NCBI GenBank assembly: GCA_019240405.1
Contig: JAFAYL010000025.1
Coordinates: 1-64,000 of the forward strand
Length of the DNA: 64,000 nucleotides
Direction: 5' to 3'
From: Acidobacteriaceae bacterium
GTDB lineage: Bacteria > Acidobacteriota > Terriglobia > Bryobacterales > Bryobacteraceae
The translations under genes and the position numbers were made by a program. The notes under the pieces were generated by a model that made no database searches, was not told the DNA's origin, and saw only the letters and a program-made list of their open reading frames with translations. Below, piece by piece: positions 1 to 64,000 of this stretch; the stretch's first letter is position 1; each line of letters begins with the position of its first letter.

Positions 1-1698
1 TCGAATCATCCCGGCATCCTCGAGAGCATTCATTTTAAAGATGAGCCGCCCGTCGCCGTGTTCCCGATGACGCTCAATTTCGCGCCGGATTAAGCGTTCC
101 AAACCGCTTCGCAAGCTTTGCGGCGCAACAAGCAGCTTCCGATATGATTTCTTTGCCGAATAACCGGTGAGGTGATTGAACAGGTCACTCACGTCAGCGC
201 CGATCTCTTCGTCGCAAGTAAACATGCCCAGGTCGGTATAGAGCCTGGCTGTTGCCGGATTGTAATTGCCCGTGCCGAGGTGAACGTATCGCCGGATGAA
301 ATCACCTTCGCGGCGCACCACCATCGCCATCTTCGCGTGCACCTTCAAACCCGGCAATCCGTACACGACGTGAACTCCTTCGTGCTCCAGCTTTTGCGCC
401 CATTCGATGTTGCTCTCTTCATCGAAGCGGGCCTTCAGCTCCACAAGGACAGCTACTTGCTTGCCGTCCTGACTCGCATCGAGAAGCGCTTCGACAATGG
501 GTGAATTGCGTCCCATCCGATACAGTGTCATCTTGATCGCGAGCACGTCAGGATCCTGCGCGGAGGCGCGGAGAAAATCGACCAACGGCTGAAACGATTC
601 GAAAGGATGGTGCAGCAGGATGTCGCCTTGGCGAATGCAAGCGAACATCTCTTCACCGGAACCCGTTGTGAAGCCTTGCGGCACGGAAGCGATGAATGGC
701 CGGTCTTTCAACGCGGGACGATCCACGTTCAAAAGCGCTTTCACGCGGCTCAAATCGATCGGACCATCGACACGGTAAACGTCGTTGTGATCCAGCTCGA
801 GATTGTTCGTGAGCAAATCAAGAAGGCTTTGTGGGATCGTCTTGTTGACCTGAAGCCGTACCGCGTCGCGGAATCTCCGGCGCCAAACCGCCTCTTGCAC
901 GCTCTCAAGCAAATCATCCGTTTCGAGCTCTTGAATCGCTAGCTCCGCGTCCCGTGTTACGTGGAACATGTTCGCCTCAAGGATCTCCATCTCAGGGAAC
1001 AGCAGGCGTAGGTTGGCGATAATGATCTGTTCCAGCCACACGAAGGCAAGCTCGCTTTTCAACGAGGGCACCTGGATCAACTGCGGTAATGAATCCGGAA
1101 CCTTGATGCGCGCAAAGCGGGGCTCGCCGTCGCCATTGTTCACCATCGCGGCGACATTCAAACTAAGATTCGAAATGTGCGGAAACGGCCTGCCCTGGTC
1201 AACCGCGAGCGGCGTGAGCACGGGATAAACGACACGCCGGAAGTAATCGTCGATTGCGGTCTTCTGTTGTGCGTTCAGCTCATCGAGCTCGAGAATGTAA
1301 ATCCCCGCATCCCTAAGCGCCGGCATCAGGTCGTCGCGCCAAAGCTCGTAAATTTCTTCCATGAGGCTGGTTACGTCATGGCGGATCAGCTCGAGCTGCT
1401 CGCTAGGTGATTTGCCGTCCATACTGATCTCGGTCGTGCGGGTTTCGATCTGCTGCCAGAGTCCCGCGACGCGGACCATAAAAAATTCATCGATGTTCGA
1501 CCCGAGAATCGAAACGAATTTCACGCGCTCCAGCAACGGGTTCGCTCGGTCTTGAGCCTCCTCGAGCACGCGACGCTGAAATGCCAACAAGCTGAGATGT
1601 GGATTCAGATACAGATCAGGCGAGTCCAGGCGAATCGCTGGCGCTTCAGCCCGAGTTGCAGCCGAGGTTCGTCTCCTAACAGGACGGGAGGATGCCAT
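1..1698 (-). CDS. ppk1: Polyphosphate kinase 1 (3' end cut by window)
   Basis: Transfers the gamma-phosphate of ATP to growing inorganic polyphosphate at the inner membrane or in the cytoplasm. I translated the minus strand from the ATG at 1698: 566 codons stay open to position 1, so the C-terminal ~130-150 residues of a ~700-residue enzyme lie outside. The N-terminal domain carries the typical NPHLSLLAFQRRVLEEA and GSNIDEFFMVR segments. Around residue 473 the HLGTGNYNP motif holds the histidine that is autophosphorylated in the family, and the visible end reads GRLIFKMNALEDAGMIR as expected for the PLD-like C1 domain. Plus-strand open frames here are shadows. It is divergent from the downstream tRNA. 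Identification is secure. Confidence 0.95.
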   Translation of the reverse strand, partial: MASSRPVRRRTSAATRAEAPAIRLDSPDLYLNPHLSLLAFQRRVLEEAQDRANPLLERVKFVSILGSNIDEFFMVRVAGLWQQIETRTTEISMDGKSPSEQLELIRHDVTSLMEEIYELWRDDLMPALRDAGIYILELDELNAQQKTAIDDYFRRVVYPVLTPLAVDQGRPFPHISNLSLNVAAMVNNGDGEPRFARIKVPDSLPQLIQVPSLKSELAFVWLEQIIIANLRLLFPEMEILEANMFHVTRDAELAIQELETDDLLESVQEAVWRRRFRDAVRLQVNKTIPQSLLDLLTNNLELDHNDVYRVDGPIDLSRVKALLNVDRPALKDRPFIASVPQGFTTGSGEEMFACIRQGDILLHHPFESFQPLVDFLRASAQDPDVLAIKMTLYRMGRNSPIVEALLDASQDGKQVAVLVELKARFDEESNIEWAQKLEHEGVHVVYGLPGLKVHAKMAMVVRREGDFIRRYVHLGTGNYNPATARLYTDLGMFTCDEEIGADVSDLFNHLTGYSAKKSYRKLLVAPQSLRSGLERLIRREIERHREHGDGRLIFKMNALEDAGMIR

Positions 1699-1780
1699 AT
1701 AGGGTGGCTTGGGGGGAGCCTTATAATACTGTAAAACGCCGCTTGGCAGCCCGAAAAAACCCGAGGTTTTTCGCGCGTAC

Positions 1781-1813
1781 TTGACCCGCCGAAACCGGCG
1801 AGCCCGCTATATT
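1781..1813 (+). promoter_or_regulatory. Possible promoter of the initiator tRNA
   Basis: TTGACC at 1781-1786 and TATATT at 1808-1813 resemble -35 and -10 boxes and would start transcription ~25 nt before the tRNA. The 21-nt spacer is longer than the usual 17, so this is a tentative call. Confidence 0.3.
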
Positions 1814-1846
1814 GACCAAATGTGAGGAACGGCGTTACGATGCTAG

Positions 1847-1923
<77 letters not shown>

Positions 1924-2200
1924 AAATTTGTTCCTTGCAGCTGCTGCGAACCTGCAACATCCGACTTTGTAGTTTTCCTCGTTGGAGATTCGAGAGATCT
2001 GCTCTGCTCCCCGGTTCGGAGCTCAGCACACACCTTCTAATCAAATGTTAGGTAATTTCCGGGTTGCCCGTAACTTTACCCAGTATCCGGAGGCCCGATC
2101 CCGCTCGTGAATTGCTATGGCCTGATTTCGCCAAGCGTCGATTCTCAGCAATAAGATCGCTAAAGTATGGGCTACATTGAAGCCATTTAGGAGGGAAGGC

Positions 2201-3832
2201 GTGCGTCATCAAGCGAAGTGTTTCGTTCTGACGGTGGGAGTGATGCTTATGGTCGCTAGCGCCGCCGGACACCAATTTCAGCTCATGGAAGCTTCCATCA
2301 ACGAAATTCATCGCGGCTTGCAGAGCGGCAACCTGACTTGCCACAGCTTGGTGCAGCAGTACCTCGAGCGCATCAAGGCGTACGACCAGCAGGGGCCAGC
2401 CCTCAATGCCATGCTGTACGTGAACCCCAAGGTGCTGGAGCAGGCCGATGACATGGACAAGCAGCTCAAACGCGGCACTAAAATCAAACCGCTACAGTGC
2501 ATTCCGGTGGTGCTGAAGGACAACTTCGACACGGCCGACATGCCGACCGCCGGCGCATCGCTGGCACTCAAGGGCATGCAGCCGACGAAGGATGCGTTCA
2601 CAGTGGCGCGGTTGCGCCAAAACGGAGCCCTAATTCTCGGGAAAACGAACATGCATGAGCTAGCGCTGTTCGGGCTAACGTTGAGTTCGCTGGGAGGTCA
2701 GACCAAGAATCCCTATGAGCTTTCGCGGACGCCGGGCGGTTCTTCCGGCGGCACTGGGGCGGCGTTGGCGGCTAACTTCGCGACCGTGGGCACTGGCTCG
2801 GACACCGTGAACTCCATTCGCTCGCCGTCCTCCGCTAATAGCTTAGTCGGCATTCGTCCCACACGGGGGCTGATCAGCCGCACCGGTATCATCCCTGTTT
2901 CGTTTACGCAGGACGCCGCCGGGCCTCTGGCGCGAACTGTAGCCGATGCCGCAGTCATGCTCGATGTGATGGCCGGCTACGATCCCGATGACCCCGTGAC
3001 GGCGCTGGGCATCAGCAGGATTCCCGTCACCTATACTGCCTCGCTCGACCGCGACGGCCTGAAGAGTGCGCGCATTGGCGTGCTGCGTACGCTATTCGGA
3101 AGCGGCCCCGATCACCAGGAGGTCAACCACGTGATGGCCAATGCCCTCGAAGTTCTCAAGAAAGAGGGTGCAGTTCTGATAGACATCGACGACGCGACAG
3201 TTGAAACCGGCAAGCTGAACTCGGATCTCGATGTGCAAAAGTACGAATTCAAATTCCAGCTCAACAATTACCTGAAAGCCCAGCCTAACCCTCCCTTGCA
3301 CTCGCTTGCCGAGCTCATCGCGTCGGGCAAATACCACAACGCTCCGCTTGATAAGAAGTTCCTCGCTTCGGCGGAAAGCTATGAGAACGGTCTGAACGAG
3401 CCGGACTACAAGGACCGGCGCGTCAAGATCGATGACCTGAGGGTTCGGTTGGCGAACCTGATGGCGAGAAACAACGTGGTCGCGCTGCTCTATCCCCACC
3501 AGAAGCGCCTGCCGGTGATGATCGGCCAGATGAATCAGGCGGAGCGCAATGGCATCCTGGCCTCACTTGCGGGATTTCCGGCCATTACAGTTCCGGCAGG
3601 ATTCTCGACGCCGAGGGAGAGCGCGCCGATCGGGGTGCCGGTCGGGATCGAATTCCTCGGTCCGCCATTTAGCGAGCAGCAGTTGTTGCGGATCGCCTAC
3701 GGCTTCGAGCAGGCGACGCACGCACGTAAACCACCGCAATGTACGCCGCCGTTAAGCCGAATCAGTTTCAATCCGAACGGCAGGATTAACAGATTGGGAT
3801 GGGTTGCAAGCTCCCGCAACAAACTCCGTTAG
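2201..3832 (+). CDS. Secreted amidase-signature-family hydrolase
   Basis: A 543-residue amidase (AS family, Ser-cisSer-Lys triad), which hydrolyses amide bonds; the substrate cannot be told. I start it at the GTG at 2201 because AGGAGGG at 2189-2195 lies five bases before it; a TTG at 2177 is in frame but has no such site. This start gives a clean signal peptide (MRHQAKCFVLTVGVMLMVASAAG), so export is likely. The Lys of VVLKDNFD is near residue 106, the glycine/serine loop GGSSGG near 179-184 and the nucleophile Ser of NSIRSP near 205. The usual TGGSIR before the nucleophile reads TVNSIR, a small deviation. Related secreted amidases are often annotated as GatA-like, but this is not the Glu-tRNA amidotransferase subunit. 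It stands alone. Confidence 0.88.
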   Translation: MRHQAKCFVLTVGVMLMVASAAGHQFQLMEASINEIHRGLQSGNLTCHSLVQQYLERIKAYDQQGPALNAMLYVNPKVLEQADDMDKQLKRGTKIKPLQCIPVVLKDNFDTADMPTAGASLALKGMQPTKDAFTVARLRQNGALILGKTNMHELALFGLTLSSLGGQTKNPYELSRTPGGSSGGTGAALAANFATVGTGSDTVNSIRSPSSANSLVGIRPTRGLISRTGIIPVSFTQDAAGPLARTVADAAVMLDVMAGYDPDDPVTALGISRIPVTYTASLDRDGLKSARIGVLRTLFGSGPDHQEVNHVMANALEVLKKEGAVLIDIDDATVETGKLNSDLDVQKYEFKFQLNNYLKAQPNPPLHSLAELIASGKYHNAPLDKKFLASAESYENGLNEPDYKDRRVKIDDLRVRLANLMARNNVVALLYPHQKRLPVMIGQMNQAERNGILASLAGFPAITVPAGFSTPRESAPIGVPVGIEFLGPPFSEQQLLRIAYGFEQATHARKPPQCTPPLSRISFNPNGRINRLGWVASSRNKLR

Positions 3833-3992
3833 CTGGACGAAGCGCTCAAACGTTCAAGCGTATGCTCGGGAAGATGTAAACACACCGTCGAAGATGATAC
3901 ATCTCCTTCTCAGCGGCCTGAGGGGCCATCCACTTTGAGACGTTCTGGCTTTCTCTCCTTTCTGTAGTCAACCTAGGGAATGGCGTTTGCCC

Positions 3993-4445
3993 TCATCGAC
4001 CTAGGGCTTTTAGCGCAGTTAGCCACGCAGGTAGGCCGTACAGTAGCAGCCAAGCCCGCCACGCGAAACCCGTTATACAGTTGATCCAAGTGATGTGATT
4101 TCCGAAGAGGAAGAACACTAGTAGCATCACGAATATGCCGTGGATCAAGACTCGATAAATTCGGTAGCTCATTTCCTCAGTTTCCTTGCTGACGCTCGGG
4201 GTGGCGAGCGCCATGATCGCGAACGCCAGGATCACAAGGACAAAGGCAATAGAAACATCTAATATGCCCCACCATTTCGAGAATGTCCGCATGTCTCTCG
4301 CTAGACCGGCAATTACGGGGAATGCCGAAGATACGATGAAGACAACTGCTGCCGCGAGAGCCAGAGGGGGACCCCATCGCGTCAGCCTTGTCGATTTGTT
4401 CTTCACGTTAGCTGCAGAAGGACTCTCATAGAAGATTTTGCCCAC
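3993..4445 (-). CDS. Small four-helix membrane protein
   Basis: 150 residues, not assigned to a known family. It begins with a GTG at 4445 that shares its first G with the TAG ending the upstream reading frame (TAGTG), which implies translational coupling with the gene upstream. Four hydrophobic stretches are visible, near residues 25-47, 60-83, 97-114 and 125-142, with a basic N-terminal tail, so it is an inner-membrane protein. Together with its upstream partner it forms a two-gene unit of related membrane proteins. No catalytic motif is apparent. Confidence 0.7.
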   Translation of the reverse strand: MGKIFYESPSAANVKNKSTRLTRWGPPLALAAAVVFIVSSAFPVIAGLARDMRTFSKWWGILDVSIAFVLVILAFAIMALATPSVSKETEEMSYRIYRVLIHGIFVMLLVFFLFGNHITWINCITGFAWRAWLLLYGLPAWLTALKALGR

Positions 4446-5150
4446 TAACCGACTTCAGAGAGCCGCTCGTACTTAAACAACATGGCCAAGAGTGCACAGG
4501 CAACCGGAAGTGCGAATGCGTAGCCCGCGATTCCCAAATATTGAATCTCGAGCCGACCGGACGCTGGACCGAGAGTGCCTGTGAGACAAAGTGCCCCGGC
4601 CACAATCATGCTAACGCGGACACGACCTGTCAGCCCCTTTGCCGCGGAAGATAGGGGCGGCGAAGACTAGCCCCAGTCCTAGAAACAAATCCCATGCGAG
4701 CAAGTCGATCGACATAGCAATCGTGGGCCAATGTCCAATTGAGAGTTGATGGGACAATGCTGGAAATACTCTCGGTTCGATCTGTCGCCCTACGGTGAGG
4801 CTTGCGAAATGGACGCCGCACGTCAGTACGGCGAAAGAAGTAATGAAGGCAAGCGCTGCTAGCGCAAAGGTCTTACGGTCGAGCGCAGCGTAGGAATAAA
4901 CCGCGGCGATCATGGTGATCAGCGCTACTGCGAAAAGAATTATCAATATTTCGAGAATTGCCAGACAAGGGTCAACCTGGCGAAGCGGTTCAGGGCTGGG
5001 TGGTCGAACAAAAACTCCGATCAGTCCAATAAGGACGAAGGCGATGCCCGTTGCCGCCGTCGTTGTAGCTGTCCACAACCCGATGCGCCGATCCATTGGA
5101 GTCCACTCGCTGAATTGAATTTGATCATTCACGTTGCGGGTTGGGCACAT
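4445..5150 (-). pseudogene. Frameshifted polytopic membrane protein
   Basis: The frame from the ATG at 5150 gives 179 residues with four hydrophobic segments and then stops at 4611. The next frame, entered at the run of four C on the plus strand (4634-4637), continues open for 62 more residues (LTGRVRVSMIVAGALCLTG ... ending KYERLSEVG) with two more clear membrane helices, and stops with a TAG at 4447-4445 that overlaps the GTG of the next gene. Removing one base from the homopolymer restores a protein of about 234 residues. So either the gene carries a recent inactivating indel, it uses a programmed shift, or the base is a sequencing error. No function can be assigned. Confidence 0.7.
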
Positions 5151-5242
5151 TCTAACGCAGAATCAGGCTAGGCTGGTTCCGCCGCCCCAAAGCCAACGGG
5201 CTATCGCAAGTAATCCGGGGAGCCGTACGTTGAGAGCACGAG

Positions 5243-6007
5243 ATGGAGATCCACGAACTGGTTTGGTTGTTCTTGGCTATTCTGCTCGTCTCCTGTGCTA
5301 TATCCGGCTACGCTATTTGGTCGATGGGCCAGGTCTGGTTCTGGAAAAGAGCCATCGATCGATTCGAAGAGTCCGATCGAGTACGGCCTCCTCAGCCAGG
5401 CGTCATCGTGTTCACCGGTAGCTCAAGCGTCAGGTTTTGGAAAACTCTGGCTCAGGATATGGCCCCGCTGAATGTAATAAATCGTGGATTCGGGGGGTCG
5501 CAAATGGCGCATGTAACCTATTACGCGACGAAGATCGTTCTGCCCTATTCACCCAGCGCGATCGTGGTCTACGCGGGCGAGAACGATTTATCATGGCCGT
5601 GGCACAAGGCGCCAGAAACCGTTCTGAACGATTTTCAAAAGTTCGTCGATTTGGTGCATGCACAGCTCCCGTCCACATGGATTTATTTCATATCGATCAA
5701 GCCAACGCCTAGGCGCTGGAAACAACGCCTGAAACAGCGACACGCGAACCAAATAATCGAGGACTTCTGTCGAACGAAACCAAACCTGCAGTTCATAGAC
5801 GTAAGCGCCGCGATGCTGAATGCGAGTGGCAAACCTCGCCGCGACCTTTTCAGGTGGGATGGTTTGCACCCGAGCGCACGTTGCTACATCCTGTGGCGGT
5901 CGATTATGCAGCCGATTCTTTTGGAGCAGTTCGCCAATCTTCCTTCTGGGACTCCACTCGGTCCGTATTTGGGAAGTAAACTGGGTACGGACCAGACCAA
6001 GCCTTAA
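5243..6007 (+). CDS. Membrane-anchored SGNH/GDSL hydrolase
   Basis: 254 residues: an N-terminal membrane anchor (residues ~7-29), then an SGNH-hydrolase fold. The family blocks are all present: FTGSSSVRFW with the nucleophile Ser near residues 60-61 (block I), NRGFGGSQM with the oxyanion Gly near 84 (block II), YAGENDL with Asn114 (block III) and DGLHPS with Asp206 and His209 (block V). The enzyme most likely acts on esters (acyl or acetyl groups) outside the cytoplasmic membrane; the exact substrate is not evident. It is followed after 3 bases by the FMN split-barrel gene, so the two are probably co-transcribed. Confidence 0.85.
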   Translation: MEIHELVWLFLAILLVSCAISGYAIWSMGQVWFWKRAIDRFEESDRVRPPQPGVIVFTGSSSVRFWKTLAQDMAPLNVINRGFGGSQMAHVTYYATKIVLPYSPSAIVVYAGENDLSWPWHKAPETVLNDFQKFVDLVHAQLPSTWIYFISIKPTPRRWKQRLKQRHANQIIEDFCRTKPNLQFIDVSAAMLNASGKPRRDLFRWDGLHPSARCYILWRSIMQPILLEQFANLPSGTPLGPYLGSKLGTDQTKP

Positions 6008-6010
6008 CCC

Positions 6011-6661
6011 ATGTCTTTAACAGAGCGGACCAAGCTCCGTAGATTGCCCAAACGAGGCTCACACGAACCTGAGACAATACATGCCATCTTGGACGCCGGT
6101 TTTCTGGCGCATGTCGGATTTCAAGTTAACGGACAGCCTTTCGTGATCCCCACCCTGTACGGCCGCGAGCAGGACATGTTGTACTTGCATGGCTCGGCTG
6201 CCAGCCGGATGTTGGGTGAGCTTGAAACAGGGATGCCTGCGTGCGTCACAGTAACACTCGTGGACGGGTTGGTGCTGGCGCGTTCTGCGTTTCACCATTC
6301 CATGAATTACCGCTCCGTCGTGGCGTTTGGGATTGCTCGGAAGATCAACGAACCGGAGCACAAAACACGCGCTCTACGCATCATTTCGGAGCACGTGATA
6401 GCCGGACGCTGGAACGATGTGCGCGGCCCCACTGAGAAAGAGCTTAAGGCAACGTCAGTGATAGAGTTTTCGATCGACGAGGCTTCAGCGAAAGTTCGGC
6501 AAGGTCCTCCATTGGATGATGAAGAGGACTACAGCCTGCCAGTGTGGGCTGGCGTCGTCCCTATTAGGCTTCAAATGACGACGCCGATCCCCGATTCTCG
6601 GCTGCCCGAAGGCATCGACGTACCAAAATACGTGAGGGCCGAAGATTCGTCGGCCCTTTGA
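6011..6661 (+). CDS. Pyridoxamine 5'-phosphate oxidase-like FMN-binding split-barrel protein
   Basis: 216 residues with the pattern of the Pyridox_ox_2 / NimA-like branch: the opening RTKLRRLPKRGSHEPETI, then ILDAGFLAHVGFQVNGQPFVIPTLYG and LYLHGSAASRML, which form the first strands of the flavin-binding barrel. Proteins of this branch bind FMN or related cofactors and reduce small molecules; some give nitroimidazole resistance, but a specific activity cannot be read from sequence. It is cytosolic (no signal or membrane segment) and starts 3 bases after the SGNH hydrolase gene. Confidence 0.85.
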   Translation: MSLTERTKLRRLPKRGSHEPETIHAILDAGFLAHVGFQVNGQPFVIPTLYGREQDMLYLHGSAASRMLGELETGMPACVTVTLVDGLVLARSAFHHSMNYRSVVAFGIARKINEPEHKTRALRIISEHVIAGRWNDVRGPTEKELKATSVIEFSIDEASAKVRQGPPLDDEEDYSLPVWAGVVPIRLQMTTPIPDSRLPEGIDVPKYVRAEDSSAL

Positions 6662-6694
6662 ACATTCGACAACAGGGCAATCGCCCTTGAACTT

Positions 6695-8710
6695 CTATTT
6701 GAAATCAAACAGGTCCATCAAATCGCCGATTGCTGGACTATTGGTCGGAGCGTATTTGCTATCCGCCAAGTTGTACTTCGGATCAGGAAGGTTGTCCCGG
6801 CTGCGGTCCGTTATTGGGTTCACGCGCCAGTTACGCTCGATGAACTTCAGAATCGACACGTGGTCTGAATAATCGTGTGAGATGTGGCCGGGCTTTGTGT
6901 ACTGTGATACTACGATCAACGGAATGCGCGTGCCGTCACCGAAGAAGTCCAGCGGCTGCACATATCCGGAGTCGTAATACCCACCGCCCTCATCGAAGGT
7001 CACAAAAATAGCCGTGTTCTTCCACAGGGCAGGATTGCTCTTCACAAGATCGACGATCTTCTTCGTGAAACCTTCAAACAAATCGAGTTTCGACGACGCC
7101 GGATGGCCATCTACGAAGCCGCTGGGTTTCACGAACGAAACCGCCGGGAGGTTGCCGTCCTTGATGTCCTGATACAGATCTAAAGTATCCTTCAGGACCG
7201 TGTTACGCACCGCCTCATTGGTCATGATCGAAGTAGAGTACTGGAAGAAGTTACAGATGTTGCAGTACGCATCCAGTGGATTCAGATCGTAGGGATCGTT
7301 CTTGTATAGGTTGAATTGATCGCCGAAGTAGGCGAACGAAACGTGATTCTCAAGGAGCACATCGCCGATGTTCCGCAGCGGCGATGGCGGAATCGTAAAC
7401 ACGGTATTATTCGGATTACCGATATTCGTGTAAGCATTTGTGCCGTCACCAAAATAACCAGGATTGTAGTTGTTCAATAAGTAGTAATGTCCCGGCTGGC
7501 AATTCGGGTTAACTGGGCGAGGAAGGCTGCTGAGATAGTTCAGAACTGACGCAACGCCAGGCTGATTGGGATCCGAGCAGTCGCTATAGGTACCACCTCC
7601 AAAAGATGGCGAACCATACGAGCCGCCGCCATATCCATCTTCTGTGTACCAGTTGTTCGTTCCCGGTGCGGCGTCCGGATTTTCGACTTCGTCTACAACG
7701 CCCGCATTAGCCGATCCTGCAGCAACCAGTTGATTGTGAGGAGGAACGGCGGGATTCCCTTTCCCGTCGCTGAACCAGATGGCGTCACCCGTGCCCAACA
7801 TGACGTGGTTCGCGCCTGTTCCACCCATTACCGACTGATGGAAGTTGTCGCTGATCGCATAATTGTCAGCGAGCTCCTTGAAATAGGGTGCATCGCCTCG
7901 AAGCATGTTATAAAAACCCAGCGCTGTTGAGCCCTCTCCCGTAGATCGATCATTAAAGTCCTTAGCTTGAGGCTTGCCGTTAGTTCCAGCACCGACCGAA
8001 ACTTCAACCCAAGAGAAGAGATCACTCTTGCAGCCGCTCGGCTTGCGTTCGGTGGCGTAGTAGACGTTACAATCCAACTGCTGCCACATTTGATAGAAGC
8101 GGTGCACAGGGCTAGCTGCATACGCATCGTAAGGAAAGCTGGGTGAAGTGAGTTGGAATGGACCCGGGGCCAGATCCTTTACATGTGGAATGCGCAGGTC
8201 CGGCGTGTGGGATTTCTGACCTGTCCCGCCAGTGGTTAAGTACTTGAGATAATCCGCCGGCAGGCCATTCTCAGCCACCTCGGCCTCGGCGACCGTCTTA
8301 AAATAGGGCTTCTTAGGACCACCTACGAGTGGTGGCGGCAGAGTCTGATAGAGTGACTTATCCGGCGGACTCACTTGATACTTCTCACCGTGTGTATCAA
8401 TCGCCGAGTATTGAACTGCAAGAGAGAAATTCGGGCCCGGCCTGCCCTCCTCATTGATAATTTCTTTGGAAAGCAGATTGTCCACAGTCTCGCCTTTTTT
8501 GGGTTTGTACGTAGCGAAAACGTGATCGAACGTCCGGTTTTCACCAATGATTACAATTACGTGTTTAATTGGGGTGCGGGTTGGGGTGTCATCCGCGCAC
8601 TGAAAGGAAGCTGCCCAAGCGCTTCCCAAGCTCAATTGCAGCGCAGATAACGCGACAGCGCCGACGCGCAAATAACAGACTGATTTCGAAATGACAGTCT
8701 TTAAGTACAT
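6695..8710 (-). CDS. Secreted phosphoesterase (phospholipase C / acid phosphatase-like)
   Basis: 671 residues of the phosphoesterase family (PF04185; alkaline-phosphatase superfamily). The start is the ATG at 8710, preceded by AGAAGGAG at a good distance; an in-frame upstream codon would add nine residues without a ribosome site. The N-terminus is a signal peptide ending ALQLSLGSAWA, so the protein is exported. The metal-site segment VIVIIGENRTFDHVF lies near residues 51-65, and the C-terminal metal-site segments TFDEGGGYYD and YSDHVSILKFIERNW are both present. Family members cleave phosphate esters, including phospholipids and nucleotides, often under phosphate limitation; the presence of ppk1 nearby may be coincidence. 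Monocistronic. Confidence 0.88.
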   Translation of the reverse strand: MYLKTVISKSVCYLRVGAVALSALQLSLGSAWAASFQCADDTPTRTPIKHVIVIIGENRTFDHVFATYKPKKGETVDNLLSKEIINEEGRPGPNFSLAVQYSAIDTHGEKYQVSPPDKSLYQTLPPPLVGGPKKPYFKTVAEAEVAENGLPADYLKYLTTGGTGQKSHTPDLRIPHVKDLAPGPFQLTSPSFPYDAYAASPVHRFYQMWQQLDCNVYYATERKPSGCKSDLFSWVEVSVGAGTNGKPQAKDFNDRSTGEGSTALGFYNMLRGDAPYFKELADNYAISDNFHQSVMGGTGANHVMLGTGDAIWFSDGKGNPAVPPHNQLVAAGSANAGVVDEVENPDAAPGTNNWYTEDGYGGGSYGSPSFGGGTYSDCSDPNQPGVASVLNYLSSLPRPVNPNCQPGHYYLLNNYNPGYFGDGTNAYTNIGNPNNTVFTIPPSPLRNIGDVLLENHVSFAYFGDQFNLYKNDPYDLNPLDAYCNICNFFQYSTSIMTNEAVRNTVLKDTLDLYQDIKDGNLPAVSFVKPSGFVDGHPASSKLDLFEGFTKKIVDLVKSNPALWKNTAIFVTFDEGGGYYDSGYVQPLDFFGDGTRIPLIVVSQYTKPGHISHDYSDHVSILKFIERNWRVNPITDRSRDNLPDPKYNLADSKYAPTNSPAIGDLMDLFDFK

Positions 8711-9042
8711 GCATTCTCCTTCTGTCGAGCGGTTCACTCTAGAACTGCGTACTTAGCCTGCACTTGAAGTGTTTCTGCATGATTGCTGGTTCGTGACATT
8801 CGGGTCAAAGATTGTCTGAGTTCCACAGCGTAGAAGGCGTGATGCCGACGAGTGGCTACTCAACGTGTTCCGGAATAGAGAGCGTGCGGCAAATTAGTTT
8901 TGTGAACAGATTTACCGTGCCGTTGGCTCCGGGAGCTTTCTGCACAATGCGCAAAATGCCGCTCTCCCTCGCGCGCGAGAATCGCAGTGAACTCGGTGTG
9001 CATGCAGCCTTCCTAAATCTCGCGTTCTGCTAATGTAGTCGC
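8711..9042 (+). other. Divergent intergenic region, no gene seen
   Basis: 332 bases between the leftward phosphoesterase and rightward malQ. Apart from the AGAAGGAG ribosome site of the phosphoesterase at its left end, I see no conserved RNA, repeat or convincing promoter pair. Short open frames here show no recognisable product. Confidence 0.5.
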
Positions 9043-10593
9043 GTGAATCTCCCGCGGTCGAGCGGAATTCTGCTACACCCTGCCTGTCTGCCGTCGCGCT
9101 TCGGCATCGGAGATTTCGGCAGTGAAGCTTTCCGTTTTGCCGATCAGTTGGCCAGCGCTGGCCAAACCATTTGGCAAATGCTGCCGCTCGGCCCAACCGG
9201 ATACGGCGATTCACCGTATCAGCTATTCTCTGCCTTTGCCGGAAATCCGCTGTTCATCAGTCCGGAACTCCTCGCGCGCGATGGTTTCTTAGATCATCGG
9301 GATCTCGAGTCCGCACCCGATTTTCCAAACCACATCATCGAATACGACCGAGTGAGCGATTGGAAGCTCCCGCTGCTTGAAAAAGCTTATCGCGAATTTC
9401 GCGACAAAGCCGAGCCGGAGGCGCAGCACGCTTTCGACGAATTCTGCCGGGAACAGGCCGCGTGGCTCGATGACTACGCGCTTTTCATCGCATTGAAACA
9501 CGCCTTTGGCTCCGCGTATAGTTGGACCGATTGGGACGACGATTTAGTTCGGCGCAAACCGTCGGCCCTCGCTCACTGGCGCGAAAAGCTGCGCGACGAA
9601 ATTCAATGCCAGGAATTCTGGCAGTTTGAGTTTTACCACCAATGGCACGCGCTCCGAAAGTATTCGCATACGCGGGGTCTTTCTCTAATGGGCGACATCC
9701 CGATTTATGTCGCCCATGACAGCAGTGACGTGTGGGCCCACCCCGAGCACTTTTACCTCAATGAGAGTGGTAAGCCCGCTGTTGTTTCCGGCGTTCCGCC
9801 CGACTATTTCAGCGCAACCGGACAACTGTGGGGCAATCCCATTTACCGCTGGCCGGAGATGGAGCGATCCGGATTCAGTTGGTGGACAGAACGTTTTCGC
9901 GCAATGTTCCGCCTGTTCGATGTAGTCCGCCTCGATCATTTCCGCGGTTTTCAAGCATATTGGGAAGTTCCAGCAAATGAGACGACCGCCATCAACGGCC
10001 GGTGGGTAGAAGGTCCTGGCTCGGCATTATTTCGTGCGGTAACAGAGCAGTTAGGCGAGCTCGAGATTGTCGCTGAAAATCTGGGCGTCATTACACCTGA
10101 GGTGGAAGCCATTCGCCACGAATTTAATTTCCCCGGCATGGCGATCCTTCAATTTGGTTTCGGCAAGGACCCGCAAGCCTGCAGCTTTAGGCCCCACAAC
10201 TATGAGCGCGACCTGTTCGCATATACCGGCACTCACGACAACGACACTGTTGTTGGGTGGTGGAATAGCGAAGGCGGCGATAGTACACGGACTCCCGAAG
10301 ACGTCCGAAAGGAAAAGGATTTCGCGCTTGAATATCTCGGCCCCGGTGGCGAGTCGATCCATTGGAAGATGATTCGATCGCTTCTAAGTTCTGTCGCGCG
10401 TGCGGCCATTGTTCCGATGCAGGATGTTCTCGGCCTGGGCAGCGAGTCGCGCATGAACAAGCCTGCCACTCTCGGCGGCAACTGGCGATGGAGAATGCTG
10501 CCCGGAGCGTTCACTTCCGATCATCAGGCCCGCTTGCGCAAGCTTTGCATCGCGTACGACCGCATTCCCGGACAGCCCGGAGCTTGCCCATGA
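9043..10593 (+). CDS. malQ: 4-alpha-glucanotransferase (amylomaltase)
   Basis: 516 residues, glycoside hydrolase family 77. It transfers maltodextrin segments between alpha-1,4-glucans and releases glucose in the cytosol. The opening RSSGILLHPACLPSRFGIGDFG and QMLPLGPTGYGDSPYQ are typical. The catalytic nucleophile is the Asp of VVRLDHFRGF (about residue 297), the acid/base is the Glu of VAENLGVITPEV (about 345) and the third carboxylate is the Asp of GTHDNDT (about 395). Translation appears to start at the GTG at 9043. Its stop overlaps the ATG of the MFS gene by four bases (ATGA), so the two are coupled, which fits joint uptake and use of maltose/maltodextrin. Confidence 0.95.
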   Translation: MNLPRSSGILLHPACLPSRFGIGDFGSEAFRFADQLASAGQTIWQMLPLGPTGYGDSPYQLFSAFAGNPLFISPELLARDGFLDHRDLESAPDFPNHIIEYDRVSDWKLPLLEKAYREFRDKAEPEAQHAFDEFCREQAAWLDDYALFIALKHAFGSAYSWTDWDDDLVRRKPSALAHWREKLRDEIQCQEFWQFEFYHQWHALRKYSHTRGLSLMGDIPIYVAHDSSDVWAHPEHFYLNESGKPAVVSGVPPDYFSATGQLWGNPIYRWPEMERSGFSWWTERFRAMFRLFDVVRLDHFRGFQAYWEVPANETTAINGRWVEGPGSALFRAVTEQLGELEIVAENLGVITPEVEAIRHEFNFPGMAILQFGFGKDPQACSFRPHNYERDLFAYTGTHDNDTVVGWWNSEGGDSTRTPEDVRKEKDFALEYLGPGGESIHWKMIRSLLSSVARAAIVPMQDVLGLGSESRMNKPATLGGNWRWRMLPGAFTSDHQARLRKLCIAYDRIPGQPGACP

Positions 10594-11942
10594 AGCCCGC
10601 GCTAACCCCGATAGGGAAGCCGCATCTCCGGTTTTGGCAAATCTGGAACATGAGCTTCGGCTTTCTTGGCATCCAGTTCGGATGGACGCTCCAGATGAAC
10701 AACATGAGCGCGATTTACGAATATCTCGGCGCTCAGCCCAGCCAACTCCCAATTCTCTGGCTAGCCGCGCCGCTGACGGGCCTCATCGTGCAGCCAATTA
10801 TTGGGCATTGGAGCGACAACACCTGGGGTCCGCTTGGCAGGCGCAGGCCGTTCTTTCTGGCGGGCGCGCTGCTCAGCTCCTGCGCGCTCGTCCTGATGCC
10901 GCTCAGCAGCGCTCTGTGGATGGCGGCCGGCTTGTTATGGATACTCGATGCATCCATCAACATCAGCATGGAACCGTTCCGTGCCTTTGTAGCCGATATG
11001 TTGCCCGATGAGCAGCGCGCTCGCGGTTTTTCGATGCAAAGCTTCTTCATTGGGTTGGGGAGCGTTGCGGCCTCGTACGGGCCTTGGTTACTCCGGCGCT
11101 TGTTCGGAATTTCCGGCACGCCTGGCGCGAGAGCAGTTCCCCAAATCGTCCTTGTTGCGTTTTGGATCGGCGCAATCGCGTTCCTTAGCGCAGTCCTGGT
11201 CACGATTCTCACCACCAAAGAGTACCCGCCTTCTCCACAAGAACTCGCGCGCCTGAAACGTGCGAAGAGATTTGATGCAGCCGAAATTTTCCATGCCTTG
11301 CGCCATATGCCGGAGACCATGCGCCAGCTTGCGGTCGTCCAGCTTCTCACATGGCTCGGGCTGTTCTGCATGTTTCTGTACTTCGCGGTTGCCGTGGCTC
11401 ACAACGTCTTCGGCGCAAAATCCACACAGGAACCAGCGTTCACTGACGGAGTCATCTGGGCCGGCTATTGCTCCGGCATCTACAACGCCATTTGCTTTCT
11501 TGTCTCGCCGTTGCTCCCGGCGGTTGCCGCCCGCATCGGGCGACGAGGCACTCACTCGTTTTGCCTTATCACTGGCGCTCTCGGCCTGCTCTCGATTGCG
11601 CTCATCCATAATAAGTGGCTGCTATTCCTTCCCATGGTGGGCGTCGGTATTGCGTGGGCCAGCATTCTCTCGATGCCGTATTCCATCCTTTCCGCTGCGA
11701 TTCCTTCGAACAAGATGGGAATCTACATGGGCATTTTCAACTTCTTCATCGTTATTCCCGAAATTCTTTCCTCGCTCGTATTTGGTTGGGTAATGGCGCG
11801 CCTGCTCGGAAATGATCGCATGAAGGCGATTATTGTTGGTGGTGTCTGCTTCATTATCGCGGCGCTACTCATGCGGCGCGTTCACGAAGTCAGAATCCGC
11901 GACGAATCGCTCGCGCCGGTGCCAATCGCCGAGGCTGCCTGA
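10590..11942 (+). CDS. MFS sugar transporter (SLC45/MalT-like)
   Basis: 450 residues with about twelve membrane helices. The N-terminal segment WNMSFGFLGIQFGWTLQMNN and the cytoplasmic signature WSDNTWGPLGRRRPFF match the SLC45/GPH-like sugar porters that import sucrose or maltose with protons. I start it at the ATG at 10590, which overlaps the malQ stop as ATGA; the reading frame is open further upstream but that part is antisense-like sequence within malQ. Coupling to malQ suggests that maltose or maltooligosaccharide is the substrate; this is inference. Confidence 0.85.
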   Translation: MKPALTPIGKPHLRFWQIWNMSFGFLGIQFGWTLQMNNMSAIYEYLGAQPSQLPILWLAAPLTGLIVQPIIGHWSDNTWGPLGRRRPFFLAGALLSSCALVLMPLSSALWMAAGLLWILDASINISMEPFRAFVADMLPDEQRARGFSMQSFFIGLGSVAASYGPWLLRRLFGISGTPGARAVPQIVLVAFWIGAIAFLSAVLVTILTTKEYPPSPQELARLKRAKRFDAAEIFHALRHMPETMRQLAVVQLLTWLGLFCMFLYFAVAVAHNVFGAKSTQEPAFTDGVIWAGYCSGIYNAICFLVSPLLPAVAARIGRRGTHSFCLITGALGLLSIALIHNKWLLFLPMVGVGIAWASILSMPYSILSAAIPSNKMGIYMGIFNFFIVIPEILSSLVFGWVMARLLGNDRMKAIIVGGVCFIIAALLMRRVHEVRIRDESLAPVPIAEAA

Positions 11943-11957
11943 GCCACAGAATCGTTT

Positions 11958-12878
11958 TCACGCGCTATTCACATCGCGATGAGTCGTTTTTACCGAAAAT
12001 CCAGCTTTGCTTAAGCGCTTTTGAATTTCTCGCGCGATCAGCACCGAACGGTGCTGCCCTCCCGTGCATCCGAACGAGATCGTCAAATACGTTTTCCCCT
12101 CGCGGATGTAGTGCGGCAATAGATAAATCAGCAGTTCAGAAATCCGATTAATAAATTCCACCGTTTGTGGAAACGACAAGATATAACGGGCCACGCTCGG
12201 ATGACGCCCGGTCAGTTTCTTGAACTCGGGAATGTAGTTGGGATTGGGAAGAAATCGGACATCGAAAACAAGATCGCTATCAGGGGGCACGCCCTGCCGG
12301 AAACCGAAGCTGTTCACATACACTACAATCTTCTTCTCGTCTTGACTGCCTTGAAACTTCCCAACTATCAGCCGCCGTAGCTCATGAACATTTAACTTCG
12401 ATGTGTCGAAATACAAATCCGCAAGATCGCGGATTGGCGCAAGTTGGTCGCGCTCATCTCGCAGACTAGTAAGTACAGTCGCTTCCGGCCCGAGCGGGTG
12501 GGGACGCCTGGTCTCGCTAAAGCGTCTCTGCAAAACCTCGTCCTCAGCATCTAGAAATATGAGCGTCGCGCTATGCCGCCTCTTTAAGTCCAGATACATC
12601 TTCGGGAACTGCTTGAGCGCCTCTTCGCCTTCGCGAATGTCAACCGTAAGCGCTGCCCGTCTTCTGCTTTTCGAATCGTGCGTGAGGTCGGCGAATTTCG
12701 GTACCAGAGAAATGGGTAAATTATCGACACAATAGAAACCCAAATCTTCAAATGCCTTAAGCGCGGTTAGTTTGCCTGATCCGCTCATTCCGGTAATAAC
12801 AACGAGATCAGGTTTCAGGATCTCCCCCGAATCCGGCGCAGAAGAGACTAACTGAGGCTTTGGCATAACTTGATACAC
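11958..12878 (-). CDS. rapZ: RNase adapter protein RapZ
   Basis: 306 residues. In enterobacteria RapZ binds GlmZ small RNA and UDP-GlcNAc signals; elsewhere it is a conserved nucleotide-binding protein of less clear role. The P-loop is GMSGSGKLTAL (residues 30-40), in which the Ser/Thr that usually follows the lysine is Leu, with a Thr one place later. Further family hallmarks are FEDLGFYCVDNLP, DVRFLPNP and the C-terminal GCTGGQHRSV. The start is uncertain: a GTG at 12878 or an ATG at 12866. It lies downstream of hpf in the common rpoN-hpf-rapZ order. Confidence 0.93.
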   Translation of the reverse strand: MYQVMPKPQLVSSAPDSGEILKPDLVVITGMSGSGKLTALKAFEDLGFYCVDNLPISLVPKFADLTHDSKSRRRAALTVDIREGEEALKQFPKMYLDLKRRHSATLIFLDAEDEVLQRRFSETRRPHPLGPEATVLTSLRDERDQLAPIRDLADLYFDTSKLNVHELRRLIVGKFQGSQDEKKIVVYVNSFGFRQGVPPDSDLVFDVRFLPNPNYIPEFKKLTGRHPSVARYILSFPQTVEFINRISELLIYLLPHYIREGKTYLTISFGCTGGQHRSVLIAREIQKRLSKAGFSVKTTHRDVNSA

Positions 12879-12938
12879 GCCGCTCGCGAGCTAAGTGCTT
12901 TGCTTTGCGGTTATCGCTACTAGTGTAGCGGGAGTAAG

Positions 12939-13517
12939 TTACGACTCAATCAGATCGAAATTTCCGTCACGCCGCCGGATCAGCACCGAAAGGCAGTCAC
13001 GATCGGAATCGCGATATACAACATAGTCCGCCTCGTTCTCCATCTCGATTACTGCTTCGTCAAGCGTCATCGGCTTGCGCCCGTTATAATTCACGCGGAA
13101 TATCCTGGGCACTCCTGCCCGGGCATTGACGACTGGGTTGGGGTTTTCTGGCGCCGTCTCCTCTTCAGGAGCAAGCTCGCTTCCCCAACTTTCCTTGTTC
13201 GCCCGAATACTTTTCGGATCGCGATGCATATCGCGCCACCGGTTCCGCATCTTGACGATCTGCTTTCCTAAGCTATCTGCGGCCTGTTGGAACGCGGTCG
13301 CAAGATCCGCATCTGCCGCCTCGCCGATCAATGCGTGATCGTATACCTGCATTACGATCTCCACTCGATGAAGATGCCTTTCAACGCGGTGCGTGACGTG
13401 AGCCTCGCGTTCGCCTCGTTGCTCAATCATCTTGCTTAATTTCGCGAGCTTCGCCGTGATCTTTCGCTCGACCTCTGGAGTAAATTCCTTTGTCTTACCG
13501 GAATAGATGAGCTTCAT
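12939..13517 (-). CDS. hpf: Ribosome hibernation-promoting factor, long form
   Basis: 192 residues. The N-terminal S30AE domain (residues 1 to ~95, starting MKLIYSGKTKEFTPEVERK) binds the 30S decoding region; a variable linker follows, and the C-terminal domain (about 135-190, PRIFRVNYNGRKPMTLDEAV) mediates 100S dimer formation in long HPF proteins. The ATG at 13517 is chosen because AGAGGAA precedes it at 3-4 bases; an upstream in-frame codon at 13553 lacks one. Placed between rpoN and rapZ, as in many bacteria. Confidence 0.93.
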   Translation of the reverse strand: MKLIYSGKTKEFTPEVERKITAKLAKLSKMIEQRGEREAHVTHRVERHLHRVEIVMQVYDHALIGEAADADLATAFQQAADSLGKQIVKMRNRWRDMHRDPKSIRANKESWGSELAPEEETAPENPNPVVNARAGVPRIFRVNYNGRKPMTLDEAVIEMENEADYVVYRDSDRDCLSVLIRRRDGNFDLIES

Positions 13518-13581
13518 CGGTTCCTCTGCCCTGGCGCTCCGTTTCTCGAACACCCTCGCCGGATATGGTTTGACTACTTAC

Positions 13582-15168
13582 TTAAGCGCGAACCCGGCGC
13601 TGGTGTGTCGATGGAATCTTCATGTCCTCACGATACTTTGCGACCGTGCGCCGCGTGACTTGAATTCCTTCTGCTTGTAAGCGCGCCGTAATCTGCTCGT
13701 CCGTCAAAGGATGCGACGTGTTTTCTTCTTCTATCATCTTCTTCACGCGGCGCTTTACAATTAGTAGCGGCGTAGCGCTTCCCGAAGGCCCCTGCACAGC
13801 TTCGGAGAAGAAATATCGCAGTTCGAATACGCCTTGCGGCGTGTGTGCGTACTTGGCTGCAACTGCCCGGCTCACAGTCGACGGGTGAACTCCAATCTCC
13901 TCGGCTACTTCTTTGATCATCATAGGCTTCAAATGGTCGATCCCAAATTCTAAAAACTCCACCTGACGATGAACGATGCTCTGGCATACTCGCAAAATGG
14001 TTTGCTTGCGCTGCTCGATGTTCTTTATCAATTGAAGAGCCGAAGCATATCGCTCTTTCACGTAATTACGAACGTCCTTATTAGGTTCCTGCTCACGATC
14101 GATCATCCGTTTGTATTCGCCATTTAGACGAAGCAGCGGAATTTCGTCCTCATTCAACGTGATGACGTAATCATCGCCGTCCTTCGAGATATGAACGTCA
14201 GGCTCGACCTGCCGTGCTCCTGCACTCGAATAACGCAGTCCCGGCGCTGGATCCAAATGCCTTATAACATTCACCGCGATTTGTATGTGCTCAGGGGGAC
14301 GTCCCAAGGCTTTCGCCAGTTGCGATGTCTGGTGCGTCTCGAGCAGCTTTAGATGATCCTGAACAATCTTCCAGGCCACGCTATCACGCGATCCCCGCGC
14401 GTCGAGCTGAAGCAGCATGCACTCGCGCAGAGTAGTCGCCCCAACCCCGGTCGGATCGAGCGATTGAACTGCTTTCAAAGCGGCTTGCACATCCTCGAGT
14501 GGAAGACCTTCCGCCACCGCAATCTCCTCGAGCGGAGTCGTCAGATATCCACTCTCTTCAAGATTGCCGATTATGCTGTTCGCCGCCTGCCGTTCGCCTT
14601 CCGGCAACACAAGCACGCTCAACTGGCCCTGCAGATGATCGCTTAGCGTAACTGGCGAAGAAAGGAACGTCTCAAAAGAAGGCTTGTCGACCGGCTCCGC
14701 CGCCGGACTCTTGAACCCTGGGTCTAAATAATCATCAAAGAAGCTTCCGAAATCGATCTCATCGAATGGATCCGTTTCAGATTTCGCCGCTTCTTCTGTT
14801 GTTGCAGTCGCGACTGCGATGTCTGCAGCGCCATCCGGCTGAGTCGCAGGAGCGCTCGCATCGCCTTCCGGAAAGGAATCAAGCGCCTGAAGCGAAGATT
14901 CCTGCGAGTCTACGTTCGCGAGAATCGCCTGATCCGCCGGGTCGGCCTGCCGCTCTCGCTCGAGCAGCGCCTGCACTTCTGCCGGCGTCAACTCCTCGCC
15001 GGCTTCCGCCGCCTCTTCCAGTACCGGATTCTCTGCGATCTCGTTCAAAATCATGTCCTTCAGCTCCATCCGGTTGAGCTGCAGGACCGTGACCATCTGG
15101 ACCAGCCCAGGCGTGAGTATCTGCTTTTGCTGAACTCCTAAATGCAGCCGTTGCGAAAGCGAACTCAT
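13582..15168 (-). CDS. rpoN: RNA polymerase sigma-54 factor
   Basis: 528 residues. Sigma-54 directs core polymerase to -24/-12 promoters and needs AAA+ activators. Region I is glutamine/leucine-rich (SQRLHLGVQQKQILTPGLVQ), region II is a long acidic stretch (about residues 60-150), and region III ends with the RpoN box TRRTVAKYRE at 505-514 that contacts the -24 element. The HTH segment HPSTVSRAVAAKY is also visible. The ATG at 15168 is preceded by GGAG; an upstream in-frame ATG at 15186 is less well placed. Downstream genes are hpf and rapZ; lptB lies upstream. Confidence 0.96.
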   Translation of the reverse strand: MSSLSQRLHLGVQQKQILTPGLVQMVTVLQLNRMELKDMILNEIAENPVLEEAAEAGEELTPAEVQALLERERQADPADQAILANVDSQESSLQALDSFPEGDASAPATQPDGAADIAVATATTEEAAKSETDPFDEIDFGSFFDDYLDPGFKSPAAEPVDKPSFETFLSSPVTLSDHLQGQLSVLVLPEGERQAANSIIGNLEESGYLTTPLEEIAVAEGLPLEDVQAALKAVQSLDPTGVGATTLRECMLLQLDARGSRDSVAWKIVQDHLKLLETHQTSQLAKALGRPPEHIQIAVNVIRHLDPAPGLRYSSAGARQVEPDVHISKDGDDYVITLNEDEIPLLRLNGEYKRMIDREQEPNKDVRNYVKERYASALQLIKNIEQRKQTILRVCQSIVHRQVEFLEFGIDHLKPMMIKEVAEEIGVHPSTVSRAVAAKYAHTPQGVFELRYFFSEAVQGPSGSATPLLIVKRRVKKMIEEENTSHPLTDEQITARLQAEGIQVTRRTVAKYREDMKIPSTHQRRVRA

Positions 15169-15266
15169 TTTGCTCCAGTGTAGCACCGGAAATTGAGCCG
15201 CCCGATTAGGAAAAACCGCTTGAATTCCGGCCTTTTCGCCCCGATTTGCGCCTTTAGCCTGCTTGT

Positions 15267-16106
15267 TTAGACCGGATTCGGCAGGCCTGTAGGAAAGTAG
15301 AAATTATCTCCGAGATAGATACGCCGGACCTCAGGATCACTGCCCAGCGAATCCGGCGATCCCGCGCGGAAGATACGCCCACTATTAATAATGTAGGCGC
15401 GATCGGTCACCGCCAGTGTCTCGCGAACGTTGTGGTCTGTGATTAGCACCCCGATCCCCTGCCGTTTCAAGTCTCCGATGATGCGCTGCAATTCGAGCAC
15501 CTGAATAGGGTCAATCCCAGAGAACGGCTCATCCAGCAGAATGAAATCCGGTTGCAGAACCAGCGAGCGCGCAATCTCCACGCGCCGGCGTTCACCGCCC
15601 GACAGCATGTAGGCCTTGCTGTGCCGCACCGTTTCAAGCCCCATGTCGCTGATCAGGTTGTTCATCCGCTCGCGTCGCTCGCGCCCATTCAACGGCAATG
15701 TCTGCAAGATCGCCATCAAGTTGTCTTCCACGCTAAGCTTGCGAAATACCGAAGGCTCTTGCGGCAAATAGCTGATTCCACGTCGCGCCCGCAGATACAT
15801 CGGCAATTGCGTGATGGGCTGCCCGTCTAGTAAAACGTCCCCTGCCTCCGGACTGATCAGGCCGACGATGATATAAAACGATGTCGTTTTGCCCGCCCCG
15901 TTCGGCCCCAACAGTCCAACCACTTCGCCCTGTTCGACCCTAACCGACACGTTATCGACAACTCTGCGCCCGCTATAAGACTTCGAGATCTCGGAAGTCT
16001 GCAGAGTTCTGACACGCGTTGGGACTTTAACTAACTCTTCGACCGGAGCTACGCTCGAACTTGCCGCCACACCTAATGTCCTATCATACGCGGTGAATGG
16101 AGGCAT
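15267..16106 (-). CDS. lptB: LPS export ABC transporter ATPase LptB
   Basis: 279 residues. LptB powers extraction of lipopolysaccharide from the inner membrane by LptFG. It has the Walker [10 protein letters not shown] (residues 67-75), ABC signature [13 protein letters not shown], Walker [14 protein letters not shown] and the switch His of [10 protein letters not shown]. The family is usually ~240 residues; the extra ~35 residues at the N-terminus look unconserved, and the ATG at 16106 overlaps the divergent gene. A GTG at 16070 preceded by AGGACATTAG is a better-placed alternative start. Upstream lptCA is separated by an inserted block (see findings). Confidence 0.93.
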
Positions 16107-17527
16107 CCGCTTCGACGGGAAAAGCCGTCTGGTTCATTGTCGTGGCGTTCGCTTGCTTCCGCTTTTGCCACGTTCGTCTTCTTTGGGCCGATGAAGACTA
16201 CCACCTCGCCGCTGCTGTTCACATCCTGAACGGCAAAATTCCCTATCGCGATTTCTGGTACGATAAGCCTCCTCTCTGTGCCGCTCTTTATCTTTTGATC
16301 GATGGCTACTCAGGATGGCCTCTGCGAATTCTCGACGCCGGATATGTAATCATTGCGTGCTATTTGGCGTACGCGCTAGCGCGTAAGTGGTGGGACGGCA
16401 AGTTCGAAGGATCCATTGCCGCACTGCTGGTTGCGTTCTTCACAACCTTCTATTTGCCATCAGCGGTTATTCCATTCGCAGCCGATGCGCTTATGCTCGT
16501 TCCGCATTTTGCTGCTGTGTACTTCGCGGTTCGCCAGCGGCCTTTCTGGGCGGGATTCTGGTCCGCGATAGCACTGCTCATAAATACGAAAGCCATTTTC
16601 GTGCTGGCGATCTGCGCGATTCTGCTGATTGGGCAATTGCCATTGCTTGCTCTCGGGTTCGCTTTGCCGCTTTCGGCCGGCGTTGTTGCCGCGCTGCTCT
16701 CAGGCGCGTGGGCCGGCTATTGGGAACAGGTCTGGCGTTGGGGTTTTATTTACGCAGAGGGATCTCCTGTCCTCGATCCGATCGCAACTGGAGTCACTAG
16801 AATCCTCCATTGGATCGGTTTTCACGGCGCCTTGGCTCTTGGAGCTATTTACGGACTGGCTCATATCAGCCGCAATCAACGCCACAAGCTGCTCGCATGG
16901 ATCGTTCTGTCGTTTATCGCCGTCTGCCTCGGCACCCGCTTCGCGCCTCACTATTTTCTGCAGCTTCTCCCGCCACTAGTCATCGCCGCTTCGCGCGGAA
17001 TCGTACTGGCTCTGGAACGCTATCACACCCGCGCAGCCGCCGTGCTCGCAGCCTTGCTGCTTGTGCCGTTCATTCGCTTCGGTCCTCGCTATGTCAGGCT
17101 TGCTTTTGATAACTTCGCTCACCGCGATCCCGATTGGTCCGACGTTGTCATGGATCTCGATAGTCAACGCGCTGCCGCTCAGCTTCGCTCACTTGCCGCG
17201 CCAGGCGACTCGCTCTTCGTGTGGGGCTATCGTCCCGATCTCTACGTCTACACCCGAATGAGCTCCGACAGCCTCTTTTGGGATTCGCAGCCGCTTACCG
17301 GCGTTCCCGCCGACCGGCATCTGCGCACAACAGCACCGATTTACGGTGGCCCCGCGGCCGCGAATCGATCCGAACTAATTCGCTCTCATCCCACCTGGAT
17401 CATCGATGGGCTGAGCCTCTTAAATCCAAAACTCGCGCCCGGCGGCTATCCCGAGCTCCGCCCCTGGCTCGCCCAATACAAGCTCATCGGGCGAACCAAG
17501 CTCTGTTTGATCTATCGCCGAATGTAG
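16097..17527 (+). CDS. GT39/ArnT-like membrane glycosyltransferase
   Basis: 476 residues with roughly ten membrane helices, GT-C fold. After the first helix comes [20 protein letters not shown] with the DE pair expected for the catalytic aspartate in the first periplasmic loop, then [10 protein letters not shown], a conserved pattern in the PMT/ArnT group. Such enzymes transfer a sugar from a polyprenyl-phosphate donor to protein, lipid A or another glycan at the outer face of the inner membrane. The acceptor is unknown. Its start overlaps the long form of lptB by 10 bases head to head. It belongs to the block that separates lptB from lptCA. Confidence 0.78.
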
Positions 17528-17582
17528 GGACGACGCATGGCGCCCCCACATACCGGCCCCGCCCAAACAAATGTTGTCCGCT

Positions 17583-19640
17583 CTACTTCGCGCTGACCTT
17601 CGTCACGAACGCGTTCGTGCAGCCCTTACAGCGGTTTTCGTGCTGAAACGCGTTCTTGATCGGAAAATCGGTCGCGCCCGTGGTGCCGGTCACGTAGGCA
17701 TTGCCGTGACTGTCCACAGCAACGCTACTGCTGTAAGCCGCCGTGCTCCCGCCCAAATAACTGGAATAGACCAGAGCGCAATCCGTGGAGTCGATTTTCG
17801 TGACAAAGGCGTTCTGAGATCCCTTGAGGGTATTTTGAAAAGCATTCTTGGTTGGGAAATCGGTCGAGACGGTTCCACCCGTCACGTAAGCATTGCCGTC
17901 ACTATCCACAGCGATGCTGGTTCCTCCATCGCCGATACCAAAGTTCGGATTCCCGCTGCCCCCGAGGTAAGTAGAATAGACAAGCGTCGTTCCAGCCGGA
18001 TCGAATTTCGCGACAAAAGCATTTCCCTTCTTGTTCTTTAGCTCCTTTTGAAAAGCATTCTTGATCGGTATACCGCCAGTTGTGGTGCCAGTTATATAGA
18101 CGCTTCCATGCACGTCGACAGCGATAGCAGATATGGCCGCCGGATAGGATATTGAGTAGAGTAGCGCGGTTCCTGCCGGGTCGAATTTTTCAACCAATAT
18201 GCCACGAGCGACGTATGCATTTCCATCCTTGTCCGCAGCGATTCCGTCAACTATCTCAAAGGCCGCGCCGAGGTAGGTCGAGTACACAAGCGCCTGTCCA
18301 GTCGACTCAAATTTCGTAACGAAGATGTTGCCCCACGTTGATTGGAATGGGTTATGAAGAGGGAAGTCGCGAGAACCAGTAAAGCCTGTCACGTAAACCT
18401 TCTCGCTGGGATCTACCGAAATTGCGAGACCGCCGTCGCCCTCGCCGGTTCCATCTCCTGAACCGCCAAGATACGTTGAGAAGACCAGCGCGTTTCCGGC
18501 CGGGGCAAGCTTCGTTACGAAAGCAGTGGAGCACGGGATGCAATTTTCGTTGCTGGCGTTATTAGAATTTTGAAATGGATTCTGGAGTGGAAAATCCTGC
18601 GAACCCGTTGAACCCGTTACATACGCATTGCCCTTAGCATCCACTGCGATAGCATTCCCCACGTCGGGGACGAAACTTTGATCCGGGCCAGCAAACCCAC
18701 TTCCGCCGAGATATGTCGAATAGATCAAGTTCCCCTTCGGATCGAATTTACTGATAAACGCGTTTGAGTTAATAAGAAAGCCGTTGTTTCCTTTCTGGTA
18801 GGGGTTTTTTGTCGGAAAGTCCGCAGATTCAGCGAAACCGGTGACGTAAGCATTGCCGCTGGGGTCGACTGCAACACCGTTCGCGCCATCCCCGACCCTG
18901 TATCCTAACGCGATGTTGCCGCTTCCCCCAAAATACGTCGAATACACCAGCACCGGATCAATGACCAGCGGCTTCGTGCGATCATACGCGCCGAGCTTGA
19001 ACGCCAGCTTTTCCCCTTTGCGCGTGTAATCACATGCGACCAATTGCCGCTTACCACTCACCTCTTGATACGCGACCGGCTTGTGCCACCGCAGTTCGCC
19101 TCCAGCCGTCTGCATCACGAGATCGCCCGAGCGCTCTAGCGTCGGCTTCGCCGCACCCTCAAAATCGAGCAGAATGTCCGCGGCACCCGCGCCCGGCCGG
19201 ACAACGAAGTCGTATTCGACCTGCCGCTGATTCCCATAATAAATAAGATCCACTCCGGGATACACATCCCGATATCGCACCTTCGCATAATTCGCGACGT
19301 TCGTATGCCACTTCTCGGGCCGATTGCCGATGAAGTAGTTACTTTTACTCGCCTGCGCCCCGAGCGGTTCAACCGGTGCAGATCCATTTGCCCCGACCGC
19401 CCGCATCCGAACCGGTGCGGCATCCTTGAACGCCATGACCGCCTCGCCGCGCGACAGAAACAAGCTGTATCCGGCACCATGCGCCAAATAATCGACTTGC
19501 TTGTCTGCTTGTCCCCGATTCGGCTCGAAGCTCAATGGATGCGTGTAATTAGTCTTGACGTTACTTGCGGCCAGCGCGCCATTTACGGCGAACATAGTCG
19601 CGATAGAAATGAGAAAGGAAGTAAATCTGCTAACGGTCAT
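17583..19640 (-). CDS. Secreted SBBP-repeat protein
   Basis: 685 residues, starting at the ATG at 19640 which follows AGGAG by 7 bases; this gives a signal peptide ending AVNGALAA. Residues ~25-230 form the conserved N-terminal region (SFEPNRGQADKQVDYLAHG, YPGVDLIYYGNQRQVEYDF). The rest is a chain of about eight beta-propeller-like repeats, each with the pattern NAFVTKFDPAGTALVYSTYLGGSG and GNAYVTGxTxSxDFP. Such proteins are abundant in Acidobacteriota and are thought to be extracellular or surface-bound; their role is unknown. It stops at 17583 just downstream of the convergent glycosyltransferase gene. Confidence 0.88.
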   Translation of the reverse strand: MTVSRFTSFLISIATMFAVNGALAASNVKTNYTHPLSFEPNRGQADKQVDYLAHGAGYSLFLSRGEAVMAFKDAAPVRMRAVGANGSAPVEPLGAQASKSNYFIGNRPEKWHTNVANYAKVRYRDVYPGVDLIYYGNQRQVEYDFVVRPGAGAADILLDFEGAAKPTLERSGDLVMQTAGGELRWHKPVAYQEVSGKRQLVACDYTRKGEKLAFKLGAYDRTKPLVIDPVLVYSTYFGGSGNIALGYRVGDGANGVAVDPSGNAYVTGFAESADFPTKNPYQKGNNGFLINSNAFISKFDPKGNLIYSTYLGGSGFAGPDQSFVPDVGNAIAVDAKGNAYVTGSTGSQDFPLQNPFQNSNNASNENCIPCSTAFVTKLAPAGNALVFSTYLGGSGDGTGEGDGGLAISVDPSEKVYVTGFTGSRDFPLHNPFQSTWGNIFVTKFESTGQALVYSTYLGAAFEIVDGIAADKDGNAYVARGILVEKFDPAGTALLYSISYPAAISAIAVDVHGSVYITGTTTGGIPIKNAFQKELKNKKGNAFVAKFDPAGTTLVYSTYLGGSGNPNFGIGDGGTSIAVDSDGNAYVTGGTVSTDFPTKNAFQNTLKGSQNAFVTKIDSTDCALVYSSYLGGSTAAYSSSVAVDSHGNAYVTGTTGATDFPIKNAFQHENRCKGCTNAFVTKVSAK

Positions 19641-19777
19641 AACATCACTCCTGCCTGAGAACTCGGCGCGGGCGCCGCGGGACATTGGTGGCTGGCCGAG
19701 GTCTATCCCCCTAGTATCTAGGCTTGTCAATGGCCCGAAACAACGCCAAGAGTACTAGCCGGGCGATGTTAATCTGA

Positions 19778-21559
19778 ATGAGCAGCTTGCCCCAGTCTCC
19801 AAGTGCAAACACCGCTACGCATAAACCCGTCCAGCGGTTTTCTCTTGTCCTCGTCAAGCCCTCGCACTACGATGACGACGGCTACGTAATCCAATGGCTG
19901 CGCTCCGCCATTCCTTCTAATACTCTTGCTGTTCTAAATGGTCTCGCGCTCGATTGCCGGGAGCGCCGCGTTCTCGGCGATGACGTCGAGATCGAAATCT
20001 CCGCGTTCGACGAAACCAACACGCGCGTGCGCCCGCACCGCATCGCGCGTCGGCTCCGCGATCGTCCCGCTTTAGTCGCGCTCGTCGGGGTGCAATCGAA
20101 TCAATATCCACGCGCAATGGACATCGCTCGTCCTTTGCGCGCCGCCGGCATTCAGGTCTGCATCGGCGGATTTCATGTCTCGGGTTGCCTCGCCATGCTG
20201 CCCGGCCTCCAGCCTGAGCTCCAAGAAGCCCTCGATCTCGGCATTTCGCTCTTCGCGGGCGAAGCTGAAGGGCGTTTCGAGGAAGTGCTGCGCGACGCCT
20301 GGAACGGCGCGCTCAAGCCGCTCTACAACTACATGCCGGATCTGCCTTCGCTCAACGGCGTGCCCATCCCGATTCTTCCGCCCACGCGCGTTAAACGCAC
20401 GGCAGGCAAACTCACCAGCTTCGATGCCGGCCGCGGCTGTCCTTTTCTCTGTTCCTTTTGCACCATCATCAACGTTCAGGGACGCAAATCGCGCCGCCGC
20501 CCGGTCGATGATATCGAACAAATCATCCGCCGCAATCTCGCGCACGGCATCAATCGATTTTTTATCACCGACGACAATTTCGCGCGCAATCGCGATTGGG
20601 ATGCCATCTTCGACCGCCTGATCGAAATGCGCGAAAAGGAAAAGCTGAACATCAAGTTCATCATTCAGGTCGACACGATGTGCCATCGCCTCCCGAATTT
20701 TATTTCGAAAGCGGGACGCGCCGGTGTTGCTCGCGTGTTCATCGGCCTTGAAAGCATCAATCCCGATAGCCTTCTCGGCGCGCGAAAAAAGCAGAACAAA
20801 GTCACCGAATACCGCAAGATGCTTCTCGAATGGAAGCACGCCGGCGCCACCGTGTTCGCGGGCTACATCGTTGGCTTCCCCGCCGACACACCCCAATCCG
20901 TGCGTCGCGACATCAAAACCATTCAGCGCGAATTGCCAATCGATCTATTAGAGCCGCACTGCCTCACCCCGCTGCCCGGCTCCGAAGATCATCAGCGGCT
21001 TTATAACTCAGGCGCCTATCTCGATCCGGATCTGAATAAGTACGATCTCGAGCACGTAACTACGACGCACCAGGCCATGTCCACTGCTGATTGGGAGCAG
21101 CTATATAAGGATGCTTGGAAGGACTATTATTCGCTCGCGCACATGGAAACCGTGATGCGCCGCGCCACCGCAACCGGCAGCAATCCCGCCAATATGTTGT
21201 TGCTTTTGCTCTGGTTCTACACGTGCATCCGGCTCGAAAATATCGATCCGCTGCAGGGCGGCTATCTGCGCCGCAAATATCGTAAGGATCGACGTCCGGC
21301 GATGCCCATCGAAAGCCCATTTGTTTTTTATCCGCGTTATCTCGCGAATCTGATTTCGAAGCACGTCAAGTTAGGCGCGCTGATTCTGCGCTATGGCTGG
21401 CTGCGCATGCGCCTGAAACGCGATTCTAACGCGCGCTACTACATGGATGAAGCGCTAACTCCTGTCGCCGAAGAGGTACTTGAGCCCCCCGAGCTCGTCG
21501 CATCCGCGCCATCAGCTCCCAAACGCGAGCTCGTCAAACTCTCCGGCACGCGCGTGTAA
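19778..21559 (+). CDS. B12-binding-domain radical SAM protein
   Basis: 593 residues. Residues ~20-185 form a cobalamin-binding-like Rossmann domain (LVKPSHYDDDGYVIQW, LVALVGVQSNQYPRA, VCIGGFHVSG); the Fe-S cluster motif CPFLCSFC (Cys221, Cys225, Cys228) begins the radical SAM barrel, with downstream FITDDNFARN and VFIGLESINPDSL. A ~170-residue C-terminal region of unknown fold follows. The substrate is unknown; related proteins methylate unreactive carbons or remodel lipids and natural products. Its last 121 bases overlap the convergent GT87 gene. Confidence 0.85.
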   Translation: MSSLPQSPSANTATHKPVQRFSLVLVKPSHYDDDGYVIQWLRSAIPSNTLAVLNGLALDCRERRVLGDDVEIEISAFDETNTRVRPHRIARRLRDRPALVALVGVQSNQYPRAMDIARPLRAAGIQVCIGGFHVSGCLAMLPGLQPELQEALDLGISLFAGEAEGRFEEVLRDAWNGALKPLYNYMPDLPSLNGVPIPILPPTRVKRTAGKLTSFDAGRGCPFLCSFCTIINVQGRKSRRRPVDDIEQIIRRNLAHGINRFFITDDNFARNRDWDAIFDRLIEMREKEKLNIKFIIQVDTMCHRLPNFISKAGRAGVARVFIGLESINPDSLLGARKKQNKVTEYRKMLLEWKHAGATVFAGYIVGFPADTPQSVRRDIKTIQRELPIDLLEPHCLTPLPGSEDHQRLYNSGAYLDPDLNKYDLEHVTTTHQAMSTADWEQLYKDAWKDYYSLAHMETVMRRATATGSNPANMLLLLLWFYTCIRLENIDPLQGGYLRRKYRKDRRPAMPIESPFVFYPRYLANLISKHVKLGALILRYGWLRMRLKRDSNARYYMDEALTPVAEEVLEPPELVASAPSAPKRELVKLSGTRV

Positions 21560-22740
21560 AGAATCCATACAACAAACGCGCTCAAAAGCAGAATTTCCGT
21601 CCAAAAATCTAATCCGGCCGCTAACAGAAATCGCTGCCACGGCTTGTATTGAATGATTGCTCCTAAAACCGAAAGCATACAAGCGCCAAGAAACAGCCCG
21701 TTCGCGCGCCTGTCCTTTCTTCGCCCGATCGTGAAAAGACAACCGGCCGTCAGAGCCGCGGGCCCGAGCGAAATCAGGCCGCTCTTCACCCCGTACGGCT
21801 CTAGCAGCGAATAGAGAACAAACGCCATCCCGTCCCACGCCCATAATCTCCGCGCGTCCGATCGCAGCATCAGTACGACAAAAAAGCAATAAACAACCAG
21901 ACTAACGATTCCCCAAGTCACCACCGCGCTCTCTGGCGAAAACGAAAAGACATGAATCGCCGGAAAACTGTTCAGCGGCGGCACAACCGGCGTCAAATAA
22001 CGCAGCAAAACTCCCCGCAACGATTGTCCCGGGAAGTAATAAAACTCCGAATACGTCGCGCCCACCCGCCCGACCGCTGCGTACCACTCCTTAAGAAGCC
22101 ATCCGTAACGCGCCGCGCCAAAAATCGCGAGGGGAAACATCCACAACACCACGAGCGAGATCACCGTGAAAATCGCCGCTCGCCTTCTTGCTCGCCAAAA
22201 TAACAACGGCAGAAACAAAATCGGCCAGATCTTAAACGTGATTCCAAGCGCCAGCAGTATCCCCGCCGCAATCGGTTGCGTTTCTGACAAAATCAGCGCT
22301 GCAAAGATCGCCGCGATCACGAATGGCTGCACATTCGCATATCGAATCGCGAGCACTACGTACGCAGCCATAAATGCCGAGCAGGCAACTATCGACGCTC
22401 CATCAAATCGCAGCCCCCGAACGCGAAGTCCAAGCCACACGGCGCCCGCGCTCGCCGCCCACGCCCCGAGCGTCCACAAAATCCCAGCCACGCGCAACGA
22501 CATTTTGCTGAGAGGAAACAGAATCAGGTACGTTACGGGCGGGTAGCGATACTCCATCGGAAAGCCGAGGCCGCTGTTTGGTCCATAAGCCGGCCGGGTT
22601 CCCGAAAAGAACCCATTCACCCCGTACCAGTAAACCCGCAAGTCGACGTTCTTGACTAGAAACAGCGCCGAAAGAACCGCGGCTGCTCCCAATGCATACA
22701 TGTAGGGGCGAACCACGCCTCGCCCGCTGTCACGCGGCAT
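21439..22740 (-). CDS. GT87-family (DUF2029) membrane mannosyltransferase-like protein
   Basis: 433 residues with about ten membrane helices. The N-terminal VKNVDLRVYWYGVNGFFSG and MEYRYPPVTYLILFPLSKM match the GT87 family (polyprenyl-phosphomannose-dependent alpha-mannosyltransferases and relatives), with the aspartate of the first loop present. The true start may be the ATG of MYALGAAA (22701), because the upstream 13 codons coincide with a GTAGGGGC-type palindrome. The C-terminal ~40 residues (Ser/Ala/Gly-rich) are encoded opposite the end of the radical SAM gene and are probably unconserved. It starts 10 bases after the lptCA stop. Confidence 0.8.
   Translation of the reverse strand: MPRDSGRGVVRPYMYALGAAAVLSALFLVKNVDLRVYWYGVNGFFSGTRPAYGPNSGLGFPMEYRYPPVTYLILFPLSKMSLRVAGILWTLGAWAASAGAVWLGLRVRGLRFDGASIVACSAFMAAYVVLAIRYANVQPFVIAAIFAALILSETQPIAAGILLALGITFKIWPILFLPLLFWRARRRAAIFTVISLVVLWMFPLAIFGAARYGWLLKEWYAAVGRVGATYSEFYYFPGQSLRGVLLRYLTPVVPPLNSFPAIHVFSFSPESAVVTWGIVSLVVYCFFVVLMLRSDARRLWAWDGMAFVLYSLLEPYGVKSGLISLGPAALTAGCLFTIGRRKDRRANGLFLGACMLSVLGAIIQYKPWQRFLLAAGLDFWTEILLLSAFVVWILYTRVPESLTSSRLGADGADATSSGGSSTSSATGVSASSM
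22702..22725. repeat. GTAGGGGC-tagged palindrome, copy 1
   Basis: GTAGGGGCGAACCACGCC followed by TCGCCC. The bases GGGCGA (22706-22711) and TCGCCC (22720-22725) can form a 6-bp hairpin. It shares the GTAGGGGC lead with the pair at 27404 and 27984 but has another palindrome. It falls within the first codons of the GT87 gene as called from its longest frame. Confidence 0.5.
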
Positions 22741-22750
22741 CTCTCGACCG

Positions 22751-25153
22751 CTACTTTTTCTTCATCTGCGTGTAGGCGAGCTGCTTCTTCTCGCCTTCCA
22801 CAACTAGCCGGTCATCGTCGTCGTAATAGGTAAGTTGGCGACCTTTCGTAACGCCCTTGTAGCTGTCCACCATCTGCACGAGCCCGCCATTCAAAACGAC
22901 TTTATTTTCCCTGGTGTAGTACTCGCAATGCTGAGACGTCCCCGTGCGCGTCCGATCGGGTCTCACCTCTACAATCACTACACCGCCCTCCGCAAATGCG
23001 TGGTTGAGCGAAGATTCGTTGCTCTTCTTTTCGCTCTTCGGCGTCAGAAATGCGCGAAGCTCCTTCGCCTTAACCGTCATCTTCTCTCGCTGCAATTGAA
23101 CGCCGCCTGTGTAAACAGCAATCTTCTGATCGTCCCGATAAAACATTTCCGGCGCCCGCACGATCGTAAACACAGGCGACGTATCAGCCTTCTTCGGTGT
23201 TTGCGCTGGATCGGCCTGAGCGCTCGGATCCTGCCCTTTATCGTCCGACCGGTTATCCACGAGTTCGCTCACCACGCTCCCTACCGCGTGCAGCGTCTGT
23301 TCGTCGCGATCGACATCAATCACGTTCGCCGAAACGCGATTCGCCCCCTGCCACATCACCGCGTGACCCTCATAATGCACTTTCGTGTTGTTCTCGCGCG
23401 TGATCATCTTATCCGCTGTGGCTTGCATCGCCTGTGTGTCGTCCAGCATCGACGTGCCCTGTTTCGCGTTCTTATCCGGCTCATGCGAAGAAACCACGTG
23501 CCCGCTCGCGTCCATATCGCCGTTTACCTGATTCATGACGATGTTGTCTGCAAGCGTCGCTCCTGTATCGTCCGAGACACGCGCAGCATCGGAAAGCGTG
23601 ATCCGGTTGATCGTCTGTTCCAGGAACGCCTTCTTCGCCTGCGCCCGGCGAACACCCTCCTCATACCGGAAATTGCCCGTCTGCTCAATGGTCGCAATCT
23701 GATTGCTATTCGGCGTGAACTTCGCAATCATCTGATCGCTCCACGTCAGCGCAGGCGGGTGCTCTGGTTCGCGCCTATCATCCGCCCCCGGAGTATCCTT
23801 CACAGGGGCCGCCTTCACCGGAGCCGCCGTCGCTGGCTTATCCGTATGCGTTGCGACATTCCACGCCAGAAAGCTGTCCACATAACTGCTCGCGCCGTAA
23901 ACAATCCGCAGCCGCGAAGCATCGAGCGTCCGATGCGATTGCTCCGCGCGATTCGGCTTGAACTCCAATTGCGCCTGCGAGGGCGCGCGAATCTCCTGAA
24001 CTTCTTTCCCGCCCGGCTTCATCTCCAATTCAATGTGCTCGCTGCGCAAAATTCGCGTCTCGGGAAGCTGCACTCCAGGCTGCGGCAGCGGAACTGACTC
24101 CGCATTCGCGTGCCCATCGGCAAGCACGAGATGAAGATCGCTGTCGTTCTGCACTTGTCCGTTTGGCTGCTTTTTCGAATCAACCGTGAACCGCAGATCG
24201 GCGCGATCGCTCGTGATAGTTGTCCGCGAGCTCAGCTCTTTGGAAACGATTTGCGCATGTCTTTGCGCCAGAATGTTCACCATCACGCCGTTGTCATCGA
24301 ATAACGCCGTCATCGTTTCGGCGGAGTAGCTCGTCTGCCGGTCATCCCGTACATCGGTCCCGAACGGATGATCGGAGTCGATCTGGTGCAGCACGCCGTC
24401 GACCAATGTCACGACCGAGTTCCCGCCCTGAATCGTCGTGTTCTGCCGGACCAGCTTCGCCCAAGGCGACAGATAAATCTTCTGTTCCCGTTCTTTATAT
24501 ATAAGGTCGCCGGTTTCGATGTGCATCTTGTTCTCGAGCGGCCCCTTGCCGATCCAGTCCAGCGCTATTTGCGCTTTCAGGTGCAGCTCGCGCGTGTTCG
24601 GGTCGTAATCCGCGCCCACTGCCTGCCCGTCGCCTTCAGCAAAGTGAAATGAAGCCGGGCGGTCTGTTCGCGCCCGTCCCGTCTTGGTCTCATACGTTAT
24701 GCCAGAGGTGTCAATCTGAACCAGATTCTCCACATCGCTCTTCTTTTCCGCGTTTTTATCTGCGGGAACATTCATGATGATCGAAACCGGTCCGTCCGAT
24801 TTCAAGACCCCCGAGCCTTCATCGAACAAAGCCTCCCGGCTCCGAACGTACGTATACGAGGACGCGTCTTTCGCGTAGAGCCGCAGGCCTACGTCCTTCA
24901 ATTCAAAGCTCGATGGCTGATGCGCTGCCTCAAAAGACCTGGCTTCTGCCCTGACAATCGGCTTATTGGTTTGCGGATCGTCCTTCTGCCAGTGCCATCC
25001 GGATTTCGCCAGCGCCTCCAGCTTCGTATCAATCGCCGGCGCGGGTATGGGTGGCCGCTTCTTTTCTTTCTCGACACGCAGCCGATACGTGTAAGCCACC
25101 AGCGCCGAAAGGAGAATCGCGGCAAAAGCAAGCAAAACAGAAATTCGCCGCAT
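22751..25153 (-). CDS. LptC/LptA-like fused LPS transport protein
   Basis: 800 residues, far longer than LptC (~190) or LptA (~180). A single N-terminal membrane anchor (residues 5-24) and the LptC-type start (SGWHWQKDDPQTNKPIVRAEA, later ITYETKTGRARTDRP) are followed by repeated beta-jellyroll/OstA-like segments; the last ~180 residues (PEMFYRDDQKIAVYTGGVQL, GGLVQMVDSYKGVTKGRQL) look like LptA. It probably forms part of the periplasmic bridge carrying LPS from LptBFG to LptD. A proline/alanine linker lies near 455-480. In other genomes such genes sit next to lptB; here lptB is 6.6 kb away. Confidence 0.82.
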   Translation of the reverse strand: MRRISVLLAFAAILLSALVAYTYRLRVEKEKKRPPIPAPAIDTKLEALAKSGWHWQKDDPQTNKPIVRAEARSFEAAHQPSSFELKDVGLRLYAKDASSYTYVRSREALFDEGSGVLKSDGPVSIIMNVPADKNAEKKSDVENLVQIDTSGITYETKTGRARTDRPASFHFAEGDGQAVGADYDPNTRELHLKAQIALDWIGKGPLENKMHIETGDLIYKEREQKIYLSPWAKLVRQNTTIQGGNSVVTLVDGVLHQIDSDHPFGTDVRDDRQTSYSAETMTALFDDNGVMVNILAQRHAQIVSKELSSRTTITSDRADLRFTVDSKKQPNGQVQNDSDLHLVLADGHANAESVPLPQPGVQLPETRILRSEHIELEMKPGGKEVQEIRAPSQAQLEFKPNRAEQSHRTLDASRLRIVYGASSYVDSFLAWNVATHTDKPATAAPVKAAPVKDTPGADDRREPEHPPALTWSDQMIAKFTPNSNQIATIEQTGNFRYEEGVRRAQAKKAFLEQTINRITLSDAARVSDDTGATLADNIVMNQVNGDMDASGHVVSSHEPDKNAKQGTSMLDDTQAMQATADKMITRENNTKVHYEGHAVMWQGANRVSANVIDVDRDEQTLHAVGSVVSELVDNRSDDKGQDPSAQADPAQTPKKADTSPVFTIVRAPEMFYRDDQKIAVYTGGVQLQREKMTVKAKELRAFLTPKSEKKSNESSLNHAFAEGGVVIVEVRPDRTRTGTSQHCEYYTRENKVVLNGGLVQMVDSYKGVTKGRQLTYYDDDDRLVVEGEKKQLAYTQMKKK

Positions 25154-25298
25154 TATTTAGAGGGTCAATCCAGTTTTCAGAATAACAGCACCCGCCATCT
25201 GTACCTTTCGTATCCAGATACGAAGAAAATCTGAGTCGGTCATTGTATATATAGAATCGCCATCCGAGCAAACCATTGAAAACAAATAACTTTTAATA

Positions 25299-25337
25299 AG
25301 TAGTTGTCACTCGTGGTCGGAGTGTGCTAAAACTACT
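25299..25337 (+). promoter_or_regulatory. CIRCE-like imperfect inverted repeat before groES
   Basis: AGTAGTT (25299-25305) ... CACTC (25308-25312), 7-nt loop, GAGTG (25320-25324) ... AACTACT (25331-25337). The inner CACTC/GAGTG and the GCTAA right after it recall CIRCE (TTAGCACTC-N9-GAGTGCTAA), the HrcA operator of chaperonin operons, but the right arm reads GAGTGTGCTAA with two extra bases and the spacer is 7, not 9. It is 80 bases upstream of the groES start, the expected place. HrcA binding is therefore plausible but unproven. Confidence 0.5.
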
Positions 25338-25417
25338 GATGGGCAGTCTGGATATGAAAAAGACCAGCCCAAATCAATCAATTTACAGACGTTCGTTTAA
25401 CTCTGGAGGTTATAAGT

Positions 25418-25729
25418 ATGGACATTCGACCGCTCCATGATCGGATTGTGGTCAAACGGATCGAAGAAGGCGAGAGCATGCAAGGTGGTCTCTACATCCC
25501 CGATTCGGCGAAGGAAAAACCGCAGCGGGGCGAAGTAGTCGCCGTCGGCAAGGGCAAGCGCGACGAGAAAGGTAACGTGCAAGCGCTGGACGTGAAGGTG
25601 GGCGACCAGATTCTGTTCGGAAAATATTCCGGCAACGAAATCAAAATCGACGGCAATGAGTACTTGATCATGCGCGAAGACGAAGTCCTCGGCGTGTTCG
25701 AGAACGTTGCTGTTCCCGCAATGGCATAA
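25418..25729 (+). CDS. groES: Co-chaperonin GroES
   Basis: 103 residues. Caps the GroEL cavity during ATP-driven folding. It begins [17 protein letters not shown], contains the mobile-loop segment [18 protein letters not shown] (residues ~18-35) with the hydrophobic GLYIP contact, and the roof/barrel segment GKRDEKGN and VLFGKYSG-like [24 protein letters not shown] precedes the start. It forms an operon with groEL, 19 bases downstream. Confidence 0.97.
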
Positions 25730-25739
25730 GGAGGCTTAG

Positions 25740-27389
<1,650 letters not shown>

Positions 27390-27403
27390 TCCATAGCCTT
27401 ACC

Positions 27404-27425
27404 GTAGGGGCCGGACATGTCCGGC
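27404..27425. repeat. GTAGGGGC-tagged palindrome, copy 2
   Basis: GTAGGGG followed by the perfect 16-bp palindrome GCCGGACATGTCCGGC... of which the outer bases give a strong hairpin. An identical 22-bp copy lies 580 bases on, at 27984. It sits 15 bases after the groEL stop, before the terminator. Confidence 0.75.
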
Positions 27426-27432
27426 TCTAACC

Positions 27433-27464
27433 AGCCCGCTAGGCATCCGCTTAGCGGGCTTTTT
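27433..27464 (+). terminator. Intrinsic terminator of groES-groEL
   Basis: AGCCCGCTA (27433-27441), a 10-nt loop, TAGCGGGCT (27452-27460) and then TTTTA: a 9-bp GC-rich stem followed by a U tract. Confidence 0.9.
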
Positions 27465-27534
27465 ACTTTTACCGACTGAACTGAGAGTCAACCGGCACTG
27501 TTGATAAACGTAAACCCAAGAGCGAAACTCAGCC

Positions 27535-27969
27535 TCACCTCCGCCGGTACACAACTGCCCCGTGCCGGTGAATGCTGTGGCCGATCAGCCCGCCAATTAC
27601 CGCTCCCAAAGGGATTCCATAGACACGCGCGTAACCGCGTGCTTCCGGATCACGAGCTTGACTTCCGCCCGCGAAGCCAATCAACCCACCGGCGGCAGCC
27701 CCAATAATGGCGCCCGCGATCACCCGGTTGTCCTCGGGTTCTTCCAATCGAACTTCACGCACCTCATCGCGGGCGAAAACGAGCGCACGCTCATCTTGCC
27801 CGATGTGACGATCGCAAGCAAGCTGCGCGTCCGTGACTTTCACTAGCTCACAGCCCTGCCTGACCCGCTTCACAATGCTGATCGAGGTTCCGGGAGCAAG
27901 CTTCTCAACAGCCTGCCAATCATCTGTCTGCCCCTGCAAGGCAATGGTCACGCAGCACAAGCCCACCAT
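27535..27969 (-). CDS. Exported glycine-zipper protein, function unknown
   Basis: About 144 residues from the ATG at 27969 (GTG codons directly upstream are alternatives; a longer frame to 28044 runs through the repeat at 27984 and is unlikely). A hydrophobic signal-like start (VGLCCVTIALQGQ) is followed by a small beta-rich region (GTSISIVKRV, ACDRHIGQDERALVFARDEVREV) and then by two glycine-zipper membrane segments (RVIAGAIIGAAAGGLIGFAGG and IPLGAVIGGLIGHSIHR). Such proteins are common in Acidobacteriota, with unknown role; the glycine zippers suggest membrane insertion or self-association. Confidence 0.65.
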   Translation of the reverse strand: MVGLCCVTIALQGQTDDWQAVEKLAPGTSISIVKRVRQGCELVKVTDAQLACDRHIGQDERALVFARDEVREVRLEEPEDNRVIAGAIIGAAAGGLIGFAGGSQARDPEARGYARVYGIPLGAVIGGLIGHSIHRHGAVVYRRR

Positions 27970-27983
27970 CACCACCAAATGAC

Positions 27984-28005
27984 GTAGGGGCCGGACATGT
28001 CCGGC
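27984..28005. repeat. GTAGGGGC-tagged palindrome, copy 3
   Basis: Identical over 22 bp to the copy at 27404 (GTAGGGG plus the ACATGT-centred palindrome). It lies directly upstream of the probable start of the glycine-zipper gene. Confidence 0.75.
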
Positions 28006-28107
28006 CCGTGACGACAACGAACCAGCCCACTTTGAATAACCCATGCAGGAATCGTAAGGCGGGATTCGCCATCGCGTCGCCGTCCGAATGACACTTTCGA
28101 AAGTGTC

Positions 28108-29013
28108 CTACTCGCGGAAAAACCGCTCGTACGTCTTCAATGCCGCTATGGACTCATCCGAAATCAGCGGGAAAACGATCTTGTGCACACCCTCTGGAAC
28201 GTCTGCCGACGTGAGCACGTCGCACACTACCGCCGATTTCGTTCCCAAGCCACGTCTCCAAGCTTTCGCCTTCGCGTCGCGAAACACTATAGCCTCCGGA
28301 TCCCATCCCGCTGCCGTCAACATCGTGCGAGCAATCTCGATAAACTCCGGCCAACTCGACGCTACCACCGTCAGCACCTCTGGCCGGACCGGCAGATACT
28401 GGCTCAGCTCCCGATCAACCTGCCGCACTTGTAACGCGACCACCTCCGACGTGTCCGGCGCCAACAATCTCACCTCAGAATATTTACTCGGCAGAGTTAA
28501 GAAGACCGAGTCGCCCCTGTACTGCGCAACCGCTGCCGCATCAGGCTCGCAATCTTCAACTGTCCAAGTCAACGCGTGCCGCAACTCTTCGCAGAGTATC
28601 TTCCGCAAAGCCTCATCCGGATGAACAACTACAAAACGCTTGGACGGCATACCCAGCCAGTGATCGATCCGCTGGCGCACCGCGCTCGCCGAAAGCCCGG
28701 CAGATCGCGCCATCCGAAGAAACGGTAATACCAGCCGGTCCATCAATTCGAGCTGAGCCTCATCGGAGTGGGTTTGTTCCCGCCGGACATAAACCCCGCT
28801 CCCGCGAACCGATTGCACCCAGCCCAGACGCTCAAGCTGCCGGTATGCGGCGCTAACCGTATTCGCGTTGAGCCGGTAACGCTTGGCAAGCGCGCGGGTG
28901 CTGGGCAACCGCTTGCCAGGCGCCAACTCGCCGCTTGCGATTGCCAGCATCAACTGAGTAGCGAGTTGCTCCCGAATCGGAACCCGTCCGTCACGAGCAA
29001 ACCAAAGCTGCAC
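28108..29013 (-). CDS. GntR-family transcriptional regulator
   Basis: 301 residues. Residues ~8-78 form a GntR winged helix (VPIREQLATQLMLAIASGELAPG, RLPSTRALAKRYRLNANTVSAAYRQLE, VRGSGVYVRR). The C-terminal ~200 residues are not a MocR aminotransferase domain (no PLP lysine motif) nor a short YtrA tail; they have alternating alpha/beta segments (RFVVVHPDEALRKILCEEL, EVLTVVASSWPEFIEIAR, GTKSAVVCDVLTSADVPEG) that resemble a periplasmic-binding-like sensor fold. The ligand and targets are unknown. The small gene at 29049 is divergent and close, so the two may share a control region. Confidence 0.82.
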   Translation of the reverse strand: MQLWFARDGRVPIREQLATQLMLAIASGELAPGKRLPSTRALAKRYRLNANTVSAAYRQLERLGWVQSVRGSGVYVRREQTHSDEAQLELMDRLVLPFLRMARSAGLSASAVRQRIDHWLGMPSKRFVVVHPDEALRKILCEELRHALTWTVEDCEPDAAAVAQYRGDSVFLTLPSKYSEVRLLAPDTSEVVALQVRQVDRELSQYLPVRPEVLTVVASSWPEFIEIARTMLTAAGWDPEAIVFRDAKAKAWRRGLGTKSAVVCDVLTSADVPEGVHKIVFPLISDESIAALKTYERFFRE

Positions 29014-29108
29014 GGTAGTCGAGAATTGTACAAGAGAAATCGTGAGTTTTGCAATCGCGAATTGACATCGCTACGCCGCTTAAAATCGCAGCGGATACGA
29101 TTGTTCAC

Positions 29109-29366
29109 ATGGCAGCCCACACTCCAAAGCGCGAAGCGATCGAGAGGTTCGTCCAACACGAAAGCGCAGCCAGGAAGAACTGGATCATCCGTGTCGTAGA
29201 TGAAGAACACGATCCCGTAATCCGCCTGCACGCCTGGCGAGATGACAAGTCCGAAGCCGTCCCGGAGAAATCTCTCGAAGTGCATAGCCGTCAAGTGCGG
29301 CTGTTCGATGAGGAGCTGGACGAAGCCAGCAAGACTCTCATCCGGCGCTGGCTCGCCTCGCTTTGA
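29109..29366 (+). CDS. Small hypothetical protein
   Basis: 85 residues from the ATG at 29109; a TTG at 29049 would add 20 residues. Not recognised. It is charged and soluble (AAHTPKREAIERFVQHESAARKNW ... FDEELDEASKTLIRRWLASL) and probably forms a small alpha/beta domain. No strong ribosome site is visible. It is divergent from the GntR regulator and precedes the DinB gene by 55 bases. Confidence 0.5.
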   Translation: MAAHTPKREAIERFVQHESAARKNWIIRVVDEEHDPVIRLHAWRDDKSEAVPEKSLEVHSRQVRLFDEELDEASKTLIRRWLASL

Positions 29367-29421
29367 AACTCACCTGAACTCCATGCGCAAACTTTGATTC
29401 TCAATTTGGTCAGGAGGCAAA

Positions 29422-29907
29422 ATGGCAGACCTAACGACAAATTTCATTCTGGGCTGGCGCAATAGCTTTTTGAAGCATTGGCGCGTGACGCAGGATTACA
29501 CGATCGCGATTGCCGGCGCTATGCCCTCTGAGCACTACGGCTTCAAACCTGCTCCAAAGGAGTGCAGTTTTGCCGAACAGCTCGTTCATTTAGCTTGGGG
29601 CAATCGCCTGTACATGACCGTGTGGACGGCTTCCCCAATCCCTGACAGACCAAACATCCAAGAGAAGACGGAAGTGGAAGAATATCTATCCGACTCCTTC
29701 CAGCACGTGACAGACGTAGTTGGAGGTTTGGATGAAAGAGATCTTTTGCGCCAGGATCTGGGAGTGCCGCATGTGCCTCCTCACACCGGAACCGATATAC
29801 TTCTACGCGCTTACATGCACACAGCACATCATCGCGGTCAAGCAGTGGTCTATCTCCGGCTGAAGGACATCGAACCGCCCGACTGGGCGTTTATCCCGAC
29901 CGGTTAG
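29422..29907 (+). CDS. DinB-family protein
   Basis: 161 residues, four-helix-bundle DinB/YfiT-like fold (unrelated to DNA polymerase IV). The three metal-binding histidines fit: His56 in EQLVHLAWGN and the pair in MHTAHHRGQAVVYLR near residues 133-137. Members bind a divalent metal and are often thiol-dependent transferases or stress proteins; the substrate is unknown. CAGGAGG precedes the ATG at a good distance. Confidence 0.85.
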   Translation: MADLTTNFILGWRNSFLKHWRVTQDYTIAIAGAMPSEHYGFKPAPKECSFAEQLVHLAWGNRLYMTVWTASPIPDRPNIQEKTEVEEYLSDSFQHVTDVVGGLDERDLLRQDLGVPHVPPHTGTDILLRAYMHTAHHRGQAVVYLRLKDIEPPDWAFIPTG

Positions 29908-30014
29908 CCGAAAACCGAAAACAACGGATCGATCCAGAGCCGGTCTCAGCCTGTTCTGAGTGTCCTTTGGCTTCGTTCCGTAATTTTGCGGGCTTCCCCG
30001 GCTCACGCCAGACA

Positions 30015-30070
30015 GTTCGTTTCGCAAAAAGCCCCCTCAGCTCTTAACAATTGGGTTCGTTTCGCAAAAA
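30015..30070. repeat. 16-bp direct repeat, two copies 40 bp apart
   Basis: GTTCGTTTCGCAAAAA occurs at 30015-30030 and again at 30055-30070 in the non-coding stretch between the DinB gene and rimP. Nothing else coding is seen in this 317-base gap except the rimP promoter and leader. Confidence 0.7.
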
Positions 30071-30103
30071 AGGCTCGTGCCCGGGGCCGAACCCGTTCTC
30101 CCA

Positions 30104-30133
30104 TTGCGGCAACCGCTCCCAAAATGGTTTAAT
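30104..30133 (+). promoter_or_regulatory. Putative promoter of the rimP-nusA-infB operon
   Basis: TTGCGG at 30104-30109, an 18-base spacer and TTTAAT at 30128-30133 match a sigma-70 promoter moderately well and place the start point just before the leader hairpin at 30155. Confidence 0.5.
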
Positions 30134-30154
30134 AGAGGTGTAAGGCCGATCGAC

Positions 30155-30180
30155 AAAGTGGGCGATGAGCCCACTTTTTT
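30155..30180 (+). terminator. Leader terminator/attenuator hairpin before rimP
   Basis: AAAGTGGGC (30155-30163), loop GATGA, GCCCACTTT (30169-30177) and TTT: a 9-bp stem ending in a U tract, 45 bases before the rimP start and downstream of its likely promoter. A terminator-like hairpin inside the leader of the nusA operon suggests attenuation, perhaps by NusA itself. Confidence 0.8.
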
Positions 30181-30224
30181 ATTGCCCGGGCAAAAACGCT
30201 CGGATTTCGTAGCTGAAAGGCAAA

Positions 30225-30701
30225 ATGCCCGCCGTACAAGAAACCGGAGTGTTGCAAACCATCACCGAGCTCGGCGAACACGCCGCGGCCGGTACCGGTA
30301 TCGAAATCGCTGAGATCCAGTTGCGCGGGGCCGGGAAAAGTCGTCTGCTGCGGGTGTATATCGATAAACCTGGCGGTGTCACGCACGCCGATTGTGAGCT
30401 GATTTCCAGGCGGCTCGGTAAATTGTTGGACGAAAAGGACGCCGTGCCCGGTGACAGCTATACGCTCGAAGTAAGCTCGCCCGGAGTTGAGCGGAATTTG
30501 ACCAAGCCTCGCGATTTCGAGCGCGTGCTTGGACAGAAGATCCGGGTCGCCCTGCAGGAGCCCATCGACGGCCAAACGCGCTTTGAAGGTAAGCTGGCGA
30601 GGCTCGCCGGCGGCGTCCTTGAGTTAGAAACTGGACCGGAACACATCGTGCGCATCCCGCTCGGGCAGGTGCAAAAAGCGCGCCTGAAGTTCGAGTGGTA
30701 G
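30225..30701 (+). CDS. rimP: Ribosome maturation factor RimP
   Basis: 158 residues. Assists 30S subunit assembly. The N-terminal domain shows GIEIAEIQLRGAGKSRLLRVYIDKPGGVTHADC and DSYTLEVSSPGVERNLTKPRDFER; the C-terminal Sm-like barrel is EGKLARLAGGVLEL. It opens the classical rimP-nusA-infB operon, 50 bases before nusA. Confidence 0.95.
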   Translation: MPAVQETGVLQTITELGEHAAAGTGIEIAEIQLRGAGKSRLLRVYIDKPGGVTHADCELISRRLGKLLDEKDAVPGDSYTLEVSSPGVERNLTKPRDFERVLGQKIRVALQEPIDGQTRFEGKLARLAGGVLELETGPEHIVRIPLGQVQKARLKFEW

Positions 30702-30751
30702 TCACGCAGCGTTAGCCAAACATCAACGAATTTGAGTTTAGAGGTATTCAC

Positions 30752-32377
30752 GTGGGTTCGATCTATCAATCGATTGAGATGTTGAGCAAAGAAAAGGGTA
30801 TCGATCCGCAAATCGTCGTCGACGCGGTGAAAGATGCCATGCTCGCCGCGGCTCGCAAGCATTTTCGCTCCCAGGAGGAACTCGTCGCCGATTTGGACGA
30901 GAACGGCAATATTCAGATCTATACCGTCAAGCACGTAGTAGACACGGTCGAAGATCCCATCACCCAAATCGCTCTGCCCGCGGCGCAGGGCATCAACGAA
31001 AACGCGGAAATCGGGTCCGAAATCCGTTTCCCAAAGCCCACCGACACTCTGGGACGCATTTCCGCCCAAACGGCCAAGCAAGTCATCCTGCAAAAGGTGC
31101 GCGAAGCCGAGCGCGACAGCGTCTTCTCGGAATATCAAGGTCGTCAAGGCGAGCTCGTCAACTGTACTATTAAGCGGCTTGAGCTTCAGGATTACATCGT
31201 CGATATGGGCAAGACGGAGGCGCGCCTTCCGAAAAAAGAGCAGTCGCGTGTCGAGGCTTTCAGCGTCGGAGACCGTGTGCGCTGCGTAATCAAAGGCGTC
31301 GAGCGCGGAGGAAAAAATTCGGGTGTTGTTGTCTCTCGTGCCGCGCCTGAGCTCGTCATGCGCCTCTTCGAGCAGGAGGTTCCCGAAATTTACGACGGCA
31401 CGGTGTCGATCAAGGCCTGCGCTCGTGAAGCCGGCGAACGGACCAAGATTGCCGTCTTCAGCCGCGACCGCGATGTTGATAGCGTCGGCGCCTGCGTCGG
31501 CATGAAAGGCATGCGCGTGCAATCCATCATCCGTGAGCTGCGCGGCGAAAAAATCGACATCATCGAATACTCAGACGACCCGGTCCAGTACGTAACGAAG
31601 GCCCTCAGTCCCGCCAAAATCTCGCGCGTCACCATCGTCGATCCGGCGGAAAAGCATATGGAGGTTGTAGTTGACGATCTACAGCTATCGCTTGCCATCG
31701 GCAAGCGTGGGCAAAATGTGCGCTTGGCCGCGAAGCTGATCGGTTGGAAAATCGATATCAAGAGCGAAGAGGAAAAACGGCGCGAATTGGACTTGCGAAT
31801 GGCAGATATGGTCATCTCTGGCGCGCCCGTCTCAGTTTTGATTGATCACGGCCTCGATGAAAGCATCGTGGAAAAACTGGTCGCCGCTGACATCGGAACT
31901 GTCGAGCGCCTGGGTGCCATGACGCCCGAGGAGCTCGAATCCATTCCGGATATCGACGAAGACATCGTTAGCCAAATTCAGGCCGCAGTCGTGTCCTTCT
32001 ACGGTCAGTACGACACCGCCGAAGACGAGCACGCTCCCGCCGATGCTGAGAGTATCGAGGCCGCTATCGACGCCACCACTGCCGAGCCACAAACCGGCGA
32101 AGCGGAAGGCGATCTCCCGTTGCCCGGTCGTGAGCCCGCGCATTTTGGAACCATCGAAACCGGAGTGCTCGAGCACGATCTCGCGAGGCATGAAGCGGCC
32201 CCCATCGAGGAGAGTGAAGAAGGTGAAGTTCTGGATTTAGGAAACGTCGAGGGCCTCTCGGGAGCCCCTTCCACTTTGCGCGACCTGGTGGAATCGGAAG
32301 AGGTCTTCGAATCTCATCAGCTCGAAGTAGAGCAATCAGAAGCAGATCAATCTGATACGATGAGGAGATCCGGCTAG
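30752..32377 (+). CDS. nusA: Transcription termination/antitermination protein NusA
   Basis: 541 residues, starting at a GTG with GAGGT upstream. Order: N-terminal polymerase-binding domain (1 to ~125), S1 domain (~135-200, GELVNCTIKRLELQDYIVDMG), KH1 and KH2 (~200-345, VGACVGMKGMRVQSI and AIGKRGQNVRLA), then an HhH-like repeat region (about 370-420) and a long acidic, low-complexity tail (about 430-541). The tail is rich in Glu/Asp and is longer than in E. coli-type proteins without AR repeats. NusA slows polymerase at pauses and can stimulate intrinsic termination, including possibly at its own leader hairpin. Confidence 0.96.
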   Translation: MGSIYQSIEMLSKEKGIDPQIVVDAVKDAMLAAARKHFRSQEELVADLDENGNIQIYTVKHVVDTVEDPITQIALPAAQGINENAEIGSEIRFPKPTDTLGRISAQTAKQVILQKVREAERDSVFSEYQGRQGELVNCTIKRLELQDYIVDMGKTEARLPKKEQSRVEAFSVGDRVRCVIKGVERGGKNSGVVVSRAAPELVMRLFEQEVPEIYDGTVSIKACAREAGERTKIAVFSRDRDVDSVGACVGMKGMRVQSIIRELRGEKIDIIEYSDDPVQYVTKALSPAKISRVTIVDPAEKHMEVVVDDLQLSLAIGKRGQNVRLAAKLIGWKIDIKSEEEKRRELDLRMADMVISGAPVSVLIDHGLDESIVEKLVAADIGTVERLGAMTPEELESIPDIDEDIVSQIQAAVVSFYGQYDTAEDEHAPADAESIEAAIDATTAEPQTGEAEGDLPLPGREPAHFGTIETGVLEHDLARHEAAPIEESEEGEVLDLGNVEGLSGAPSTLRDLVESEEVFESHQLEVEQSEADQSDTMRRSG

Positions 32378-32429
32378 CCAGCTACAAAACTGCAGTTGCG
32401 TCTGAAGGAATTACTTACTTAGCTCTTCT

Positions 32430-35400
32430 ATGAAGAAGGTTCGAATTAACGAGCTGGCGCGGGAGCTCGAGGTGAAACCCGGAGTCATCCTCGATCTGCT
32501 ACCCGAATTCGGCGTACAGGAAAAAAAGACCCATTCGAGCTCGATTGACGAGGAAGTCGCAATTCAATTGCGCGCTCGCCTGACGGATTCTGAAGACGGC
32601 CGAACGCAAACTCCTGAAAGCTCGAATGGCCACAGAAAAGACCGCGAGGAAACACGCGAAAGCTCTCGTGCTCATCAGGAGAGCTCCGGCCCGCAAACCG
32701 CGATAGCAGAGGCTGAGCCGCCGGCCGAGGATCTACCGCCGCCTGCGCCTTCGATTACCCCAGCCGCGCCTTCCGCTCGGCCTTTTCAAGCGCCGCTGCG
32801 TCCGCCTCTCCGAGAAACCGCCGCGGCACCCATTGAACCGGACGCGCCACAAACCACACCCGCTCCTGGAGCGGTCTCGAACGCCCCCGCTATCGAATCA
32901 ATCCCGCATGCCGAACCGGAGCGTCCAACCTTTCATCCTCTCCGGCCTCCGCTGGGCGGCTCCCGCGGTGCAGTTCATCCGCCACTTGCGCCGCCATCCA
33001 CTCATGGTGCCGGATCCGGTCCTGTCAACCGAAGCATTTCCATACCTGCTCGCCCCGCGCCGTCAGGTGGTACTTCGCTGAGCGGCTCCGTTCCCGCAGG
33101 TCCGCGAGCTCCACTCCCGCCAGAAACTCGTCCGCGAACCGCCCCTCCGCAAGTCCCGGTTCGCCCGGCCGGCGCGCCCGAACTTTCTGCCGCGCCTCCC
33201 GCAGCACCCGCTCCGCCTCAGCCAAAAGCACCGCCAGTGCCGACCCATCTAGTCGCTCCCGGTCCCGCGCCGTCCGCCCCCTCCGCGTCAGCCATCCCCG
33301 GCACGCCGATGCCTCGTCCAACGCCATCGCGTCCATCGTCCGGACTCACTCCCGGTGCTCCCATTGCTCCTCGCCCGCAAGGATCGCGTCCCGCTTTGGC
33401 TGGCCAGCCCGCCGTACGTCCCGTTGTTCCGCCGCGTCCTGATCTTGTAAAACGTCTCCAGCAGACTCGCCCGGCCCCTTCTGCTCCGGGCCGCCCAGCC
33501 CCTGCTCCCGGTCAACCTATATATCGCGGACCCGTTCGTCCCGGCCAGCCTGTGATGCGCGGGCCTGGAATCCCAACCGGCCCTATACAGCCCGGGCAGC
33601 GTCGTCCCGGCTTGCGGCCTCCCCACCCCACCACTCCGCTGCGAGCCGAACCTTCAACGCCTCTTCCGACCGAGCAGCGGCGTCACCAGGCCAAGCCCGG
33701 CTTGCGTCAAGCGATTCGCAAACGTGAAGATCTCGAAGAAGGAAATCTCCGCCAGCGTGTCTCGAAGCCTGCTGCGGTTCTTGCTCCGCCTCCGATCGAT
33801 CGCGAAATCACCGTTGCTGAGGGCGTCACCGTAAAGGAGCTTTCTGAAAAGCTGGGCGTCAAAGCAAACCTCGTCGTCAAGAAGCTCGTCGAAAAGAAAA
33901 TTTTCGCCACCATCAATCAGACTCTCGACGTAAAGCTTGCCGAAGAGCTCGCCCGCGAATTTGGCGCATCCACGAACCAGGTCAGTTACGAGCAGGAGAG
34001 CACGCAAGACATCGAGCTTGCCGAAGAAACCAGAGATCTCGTGCGGCGCGCTCCCGTGGTCACCGTGATGGGCCACGTCGATCACGGCAAGACGTCTCTG
34101 CTAGATGCCATTCGCCAGACCAACGTTGCCGGGCGCGAGGCCGGTGGTATCACTCAGCATATCGGCGCCTACCACGTCGAGAAAAATGGACGCAAGATCG
34201 TCTTCATCGATACGCCCGGCCACCAGGCGTTCACGCGTATGCGCGCCCGCGGAGCAAAAGTCACCGACGTAGTCGTTTTGGTCGTATCTGCCGACGACGG
34301 CGTCATGCCGCAAACCCTGGAAGCAATCGATCACGCGAAAGCAGCAGCCGTGCCGATCGTCGTCGCCATCAATAAAATCGATAAGCCCAGCGCGCAGCCC
34401 GAGCGCGTCAAACAACAGCTTGCCGATCGCGGCCTCTTGGCTGAAGACTGGGGCGGCGAAACCGTCACAGTTCCGGTCTCAGCAAAAACCGGCCAGAATC
34501 TCGATCTACTGCTCGAAATGATTCTGCTTGTCTCCGATCTTCTCGATCTCAAAGCCAACCCTAACCGTCCCGCTCTCGGCACTGTTCTCGAAGCGCAGCT
34601 CGATCGCGGGCGCGGTCCCGTCGCAACCATGCTGGTTCGCAATGGCACTCTCCGCGTAGGCGATCATTTCATCTGCGGCGCGCTCTTCAGCAAAGTTCGC
34701 GCGATGTTCGACGACCGCGGTAATCCCGCCAAAGAAGCCGAGCCGTCTATGCCGGTCGAAGTCATCGGCCTCGAAAGTCTGCCCGAAGTCGGCGACAGCT
34801 TCCAAGTGGTTTCCGATACTTCCAAAGCGAAACAGATCGTCATCTATCGTGAAGCCAAAGCCCGTGAAGCCGCAATGGCTAAAGGCGCTCGCGTCGCAAC
34901 GCTTGCCTCTCTCAACGAGCAGTTCAAAGAAGGCGAGCTCAAAGATCTCAACCTGATCATCAAGGCTGACGTCGGCGGCACCGCGGAAGTTCTTTCCGAT
35001 ACCTTGCAGCAGCTCTCGAACGAGAAAGTGCGCGTCCGTGTCCTTCGCGCCGGGGTGGGCGCTATCACGGAAGACGATGTGCTGCTTGCCTCCGCCTCCG
35101 ATGCCGTGATCGTCGGCTTTAACGTGCGTCCGGAGCGCAGCGCTCAATCAACCGCCGAGCAGCAGAAAGTCGATATCCGCCTGCACAGCATCATCTATGA
35201 GCTGATCGATGAAGTGCAGCGCGCCATGACTGGCCTGCTTGAGCCTGTCTACAAGGAAACCGTGCAAGGGCATGCCGAGGTGCGTGAGACATTCAAGATC
35301 AGCAAGGTCGGTACCGTCGCCGGCTGCTATGTTGCGGATGGGGTCATACGGCGCGACAGTCAGATTCGCGTGGTACGCGGCGGAGAGGTCATCCATACCG

Positions 35401-35570
35401 CGAGAATCGATTCGCTCAAGCGCTTCAAGAATGATGCGAGCGAAGTGAAAAACGGTCTCGAATGCGGTATCTCTCTTGTGAATTTCAATAGCGTCCAGAT
35501 CGGCGACACGCTGGAAGCGTTCACGATGGAGCGCATCGCCCCCGAAGTGCCCGCGTCGCAGCACGCCTGA
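32430..35570 (+). CDS. infB: Translation initiation factor IF-2
   Basis: 1046 residues, a long-form IF-2. Residues 1-50 are an IF2-N domain ([23 protein letters not shown]); ~60-445 is a very long Pro/Ala/Arg-rich disordered region; a second IF2-N lies near 465-520 ([21 protein letters not shown]). The GTPase domain starts near residue 547 with [15 protein letters not shown], followed by [15 protein letters not shown] and NKIDKP; domains II-IV follow to [18 protein letters not shown]. It delivers fMet-tRNA to the 30S P site. No ylxR/ylxQ genes lie between nusA and infB here. Confidence 0.97.
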
Positions 35571-35615
35571 ACAGAATCCATGTAGCATGCGGGCCTTCCC
35601 GCACTGGACAGCTTT

Positions 35616-35900
35616 ATGCCCGTCCTCGGCGTCCTGACGCTCGATATTCGCGTGGAACATTCGCACTCTTTGAAAGAAAAGAGGCAGGTTGTGAAAGGTC
35701 TCAAGGATCGTCTGCGCGAGCGCTTCAACGTATCGGTTGCCGAGATCGATCATCTCGATTCCTGGCAAGCGTCAGTCATCGCCGCCGTGATCGTCTCGAA
35801 CGACCGCATCCACGCCGAGCAAGTCCTCCAAGCCGTTGAAGCCCACGCCGCGAGCCTGCTCGGAGGCGCATTGACAGGTACGAATGTGGAATGGATCTGA
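35616..35900 (+). CDS. ylxP: DUF503 (YlxP) family protein
   Basis: 94 residues, ferredoxin-like alpha/beta fold. Matches DUF503: LTLDIRVEHSHSLKEKRQVVKGLKDRLRERFNVSVAEIDHLD. Usually found between infB and rbfA; its molecular role is unclear but is presumably linked to ribosome biogenesis. Here rbfA is displaced 3.9 kb downstream by the RHS island. Confidence 0.92.
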   Translation: MPVLGVLTLDIRVEHSHSLKEKRQVVKGLKDRLRERFNVSVAEIDHLDSWQASVIAAVIVSNDRIHAEQVLQAVEAHAASLLGGALTGTNVEWI

Positions 35901-35984
35901 AAGGGCGAACCGGCTGATTGCAGCAGGTAATACTGTCGGCTCACTGCGACAACTCCCGCGGCACGATAACAGCGCGTCGCAAGG

Positions 35985-36040
35985 ATGGGTCATTTGCTGT
36001 CGAACCTAGGAATCAAGTGGTACCAGCAATGACAACCCAT
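35985..36040. repeat. Imperfect inverted repeat at left edge of RHS island
   Basis: ATGGGT-CATTTGCTG (35985-35999) and CAGCAATGACAACCCAT (36024-36040) are complementary with a small bulge. It lies between ylxP and the first island gene. It may be a terminator remnant or an insertion scar. Confidence 0.35.
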
Positions 36041-36056
36041 TAATGGTGCTTGATTG

Positions 36057-36563
36057 GTGCGAATCATAATACTTGTGTTAACGGCGCTTTCTCTGCGAGG
36101 CGCAAAAGAACAGATCGTGAACCTTACATTGCCCTCGGGCATACATGTATCAATTGCGGAGGCTCCTTTTCGCGGCTCCGGGATCTCTGTGCAAGGTTGT
36201 GACAAGTCGCCGACGGTTTGCCGAATCGCCGGCAAGCCGTACGGTCTTGCAACAGGGCTACCCCGGACTTACGTCCGCAGCATCATCGTGAGATATGGGG
36301 CTTCCACCTTCAGCCTCGATAGCAGCGGTATATACGATGCCGAAGTCTCTCAGCACGCCAGTCATCCCCAGAACCGTTTTTTCGGGGGCAGCTGCCAAGA
36401 CGCGAAGAATTGCGTTTTGCGGGCAGTATTTGGAGATGCAGCAAACGCAGTGGCGGCAGAATGGGTTGTCATGGAGGGCGTCGCGCACCGGACAGTGCTT
36501 ACCGGCGACAGCGACTTAGTGGAATTTTTTCGGAGGAACATCGATCCACCAACATATGAATAG
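36057..36563 (+). CDS. Exported hypothetical protein in RHS island
   Basis: 168 residues from the GTG at 36057 (a TTG at 36054 is adjacent). The start MRIIILVLTALSLRGAKEQ looks like a signal peptide. The body has several cysteines (QGCDKSPTVCRIAG, GGSCQDAKNCVLRAVFGDA) compatible with disulfides in the periplasm, and ends VEFFRRNIDPPTYE. Not recognised. It stops in the same frame as, and just upstream of, a decayed RHS core motif. It may be an orphan immunity-type or accessory protein of the RHS module; this is inference only. Confidence 0.65.
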   Translation: MRIIILVLTALSLRGAKEQIVNLTLPSGIHVSIAEAPFRGSGISVQGCDKSPTVCRIAGKPYGLATGLPRTYVRSIIVRYGASTFSLDSSGIYDAEVSQHASHPQNRFFGGSCQDAKNCVLRAVFGDAANAVAAEWVVMEGVAHRTVLTGDSDLVEFFRRNIDPPTYE

Positions 36564-36617
36564 TTTCCCCAAACCCGCGACCCAGAAACCGGCCTTGACT
36601 GCCTCAGGCCAGATACC

Positions 36618-38342
36618 ATGGCCGGCTTTAGGACACTTTACATCGGTAGCCTAGGGACGACTCAGACAAGCTACGTGAGCAGTCCATCTTATTTTCCAGA
36701 CGGCAATCCCGGATCTTTCGTCTATGGAAATACCCTGGCGCGACTGTTCGGCTATAATTCGCAGCTTCAGTTGAGTTCGGTTGCGGATACTGTGGGCAAC
36801 AGTCCGAGTGGATATGTGTTTGCCGCCTATCCGGACTGGGGATCGGGAAATAACAACGGCAATCTGCAGAGCGCGCAGACCTACGCCGGCGGACCGGGGC
36901 AGTTGAGTTCGTTGACCGTGTTTAACGATACCTACACCTATGACGGCGTCAATCGGCTTACGGGCGTCTATGAGGCGGGTGGGAGCAACAACCAGCTTTA
37001 TGCACGTTACTTTGGCTATGACACGTACGGGAACATGTGGGTAACATCCACCGCTGGCGTTCCGGAGAGCGGCATGACTCCGAACAATAACGTGTACAAT
37101 TCGGGCAACAACCGCATAAGCGGCAACAGCTATGATGCTGCCGGCAACCAGACGGTCGTAGGAAGTTACTCGATCACCTATGATGCCGAGAATCACCAAA
37201 CGACGGCACTCGACAACACGACGCAGGGGCAAGCGACATATGTATACGACGGAGACGGCAGGCGCGTTCAGAAAATTATTCAAGGCGGGGCTATCACGAC
37301 TTACATTTATGATGCGGAAAATAAGTTAGCAGCAGAGTATTCGTCTGCCGGACCGCCTACCAACCCTTGCTACACCTGCTATTTAAGTTCGGATCATTTA
37401 GGCAGCACAAGGTTAGTTACCGACCAAAATGCGAATGTGATCGCTCGCCATGATTACCTTCCATTTGGGGAAGAAATTCCCGGCAGCCTCCCGGGTCGAA
37501 GCTCGACGTGGGGCGCTGCGGATAATGTGAACCAGAAGTTTACCGGCAAAGAACGGGATGCGGAGACCGGGCTGGATTATTTCGGAGCAAGATACTTTTC
37601 AGGCGCACTGGGAAGGTTTGCAAGCGCAGATGAACCTCTGAGTGATGAGCATGCCGAGAATCCGCAGAGTTGGAATCTTTACACTTACGTCAGAAATAAT
37701 CCCCTGAGGAGCGTCGATCCAACAGGCAAGGCGTGCTTGGACGGAGGTAGCGCCGCGAGCTGCGGTGATTACATTCTCGGCGGCCTTATGGCGATCGGAA
37801 ATATTCCAAGCGACTTAGTCAATTTTCCCAATCGCGTCGCTGACGCTCTCATTTCTCCTTTTACGAGTTTTCGGTTCGGCGACGCTGTTTCGCATCCTTT
37901 TACGCCTAGCAACCAGGACCAAGCCGAAGGCATGAAAGCCGCAAATGTGGTGCTGCTCGCCGCGCCCCTAGCAGAAGCCGGTGCGGCAAAGATCGCGGAG
38001 ACCAGCGAAGCTGTCGCTGAGAGCTTCTCAACTGCAACGATAGGACCCAAGGTGGGCGAGGCTGGTGGTCCAGGTGCTGGGAAAGCATTCCCAAATGTAG
38101 TGAAAGATGCCGCTCGTGCTGAAAGCAATGACACATGTGTTTTTTGCAGTCACTCAACCACGCGGACCGCTGGCCCGGAGCAATCAAACATTGATCACGC
38201 GATCCCGAAGAGTAGAGGAGGGAATAACACATTGAATAATGCTCAGAATACTTGCCGAACCTGCAACCTTGACAAAGGTGCTCGAACAACAGAAGAATAC
38301 GAGGAACACTTGCATCGCCAAAAGCGCCCAAACGACCCATAG
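36618..38342 (+). CDS. Truncated RHS-core protein with C-terminal HNH nuclease tip
   Basis: 574 residues, whereas full RHS proteins exceed 1,300. It contains RHS/YD repeats (YTYDGVNRLTGVYEAGG, FGYDTYGNMWVT, SYDAAGNQTVV, ITYDAENHQT), the core motif SSDHLGSTRLVTDQNANV and the closing segment KFTGKERDAETGLDYFGARY (residues ~310-330) and LYTYVRNNPLRSVDPTGK (~350-370), after which a variable tip begins. The tip ends with an HNH endonuclease: CVFC, SNIDHAIPKSRGGNNTLNNAQ and CRTCNLDKGAR, i.e. paired CxxC zinc ligands around an H-N core. There is no N-terminal signal or secretion domain. Its start codon lies within a decayed RHS remnant, so the first ~20 residues are doubtful. Confidence 0.85.
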   Translation: MAGFRTLYIGSLGTTQTSYVSSPSYFPDGNPGSFVYGNTLARLFGYNSQLQLSSVADTVGNSPSGYVFAAYPDWGSGNNNGNLQSAQTYAGGPGQLSSLTVFNDTYTYDGVNRLTGVYEAGGSNNQLYARYFGYDTYGNMWVTSTAGVPESGMTPNNNVYNSGNNRISGNSYDAAGNQTVVGSYSITYDAENHQTTALDNTTQGQATYVYDGDGRRVQKIIQGGAITTYIYDAENKLAAEYSSAGPPTNPCYTCYLSSDHLGSTRLVTDQNANVIARHDYLPFGEEIPGSLPGRSSTWGAADNVNQKFTGKERDAETGLDYFGARYFSGALGRFASADEPLSDEHAENPQSWNLYTYVRNNPLRSVDPTGKACLDGGSAASCGDYILGGLMAIGNIPSDLVNFPNRVADALISPFTSFRFGDAVSHPFTPSNQDQAEGMKAANVVLLAAPLAEAGAAKIAETSEAVAESFSTATIGPKVGEAGGPGAGKAFPNVVKDAARAESNDTCVFCSHSTTRTAGPEQSNIDHAIPKSRGGNNTLNNAQNTCRTCNLDKGARTTEEYEEHLHRQKRPNDP

Positions 38343-38356
38343 GATCAGCTTCACCG

Positions 38357-38863
38357 ATGAATACACCTCACTCCAATCAGTCGACCGGCTTTGATGAAGC
38401 ACTCGTGAAAGTCTTCGTCAACCTTGAACCTGCCGACTGGCATAGGTACAGAACTGAATCCCTTTGGGCCGAACCGCTCGGCAACAACTTGTATCGCATC
38501 CGGAATGTACCGTTTTATGCAATGGGCGTCAGTAACGAGGATATAGTGCGGGCAGATTTAAAAAACGATAACCTCTTCCTGCAGAGAGTTGACACCCGTG
38601 GTGGACATTCGACATATCGGTTCTTCACTATGGAAGGAATCAGCGACGAGCAGTGGATTCCATATTGGGAGCCGCTTGAGAAGCTCGGCTGCACATATGA
38701 AAGGGGCACGGCACGGCTGTTCGCTGTGGATGTTCCACCTCAAGTAGATATATACAAAGCTTATGAATTGCTGGACTTGGGAGAGAAGGCGGGAGTCTGG
38801 GGCTTCCAAGAAGGCCATTGTGGTCACGTGATATCTGGAGCTTCCGGCGCTCTCGCCGAGTGA
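38357..38863 (+). CDS. DUF4265 protein, candidate immunity protein
   Basis: 168 residues, starting 14 bases after the RHS-HNH gene. It matches the DUF4265 pattern (VFVNLEPADWHRYRTESLWAEPLG, RIRNVPFYAMGVSNEDIVRA, GGHSTYRFF, ARLFAVDVPPQVDIYKAYELLD, GVWGFQEGHCGH). Cytosolic, no signal. A small protein gene placed immediately behind a polymorphic nuclease tip is the usual position of its immunity gene, so I infer that it may neutralise the HNH domain; no direct motif proves it. Confidence 0.75.
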   Translation: MNTPHSNQSTGFDEALVKVFVNLEPADWHRYRTESLWAEPLGNNLYRIRNVPFYAMGVSNEDIVRADLKNDNLFLQRVDTRGGHSTYRFFTMEGISDEQWIPYWEPLEKLGCTYERGTARLFAVDVPPQVDIYKAYELLDLGEKAGVWGFQEGHCGHVISGASGALAE

Positions 38864-38990
38864 ACGTCCTTTTCTTGAGCTGACTGTTCTAGGCGCAGGG
38901 TAGCTTCAGCTCAAACTGCGCACTGGTTCTGTAAATGAACGGATCTCGACTACGACACTTAGATTGTGATTGAGCTCTACCGGAACAGGC

Positions 38991-39685
38991 ATGAACACAA
39001 ATCAAATTCTTGCCGATCTCGATAAGCACGCGTTCGAGTTCAACTTCCCCGTCCTAAATAATGCATATGTGGAGTTCGGCGCTGCTCGCCTTACCGCGTT
39101 TCGAAAGGCTCAGGACTGGCTCATTTGCTTCGAGATTCTAGGATTTTCGACGAGAGAGATCGCGTTTGTCGACGATCTGTATGCCTACGGTTCGTGCATC
39201 GAAAAAGGGGGGTATATTAGCGAAAGCGTGCCTCTAACCTCGACGGAGGAGCGGCCGCTCCTTGATAGAGAGACAAACGAGTGCCTCGCCGACTGGAGCA
39301 ACTGGTCGATTAACCTGTATGGCGAAAGGATGCGTTCTCGCCAACCCCGGATGAGTACAGACAGGCCGGGATTTCCATAGGCCGTGCGCACGGCCCCGGG
39401 AGTTTGCAGGAAATCGAACTGATGCGGTTCCTGACCCATCGGCTCGGCGCGGAAAGGCTTTTCATGTCCGATCAGGTGCTGTTGAGCCATTTTGCGAAAT
39501 GCAGGGACTTATCGAAGTTTCTACAGACCACGCTTTGGGAGCATCCGGATGTAGCTGTCGGAGAGAAGCCATCCGGGAATGTGAGCATCCGCAGTCTAGT
39601 TATGGCGCTCGCCCAGGGAGACCGTTCGCTATTTATGCAGGGCCGACCTAACACTCACTGGAAGTTTTGGACACAGGCTGCATAA
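38991..39685 (+). pseudogene. Frameshifted DUF7003-like protein
   Basis: The first frame (ATG 38991) encodes DLDKHAFEFNFPVLNNAYVEF ... LADWSNWSINLYGER and stops at 39380. In another frame, entered at about 39326-39331, the reading continues without stop from DAFSPTPDEYRQAGIS through AHGPGSLQEIELMRFLTHRL to HPDVAVGEKPSGN and PNTHWKFWTQAA, ending at 39685. Joined, the two halves make a normal ~231-residue protein, so one base is missing near 39328. The architecture resembles the DUF7003 group; I am moderately sure of that name. It sits in the RHS island behind the DUF4265 gene and may be a decayed second immunity gene. Confidence 0.7.
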
Positions 39686-39814
39686 GCAGCCACTGAATTC
39701 TGAGGGTAGCGACACTCTCAAGGAAGACAGTGCGTGCGGGCCGACAGAACCAGTGAGCAACTCTGACTGAAAACTCGACCTCACCAACCCGTAAACTCAA
39801 AGTGGAGGCCCGAA

Positions 39815-40189
39815 ATGGACAGCCACCGTGCCGAGCGGGTTTCAGAAGCCCTCCGCGAAGAGTTGGGGGAGATGATCGCTTATGAACTTTCAGACCCGAG
39901 AATCGGCGAGGTGACGATCACTGAGGTCCTGGTCTCACCGGATATGAAGCACGCTCAGATCCGTTTGCACCTGGGCGATGAAACCGGCCAACAGCAACAG
40001 ACTCTGGAAGCCCTCGACGGCGCCCGCCATTTCCTCCGGCGTCAATTGACCGAACGGCTCAACCTCTATCGCGTCCCCGAGCTGCACTTCGAGGCGGACG
40101 TCCTTTCACCTGTGACCGCCCGGGTGGACCATATTCTCAAGCGAATCCGGCGCGGCCGCCCTCGCGATGAAAACCGCTCGCCTGGGTAG
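39815..40189 (+). CDS. rbfA: Ribosome-binding factor A
   Basis: 124 residues. A KH-like protein that helps mature the 16S 5' end. Typical segments are RAERVSEALREELGEMIAYELSDPRIG, VTITEVLVSPDMKHAQIRL and the C-terminal RVPELHFEADVLSPVTARVDHIL. AGTGGAGG precedes the start. It normally follows ylxP directly; the RHS island intervenes here. Confidence 0.95.
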   Translation: MDSHRAERVSEALREELGEMIAYELSDPRIGEVTITEVLVSPDMKHAQIRLHLGDETGQQQQTLEALDGARHFLRRQLTERLNLYRVPELHFEADVLSPVTARVDHILKRIRRGRPRDENRSPG

Positions 40190-40222
40190 GCCCGTTCCAT
40201 CTCCAGCCACACTCGGAGCACT

Positions 40223-41257
40223 ATGCGCGTCGCACCCCTAAGCGGCAGATTTCTTGAAGCGTGCCGGCGGCGCGCAACCGACGTTCGGCCCGTCTGGTTT
40301 ATGCGTCAAGCCGGGCGCTACCTCAAACCGTATCGCGATATCCGCTCGAAGCACGGCATTCTCGAAATCTGCAAGAAGCCGGATTTGGCCGCAGCCGTTA
40401 CGCTGCAGCCGGTCGAAATCTTGGACGTGGATGCCGCCATCATCTTTGCGGACCTCCTCCTTCCCGTTGAGCCAATGGGCCTGAAACTCGAATTCGTGAC
40501 TGGCGAAGGTCCGCTGATCGCGAATCCAATCACCGAACCGGACGACATCGAAGTCCTATCCACAAACCGGACGGACGAGCTCCAGTATGTTGCCGAAGCG
40601 ATTCATCTGGCCGCTCGTGCGCTGGACGGACGGGTTCCCATAATCGGATTCGTCGCTGCTCCATTCACTCTCGCGAGCTACATGGTTGAAGGTGGTCCCT
40701 CGAAAACCTTCCTCAAAACGAAGAAGCTTATGTTTGGCGATGAGATCCTCTGGCGCCGCTTAATGGGAAAGCTTGTGGATGTCCTGGGAGAGTTCGCCGC
40801 TATTCAAATCGGCGCAGGAGCGCGCGCAATTCAGGTGTTCGATAGCTGGGCTGGTGCGCTAAGTCCCGAAGATTACATTCGATATGTCCAGCAGTACTCG
40901 CGAGCGCTCATCGAGCGAATTCGGGCCGCCGGAGTTCCCGTCATCCACTTCGCAACGGGAACGGCAGGTTTTATCCGCGAGCTGCACACTGCCGGAGCCG
41001 ATGTAATGGGCGTCGATTGGCGCGTCAATATTGATCAGGTGTGGGCGGATATCGGCTACCGCGCCGCGATCCAAGGCAACCTCGATCCAATCGCTCTATT
41101 TGCTCCCCTACCCGAACTTCGCGCCAAAACTGAGGAACTCTTACGTCGAACCGGAACGCGGCCCGGCCATATCGTAAATCTGGGACACGGAATCCTTCCC
41201 GAAACCCCTGTCGAGAATGTGAAGGCCGTAGTCGAGATCGTCAGAAACTTCCGGTAA
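40223..41257 (+). CDS. hemE: Uroporphyrinogen decarboxylase
   Basis: 344 residues. Converts uroporphyrinogen III to coproporphyrinogen III. The signature RPVWFMRQAGRYLKPYR (residues ~22-38) contains the substrate-binding arginines, and the catalytic Asp of IIFADLLLPVEPMG (near 77) is present; the second signature region GFVAAPFTLASYMVEGG is also intact, as is NLGHGILPETPVENV near the C-terminus. It stops one base before the GTG of the HemY-type gene, so the two are co-translated. Confidence 0.96.
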   Translation: MRVAPLSGRFLEACRRRATDVRPVWFMRQAGRYLKPYRDIRSKHGILEICKKPDLAAAVTLQPVEILDVDAAIIFADLLLPVEPMGLKLEFVTGEGPLIANPITEPDDIEVLSTNRTDELQYVAEAIHLAARALDGRVPIIGFVAAPFTLASYMVEGGPSKTFLKTKKLMFGDEILWRRLMGKLVDVLGEFAAIQIGAGARAIQVFDSWAGALSPEDYIRYVQQYSRALIERIRAAGVPVIHFATGTAGFIRELHTAGADVMGVDWRVNIDQVWADIGYRAAIQGNLDPIALFAPLPELRAKTEELLRRTGTRPGHIVNLGHGILPETPVENVKAVVEIVRNFR

Positions 41258-41258
41258 T

Positions 41259-42683
41259 GTGTCAGATACCGAAGTAGTCATTGTAGGCGGCGGAATCTCC
41301 GGGCTTTCGACGGCCTACTTTCTCGCGACGCAGGGCATTCGTTCCACAATCGTCGAAAAATCGAATCGTCTTGGCGGCCTCATTCGAACCGATCTCGTTG
41401 AAGGCTGCCGGCTCGAAGCAGGCCCCGATAGCTATCTCGCAACCAAACCGGCCGCTACCGAGCTCGCGCGGGAGCTCGGCGACTTGGGCAGGCAGATTAT
41501 CGGCTCTAACGATAAGGCGCGCCGTATATTCATCGTCCGTCACGGAAAGCTTGTTCCCATGCCCGAAGGGATGGTGATGATGGTTCCCGCGCGCTTGATG
41601 CCTGCTTTACGTTCTGAACTCTTCAGCTTCAAAACGAAGCTCGGCTTTGTGTCAGAAGCGCTCGCCGCGCCACGCGACCGGGCCGAAGACGTTTCGCTGG
41701 AAGCATTCATTCTGGACCACTTCGAAAGAGAGGTTCTCGACTATGTGGCCGAGCCGCTGCTCACTGGCGTCTATGGCGGCGCGCCCGCCAATTTGAGCGC
41801 CCAAAGCGTACTGCCTCGTTTCGTGAAATATGAACAAACTTACGGAAGCCTGATCCGCGGAGTGCGTCGCGAGCAGCGCGCTAAATCACGCCAGAGCAGC
41901 ACGTTTCTCTCCTTCGAGCGGGGTATGCAAAGCCTGACCGATTCACTCGCCAGGGCCGCCGAAACCTTTCAGACTACGCTCTGCGCGCCTGCTACTCGCG
42001 TCGGAAGGACTGCCGATGGCTGGCTCGTCCAGGCTGGCGCCCAATCGTTCACCACAGATCACGTTGTCCTGGCATGTCCAGCCCACGCGTGTAGCGAACT
42101 CCTCGCGCGCGCAGAACCGAATCTGGCCGCAAAGCTAGCCGAAATTCCGTACTCCTCCGCAGTTCTGGTCACGCTAGCCTACAAGCGCTCCAGCCTGCCA
42201 AGAATCCCAGAAGGCTTCGGCTTTCTTGTCCCCCAAACCGAGCGGCGTCACGTGGCTGCGGCGACTTGGGTCAGCACAAAGTTTCCTTCCAGGGTTCCTG
42301 CGGAAACCGCAGTCTCAAGAGCCTTCATCGTCGGATCACCGGCGGAGGAGCTTTCGGGCGTCGGCCATGAGACTTTGCTAAACCTGGTTCGCGCCGAACT
42401 CCGTGACTTGGCGGGAATCGAAGTGCAGCCGCTATTTCACACCGTCCATATCTGGCCAAAATCCATGCCTCAGTATGTGGTTGGTCATGCGGAACGGCGT
42501 CGTGAAATCGCGCGCATGCTAGACGCCACTCCCGGTCTTTATCTTGTCGGAAACGCCTACGATGGCGTGGGCATTCCCGATTGCGTCAGTTTAGCCAAAG
42601 AAACGGCGAAACGAATCACAGCATCTCTGAAAGGAAATTCACGTAAGTCAGGTGTTCAATCTCGCCCTAATTACACGTCTTAA
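41259..42683 (+). CDS. hemG: Protoporphyrinogen/coproporphyrinogen oxidase, HemY type
   Basis: 474 residues, FAD-dependent amine-oxidase fold. The dinucleotide motif VVIVGGGISGLSTAYFLA is at residues ~6-23, followed by EKSNRLGGLIRTD and EAGPDSYLATKP; the C-terminal FAD segment is GLYLVGNAYDGVGIPDCV. It oxidises a porphyrinogen to the porphyrin with oxygen. Sequence alone does not tell whether it acts on protoporphyrinogen (classical path) or coproporphyrinogen (CgoX path); no ferrochelatase or HemQ gene is in view. GTG start coupled to hemE. Confidence 0.88.
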   Translation: MSDTEVVIVGGGISGLSTAYFLATQGIRSTIVEKSNRLGGLIRTDLVEGCRLEAGPDSYLATKPAATELARELGDLGRQIIGSNDKARRIFIVRHGKLVPMPEGMVMMVPARLMPALRSELFSFKTKLGFVSEALAAPRDRAEDVSLEAFILDHFEREVLDYVAEPLLTGVYGGAPANLSAQSVLPRFVKYEQTYGSLIRGVRREQRAKSRQSSTFLSFERGMQSLTDSLARAAETFQTTLCAPATRVGRTADGWLVQAGAQSFTTDHVVLACPAHACSELLARAEPNLAAKLAEIPYSSAVLVTLAYKRSSLPRIPEGFGFLVPQTERRHVAAATWVSTKFPSRVPAETAVSRAFIVGSPAEELSGVGHETLLNLVRAELRDLAGIEVQPLFHTVHIWPKSMPQYVVGHAERRREIARMLDATPGLYLVGNAYDGVGIPDCVSLAKETAKRITASLKGNSRKSGVQSRPNYTS

Positions 42684-42736
42684 CCAGTGGAGCGATCCAA
42701 ACTATAGCGCCAGTAAGGAAGGCAGTAGGAGGAGAG

Positions 42737-43414
42737 ATGATGAAAATTTTTTGTGGAGCAATTCTGGCGGCACTGATCGCAGTGCCGGCATTTGCACAAA
42801 AAACAGCAGCCGCGCGATTGCAAGCTGCCACAACTGACTTGAACGAGATCATGAACGCGTCCGACAAGGGGATTCCGCAAGACCTACTAAATAAGGCATC
42901 TTGCGTGGTGGTCATTCCAAATCTGAAAAAGGGCGGGTTTATCGTCGGTGGAGAATACGGAAAAGGCTTTTTCACCTGCCGTAAAGAAAGCGGAGTAGGT
43001 TGGAGCGCGCCCGGTTCAATCCGGATTTCGGGCGGCAAGTTCGGGCTTCTGGTCGGCGGAGCCGAAACTGACGTAATCATGCTGGTTATGAATCCAACCG
43101 GCATGCAGCATCTTCTAAGTGACAAGTTCCAGCTTGGCGGCGAAGCGTCCGCAGCCGCTGGACCGATTGGCCGTGATTCTTCCGCCATGACAGACGCAGC
43201 CATGCACGCGGAAATACTGACTTACTCTCGATCACGTGGTATTTTTGGCGGCCTCGATCTCGGCGGTGCAGCCGTTACCGAAGATCACGACTCGAACAAA
43301 GAGTTGTATGGCCAAGACCTGAGTAACAAAGAAATCCTGAACAGCAACATTAAAGTACCTGCCGCCGCAAGAGACTTCGTTCACACTCTGGACCGGCTCT
43401 CTTCTCGCAAGTAG
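42737..43414 (+). CDS. Exported SYLF (Ysc84) lipid-binding-domain protein
   Basis: 225 residues. AGGAGG at 42727-42732 lies 4 bases before the first ATG and 7 before a second at 42740, so the latter may be used. A signal peptide ends IAVPAFA. The rest is one SYLF domain: ASCVVVIPNLKKGGFIVGGEYGKG, SGGKFGLLVGGAETDVIMLV, HAEILTYSRSRGIFGGLDLGGA. Eukaryotic SYLF domains bind phosphoinositides; bacterial members are periplasmic or outer-membrane proteins with unknown role. A terminator follows at 43439. Confidence 0.9.
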   Translation: MMKIFCGAILAALIAVPAFAQKTAAARLQAATTDLNEIMNASDKGIPQDLLNKASCVVVIPNLKKGGFIVGGEYGKGFFTCRKESGVGWSAPGSIRISGGKFGLLVGGAETDVIMLVMNPTGMQHLLSDKFQLGGEASAAAGPIGRDSSAMTDAAMHAEILTYSRSRGIFGGLDLGGAAVTEDHDSNKELYGQDLSNKEILNSNIKVPAAARDFVHTLDRLSSRK

Positions 43415-43438
43415 TTACCGCACATTTTCAACAACAGC

Positions 43439-43476
43439 ACAGCCACCCGTTGCTCCGGCAATTGGGTGGCTGTTTT
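43439..43476 (+). terminator. Intrinsic terminator after the SYLF gene
   Basis: ACAGCCACCC (43439-43448), a 15-nt loop and GGGTGGCTGT (43464-43473) followed by TTT: a 10-bp stem with a short U tract, separating hemE-hemG-SYLF from ddl. Confidence 0.85.
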
Positions 43477-43512
43477 GTCTCAGGCTGGCTCCGCATCGAG
43501 AGACAATAAGAG

Positions 43513-44523
43513 TTGAGCAGGAAATTGGATAAGATCCGGGTGGCTCTCGTTGACGGTGGCCGCTCGGGCGAACACGAGATTTCGCTTCGTTCGGCGGAAT
43601 CGATCAAACGCGCGCTCGACCGGTCTAAATACGAATTAATTGAATATTTCATTCGCAAGGACGGGAAATGGGATCCTCAGCCCATTCTTCCTGAACCCGC
43701 CTCCAATCCCGGCATCGATGTCGTAATTCCGATGCTGCACGGCACTTTTGGAGAAGACGGAACCGTACAGGGTCTGCTGGAATTAGCGGAGCTCCCCTAC
43801 GTCGGGGCAGGCGTGCTCGCTTCGGCCGCTTCAATGGACAAGGGCATGACCAAGCGCTTGTGCAAAGAGGCGGGACTCCCGGTGTGTGAATATCTCGTCC
43901 TAATCAGAGGTCATTTCGATCCTGCAACGATCGATTTGCCATTCGACTTTCCAGTCTTCATCAAGCCGGTAAACCTGGGATCGTCGGTCGGAATCACAAA
44001 AGCGAAAAACAGGCAGGAGCTGCGCGAGGGGCTCGAAATCGCCGCACAATACGATCGCAAAATCATCGTCGAGCGTGGCATCGAAGGCAGGGAGTTTGAG
44101 TGCGCTGTTCTCGGCGGTGATCTGCCAACCGCATCCACACCCTGCGAAATCATTCCCTCCAAGGAGTTCTACACGTACGAAGACAAATATCTCCTCGATG
44201 AAGCTGTAATTGACCTTCCGGCTAAGCTAACTCCGGACCAGACCAGTAACTTACAGCGCCTTGCAATCGCCTGTTTCGAAGTAGTTGAATGCGAAGGAAT
44301 GGCCAGGGTTGATTTTCTGATGGATGCGAAAACTAGCCAGTTATTTATCAACGAAATCAATACGATTCCTGGCTTTACCTCGATCAGCATGTACCCGAAA
44401 ATGTGGGAATACTCAGGCATTCCGTATCCCGAATTACTAGATAGACTGATCAGCTTAGCTTTCGAGCGTGCCGACGCACGCCGTCAAACTCGCTATTCAC
44501 GCGCAGAGGTGATGCAGACGTAG
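43513..44523 (+). CDS. ddl: D-alanine--D-alanine ligase
   Basis: 336 residues, ATP-grasp enzyme that makes D-Ala-D-Ala for peptidoglycan. The N-terminal domain begins [23 protein letters not shown]; the ATP-grasp shows [16 protein letters not shown], the omega/loop [10 protein letters not shown] and the metal ligands in [21 protein letters not shown]. Translation likely starts at the TTG at 43513; no strong ribosome site is seen. The stop is immediately followed by the GTG of the S41 protease, so they form a coupled pair. Confidence 0.95.
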
Positions 44524-46062
44524 GTGCCTAAGTCTTTCCCACAAACATTCTTGTTGCTGTTTGGACTGGCCTCGGTCTTAGGTGCACAAAGCCCGGAGTC
44601 TATCGCCAAACCCAATGATCCCGCCGAGCAGATTGCTCCATCTTTGAAGCAATTCGTTGAGGTTCTTTCTACCGTACAGGCCGAAGCCCCAGATGAGCAG
44701 CCGCTCGACAAGCTGATCTACGAAGGTGCAATCCCTTCCATGCTCCGCGAGCTCGATCCTCATACGCAGTTCTTCGATCCTGCTCAATTCCGGCAGTTGC
44801 AGCAGATGGAAGAATCGGAACAGAAAGGATTCGGCAGTGTCGTATCGGTTCTTCCCGGCCAAGTCATCTTCCTCCAGACTCTGCCTGGCACTCCATCTAA
44901 TAAAGCTGGCATTCAACCGGGCGATGAGTTAGTTGCAATTAATAACATCTCGATCGCCTCTCTCGAACCTCAGCAAATTGTCGAGTTGCTCACGGAAGCG
45001 CGGCAGCAGAGGGTAACAGTTCACATACGGCGGCAGGGATCACCGAAACTCCTCGCATTTACTCTCACGCCAGAGTTAGTAGACTCGCCTAGTGTCGATC
45101 GGGCCTTCATGCTCGCGCCCGGCACCGGCTACATTCGGCTGACGAGTTGGGATCTTCAAACGGCCAAGCAGTTGCGAGACGCCATCGATAAATTGGGAGG
45201 AAACTCGCTTCACGGTCTGGTGCTCGATCTTCGAAACAATCCGGGTGGAATCGTGAAAGCCGCGATTGAAGCCGCAACCATGTTCCTGCAACCTGGTCAA
45301 AGAATACTCAGCGCGAAAGGAAGAACCGGCGAGGGAGATACGGCCGACGTGCCGAAAGGCGCGGTTCCATATAAATTCAAGTTGGCGATATTGATCAACG
45401 AAAAGACCGCTAGCGCGTCAGAGATTCTTTCCGGCGCATTGCAGGATCATGATCGCGCCATAATCGTCGGGCTGCCCAGTTATGGCAAGGGCTTGGTGCA
45501 GAGCGTTGTCCCGCTTTCAAACGGTGCCGGGCTCGCCATTACGACCGCCTTCTATTACACCCCGAGCGGCCGGTCAATTCAGCGGCCTCTTCGGAACTCC
45601 GCTCTCTCGGAGACGTTCAGTAGCTTGTCCAAACAAATCCGCGAATACAAAACAGATAAGGGCCGCGTCGTTACAGGAGGCGGGGGGATTCAGCCAGATA
45701 TTCAAGTCGAGTCCGCTATTCGCACTCAGCTCGAGACCGTTCTGGACGCGAGCGGCGTGATGACCGAATTCGCCACTCAGTACCTTTCGGCGCACTCGCC
45801 GTTAACTGCCGGTTTTGAGATAACCCCCGAGATCCTCGACGAGCTAAAAGTGTTCTTATCCTCGCGGCGAATTCAGCCCAGCATTGCCGAATGGAGCGAG
45901 GAGCGGTCCTGGATCGCGGCGCGTCTCAAAGAAGAAATCGTTACACAGGCCCGCGGGGTAGATAAGGGCGACGAGGTTGCCGCCCAGCACGACCCTCAAA
46001 TTCAAGCCGCGCTCCGCGGAATGGCCGATGACACACTACTCGCGGCGAGCGGCTCTCACTGA
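44524..46062 (+). CDS. S41-family carboxy-terminal processing protease
   Basis: 512 residues with a signal peptide (LLLFGLASVLGAQ), so periplasmic. Residues ~100-180 form a PDZ domain (PSNKAGIQPGDELVAINN) and ~200-400 the peptidase core: GLVLDLRNNPGGIV, the nucleophile Ser in INEKTASASEIL (about residue 299) and the Lys of LPSYGKGLVQ (about 322). The ~110-residue C-terminal extension is variable. The GTG start follows the ddl stop with no gap. Pairing with ddl suggests a role in envelope or peptidoglycan maturation, but the substrate is unknown. It ends with a 7-base tail overlap with the convergent glycosyltransferase gene. Confidence 0.92.
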   Translation: MPKSFPQTFLLLFGLASVLGAQSPESIAKPNDPAEQIAPSLKQFVEVLSTVQAEAPDEQPLDKLIYEGAIPSMLRELDPHTQFFDPAQFRQLQQMEESEQKGFGSVVSVLPGQVIFLQTLPGTPSNKAGIQPGDELVAINNISIASLEPQQIVELLTEARQQRVTVHIRRQGSPKLLAFTLTPELVDSPSVDRAFMLAPGTGYIRLTSWDLQTAKQLRDAIDKLGGNSLHGLVLDLRNNPGGIVKAAIEAATMFLQPGQRILSAKGRTGEGDTADVPKGAVPYKFKLAILINEKTASASEILSGALQDHDRAIIVGLPSYGKGLVQSVVPLSNGAGLAITTAFYYTPSGRSIQRPLRNSALSETFSSLSKQIREYKTDKGRVVTGGGGIQPDIQVESAIRTQLETVLDASGVMTEFATQYLSAHSPLTAGFEITPEILDELKVFLSSRRIQPSIAEWSEERSWIAARLKEEIVTQARGVDKGDEVAAQHDPQIQAALRGMADDTLLAASGSH

Positions 46063-46829
46063 CTTCTTCGATAATCGCCCCGGCTGAAATACTTCTCCAA
46101 CCATACATAGAGACAGATAAACAGATACCTGCTCCCCATCTCCTTGATCTTGAGTTTGGCTTGCCCGGTTCTGCGATTTCGCCAGGTTATCGGGATCACC
46201 GTCCAGCTATAGTCGCGCACAATCGTTTTTAGCGGGAGTTCAACTGTCAAATTGAAATGCGGCGAAAGCAAAGGACGGCAGCCATCGATGACTGACCGGC
46301 GATACGCCTTAAATGCGTTCGTCGTATCGTTCAGCCTGATGTTGAAAATCACCCGGATGAAGAAGTTCGCCAGGCGATTTACTTTCAATTTGAGCCACGG
46401 ATAATCAATCACCCCTCCGCCTTTCACAAAGCGCGAGCCGAACACCGCGTCCCAGCCCTGATTCAGCAGCTTCCAGTAGCGAACCACATCCCGGCAATCA
46501 TCCGATTCATCCGCCATCATGATCACGGCGGCGTCTCCCTTCATGTGATCAAGTCCGCACTCGATAGCCCGGCCAAATCCATGAGAACCTCCATTCCGGA
46601 CGGGCTGCAACGTCGGAACGTGCTCGCAGAGAGCCAGCAACTTTTGCCAAGTCGAATCGGTACTGCCGTCGTCAACCACGACAATTTCATGAGGAACCTG
46701 ATGAATCCGCAATTCAACGTAAAGGTGCTCAACCGTCGATGCGATGCACCCCTCTTCATCCCGCGCTGGAATAACAACGCTGAGCAGCTCGAGCGGGGGT
46801 CTGCTCGTATCCGGCGGCGTTGAGTTCAT
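46056..46829 (-). CDS. Glycosyltransferase family 2 (polyprenyl-phosphate type)
   Basis: 257 residues, started at the ATG at 46829 because it overlaps the upstream stop as ATGA. GT-A fold: LLSVVIPARDEEGCIASTVEHL, IVVVDDGSTDSTW, and MMADESDDCRDV where DPM synthases have DADLQHPPE (the DxD position is Asp-Glu-Ser-Asp). The C-terminal part has ITWRNRRTGQAKLKI, resembling dolichyl-phosphate mannose synthase-like enzymes, and a possible membrane-associated segment (YLFICLYVWLEKYF). Third gene of a leftward operon with two epimerases, so it probably transfers the sugar they make. Confidence 0.87.
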   Translation of the reverse strand: MNSTPPDTSRPPLELLSVVIPARDEEGCIASTVEHLYVELRIHQVPHEIVVVDDGSTDSTWQKLLALCEHVPTLQPVRNGGSHGFGRAIECGLDHMKGDAAVIMMADESDDCRDVVRYWKLLNQGWDAVFGSRFVKGGGVIDYPWLKLKVNRLANFFIRVIFNIRLNDTTNAFKAYRRSVIDGCRPLLSPHFNLTVELPLKTIVRDYSWTVIPITWRNRRTGQAKLKIKEMGSRYLFICLYVWLEKYFSRGDYRRSQ

Positions 46830-47893
46830 GTCGCCCCGCAGCGCGCGAGCCAATCAGGATGGCTCCGGACGTGATCGGCAATCTCTTCTAGAATGGAGCA
46901 CAGCGATCGCTTTGGCCGCCAGCCGAGATCCCCTGACGCGCGGCTAGAATCCATCACCAGCCAGGGAATGTCGTAAGGACGCGGGCGCGTATCCGCTTCA
47001 GGCTGATGCGTCCCGAATCGCTCATTGCACCAATGGGTCAATTGCGCCGGCGACATCGCATTCGATGCTCCCCCGCCGGCGTTGTAAATCGGATCCTCCG
47101 GTGGATCATTGCGCATCTGTGTTAACACGAGATCCGCAAGATCTGCTGGATGAAACGCATCCCGGACCTGATAACCGTGCCCTCCGAACCCGATGTATCG
47201 AAGCGGCCGGCGCGCGGAATGCGCGTGCAGCCAATACGAAAAGATGCCCTGCTCAGCCGTGCCGAACTGTCCGGCTCCAGCGAGCACGCCACAACGATCA
47301 ATCCAGACCGGAAATTCGAATGTCGCGCCATATTCCAGCGCCATAATTTCGGACGCCAGCTTGGTCGCACCGTAAAGAGAAACAGGCTGGCGCACCGGAA
47401 AAGATTCGCTAAGCCCGGCTTCAGTTACGCCCCTTGGAAGCGATTGGGCCGAATCGAGAACAAACCCCTGGCCCTGTTCACGAACCGGTAACGCCGACAG
47501 ATCGCGTATCGAGTAAACACGGCTGGTGCTCAAAAGCACCAAACCCGCGCGCTTCTCCCGGCAATATTCAAGCAAGTTCAACGTTCCCGCTAAATTGTGC
47601 TCCCCGAGTTGCCGCGGGCTCGCGCGCCCATCCACTCCCGCGAGAACACTGGGATTTGCTGCGGCATCAATTACCCAATCACACGCTGGAATCACCTCGA
47701 GATCGCTGCGCAAGCGCAGATCGCCGTGGAGAAACTTTATGCCCTTCGATGCGAGCTCGAGCCGGTTCCCCTCTGACCCTGGCCTTAACAGATTATCGAT
47801 TCCAAATATTTCCGCGCTGGGTAGCCCCTCAAGTATTGAAGCCGCGAGCTGGCTTCCGACGAAACCGCAGACTCCAGTAATGAAAAGTTTCAT
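46826..47893 (-). CDS. NAD-dependent epimerase/dehydratase (extended SDR)
   Basis: 355 residues. Rossmann motif [15 protein letters not shown] at residues ~7-21 (GxxGxxG), and the catalytic pair Tyr-Lys in [11 protein letters not shown]. The pattern resembles CDP-paratose/tyvelose 2-epimerases ([39 protein letters not shown]). It overlaps the genes on both sides by four bases (ATGA). It is likely the second step enzyme for an unusual deoxy- or dideoxyhexose or other nucleotide sugar; the exact substrate cannot be read. Confidence 0.85.
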
Positions 47894-48981
47894 CCTCTGG
47901 CGCCGGCCAGGATCTCGGAAGACTTACTAAGTCGAGCCTCCCAGGAGGTGAGAATTTCTCGGAAAATATCCGTCAACGGCCGGGTTATGCTCCAGCCCGG
48001 GAAATGAGCCTTGATCTTCCGAAGATCACTGTAATAGCAGATGTGATCGCCGATCCGGTTTTCTTCGATGTAGGTGTACTTCTGCGGCTTACCCGTTAGG
48101 CTTTCCACTATATCGAAAGCCTCGAAGATCGAGCACGAGTTCTCGCGGCCGCCGCCAACGTTGTAGACCTCGCCTGAGCGAGGCGTCTTGCAAAACGCAA
48201 GAATCAGGTTAGCGACATCTTCTGAATGAATGTTGTCTCGAACCTGTTTCCCTTTATAGCCGTAAACCTTGTACTCGCGCTGCTCGATGTTGCACCGCAC
48301 CAGATAACTTAAAAAACCGTGCAGCTCGACACCTGAATGATTCGGACCGGTTAAACATCCGCCGCGCAGACAGCATGTCGGCATTCCGAAATAGCGCCCG
48401 TATTCCTGCGTCATCACGTCCGCCGCAACTTTGGACGCGCCGAACAGCGAGTGCTTGGATTGGTCAATCGAGAACGTCTCGGGAATACCGTGTTCATAGT
48501 TCGGATCGTCGTACTCCCAGCGAGTCTTGAGCTCGCGCAGCCGGATCGTGTTCGGCAGGTCGCCATAAACCTTGTTCGTCGACATAAATACGAACGGTGA
48601 CTCCCGGCACGACCTCCGCACACCCTCGAGTAGATTCAAAGTGCCCACTGCATTCGTATCGAAATCATCGAAAGGAATCGACGCTGCGCGATCGTGCGAG
48701 GGCTGCGCGGCAGTATGAACGATTGCATCTGGCTTCACCTCTGCCACGAGCCGCAGAATACTCTCTCGATTCCGAATATCGATATCAAAATGCGTGTAAT
48801 CCGGGATACTGGATTGCAGACGCTGTAAGGACCAGCGGGTATCCCCTTCCGGTCCAAAGAAAACAGCTCGCTCGTTGTTATCGATCCCAAAGATCCGATA
48901 ACCATGGCGCGCGAGATGAAGACTGACCTCGGACCCTATTAATCCGCATGATCCAGTGACGAGAGCGCGTTTAGCCGCCAT
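47890..48981 (-). CDS. NAD-dependent epimerase/dehydratase, Phe in place of catalytic Tyr
   Basis: 363 residues, first gene of the operon. Extended SDR with [18 protein letters not shown] (GxxGxxG near residues 10-16), [17 protein letters not shown] and [12 protein letters not shown]. The active-site segment reads [12 protein letters not shown]: the usual Tyr of YxxxK is Phe (codon TTC), while Lys is kept. This may be a subgroup feature or mark a non-catalytic partner of the downstream epimerase. The family assignment resembles CDP-tyvelose-epimerase-like proteins. Confidence 0.85.
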
Positions 48982-49044
48982 ACTAAGCCGATTTTACAAG
49001 CAGGACGCTGATTGAGGGCAGCGAAATATGAAAAACTTGGCCAA

Positions 49045-49869
49045 CTATGAAGCCACAGACGCTTCTTCCCGAACTTCGTCGGTGATGACGTCGAACTGCG
49101 TCAAGCGTGTACTGCCGAACGACGTGGTGATCGCGACATCTGCCGCGTCCCGTCCCGTAGCTATCAACACTCGTCCAATTCGTGGTTGATTGTGCCTTGC
49201 ATCAAAAGTCCACCATCTGTCTTCCAAATACACCTCGAACCAAGCGCTGAAATCCATCGGTCCAGCGGGCGGAACGCCGATATCACCCAGATAGCCGGTC
49301 GCGTAACGCGCCGGTATATTGAGCGAGCGGCAGAATGCGATCGCAAGGTGCTGGAAATCCCGGCAAACGCCGACACGCTCTGTGTAAACGTCGAGTGCTG
49401 TCTTAGTCGGACGCGCAAAATTGTAGCCAAAGACTACTTTTTGATGGACCCATGAACAGATCGCCTGAACGCGTTCCCAGCCAGGAGTAATTCCGCCGAA
49501 GAGCTCGACTGCAACATTTGAAAGCAGATCCACTTCGCAATACCGGCTGGCAAGAAGATATCGGAGATTCTCAACCGGCAGCTCGCTTATGGGAACTTCG
49601 CGCGCCGCGGGACTCTGTGCGTCAACTTCTCCCGAGTCTTCGATGAGAGTGTTGTTCCAAAGCCGGATCGCGCCTTCAGGCGCCAGAAAGCGGCAGCAAT
49701 GATTACCGAAGCTATCCGTATAATGATCAACGCTTACCTCCGGTTCGGTTCGCAACTCATCCGGCTCGCGAAGATCGCGCGCGCGCGACGGATGCACATT
49801 GAGAAGCGCCACCATGGGCGCTGGCATTGGAACTTCGAATCTGATGTCATAACCTAAGCGGATCAGCAT
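49045..49869 (-). CDS. Transglutaminase-like protein (His position replaced)
   Basis: 274 residues. N-terminal beta domain (RLGYDIRFEVPMPAPMVALLNVHPS) of the bacterial transglutaminase-like group, then the papain-like core: the nucleophile Cys in RVGVCRDFQHLAIAFCRSL, and Asp in WWTFDARHNQPR. Where the second member of this cluster has THAWVEA, this one reads DFSAWFEVYLEDRWW, so the catalytic His is Ser. It faces away from the Anbu gene across 158 bases, suggesting a shared control region. May be a peptidase with altered chemistry or a binding protein. Confidence 0.85.
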   Translation of the reverse strand: MLIRLGYDIRFEVPMPAPMVALLNVHPSRARDLREPDELRTEPEVSVDHYTDSFGNHCCRFLAPEGAIRLWNNTLIEDSGEVDAQSPAAREVPISELPVENLRYLLASRYCEVDLLSNVAVELFGGITPGWERVQAICSWVHQKVVFGYNFARPTKTALDVYTERVGVCRDFQHLAIAFCRSLNIPARYATGYLGDIGVPPAGPMDFSAWFEVYLEDRWWTFDARHNQPRIGRVLIATGRDAADVAITTSFGSTRLTQFDVITDEVREEASVAS

Positions 49870-50027
49870 AGTCGAGTCTCTCCAATGTAATGAAACGCGG
49901 GTCGAGAGAACTGACTGGGTTCACACCAGCGCGTATGGCCAGTTTATCCGAATGGTTTCTCAAACGCCGCGCCCGAAGCTGATCGATTGCAACAATAGAA
50001 AATCAGATCAGAGGGATCAGGAGGGAC

Positions 50028-50777
50028 ATGACGTACTGTTTGGGCATCGCAACCGAAGAAGGGCTCGTCATGGCATCAGATTCGCGTTCGAATGCGGGAT
50101 ACGATCAGGTGAACGTCTGCCGAAAGATGCACCTCTTCGTGCAGCCCGCCGAGCGCGTTTTCGTTATTCTGTCGAGCGGAAGTCTTTCCATCAGCCAATC
50201 AGTGGTCACATTGTTGCGCGGAGAGTTCGATGCCGGCGAAGGTCTCGCAAAGGCGTGCTCTCTTTATCAAGCAGCGCGGACCGTAGGCGATTGTGTTCGC
50301 CGCGTTTCCGAAATCGACCGCGCAGCGCTGGAGCGCGATCAATATTCATTTAATGTTCACCTGCTCCTCGGCGGCCAGGTGAAAGGGGGTGAGCCGCCGA
50401 ATTTGTACCTCATCTATCCGCAAGGGAATTTTTTGCGCGCGACTGACGATTCGCCTTACTTGCAACTCGGCGAATGCAAATACGGCCGCCCTATCCTCGA
50501 TCGCGGAATCGATTCAAGCACTGGATTGGAGGTTGCCGCAAAGTACGCGCTGCTGTCCTTCGACGCGACAATCCGCTCAAACGTCACCGTGGGGCCTCCG
50601 ATCGAAATTGTTCTCTATAAACGAGACAGCTTCGAGCTCACGCATTATCGCCGTTTTTCAGCGTCTGATAGCGATCTGAATCTGATCCATTCTTCGTGGG
50701 AGCAATCCTTGCGGCGCGCCGTTGAGCAGCTTCCACAGATTGAGTTTCGAAGTCCGCCGCCGGAGATTTCACCATGA
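50028..50777 (+). CDS. Anbu-type proteasome-related peptidase
   Basis: 249 residues, matching the predicted proteasome-type proteases (Anbu/BPH), an ancestral-like beta subunit. The protein begins MTYCLGIATEEGLVMASDSR; after Met removal Thr1, Asp17 (SDSR) and Lys32 (CRKM) are the expected catalytic residues. It is therefore likely an N-terminal threonine hydrolase forming an open helical or ring assembly in the cytosol. ATCAGGAGGGAC lies upstream. It is the first gene of a rightward group with ABM, ATP-grasp, alpha-E and transglutaminase genes. Confidence 0.93.
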   Translation: MTYCLGIATEEGLVMASDSRSNAGYDQVNVCRKMHLFVQPAERVFVILSSGSLSISQSVVTLLRGEFDAGEGLAKACSLYQAARTVGDCVRRVSEIDRAALERDQYSFNVHLLLGGQVKGGEPPNLYLIYPQGNFLRATDDSPYLQLGECKYGRPILDRGIDSSTGLEVAAKYALLSFDATIRSNVTVGPPIEIVLYKRDSFELTHYRRFSASDSDLNLIHSSWEQSLRRAVEQLPQIEFRSPPPEISP

Positions 50778-50814
50778 GTGTGTCTCACTTGCACACTTTG
50801 ACTGAGGAGGTCAC

Positions 50815-51123
50815 GTGATCGCTCGAATTTGGCACGGCTGGACAAGGCCCGAGAATGCCGATGCTTATGAAGCCATGCTCAAGCCTGAGCTTCTGCCTGG
50901 CATCAGCAAGGCGAAAGGATTCAGAGGTAGCCATCTGTTGCGCAGAGAGGCGGCAGAAGAAGTCGAATTCATCACAATGATTCTCTGGGACTCGCTCGAC
51001 GCAATTCGCGCCATTGCTGGAGAGGACTACGAAACTGCTATCATTCCCGAGGCACGGCGAAAATACCTATCCAGGTACGACGCGAAATCAACCCACTACG
51101 AAATTGTCGCAACGGTTCCATAG
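50815..51123 (+). CDS. ABM-family (dimeric alpha/beta barrel) monooxygenase-like protein
   Basis: 102 residues from a GTG preceded by TGAGGAGGT. The sequence (IARIWHGWTRPENADAYEAMLKPELLPGISKAKGFRGSHLLRRE, EFITMILWDSLDAIRAIAGEDYETAIIPEARRKYL) fits the antibiotic-biosynthesis-monooxygenase ferredoxin-like fold; such proteins include quinone-forming monooxygenases and haem-degrading enzymes. It lies between the Anbu peptidase and the ATP-grasp ligase, 37 and ~88 bases away, and is not a standard member of that cluster as I know it. Confidence 0.85.
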   Translation: MIARIWHGWTRPENADAYEAMLKPELLPGISKAKGFRGSHLLRREAAEEVEFITMILWDSLDAIRAIAGEDYETAIIPEARRKYLSRYDAKSTHYEIVATVP

Positions 51124-51211
51124 CCGTACAGACTACAAGCTATACTCGTGCTAACTGAACCGTCCGGGCTGTTCCGAGTCGAAGAGTTTCCGGTTGCAAA
51201 GGCATAGAAAC

Positions 51212-52681
51212 ATGGCAACCACTTTGGCAGAACGCGCGATCTCAACACCATTTTTCGATTACCGGATCGATACGGCCTATGATGAGATGTTCCGCTCACC
51301 CGATCGTCCCCGGCCGCATTACCGGGCCTTGCACGCGCACCTTCTAAAGCTGCCGGCTGAAGAGCTCCTGCGCAGCAAACAAGAAGCCGACCTCTCGTTC
51401 TTCAATCAGGGAATCACGTTTACTGTTTATGGCCGTAGCGAAGGCACGGAACGAATCTTTCCGCATGACCTTCTACCGCGTATCATCACAAGCGCGGAAT
51501 GGGAGATCATCGAACGTGGCCTCACCCAGCGCATCACCGCTCTCAACCTGTTTCTCAAAGACATCTACCACGAACGTCGAATTCTGAAGGACCGGGTGAT
51601 CCCTGGCGAAATCATTTATACCTGCAAGCATTTCCGCCGCCAAATGCGAGGCGTGAAGGTTACCAGAGACGTCTACGTCGCCGTTTGCGGAACCGATTTG
51701 ATCCGGCTACCCTCTGGCAAATTCGTCGTTCTCGAAGACAATCTGCGGGTTCCCAGCGGCGTCTCTTACATGCTCACTAGCCGCAGGGTGATGAAGCAGA
51801 TTTTTCCAGCGCTATTCCGCAAATGCGGCGTGCGGCCCATCGAGCAGTACAGCCAAGCGCTGCTGTCGACCTTGCGCTCGCTCGCGCCAGAAGGCCGTTC
51901 GAGCCCCACAATCGTCTTGTTAACCCCGGGCGTTTACAATTCTGCTTATTTTGAGCACGCGTATCTAGCTCGCCAAATGGGCATCGAACTGGTAGAGGGG
52001 CGGGACCTCGTGATTCACGATGACCTGGTCTACATGCGAACGACTTCAGGCCTCAAGCGTGTCGACGTGATTTATCGCCGTGTTGACGACGATTTCTTGG
52101 ATCCTCTTGCATTCCGTTCGGATTCCTCCTTAGGCGCAGCGGGACTGTTCAACGCATATCGCGCCGGAAATGTTGTGCTAGCGAATGCGCTCGGAACCGG
52201 CGTAGCAGATGATAAAGCGATCTATGCCTACGTTCCCGAGATCATCACGTACTACTTGGGCGAGGACCCGATTCTCGAGAACGTCGAGACATTCTTGATG
52301 GCCGACGAGACGCAGCGAGAGCACGTCTGCAACAATCTCGACAAGTACGTCGTCAAGGCGGTCGGCGAGTCCGGAGGATACGGCATGCTTATCGGCCCTC
52401 ACAGTTCGAAGGAACAGCAGGAACAATTTCGAGCCAGGATCTTAGAGGACCCGAGAAACTACATAGCGCAGCCAACGCTTGCGCTTTCCACTGCTCCATG
52501 CTTTACGGAGAACGGGGCGATCGAACCGCGCCACGTCGATCTCCGGCCGTACGTCTTGTTCGGCGAAAAAGTAACCATCGTCCCTGGCGGGCTTACCCGC
52601 GTAGCGCTGCGGAAGGGCTCTCTCGTCGTGAACTCGTCCCAAGGCGGCGGGTCGAAAGACACCTGGGTTCTCCAGAACTGA
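51212..52681 (+). CDS. Circularly permuted type-2 ATP-grasp protein
   Basis: 489 residues from the ATG at 51212 (an in-frame TTG at 51194 is also possible). It carries the circularly permuted ATP-grasp arrangement: an N-terminal catalytic part ([37 protein letters not shown]) followed by lobe segments ([36 protein letters not shown]) that in normal ATP-grasps come first. Such enzymes are predicted to form amide bonds between amino acids or onto peptides. 13 bases separate it from the alpha-E gene. The product is unknown. Confidence 0.92.
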
Positions 52682-52694
52682 GGCGGTCTAAGAG

Positions 52695-53630
52695 ATGCTC
52701 TCGCGAGTAGCTGACAGCCTCTATTGGATGAGCCGCTATTTCGAGCGCGCAGATCACTGCGCCCGGGTTTTGGAAGCAAACTACAACCTGATGTTGAATC
52801 CAACCAAGCCCTCGACCGAGCAGCGATGGAACCGCATTGCGGCATGCCTGGGACTTGGTTCCGATGCCGCCGGGCTTGATCCGCAGACCGCCATTTTGAG
52901 GCTTACCTGCGATTCGAGTAATCGCTCCTCCATCATTTCCTGCCTTGCCAGCGCGCGAGAGAACGCCAGTCAAATCCGTGAGCAGATCAGCTCCGAGATG
53001 TGGGAGCGCCTGAATCAGCTTTACCACGAAGTCAGGCAATTCAGCACCCGAACCGAAAACGATTCGGAGCCGCTGCCGCTCTTGACCGCCGTTCGCGAAG
53101 GCGCTTATAAGTTTCATGGCGTAACTGACGGAACCATCAGCCACGGAGAAGGCTGGCAATTCATTCAATTTGGGAAGTATATGGAGCGAGCATGCGCGCT
53201 CTCGATTCTTCTGGACGCCCATTTCTCGGCGTCAGCAGGCGCAGACGACCTCGATTGGGTCGGCCTGTTAGTGAGTTGCTCCGCTTTTGAGGCTTATTGT
53301 AAGGTGTACACGGCTGATTTAAAGCCTGACCACGTGGCTGAATTTCTCCTCTTCAGCCCTGAGTTTCCTTACTCCGTTCGATACTCGGCGGACCGCATGG
53401 GCACGGCGCTCGAAGCCATAAAGCAGACTTCTGCCGTTCGAAAAACTAGCCGGATCGAGCGACTTATAGGCATGCTGCGCTCCTCGCTCTCTTACGTTCA
53501 AATTGATGAGATCATCGCGCGGGATTTGCATCGATACCTTAACAGTGTGATCGAGCAGTGCCGAAGGCTCCATGCCGCAGTACATGAGCTGTACATCGGC
53601 TATCCAATCGAGGCTGCGCTGGGGGCCTGA
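52695..53630 (+). CDS. Alpha-E domain protein
   Basis: 311 residues, all-helical. The start MLSRVADSLYWMSRYFERADHCARVLEAN and the internal GYIERACALSILLDAHF-like KYMERACALSILLDAHF mark the alpha-E domain, found almost always beside circularly permuted ATP-grasp genes. It contains conserved glutamates and arginines but no known catalytic fold; it is presumed to be a partner of the ligase. Its stop overlaps the next ATG by one base (TGATG). Confidence 0.92.
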   Translation: MLSRVADSLYWMSRYFERADHCARVLEANYNLMLNPTKPSTEQRWNRIAACLGLGSDAAGLDPQTAILRLTCDSSNRSSIISCLASARENASQIREQISSEMWERLNQLYHEVRQFSTRTENDSEPLPLLTAVREGAYKFHGVTDGTISHGEGWQFIQFGKYMERACALSILLDAHFSASAGADDLDWVGLLVSCSAFEAYCKVYTADLKPDHVAEFLLFSPEFPYSVRYSADRMGTALEAIKQTSAVRKTSRIERLIGMLRSSLSYVQIDEIIARDLHRYLNSVIEQCRRLHAAVHELYIGYPIEAALGA

Positions 53631-54592
53631 TGTTTTACGCAATCCGGCATTTTACGCGTTATCGATACAGCCGCCCCATTTGGCAGAGCATGATGGAGGT
53701 GCGCATGCATCCGCGGAGCGAGCACATGCAGCGTTGTTTTACGTTTCAGCTCTCGGTAAGCCCGCGCGCCCGAATCTTCTCTTATGCGGACCACCTGGGG
53801 AACTTGGTCCATCACTTTGATATTCCGGAGCAGCACAACCAGCTCACCATCGTCGCCGACGCGCTCGTCGACGTGGACGCTCCCGAGCCCCTGCCAACAG
53901 CGCTGGGCTCAGAAGCATGGAGCGAGATCGATGACATCATCGATCGAGAGGACTACTGGGACATGCTTATGCCCAGCCATTTCGCCCGGACATCGCCGGA
54001 GCTGGAAGCTTTGGCTGCCGAGTTTGGCGTTGATAAACGCAATGGGCATGATCCCTTGCAACTGCTCATGACGGTGAACTCGCGTCTCTATGAGGGCTTC
54101 TCTTACGTCAAAAAGAGCACTTCGGTCGACTCGCCCATCGAAGATGCCCTTCGATCCCGGCAAGGCGTTTGCCAGGATTTCGCGCACATTATGATTGCCT
54201 TGGTGCGCAACTTGCGAATCCCGTGCCGGTATGTGAGCGGCTATCTCCATCACGATGCGTCACACATCGATCGCTCTGCCGAAGGCGCCACACACGCCTG
54301 GGTGGAGGCGCTGCTGCCGGGCTTGGGATGGATGGGGTTCGATCCGACCAACAATCTGATTGCGGGCGGACGCCATATTCGAACCGCAATCGGCCGGGAT
54401 TACGCAGACGTGCCCCCAACAGTGGGCACGATGAAAGGCTCGGCTGACACTGAGCTGCAAGTGCGCGTCAGAGTAACGCCATCGGAGGCGGTACTGCCAC
54501 CCGATCAGGAGTTCGCCGCGGATGAAGAATGGTCCCGCTTTCTCGAAACAAATCAGGAAGCTGAAGTACAGCAGGGGCAGCAACAGCAATAG
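53630..54592 (+). CDS. Transglutaminase-like peptidase with intact triad
   Basis: 320 residues. N-terminal beta domain (MFYAIRHFTRYRYSRPIWQSMMEVRMHPRS) then the papain-like core: Cys181 in GVCQDFAHIMIALVR, His222 in THAWVEALLPG and Asp238 in GFDPTNN, a complete triad. The C-terminus has a glutamine-rich tail. In clusters with ATP-grasp and alpha-E it is predicted to release or process the peptide made by the ligase. Start overlaps the alpha-E stop. Confidence 0.92.
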   Translation: MFYAIRHFTRYRYSRPIWQSMMEVRMHPRSEHMQRCFTFQLSVSPRARIFSYADHLGNLVHHFDIPEQHNQLTIVADALVDVDAPEPLPTALGSEAWSEIDDIIDREDYWDMLMPSHFARTSPELEALAAEFGVDKRNGHDPLQLLMTVNSRLYEGFSYVKKSTSVDSPIEDALRSRQGVCQDFAHIMIALVRNLRIPCRYVSGYLHHDASHIDRSAEGATHAWVEALLPGLGWMGFDPTNNLIAGGRHIRTAIGRDYADVPPTVGTMKGSADTELQVRVRVTPSEAVLPPDQEFAADEEWSRFLETNQEAEVQQGQQQQ

Positions 54593-54684
54593 TTGCTTTC
54601 CTAAGTGATTTAGCAGTACGTCAATGGAGCCGCTCGATCATTCCGCAACTTGCCATTACAGTCAAGATCATTGGAGCGGTCCCT

Positions 54685-55626
54685 TCAGCGGATTGAAACG
54701 GCTGGTTCTCCATCAGAAATTTTCAACGCGGATTTCTCCACGGGTCCAACAAAACCGAACCGTCGCGTGAGTTCGAAGATACCGGGAACGGCCCATTGTT
54801 TCAATTCGGGGGACAACACTAGGCGCTCGATCATGATTTCCAAATCTACCGAGATATTCACTCCGCATTCGACGTTTGGTCTAACGCACAAGGCCCGAAG
54901 CTCTCTCTCATGCTGGAACCCGTTTGCGTGCTTTATAAAGAGTGAGCCCCAAAACGCCTCGCCAGTGTATTTTTCTTTCTCTTCAGGGGGGAAATACTTA
55001 ACGGGGCTGATCGTGAGGGGTATTTGGCATTCCCGAAAGCACGAGGCTAGCCGCTGCACTGTAGACTGAATCGCGATACCGTTGCTGGGCGCGTAATCCC
55101 GCCACATCTTCAAACAATCCGCCGGGCCCATGTACCAGCAGCTAATACACGCATCATCCCTCCTCTGGCGAACCATGCAGCTCATCATTGTTTCAGCATC
55201 TATGCAGCCATGTCCGTCGAGGACGTTCTTCGGCAACTGCTTCTTTGTCTCCTCCCAGGCTCGGAGAGGCAACTGCCCTTCAGTAATGTCACTCATTGTG
55301 GATAATGGCGAAAAGTGAATTGCGCGTTTCCACAATATGGCGACTAACTGTTCGAGCGGTACATAACGCCAAATGACATCCTCTGGATTTGCATTAAAAA
55401 CACTCACAGTCTCGTGAGCGCCAAATTTCAAAATCGGTGATTCATCTGTGTCTTCTTCACCTGGAACGCGCATATCGATTATTCGAAGGATCTGTTGGCG
55501 ATTTAGTACTTGCTCACTTTCGTGCAGTTCGACGAGCGAGCTCACAAATTTCTTATCAGCGTCGCTGAGTTGACTCAGATTACTTTTCAGGTGGTAGAGC
55601 CTTTTTACCACATCAATACGTGCCAT
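54685..55626 (-). CDS. DUF2971-like protein
   Basis: 313 residues. The middle resembles DUF2971: WRYVPLEQLVAILWKRAIHFSPLSTMSD, ACISCWYMGPADCLKMWRDYAPSNGIAIQST and the later GFQHERELRALC. No signal or membrane segment, so cytosolic. Function unknown. The gene stands alone between the Anbu cluster and the cimA leader, with somewhat lower GC than its neighbours, which may mean acquisition by transfer. It is not linked to a visible partner. Confidence 0.7.
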   Translation of the reverse strand: MARIDVVKRLYHLKSNLSQLSDADKKFVSSLVELHESEQVLNRQQILRIIDMRVPGEEDTDESPILKFGAHETVSVFNANPEDVIWRYVPLEQLVAILWKRAIHFSPLSTMSDITEGQLPLRAWEETKKQLPKNVLDGHGCIDAETMMSCMVRQRRDDACISCWYMGPADCLKMWRDYAPSNGIAIQSTVQRLASCFRECQIPLTISPVKYFPPEEKEKYTGEAFWGSLFIKHANGFQHERELRALCVRPNVECGVNISVDLEIMIERLVLSPELKQWAVPGIFELTRRFGFVGPVEKSALKISDGEPAVSIR

Positions 55627-55803
55627 ATGCTCTTGACTGTAGCCTATTCAAGCTGCTGTTTCTTTGGCCCGTTGGAAAGCCGCACTTACACTCGACTGAG
55701 CGAGCCGACTCATCCAGCGCTTACCAGTCCCAGCCCGAAACGGCGAGGATAGAGCCTTAATAAGTCCTCACCAACGCCGGAGGCTCAGAGCACTAAGATC
55801 TAT

Positions 55804-55832
55804 TTGCATTCCCCAAACGTGTATCCGATAAT
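55804..55832 (+). promoter_or_regulatory. Putative cimA promoter
   Basis: TTGCAT (55804-55809), a 17-base spacer, GATAAT (55827-55832). The start point would be near 55839, ahead of the leader peptide. An 8-bp inverted repeat TTTGCATT / AATGCAAA (55803-55810 and 55830-55837) spans both boxes and could be an operator. Confidence 0.55.
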
Positions 55833-55865
55833 GCAAAATAGTCAGTAGAACTGACGCTTATCCAC

Positions 55866-55913
55866 ATGAAGGGCGGCATTCTTATTACATTGGCGATTCG
55901 AGGGCCGGCCTGA
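55866..55913 (+). CDS. Leader peptide of the cimA attenuator (Ile/Leu-rich)
   Basis: A 15-codon frame, MKGGILITLAIRGPA, with three ATT (Ile) codons, two Leu codons and one Thr, ending TGA at 55911-55913. A terminator hairpin begins 26 bases after the stop, then cimA, the first enzyme of the pyruvate route to isoleucine. This is the classical layout of ribosome-mediated attenuation: when Ile-tRNA is scarce the ribosome would stall on the ATT codons. The segment GGCCT at 55907-55911, overlapping the stop, can pair with AGGCC at 55940-55944, the left arm of the terminator, as an antiterminator of only about 5 bp. No clear ribosome site precedes the ATG, which is the weak point. Confidence 0.65.
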   Translation: MKGGILITLAIRGPA

Positions 55914-55938
55914 GATCTCGTCGACCAAGCGAGTTTTC

Positions 55939-55969
55939 AAGGCCACCAGGCGGAAGCCGGTGGCCTTTT
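55939..55969 (+). terminator. Attenuator terminator upstream of cimA
   Basis: AAGGCCACC (55939-55947), an 11-nt loop and GGTGGCCTT (55959-55967) followed by TT: a 9-bp GC-rich stem with a U tract, 55 bases before the cimA start and behind the leader peptide. Confidence 0.85.
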
Positions 55970-56024
55970 GCATTTACGTCCGTGACCGGATGTTTCGACA
56001 AGGATTGACAAAGCTGATCACATT

Positions 56025-57656
56025 ATGAAGATCTCTATCTTAGATACAACTCTTCGCGACGGCACTCAAGGCGAGTCCATTTCCTTCTCTCTCGACGACA
56101 AGTTGATGATCGCGGAGAAGCTCGATGAGCTCGGCATCGATTACATCGAGGGAGGATGGCCCGGATCCAATCCAAAGGACAAGGAATTTTTCGCGCAGGC
56201 CAGGAATCTGAAACTGAAACACGCCAAGCTCGCTGCATTCGGCGCAACCCGGTTTGCAAAGAACTCCGTTGAAACGGACCCGAACGTTGCCGAATTGCTT
56301 GCCAGCGAAACTCCCGTCGTCTCGATTTTTGGAAAGACATGGAATCTTCACGTCCAGCGCGTATTGGGCATCACCGAGGACGAAAATCTGCGCTTGATTT
56401 CTGAAACCGTCTCTTACCTGAAGCGGCAAGGGCGAGAGGTCATCTATGATGCCGAGCATTTCTTCGATGGCTACGAGGCGGATGCCGCTTTCGCGCTCCG
56501 AACGCTCGAAGCTGCAAAGAACGCTGGGGCAGACGTGCTGTGCCTATGCGATACCAACGGCGGAACATTGCCCATGCGGTTGGTCGAGATTGTCGCCGAG
56601 GTTCGCAAGCGCTTCGACGGAGTGCTCGGCATCCATTGCCATAACGATTCAGAGGTTGCGGTGGCCAACACTGTGCTGGCCGTCGACGCCGGCGTCACTC
56701 ATGTTCAGGGGTGCATGAACGGGTACGGCGAACGGTGCGGGAACGCAAATCTCTGCTCCATTCTGCCCAATCTCGAATTGAAGCTTGGCCATACAACCGT
56801 GGGTCTGGAGAATCTGCAAAAACTGACTCAAATAGCGCGGTCCATAGCTGATTTGGCCAACATGCCGCCGCGCCGCGACCAGCCATTCGTCGGCGCCAGC
56901 GCTTTCGCGCATAAAGGCGGCGTACACGTGAGCGCTGTTTTGAAGTACTCTGGCACGTACGAACACATTAACCCGGAGACGGTCGGCAACCGCCAGCGCG
57001 TCTTGTTAAGCGATCTTTCGGGGCGCGGCAATATCGATTACAAACTGAAACAGCACGGGCTTGGAGAGCACCTCAGTGACACCGCCCGCCGCGAATTGCT
57101 GCAGCGCATGAAGCTGATGGAATACGAAGGCTATGATTTCGAAACAGCCGAGGGTACGTTTGAATTGCTCGTGCGCCAAGCCGTGCACCCTGATTTTCAT
57201 CCGTTCGACATAGTAAGCTACGAGGTTTCCACGAAACTTCAAAGCAGCGCTGCGAAGCTAACCGGGAGCGACGAAACCGTAACCACCGCAAGTGTCGTTT
57301 TACGCGTCGGCGATGATGTGCATTCGGCTACCGCGACCGGCCATGGCCCCGTGAACGCGCTTGACAAATGCCTGCGGCGTTGTCTCGCATCCATCTATCC
57401 CGCCATCGCCAACGTGCGCCTTACCGACTATAAGGTGCGCGTCCTCGATGGACGCCGCGGTACCGAATCAAAGGTTCGCGTCCTTGTCGAATGGACCGAT
57501 CATCGGCGAAGTTGGACAACCGTTGGAATCTCCGACAATGTCATCGACGCGAGCTGGAAGGCGCTTGTCGACGCTCTCCGTTTGGAGCTGATTCGTCTAC
57601 TCGAGAAAGATGAACAAGCTGAGTCGATGATCCGCGATTTCAGTTGGGGTGTGTAG
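56025..57656 (+). CDS. cimA: Citramalate synthase
   Basis: 543 residues, in the usual range for the long CimA type. Condenses pyruvate and acetyl-CoA to (R)-citramalate, the entry to isoleucine without threonine deaminase. Metal/substrate motifs DTTLRDGTQGE (residues 7-17), GIHCHNDSEVAVANT and the NGYGERCGNANL signature are intact; the LeuA dimer/allosteric domain spans ~405-530. The absence of the ATP-dependent fold excludes other families; homocitrate synthase is less likely because of the isoleucine-type leader. Followed by lysC after 41 bases. Confidence 0.93.
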   Translation: MKISILDTTLRDGTQGESISFSLDDKLMIAEKLDELGIDYIEGGWPGSNPKDKEFFAQARNLKLKHAKLAAFGATRFAKNSVETDPNVAELLASETPVVSIFGKTWNLHVQRVLGITEDENLRLISETVSYLKRQGREVIYDAEHFFDGYEADAAFALRTLEAAKNAGADVLCLCDTNGGTLPMRLVEIVAEVRKRFDGVLGIHCHNDSEVAVANTVLAVDAGVTHVQGCMNGYGERCGNANLCSILPNLELKLGHTTVGLENLQKLTQIARSIADLANMPPRRDQPFVGASAFAHKGGVHVSAVLKYSGTYEHINPETVGNRQRVLLSDLSGRGNIDYKLKQHGLGEHLSDTARRELLQRMKLMEYEGYDFETAEGTFELLVRQAVHPDFHPFDIVSYEVSTKLQSSAAKLTGSDETVTTASVVLRVGDDVHSATATGHGPVNALDKCLRRCLASIYPAIANVRLTDYKVRVLDGRRGTESKVRVLVEWTDHRRSWTTVGISDNVIDASWKALVDALRLELIRLLEKDEQAESMIRDFSWGV

Positions 57657-57697
57657 TCTCGCGTTCGCGCGCACGCGTCGGATAAGGAGTTCACAGG

Positions 57698-59176
57698 TTG
57701 AAGTCCCTACTCGTGATGAAATTCGGCGGGACCAGTATGGGAAGCGCCGACCGGATTCGCGCCGCGGCCGCAATTATCGCGAAAGAACAGAAGAAACGCG
57801 CTCTGATCATCGTTGTTTCTGCGATGTCTGAGATAACGGATCTGTTGTTCGAAACACTGCGCCGAGCCGAAGTGGGCGATCGAGCGGCTGTGGATTCGAG
57901 TCTCCATAATCTTCTTACCCGCCATCGCGAGGCCTCTGATGATCTATTCAGGCGAACCGAGAGTGCATCTAAATTTCGCGACGCCGCCTATCAGGCGGTC
58001 GAGGCGCTAGTATGCGAATGCCATCGGATTGCGAACGGAATTCTCATGTTGGGCGAGCGCCCGCCCCGCTCGGTCGATGAGGCGCTTGCCATAGGTGAAC
58101 GGCTCTCGTCGGCGCTTTTGGCTCACTATCTTGATTCCATCGGAGTCGACTCTTGCGCCGTGAATGGAAGTGACCTCATTGTTACGGACGCTGTATTCGG
58201 CAACGCCTCCCCACAAATGGAGCCAACACGAAAAAGATGTCTCGAGCGCCTGGTTCCGCTGGTCGCAAAAGGCACAGTGCCCGTCATTACTGGGTTTAAC
58301 GGTGCAACGGTCGACGGATACCTGACCACTCTCGGGCGCGGCGGATCGGATTTCTCGGCCTCAATTCTCGCGGCAGCAATGGATGCCGAGGAGCTCTGGA
58401 TCTGGACCGACGTTGATGGAATCATGACCGCCGACCCGCGCCTGGTCGATGATGTTGCCGTTCTCGATCAAGTCAGCTATGCCGAAGCCGCGGAGCTCGC
58501 CTATAACGGCGCAAAGATTCTTCATCCGCGCACTTTGGCCCCCCTCGTTCAGAAGCACATTCCGGTGTGGAGCAAGAACAGCTTCGCGCCTGAGAAACCC
58601 GGCACCAAAATCGTTTCGCATTTCGATGAACCCCGCGGCGCCCGAGCTGTCACGTCCATGTCAAACATCGCGCTCATCTCGATGGAGCCTGCCAATGCCG
58701 TTTTGGGCGGCACAAGATTGATGGCTCGCGCTCTGGATGCGCTCGCTCTCGCCAATGTTGAGATCCTCGTGTTCACCAGCTCGAGCTATCGCCAGACCTT
58801 TTGTCTGCTGATCCGGAAACACGACGTTCCTACCGCGCTTGAAGCTCTCGAAGCGAATCTTTCACTCGAGCTGGCGCACGGTTATTTGAAGCCTATCGAT
58901 GTGGATGAGAATGTCGGTTTGCTTGCCGTAGTTGGCGAAGGAATGCGCGGCACGCCGGGCTTGGCCGGGCGTGTGTTCACAGCAATTTCTCGCGAAAACA
59001 TAAACATTATTGCCATCGCTCAGGGCTCGAGTGAGCTAACCATCGGAATTGTTGTGCGGCGCGATGGGCTCGAGCGCGCGGTCCGCGCCGTTCATGCAGA
59101 ATGCCAGTTGGGAAAGACCGCACACCGCATGGAGCCAGAGGAGATCACGGCACATCAGCATCCTGGTGCGCGCTAA
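57698..59176 (+). CDS. lysC: Aspartate kinase
   Basis: 492 residues. Phosphorylates aspartate, first step to lysine, threonine and methionine. The motif VMKFGGTSMGSADRI is at residues ~6-20; the kinase core is LGRGGSDFSASILAAAMDAEELWIWTDVDGIMTADPRLV, and two ACT domains for feedback control lie near 320-480 (ISMEPANAVLGG, VGEGMRGTPGLAGRVFTAISREN). The length and layout match the ThrA/LysC monofunctional type; no homoserine dehydrogenase domain is attached. A TTG at 57698 preceded by AAGGAG is the start. The last 32 bases overlap thrB tail to tail. Confidence 0.95.
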   Translation: MKSLLVMKFGGTSMGSADRIRAAAAIIAKEQKKRALIIVVSAMSEITDLLFETLRRAEVGDRAAVDSSLHNLLTRHREASDDLFRRTESASKFRDAAYQAVEALVCECHRIANGILMLGERPPRSVDEALAIGERLSSALLAHYLDSIGVDSCAVNGSDLIVTDAVFGNASPQMEPTRKRCLERLVPLVAKGTVPVITGFNGATVDGYLTTLGRGGSDFSASILAAAMDAEELWIWTDVDGIMTADPRLVDDVAVLDQVSYAEAAELAYNGAKILHPRTLAPLVQKHIPVWSKNSFAPEKPGTKIVSHFDEPRGARAVTSMSNIALISMEPANAVLGGTRLMARALDALALANVEILVFTSSSYRQTFCLLIRKHDVPTALEALEANLSLELAHGYLKPIDVDENVGLLAVVGEGMRGTPGLAGRVFTAISRENINIIAIAQGSSELTIGIVVRRDGLERAVRAVHAECQLGKTAHRMEPEEITAHQHPGAR

Positions 59177-60044
59177 TTTGCCGGATTACGAACGGCACTC
59201 CGAGAGGCCGGAAGCTCTCTTCCAGCAGCCTCTCAATTCCATTTAGATTCTTTTCCGCCAAAGCCACAATCGACGGGCCCGCGCCGCTCAAGCAAACCCC
59301 CAGCAGATCTGGATGTTCGAGCGCCAGCGCTTGTTCCAGACCGGGAACTAGCTTGCTGCGAAACGGTTGATGAACGCGATCGCGCAGCGCCTCGCGGAGA
59401 AGTGAAAAGTCACTTCTTTGCAAACCTTGCAAGAGAAGAGCCAGCCGTTGTAAGTTAAACACCGCATCCTCTCGCGAAATCTGGTCCGGCAAGACTTTCC
59501 GCGATGCGTGCGTGGATAGCGGAAAGTGCGGAGTCAGTACCACAAAATGCAGTCGCTCCGGCCATCGCAGTCTTACTGCAAACACAGACCGATCCGGTAA
59601 CTGGCAACTCACCGTAAGTCCGCCGAGCAGAGCAGCGGAAACATTATCGGGATGATGTTCTAGCGCACAGGCAACATTTAGCAGCGCTTGCGATGGTAAT
59701 TTGCCCGCGATTGCTTCATAAAGGCGAAGACCGGCTACGGTCGCGGCCGCGCTGCTGCCCAGACCGGCCCGCATCGGAATCTCACTGTCCACTTCAACGG
59801 AGAGCGAAGGAAAGGGCTCTCTGCGCTGGGACGCCAAAAATCGAAAAGCTCGCTCGATGTAATTTTCTCCGTCCAATCTCCCATTAACAAAATTGAAGCG
59901 AAGCTCGTCCGTGCCGGGTTCTTTGCGGATACGCAGTCGTAAATAGAGTTCCACCGCGACAGCCAGCGTGTCGAAGCCTGGACCCAGATTCGCAATCGAT
60001 CCGGGCACCTCGATTTCAAATTCCGAGGACTGCTCCCGCTTCAT
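59145..60044 (-). CDS. thrB: Homoserine kinase
   Basis: 299 residues, GHMP kinase. Phosphorylates homoserine for threonine synthase. The opening EVPGSIANLGPGFDTLAVAV, ATP-loop MRAGLGSSAAATVAGL (residues ~90-106) and C-terminal GVCLSGAGPSIVAL are standard. The start may overlap thrC by 29 bases as called; translation is then coupled to thrC. It is on the opposite strand to lysC, so the threonine branch is split between converging operons. Confidence 0.95.
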   Translation of the reverse strand: MKREQSSEFEIEVPGSIANLGPGFDTLAVAVELYLRLRIRKEPGTDELRFNFVNGRLDGENYIERAFRFLASQRREPFPSLSVEVDSEIPMRAGLGSSAAATVAGLRLYEAIAGKLPSQALLNVACALEHHPDNVSAALLGGLTVSCQLPDRSVFAVRLRWPERLHFVVLTPHFPLSTHASRKVLPDQISREDAVFNLQRLALLLQGLQRSDFSLLREALRDRVHQPFRSKLVPGLEQALALEHPDLLGVCLSGAGPSIVALAEKNLNGIERLLEESFRPLGVPFVIRQISAHQDADVP

Positions 60045-61254
60045 CCCTGAGACTCTGACTGGCCTTGATGATGTAATCGGTATCCTTCAGCGCATGGCCG
60101 GTGAGAACGGCTGCAATCGTCGCATCGGGATCAATTGTTCCCATTTCGCGCAACTTACGAATTCCGGCGAGCGTCGTGGCGGAAGCCGGCTCGCAACCAA
60201 TGCCGTCGCGGCCGATCATGGCCTTTGCCTCGCCGATCTCCTCGTCGGTGACATCGATTACCAAGCCATTCGTGAACTCTATCGCGCGCAGCGCCTTCTT
60301 CCAAGAACGCGGATTGCCGATGCGAATAGCAGTCGCCACGGTCTCCGGATGCGCTGTGGCCTGGAGCTCTCTCGAGCCGGAAGTCCATAGCCGGGCGAAC
60401 GGATTCGCGCCCTTCGCCTGCACAACAATCATGCGCGGAATCTTGTCGATAAGTTCGTAGCTTTTGAGCTCGATGAATGCCTTCCCAAATGCCGATGAGT
60501 TTCCGAGATTTCCTCCCGGCACGACGAGATAATCCGGCGCTTGCCACCCGAACTGCTCGAGCAGTTCGAACATGGCTGTCTTCTGGCCTTCAATGCGAAA
60601 CGGGTTAATAGAGTTCAAAAAATAAACGTCTGCTCCGGAATCGTGGAGAAGCGTCTCGATCGCATCATCAAAGCTGCCCGGCACTTCGATGATTTCCGCG
60701 CCGAAATCAAGTGCTTGCGCCAGCTTGTTGGGCGAGACTTGCCCGGCAGGAAGATAGATCTGCGCCCGTAATCCCGCGCGCGCCGCATAGGCCGCGAGAG
60801 AAGCGGCCGTATTCCCGGTGGAAGCGCAGCCTACCGCTTTCGCACCCACGAATTTCGCTTCGGTGATTCCGACCGTCATCCCGAGGTCTTTAAAGGATCC
60901 CGTCGGATTCCACCCCAAATGCTTAAACCAGAGGCGTCGAACGCCTGCCCACCCTGCTGTTCTTTGCCCCCGGAGAACCGGCGTGTTCCCTTCCGACATG
61001 GTCACGATTTCGGAATCGCCGTAACCGTCGGGCAGGAATTCGCGAAATCGCCAGACGCCGCTTGAATCCCGCGGATCGGACGACGCCCGCCGCTCAAGCC
61101 AAGTTTTCTTCAGCTTCGGAGGATCCGGCAGTTTCCCGTCGAAGACAATCTCGAGCAATTCCCCGCATTTCGGGCACGCAAAGACACGATCATGCAGTCC
61201 CAATGCAGTATGACACTCAATGGCGCTGCAGCGGAGATGCATCGCAGCTTCCAT
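60016..61254 (-). CDS. thrC: Threonine synthase
   Basis: 412 residues, fold-type II PLP enzyme converting O-phosphohomoserine to threonine. The PLP lysine is in the motif NPTGSFKDLGM (Lys122), the phosphate-binding loop ASTGNTAASLAAYAARAG and the serine/glycine PGGNLGNSSA loop are present. At the N-terminus Cys residues (CSAIEC, CPKC) may form a zinc-ribbon seen in some members. The first ATG at 61254 and a second at 61242 are both possible. Upstream of thrB, forming thrC-thrB. Confidence 0.95.
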   Translation of the reverse strand: MEAAMHLRCSAIECHTALGLHDRVFACPKCGELLEIVFDGKLPDPPKLKKTWLERRASSDPRDSSGVWRFREFLPDGYGDSEIVTMSEGNTPVLRGQRTAGWAGVRRLWFKHLGWNPTGSFKDLGMTVGITEAKFVGAKAVGCASTGNTAASLAAYAARAGLRAQIYLPAGQVSPNKLAQALDFGAEIIEVPGSFDDAIETLLHDSGADVYFLNSINPFRIEGQKTAMFELLEQFGWQAPDYLVVPGGNLGNSSAFGKAFIELKSYELIDKIPRMIVVQAKGANPFARLWTSGSRELQATAHPETVATAIRIGNPRSWKKALRAIEFTNGLVIDVTDEEIGEAKAMIGRDGIGCEPASATTLAGIRKLREMGTIDPDATIAAVLTGHALKDTDYIIKASQSLRDEAGAVLGI

Positions 61255-61313
61255 TGTGCCAACAGCTTGGCTTTCGATGGCTTTGGATTGACTGAAATGA
61301 GCCGGGCCCGGCT

Positions 61314-61646
61314 TTAAGCCTTCCGCACTTTGACGAGGTCCGAATCGTTTTTAAGCTCGGCTGTTTCTTCGAGATCGCTTGGATGGAACGCGGGCTCGGG
61401 TCTGACGGCCTTCCCAATTCCGCAGACTCTAGCCAGTGCCGCTAAGGTCCGATACCACTTCTCCTGTGCAGCCAGGCTGCGCCGGTCGGCGCCTCCGGGT
61501 TCAGGCTCCCCACTCCAGTTCGCTGCGGCTCCCTGCGCCCGGCTTGTAAAGCAGTTACACTGTTCGAATTCGAGATCATTCTCGCTGATGAGCGAAAACC
61601 CGGAATCCGGACAGTAGTGGGTACGATGATTATCAAGACTTGTCAT
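61314..61646 (-). CDS. Small hypothetical protein, weak support
   Basis: 110 residues, MTSLDNHRTHYCPDSGFSLISENDLEFEQCNCFTSR, then a low-complexity middle. Not recognised. It precedes thrC on the same strand by 60 bases and has GAGAG before the ATG. Two cysteines near residues 12 and 30-32 could be a metal site. It could equally be non-coding DNA. Beyond it (61647-61921) I see no gene; one palindrome ACCCCTTAAGGGTT lies near 61829. Confidence 0.35.
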   Translation of the reverse strand: MTSLDNHRTHYCPDSGFSLISENDLEFEQCNCFTSRAQGAAANWSGEPEPGGADRRSLAAQEKWYRTLAALARVCGIGKAVRPEPAFHPSDLEETAELKNDSDLVKVRKA

Positions 61647-61921
61647 AGCTCTCTCTCTTGAAATTCCACTCGGTACGGCCCATTTAGATCAGTCGTGGGA
61701 ACTTTCCGCCAAAAATCTCCGCAGGTTCCCCCTGAGGTAATCCTGATCACAGGGGTCCTGTAAACCTCATCGGCTCAGGGCAATTACCCTTTAAACGATT
61801 CTGAGGCCGTTTATCGTTCTTCCTTCCACCCCTTAAGGGTTCCCGAGCGTCAGCAAGATACAGAGGTCTAACGAAAATCGGGCCTGATAAGCGAGGCCGC
61901 TTCGCTCCCCTATAATGGCGG

Positions 61922-63190
61922 TTGTTGAAGGCTGTTTCGATACTTCTGTTCGGGTCTTTCCTGTTCGCCTCCCAACCGTCCGGTTCCCCCGATTACTGGA
62001 CAGCTCAAGCTGAACAAATGATTCGCAGCGGGGACACGCAGGGCGCGCTCGCAGCTCTTTCTAAAGCCTCCGCAGCTTCTCCTGCTTCTGCAGAATCGGA
62101 AGATAAAATCGGTTTTCTCTTCGCTGTGGCCGGCCACCAAAACGATGCCGTTCAGCATTTTCAAAAGTCCATCTCTTTGAATTCGACCTTTGCACAGGCG
62201 CACTATCATCTCGGCGCAGTATTATGGCTCGCTAAAGATCCGGATCGCGCCATGCCCGAGCTGCAAGAAGCAGTTCGGCTTGCTCCGGCTGTCTTTGATT
62301 ACCGTTTCCGTCTCGGGTCGGCATACCTCGATTCAGGAAATCCGGCGCAAGCGGCTGCAGAATTGAAACAGGCCACCGCGATCGACGCTTCAAAACCCGC
62401 GTGCTGGCAGGCTTTGGGCCACGCTCTGGAGACGAGCCGTGACCTCGCCGGAGCGGCTGATGCATACGAACATGCAGTCGCGCTGAATCCCGCCGACAAC
62501 ACCGCGCGCAACGACTTCGCGTACGCCCTGATCGAGACGCGCCACCCCGATCGCGGAATCGAAGAAAGTCAGAAGGTGCTCGCTCGCGATCCCGGAAACA
62601 CAGCTGCGCTGATGAATATCGGCTACGCCAACTTGAAGAAAGGCGAGTTTAATTCCGCCGAGAAAGCTTACCGAGAGTTGCTGGCAAAAGATCCCAATTC
62701 CGTCCCCGCGCATTATGACCTTGGCATTGCGCTCAAACAAAAAGATCAAATCGAGGCCGCGCAGAAAGAATTCAAAGAGGCGCTTCGCCTAGATCCCTCC
62801 ATGGCCGAAGCGCACTACACTCTCGGGATCACGGACTGGCAGCTCGGCGATTTTCCCGGAATCATTGAGCAGATGCATGCTGCAATCGCAATTCGTCCCG
62901 ACTACGCTGAGGCCCATTACATGCTAGGCATCGTTCTCAAACAGAACGGGGATTTCGATGCCGCCATTCCGGAGCTCAAAGAAGCCATCCGGCTTGATCC
63001 CACCACGCCAGGGCCATACAATACGCTCGGCCAAATTTTGCGCATCAAGGGAGACAAGCAGGGAAGTGAAGAAGCGTTCGCAACGGGCGCGCGCCTCAAG
63101 CGCGAAAAAGATTCTGAGCTCGCCAATACGCTCGATCAAGGCATGCGCGGCGGCACATTCGCGAAACCAATCACGAAGGTGCCGCAGTAG
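61922..63190 (+). CDS. Exported TPR-repeat protein
   Basis: 422 residues, from a TTG at 61922. A signal-like start (LKAVSILLFGSFLFASQ) is followed by about nine tetratricopeptide repeats, with the usual W/LG/Y/A/A/P pattern (AQAHYHLGAVLWLAKDPDRA, AEAHYMLGIVLKQNGDFDAA, PGPYNTLGQILRIKGDKQGS). A scaffold for protein-protein contacts; partner unknown. Only ~5 bases separate TATAAT (61911-61916) and this TTG, which would give an almost leaderless mRNA. The stop overlaps the start of the CRTAC1 gene (TAGTG). Confidence 0.88.
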   Translation: MLKAVSILLFGSFLFASQPSGSPDYWTAQAEQMIRSGDTQGALAALSKASAASPASAESEDKIGFLFAVAGHQNDAVQHFQKSISLNSTFAQAHYHLGAVLWLAKDPDRAMPELQEAVRLAPAVFDYRFRLGSAYLDSGNPAQAAAELKQATAIDASKPACWQALGHALETSRDLAGAADAYEHAVALNPADNTARNDFAYALIETRHPDRGIEESQKVLARDPGNTAALMNIGYANLKKGEFNSAEKAYRELLAKDPNSVPAHYDLGIALKQKDQIEAAQKEFKEALRLDPSMAEAHYTLGITDWQLGDFPGIIEQMHAAIAIRPDYAEAHYMLGIVLKQNGDFDAAIPELKEAIRLDPTTPGPYNTLGQILRIKGDKQGSEEAFATGARLKREKDSELANTLDQGMRGGTFAKPITKVPQ

Positions 63191-63192
63191 TG

Positions 63193-64000
63193 ATGGTGTC
63201 CCGCAGATCCTTCGTGAATTCGTTGTGCGCAACGGTTCCCGTATTCTCACTCGATCAATTACTCTCCGCAGCCCCCCTGAGCGTGCAGTTCGTCAACGTT
63301 GCCCGATCCGCAGGTCTGAACGCGAAAACAATTTTCGGCGCGGAGCAAAGAAACAAGTACTTGCTCGAAACGACGGGTTGCGGTGTCGCCTTCTTCGACT
63401 ACGATAACGACGGCTGGCTCGATATCTTCTTTGTCAACGGCACGCGATTTGAAACCACTTACCCCAAAGGTTCCGAGCCAATCAGCCGGCTTTATAAGAA
63501 CAATCGTGACGGCACTTTCACCGACATTACCTTAAAGGCTGGCCTCGCGCGTACCGGATGGGGTCAGGGTGTGTGTGTCGGAGATTACGATAATGACGGC
63601 CATGACGATCTGTTCGTCACTTATTGGGGCGACTGCGCCCTCTATCACAACAATGGCGATGGCACGTTTACCGATGTGGCGCAAAAAGCCGGCGTGACCA
63701 CTCGAACGACGACCGGGCTTAAGCGTTGGAACACCGGTTGCGCGTTTCTCGATTACGATCGCGACGGGCACCTCGATTTGTACGTCGCGAATTACATCGA
63801 TTTCGATCCCAAAACAGCTCCTTTGCCCGAGAGTGGACCGTGCTTATACGAGGGCCTCGTGGTTGCTTGCGGGCCGCCCGGCTTACAAGGCGGAAAGGAT
63901 ATTCTCTTTCACAACAACGGAAACGGCACGTTCACGGACGTCTCCGAAAAAGCCGGGATTTTGAAAAAGCAGGGCACCTACGGCCTCGGCGTTCTGGTCG
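63193..64000 (+). CDS. CRTAC1 / FG-GAP (VCBS) repeat protein (3' end cut by window)
   Basis: 269 codons stay open to the end of the window. I translated it directly: MVSRRSFVNSLCATVPVF, then FVNVARSAGLNAKTIFG, and repeated calcium-binding-like blade motifs FFDYDNDGWLDIFFVNG, VGDYDNDGHDDLFVTYWG, FLDYDRDGHLDLYVANY and LYHNNGDGTFTDV. These are FG-GAP beta-propeller repeats of the CRTAC1 family, often ending with an ASPIC/UnbV domain (outside this window). The N-terminus looks like a signal peptide with an RR pair, possibly Tat. Starts at ATG 63193 (or the overlapping GTG at 63190) behind the TPR gene, a frequent pairing in Acidobacteriota. Confidence 0.9.
   Translation, partial: MVSRRSFVNSLCATVPVFSLDQLLSAAPLSVQFVNVARSAGLNAKTIFGAEQRNKYLLETTGCGVAFFDYDNDGWLDIFFVNGTRFETTYPKGSEPISRLYKNNRDGTFTDITLKAGLARTGWGQGVCVGDYDNDGHDDLFVTYWGDCALYHNNGDGTFTDVAQKAGVTTRTTTGLKRWNTGCAFLDYDRDGHLDLYVANYIDFDPKTAPLPESGPCLYEGLVVACGPPGLQGGKDILFHNNGNGTFTDVSEKAGILKKQGTYGLGVLV

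Follow-up and report, generated by a model that had tools for sequence, protein, structure and literature searches.

The citramalate synthase gene (cimA) in the window, by which we mean the whole 64,000-nucleotide stretch of acidobacterial DNA analysed here, is preceded by a short leader frame and a terminator, and the conservation of this arrangement in relatives settled that it is real. It is very probably a ribosome-mediated transcription attenuator with charged tRNA-Ile as its signal. Leaders of the same kind in other genomes further indicate that it probably arose when one attenuator with Ile and Val codons became two after a single operon split, an Ile-dependent one for CimA and a Val/Leu-dependent one for IlvBNC, chiefly through codon replacements and with the terminator/antiterminator plan kept; the lineage of the window would then have rebuilt its cimA copy (new start, new register), which now stands over an aspartate kinase as well, and its ilvBNC copy would have lost the peptide. 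The elements of the locus are the following:

55804 to 55832, plus strand: promoter candidate TTGCAT-N17-GATAAT (TTGCAT at 55804-55809, GATAAT at 55827-55832), read from the sequence.
55854 to 55865, plus strand: codons ACG CTT ATC CAC, which correspond by homology to the first codons of the leader peptide in relatives (19-codon register, alignment A1).
55866 to 55913, plus strand: leader frame MKGGILITLAIRGPA followed by a stop codon, with Ile codons at 55878, 55884 and 55896; conserved in 17 leaders.
55907 to 55944, plus strand: antiterminator as formed by the window copy, 55907-55915 with 55935-55944 and an inner helix of 55917-55921 with 55929-55933, predicted by folding.
55939 to 55967, plus strand: intrinsic terminator, 9-bp stem (55939-55947/55959-55967) with an inner 3-bp GGC-GGAA-GCC hairpin, -22.1 kcal/mol, predicted by folding and by covariation of homologues.
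55968 to 55975, plus strand: tail TTGCATTT 3' of the terminator, with a short U tract (two U past the stem, then GCAUUU).
56025 to 57656, plus strand: cimA, citramalate synthase, the regulated gene (TIGR00977, 691 bits, cut-off 450).
57698 to 59176, plus strand: aspartate kinase, 41 nt 3' of cimA (TIGR00657 above cut-off).

An earlier note, made from the letters alone, had described a promoter, a 15-codon frame with three Ile codons, a 9-bp terminator stem with a U tract and, directly downstream, cimA. The frame, the stem (its U tract being short) and the gene, with its start at 56025, were all found. The promoter is also present where it had been placed, but taken alone it is not above chance, with 3 promoter-like sites in 4 kb against 2.4 expected. 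A hexamer agreeing with TATAAT in at least 5/6 positions nevertheless precedes the start register by 13-24 nt in 14 of 16 leaders, that of the window included (L090 and L091 are the two without it). The fold of 55867-55975 had a z-score of -3.58, with 1 of 200 shuffles as good, and that of the longer segment 55839-55990 a z-score of -2.77, with 2 of 200 as good. The stem at 55939-55967 was absent from the list of a simple terminator scan because its loop exceeds the limit of that scan. The nearest long frame upstream of the leader lies at 54685-55626 on the minus strand, so that the hairpin does not end the upstream gene, and we rejected this candidate role. This divergent frame of 313 amino acids matched nothing in NCBIfam or Pfam at E 0.001; beyond it, at 51194-54592 on the plus strand, lie clustered genes for circularly permuted ATP-grasp, Alpha-E and transglutaminase-like proteins.

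We searched for cimA in 100 genomes, including that of the window. Its genus comprises 17 genomes, two of which lack the 5' end of cimA together with upstream DNA; a homologous leader was found in all 15 that have DNA ahead of the gene (15/17 by model search), as well as in G024 and G144 from two other genera, which brings the cimA leaders to 17. G210 gave a strong model match, its neighbouring gene being unread. The consensus comprises a leader peptide MLxLIQGGILISVAIxGPA ending at the stop codon, an antiterminator that is formed by its last codons and a GGCCAYCGG terminator. Conservation of the short frame and of its Ile codons, a test fixed beforehand, bore out the earlier proposal: counted from the stop, codon -9 is Ile in 17/17 cimA leaders (ATT in 16, ATC in one), codon -5 is ATT in every one of the 17, and codon -11 is Ile in 14. 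The 19-codon register opens with ATG in 13 of 16 leaders, and in two others (L091, L140) the ATG is at most one codon off. When the 330 nt 5' of cimA were screened coarsely, a terminator was detected in 15/16 leaders, each with at least three Ile codons in frame; applied to 80 cimA loci from genome contigs, the same screen yielded 13 terminator-like hairpins, none accompanied by such a frame.

The alternative helices were examined across a larger collection of leaders. Averaged over 98 distinct leaders, the seven bases that end the coding frame form 6.27 of 7 Watson-Crick pairs with the left arm and loop of the terminator, compared with 5.82 after permutation, a value reached by none of 2000 permutations; by class, A alone was equalled in 20 of 2000 permutations, B in 23 and C in 0. 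This set includes L228, L232 and L254, the first and last of which are also in the 75-row alignment used below. Most relatives pair CCCCGCC with GGCGGGG or use a matched variant, such as GCT/AGC, GTC/GAC, CTGCC/GGCAG or GCCCGCC/GGCGGGC. In the 75-row alignment, 93.0% of the antiterminator cells were paired, with 17 double changes, and 95.9% of those of the terminator, with 66 double changes; none of 500 shuffles reached either value for either helix, and their covariation scores were also above all 500 shuffles. Slid versions scored far lower and, for the antiterminator, had at most 66% of cells paired. Counted by pairs that show double changes, 10 of 500 shuffles equalled the antiterminator and 53 of 500 the terminator. 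In the 16-row alignment of cimA leaders, 90.9% of the antiterminator was paired (11/500 shuffles), with one pair showing double changes, a count that 362 of 500 shuffles reach.

Predicted folds were compared at two stages of transcription. With a ribosome stalled at codon -9 and the right arm of the terminator not yet made, at least 4 pairs between the leader end and the left arm or loop were predicted in 100 of 102 leaders (all save L094 and L205). Once all RNA was out behind the stalled ribosome, the terminator was in the minimum-energy fold of 82/102 leaders, among them 16/17 cimA leaders, every one save that of the window; in these leaders, antitermination would therefore rely on the order of transcription. 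A third helix, in which the 5'-UTR pairs with the segment after the stop codon and would act as a protector, was favoured in the 17 cimA leaders (mean -10.31 kcal/mol versus -9.07 when permuted, 9 of 3000 as low); in 9 ilvBNC leaders it received no support, 1987 of 3000 permutations being as low. In cimA leaders, this pairing could allow termination again in the absence of leader translation.

In the window, as in an attenuator, the codons match the product of the pathway (3 Ile among 15 codons), the terminator lies between the leader frame and the first gene, and an exclusive antiterminator overlaps the 3' end of the leader, in the relatives as well as, in another register, here. The short pairing GGCCT:AGGCC that had been put forward as antiterminator proved to be part of a longer helix, namely its outer 5 bp; this helix and the terminator are mutually exclusive. 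According to the mechanism that we propose, RNA polymerase would start near 55839 and a ribosome would follow on the short frame. With ample Ile-tRNA, the ribosome would reach the stop codon and cover the 5' half of the antiterminator, so that the terminator at 55939-55967 would form and transcription would end before cimA. When Ile-tRNA is scarce, it would stall at the Ile codon at 55878 or 55884, and the stop-codon segment would be free to pair with the left arm of the terminator, allowing read-through into cimA and perhaps the aspartate kinase. The geometry agrees with this scheme: the distance to the stop is 33 nt from codon -11 and 27 nt from codon -9, the antiterminator of the relatives begins 7-9 nt ahead of the stop, and a ribosome footprint reaches about 13 nt ahead; a stall at either codon should therefore leave the antiterminator free, and a ribosome at the stop should cover it. 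Codon -5, the most conserved of all, is too near the stop to be a stall site under the attenuation model. We infer transcription, translation of the frame, stalling and the response to Ile from the sequences compared. The reading of the locus as an attenuator controlled by charged tRNA-Ile, already made in the earlier note, is thus supported by conservation and was refined in the start codon, the register of the antiterminator and the ancestry of the leader.

The copy in the window has several peculiarities. Its model score of 87.7 bits is the lowest of 18 strong matches, the 17 others ranging from 101 to 145. Four codons upstream of 55866, where the leader of the relatives starts with ATG, the window alone has ACG; an in-frame ATG follows four codons past this ancestral start, with no Shine-Dalgarno-like stretch seen by eye before it. 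The leader peptide of the Corynebacterium glutamicum ilvBNC operon is reportedly, to go by the title of the study, produced in the absence of a ribosome binding site, a case relevant to the lack of a Shine-Dalgarno sequence here. The family register of the antiterminator keeps 4 of 7 pairs, another register being used instead, and the protector pairing of the 5'-UTR is weak (-5.2). In addition, the ilvBNC operon elsewhere in the genome of the window has lost its leader peptide and been left with a terminator-like stem. These traits would all fit a decaying relic, in which the Ile attenuator of the relatives works and that of the window has become a constitutive partial terminator. We regard this as unlikely, since an in-frame ATG is at hand close to the lost start, all three Ile codons have been kept while neighbouring codons changed, and a -10-like hexamer occurs at the same spacing as in the relatives. 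Moreover, the new antiterminator is predicted at -24.1 kcal/mol, with a stall at the second Ile codon and the right arm not made, against -22.1 for the terminator, and it stays in the minimum-energy fold with all RNA out. If, as we favour, the window copy is a working attenuator, its reach may extend to the aspartate kinase, possibly on the same transcript, because this gene follows cimA so closely. Such a kinase stands behind cimA in 1 of 39 loci with enough sequence, that of the window only. Past the aspartate kinase, the other strand carries genes for homoserine kinase and threonine synthase.

Control without ribosome stalling, by a T-box, a riboswitch or Rho, has a precedent of sorts in the ilvB leader of Streptomyces coelicolor, in which, according to the accessible part of the report, changing candidate regulatory codons had no effect (PMC1262725). 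For the cimA leader we consider it very improbable. At gathering thresholds, the only hit of the Rfam 15 models in the window was a tRNA away from cimA, and they matched nothing in ten loci of relatives at E up to 1, so that a T-box or another RNA family of that release was rejected as a candidate; furthermore, codon content tracks the downstream genes, for which a ligand-binding RNA would have no need. That a short frame happens to precede a hairpin ending another transcript can practically be dismissed: promoter-like sites of this score are indeed equally common in shuffles, but the arrangement is conserved in 15/15 relatives with DNA there, its helices covary and the upstream gene is on the other strand.

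Attenuation by charged tRNA-Ile, which thus remains the preferred reading, is of the classical trp/ilv kind, and the leaders of ilvGMEDA and ilvBN in Escherichia coli are ribosome-mediated attenuators. We liken the acidobacterial leaders to these by plan, not by sequence: both consist of a short peptide rich in branched-chain amino acids followed by alternative antiterminator and terminator, and in both cases two leaders with different controlling codons occur in one genome. Unlike here, the E. coli leaders occur without cimA, and here both leaders apparently derive from one mixed leader by a split. Among published motifs, ilvB-II of Corynebacterium, ilvB-OMG and the Leptospira ilvB motif also place an upstream frame rich in branched-chain amino acid codons before ilvB, and attenuation has been proposed for them (PMC10272879). 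In contrast to these motifs, as far as the accessible part of that work describes them, the present leaders also precede cimA and have a GGCCAYCGGCGGGG terminator; the lack of Rfam 15 matches in the ten loci separates the two only if Rfam includes those motifs. Actinobacterial ilv operons likewise have candidate leaders with runs of Ile, Val and Leu codons and terminators (PMC1262725), their mode of regulation being left open in the part of the study available to us; the antiterminator described here is backed by covariation. Our literature search, with most subscription journals outside its reach, brought up no description of a leader of cimA or of acidobacterial ilv genes. The mechanism being classical, what deserves interest is that one leader probably became two with different specificities: a widespread leader with a clear proposed signal offers a natural experiment in which the amino-acid specificity of an attenuator changes as an operon breaks up. 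The leader also turns citramalate synthase, which opens the threonine-independent route to isoleucine, into a directly testable target of tRNA-Ile attenuation.

The leader was also sought beyond cimA. A first covariance model, built from 16 cimA leaders, matched 143 of 237 family genomes and 61 of 76 genera with E no higher than 0.01, a few of these matches being bare terminators. For 77 of the 80 leader matches that were fetched, the next gene, 18-152 nt behind, was ilvB. In 15 of 20 longer loci, cimA followed 3.4-3.6 kb 3' of the leader, after ilvB, ilvN and ilvC (all four genes confirmed by NCBIfam in L178, and by similarity or by eye in the other loci). Conversely, in 49/67 cimA loci the gene immediately upstream is ilvC; the remaining 18 are 16 loci with the leader, L092, and L125 (genome G067, from the order, no ilvC within 1000 nt). 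A second model, built from 75 leaders and run on 399 genomes of the class, matched 111, including seven of the outgroup family f3, and in the two f3 genomes that were read (G063 and G073) the leader is followed by ilvB, ilvN, ilvC and cimA. We also found ilvB-like genes behind the matches in G362, G379 and G373, from other families.

In the clade of the window, by contrast with these operons, cimA stands alone, apart from ilvBNC, and the codons of the leaders differ with the genes that follow. Within the last 16 codons, the 17 leaders of cimA alone have on average 4.0 Ile, 0.8 Val and 2.1 Leu, the 12 leaders of ilvBNC alone 0.4 Ile, 5.0 Val and 2.7 Leu, and the 74 leaders of ilvBNC-cimA operons 3.5 Ile, 4.4 Val and 0.9 Leu. 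The 74 are what was left of 77 operon leaders after removal of L232, whose frame was misread, and of L228 (at a contig end) and L254 (before another gene), behind which no ilvB was found. Ile exceeds Val in all 17 cimA-alone leaders and Val exceeds Ile in all 12 ilvBNC-alone leaders; the operon leaders are mixed (Ile ahead in 26/74, Val in 35/74). The ilvBNC operon has a leader of its own in 9 of 12 ilvB loci of the same genus with the gene start and in 3/3 of the other two genera; the three without a leader peptide are those of G002, G007 and the genome of the window (G000), in which ilvN and ilvC follow ilvB behind the leftover stem (L316/L207, contig C35).

In a cimA tree of 47 rows, three of them less than half filled, the 15 rows labelled as alone form one group (99/93), 14 of these labels resting on evidence and that of L092 (G015), whose upstream DNA is missing, on kinship; the operon rows L093-L110 have ilvC upstream. 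Since the operon is present in the outgroup and in the other rows of the family, the simplest reading of these sequences is that it apparently split once, in the clade of the window. The mixed Ile and Val leader would then be the ancestral form, and the likeness of the leaders suggests that the one ahead of cimA derives from, or shares an ancestor with, the Ile/Val leader of ilvBNC-cimA that occurs in much of this family.

Some matches of the leader models lay outside this pattern. L305-L308, L313 and L314 looked by eye like bare terminators or chance matches and were set aside. L309 (G362) and L310 (G379) are strong leader matches before ilvB-like genes (E 1.6e-22 and 3.9e-18), whose presence in other families may reflect deep conservation, transfer or bin contamination. 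Finally, with no ilvB seen directly behind, two Ile leaders of the same type, L303 in G024 (MSLNRIVIQNAAIIIAAPV and stop) and L304 in G018 (ending in NNIAIPVITIRGPA and stop), precede single genes similar to the small subunit of acetolactate synthase, the first of which matched TIGR00119 above cut-off and the second ACT_AHAS_ss only.
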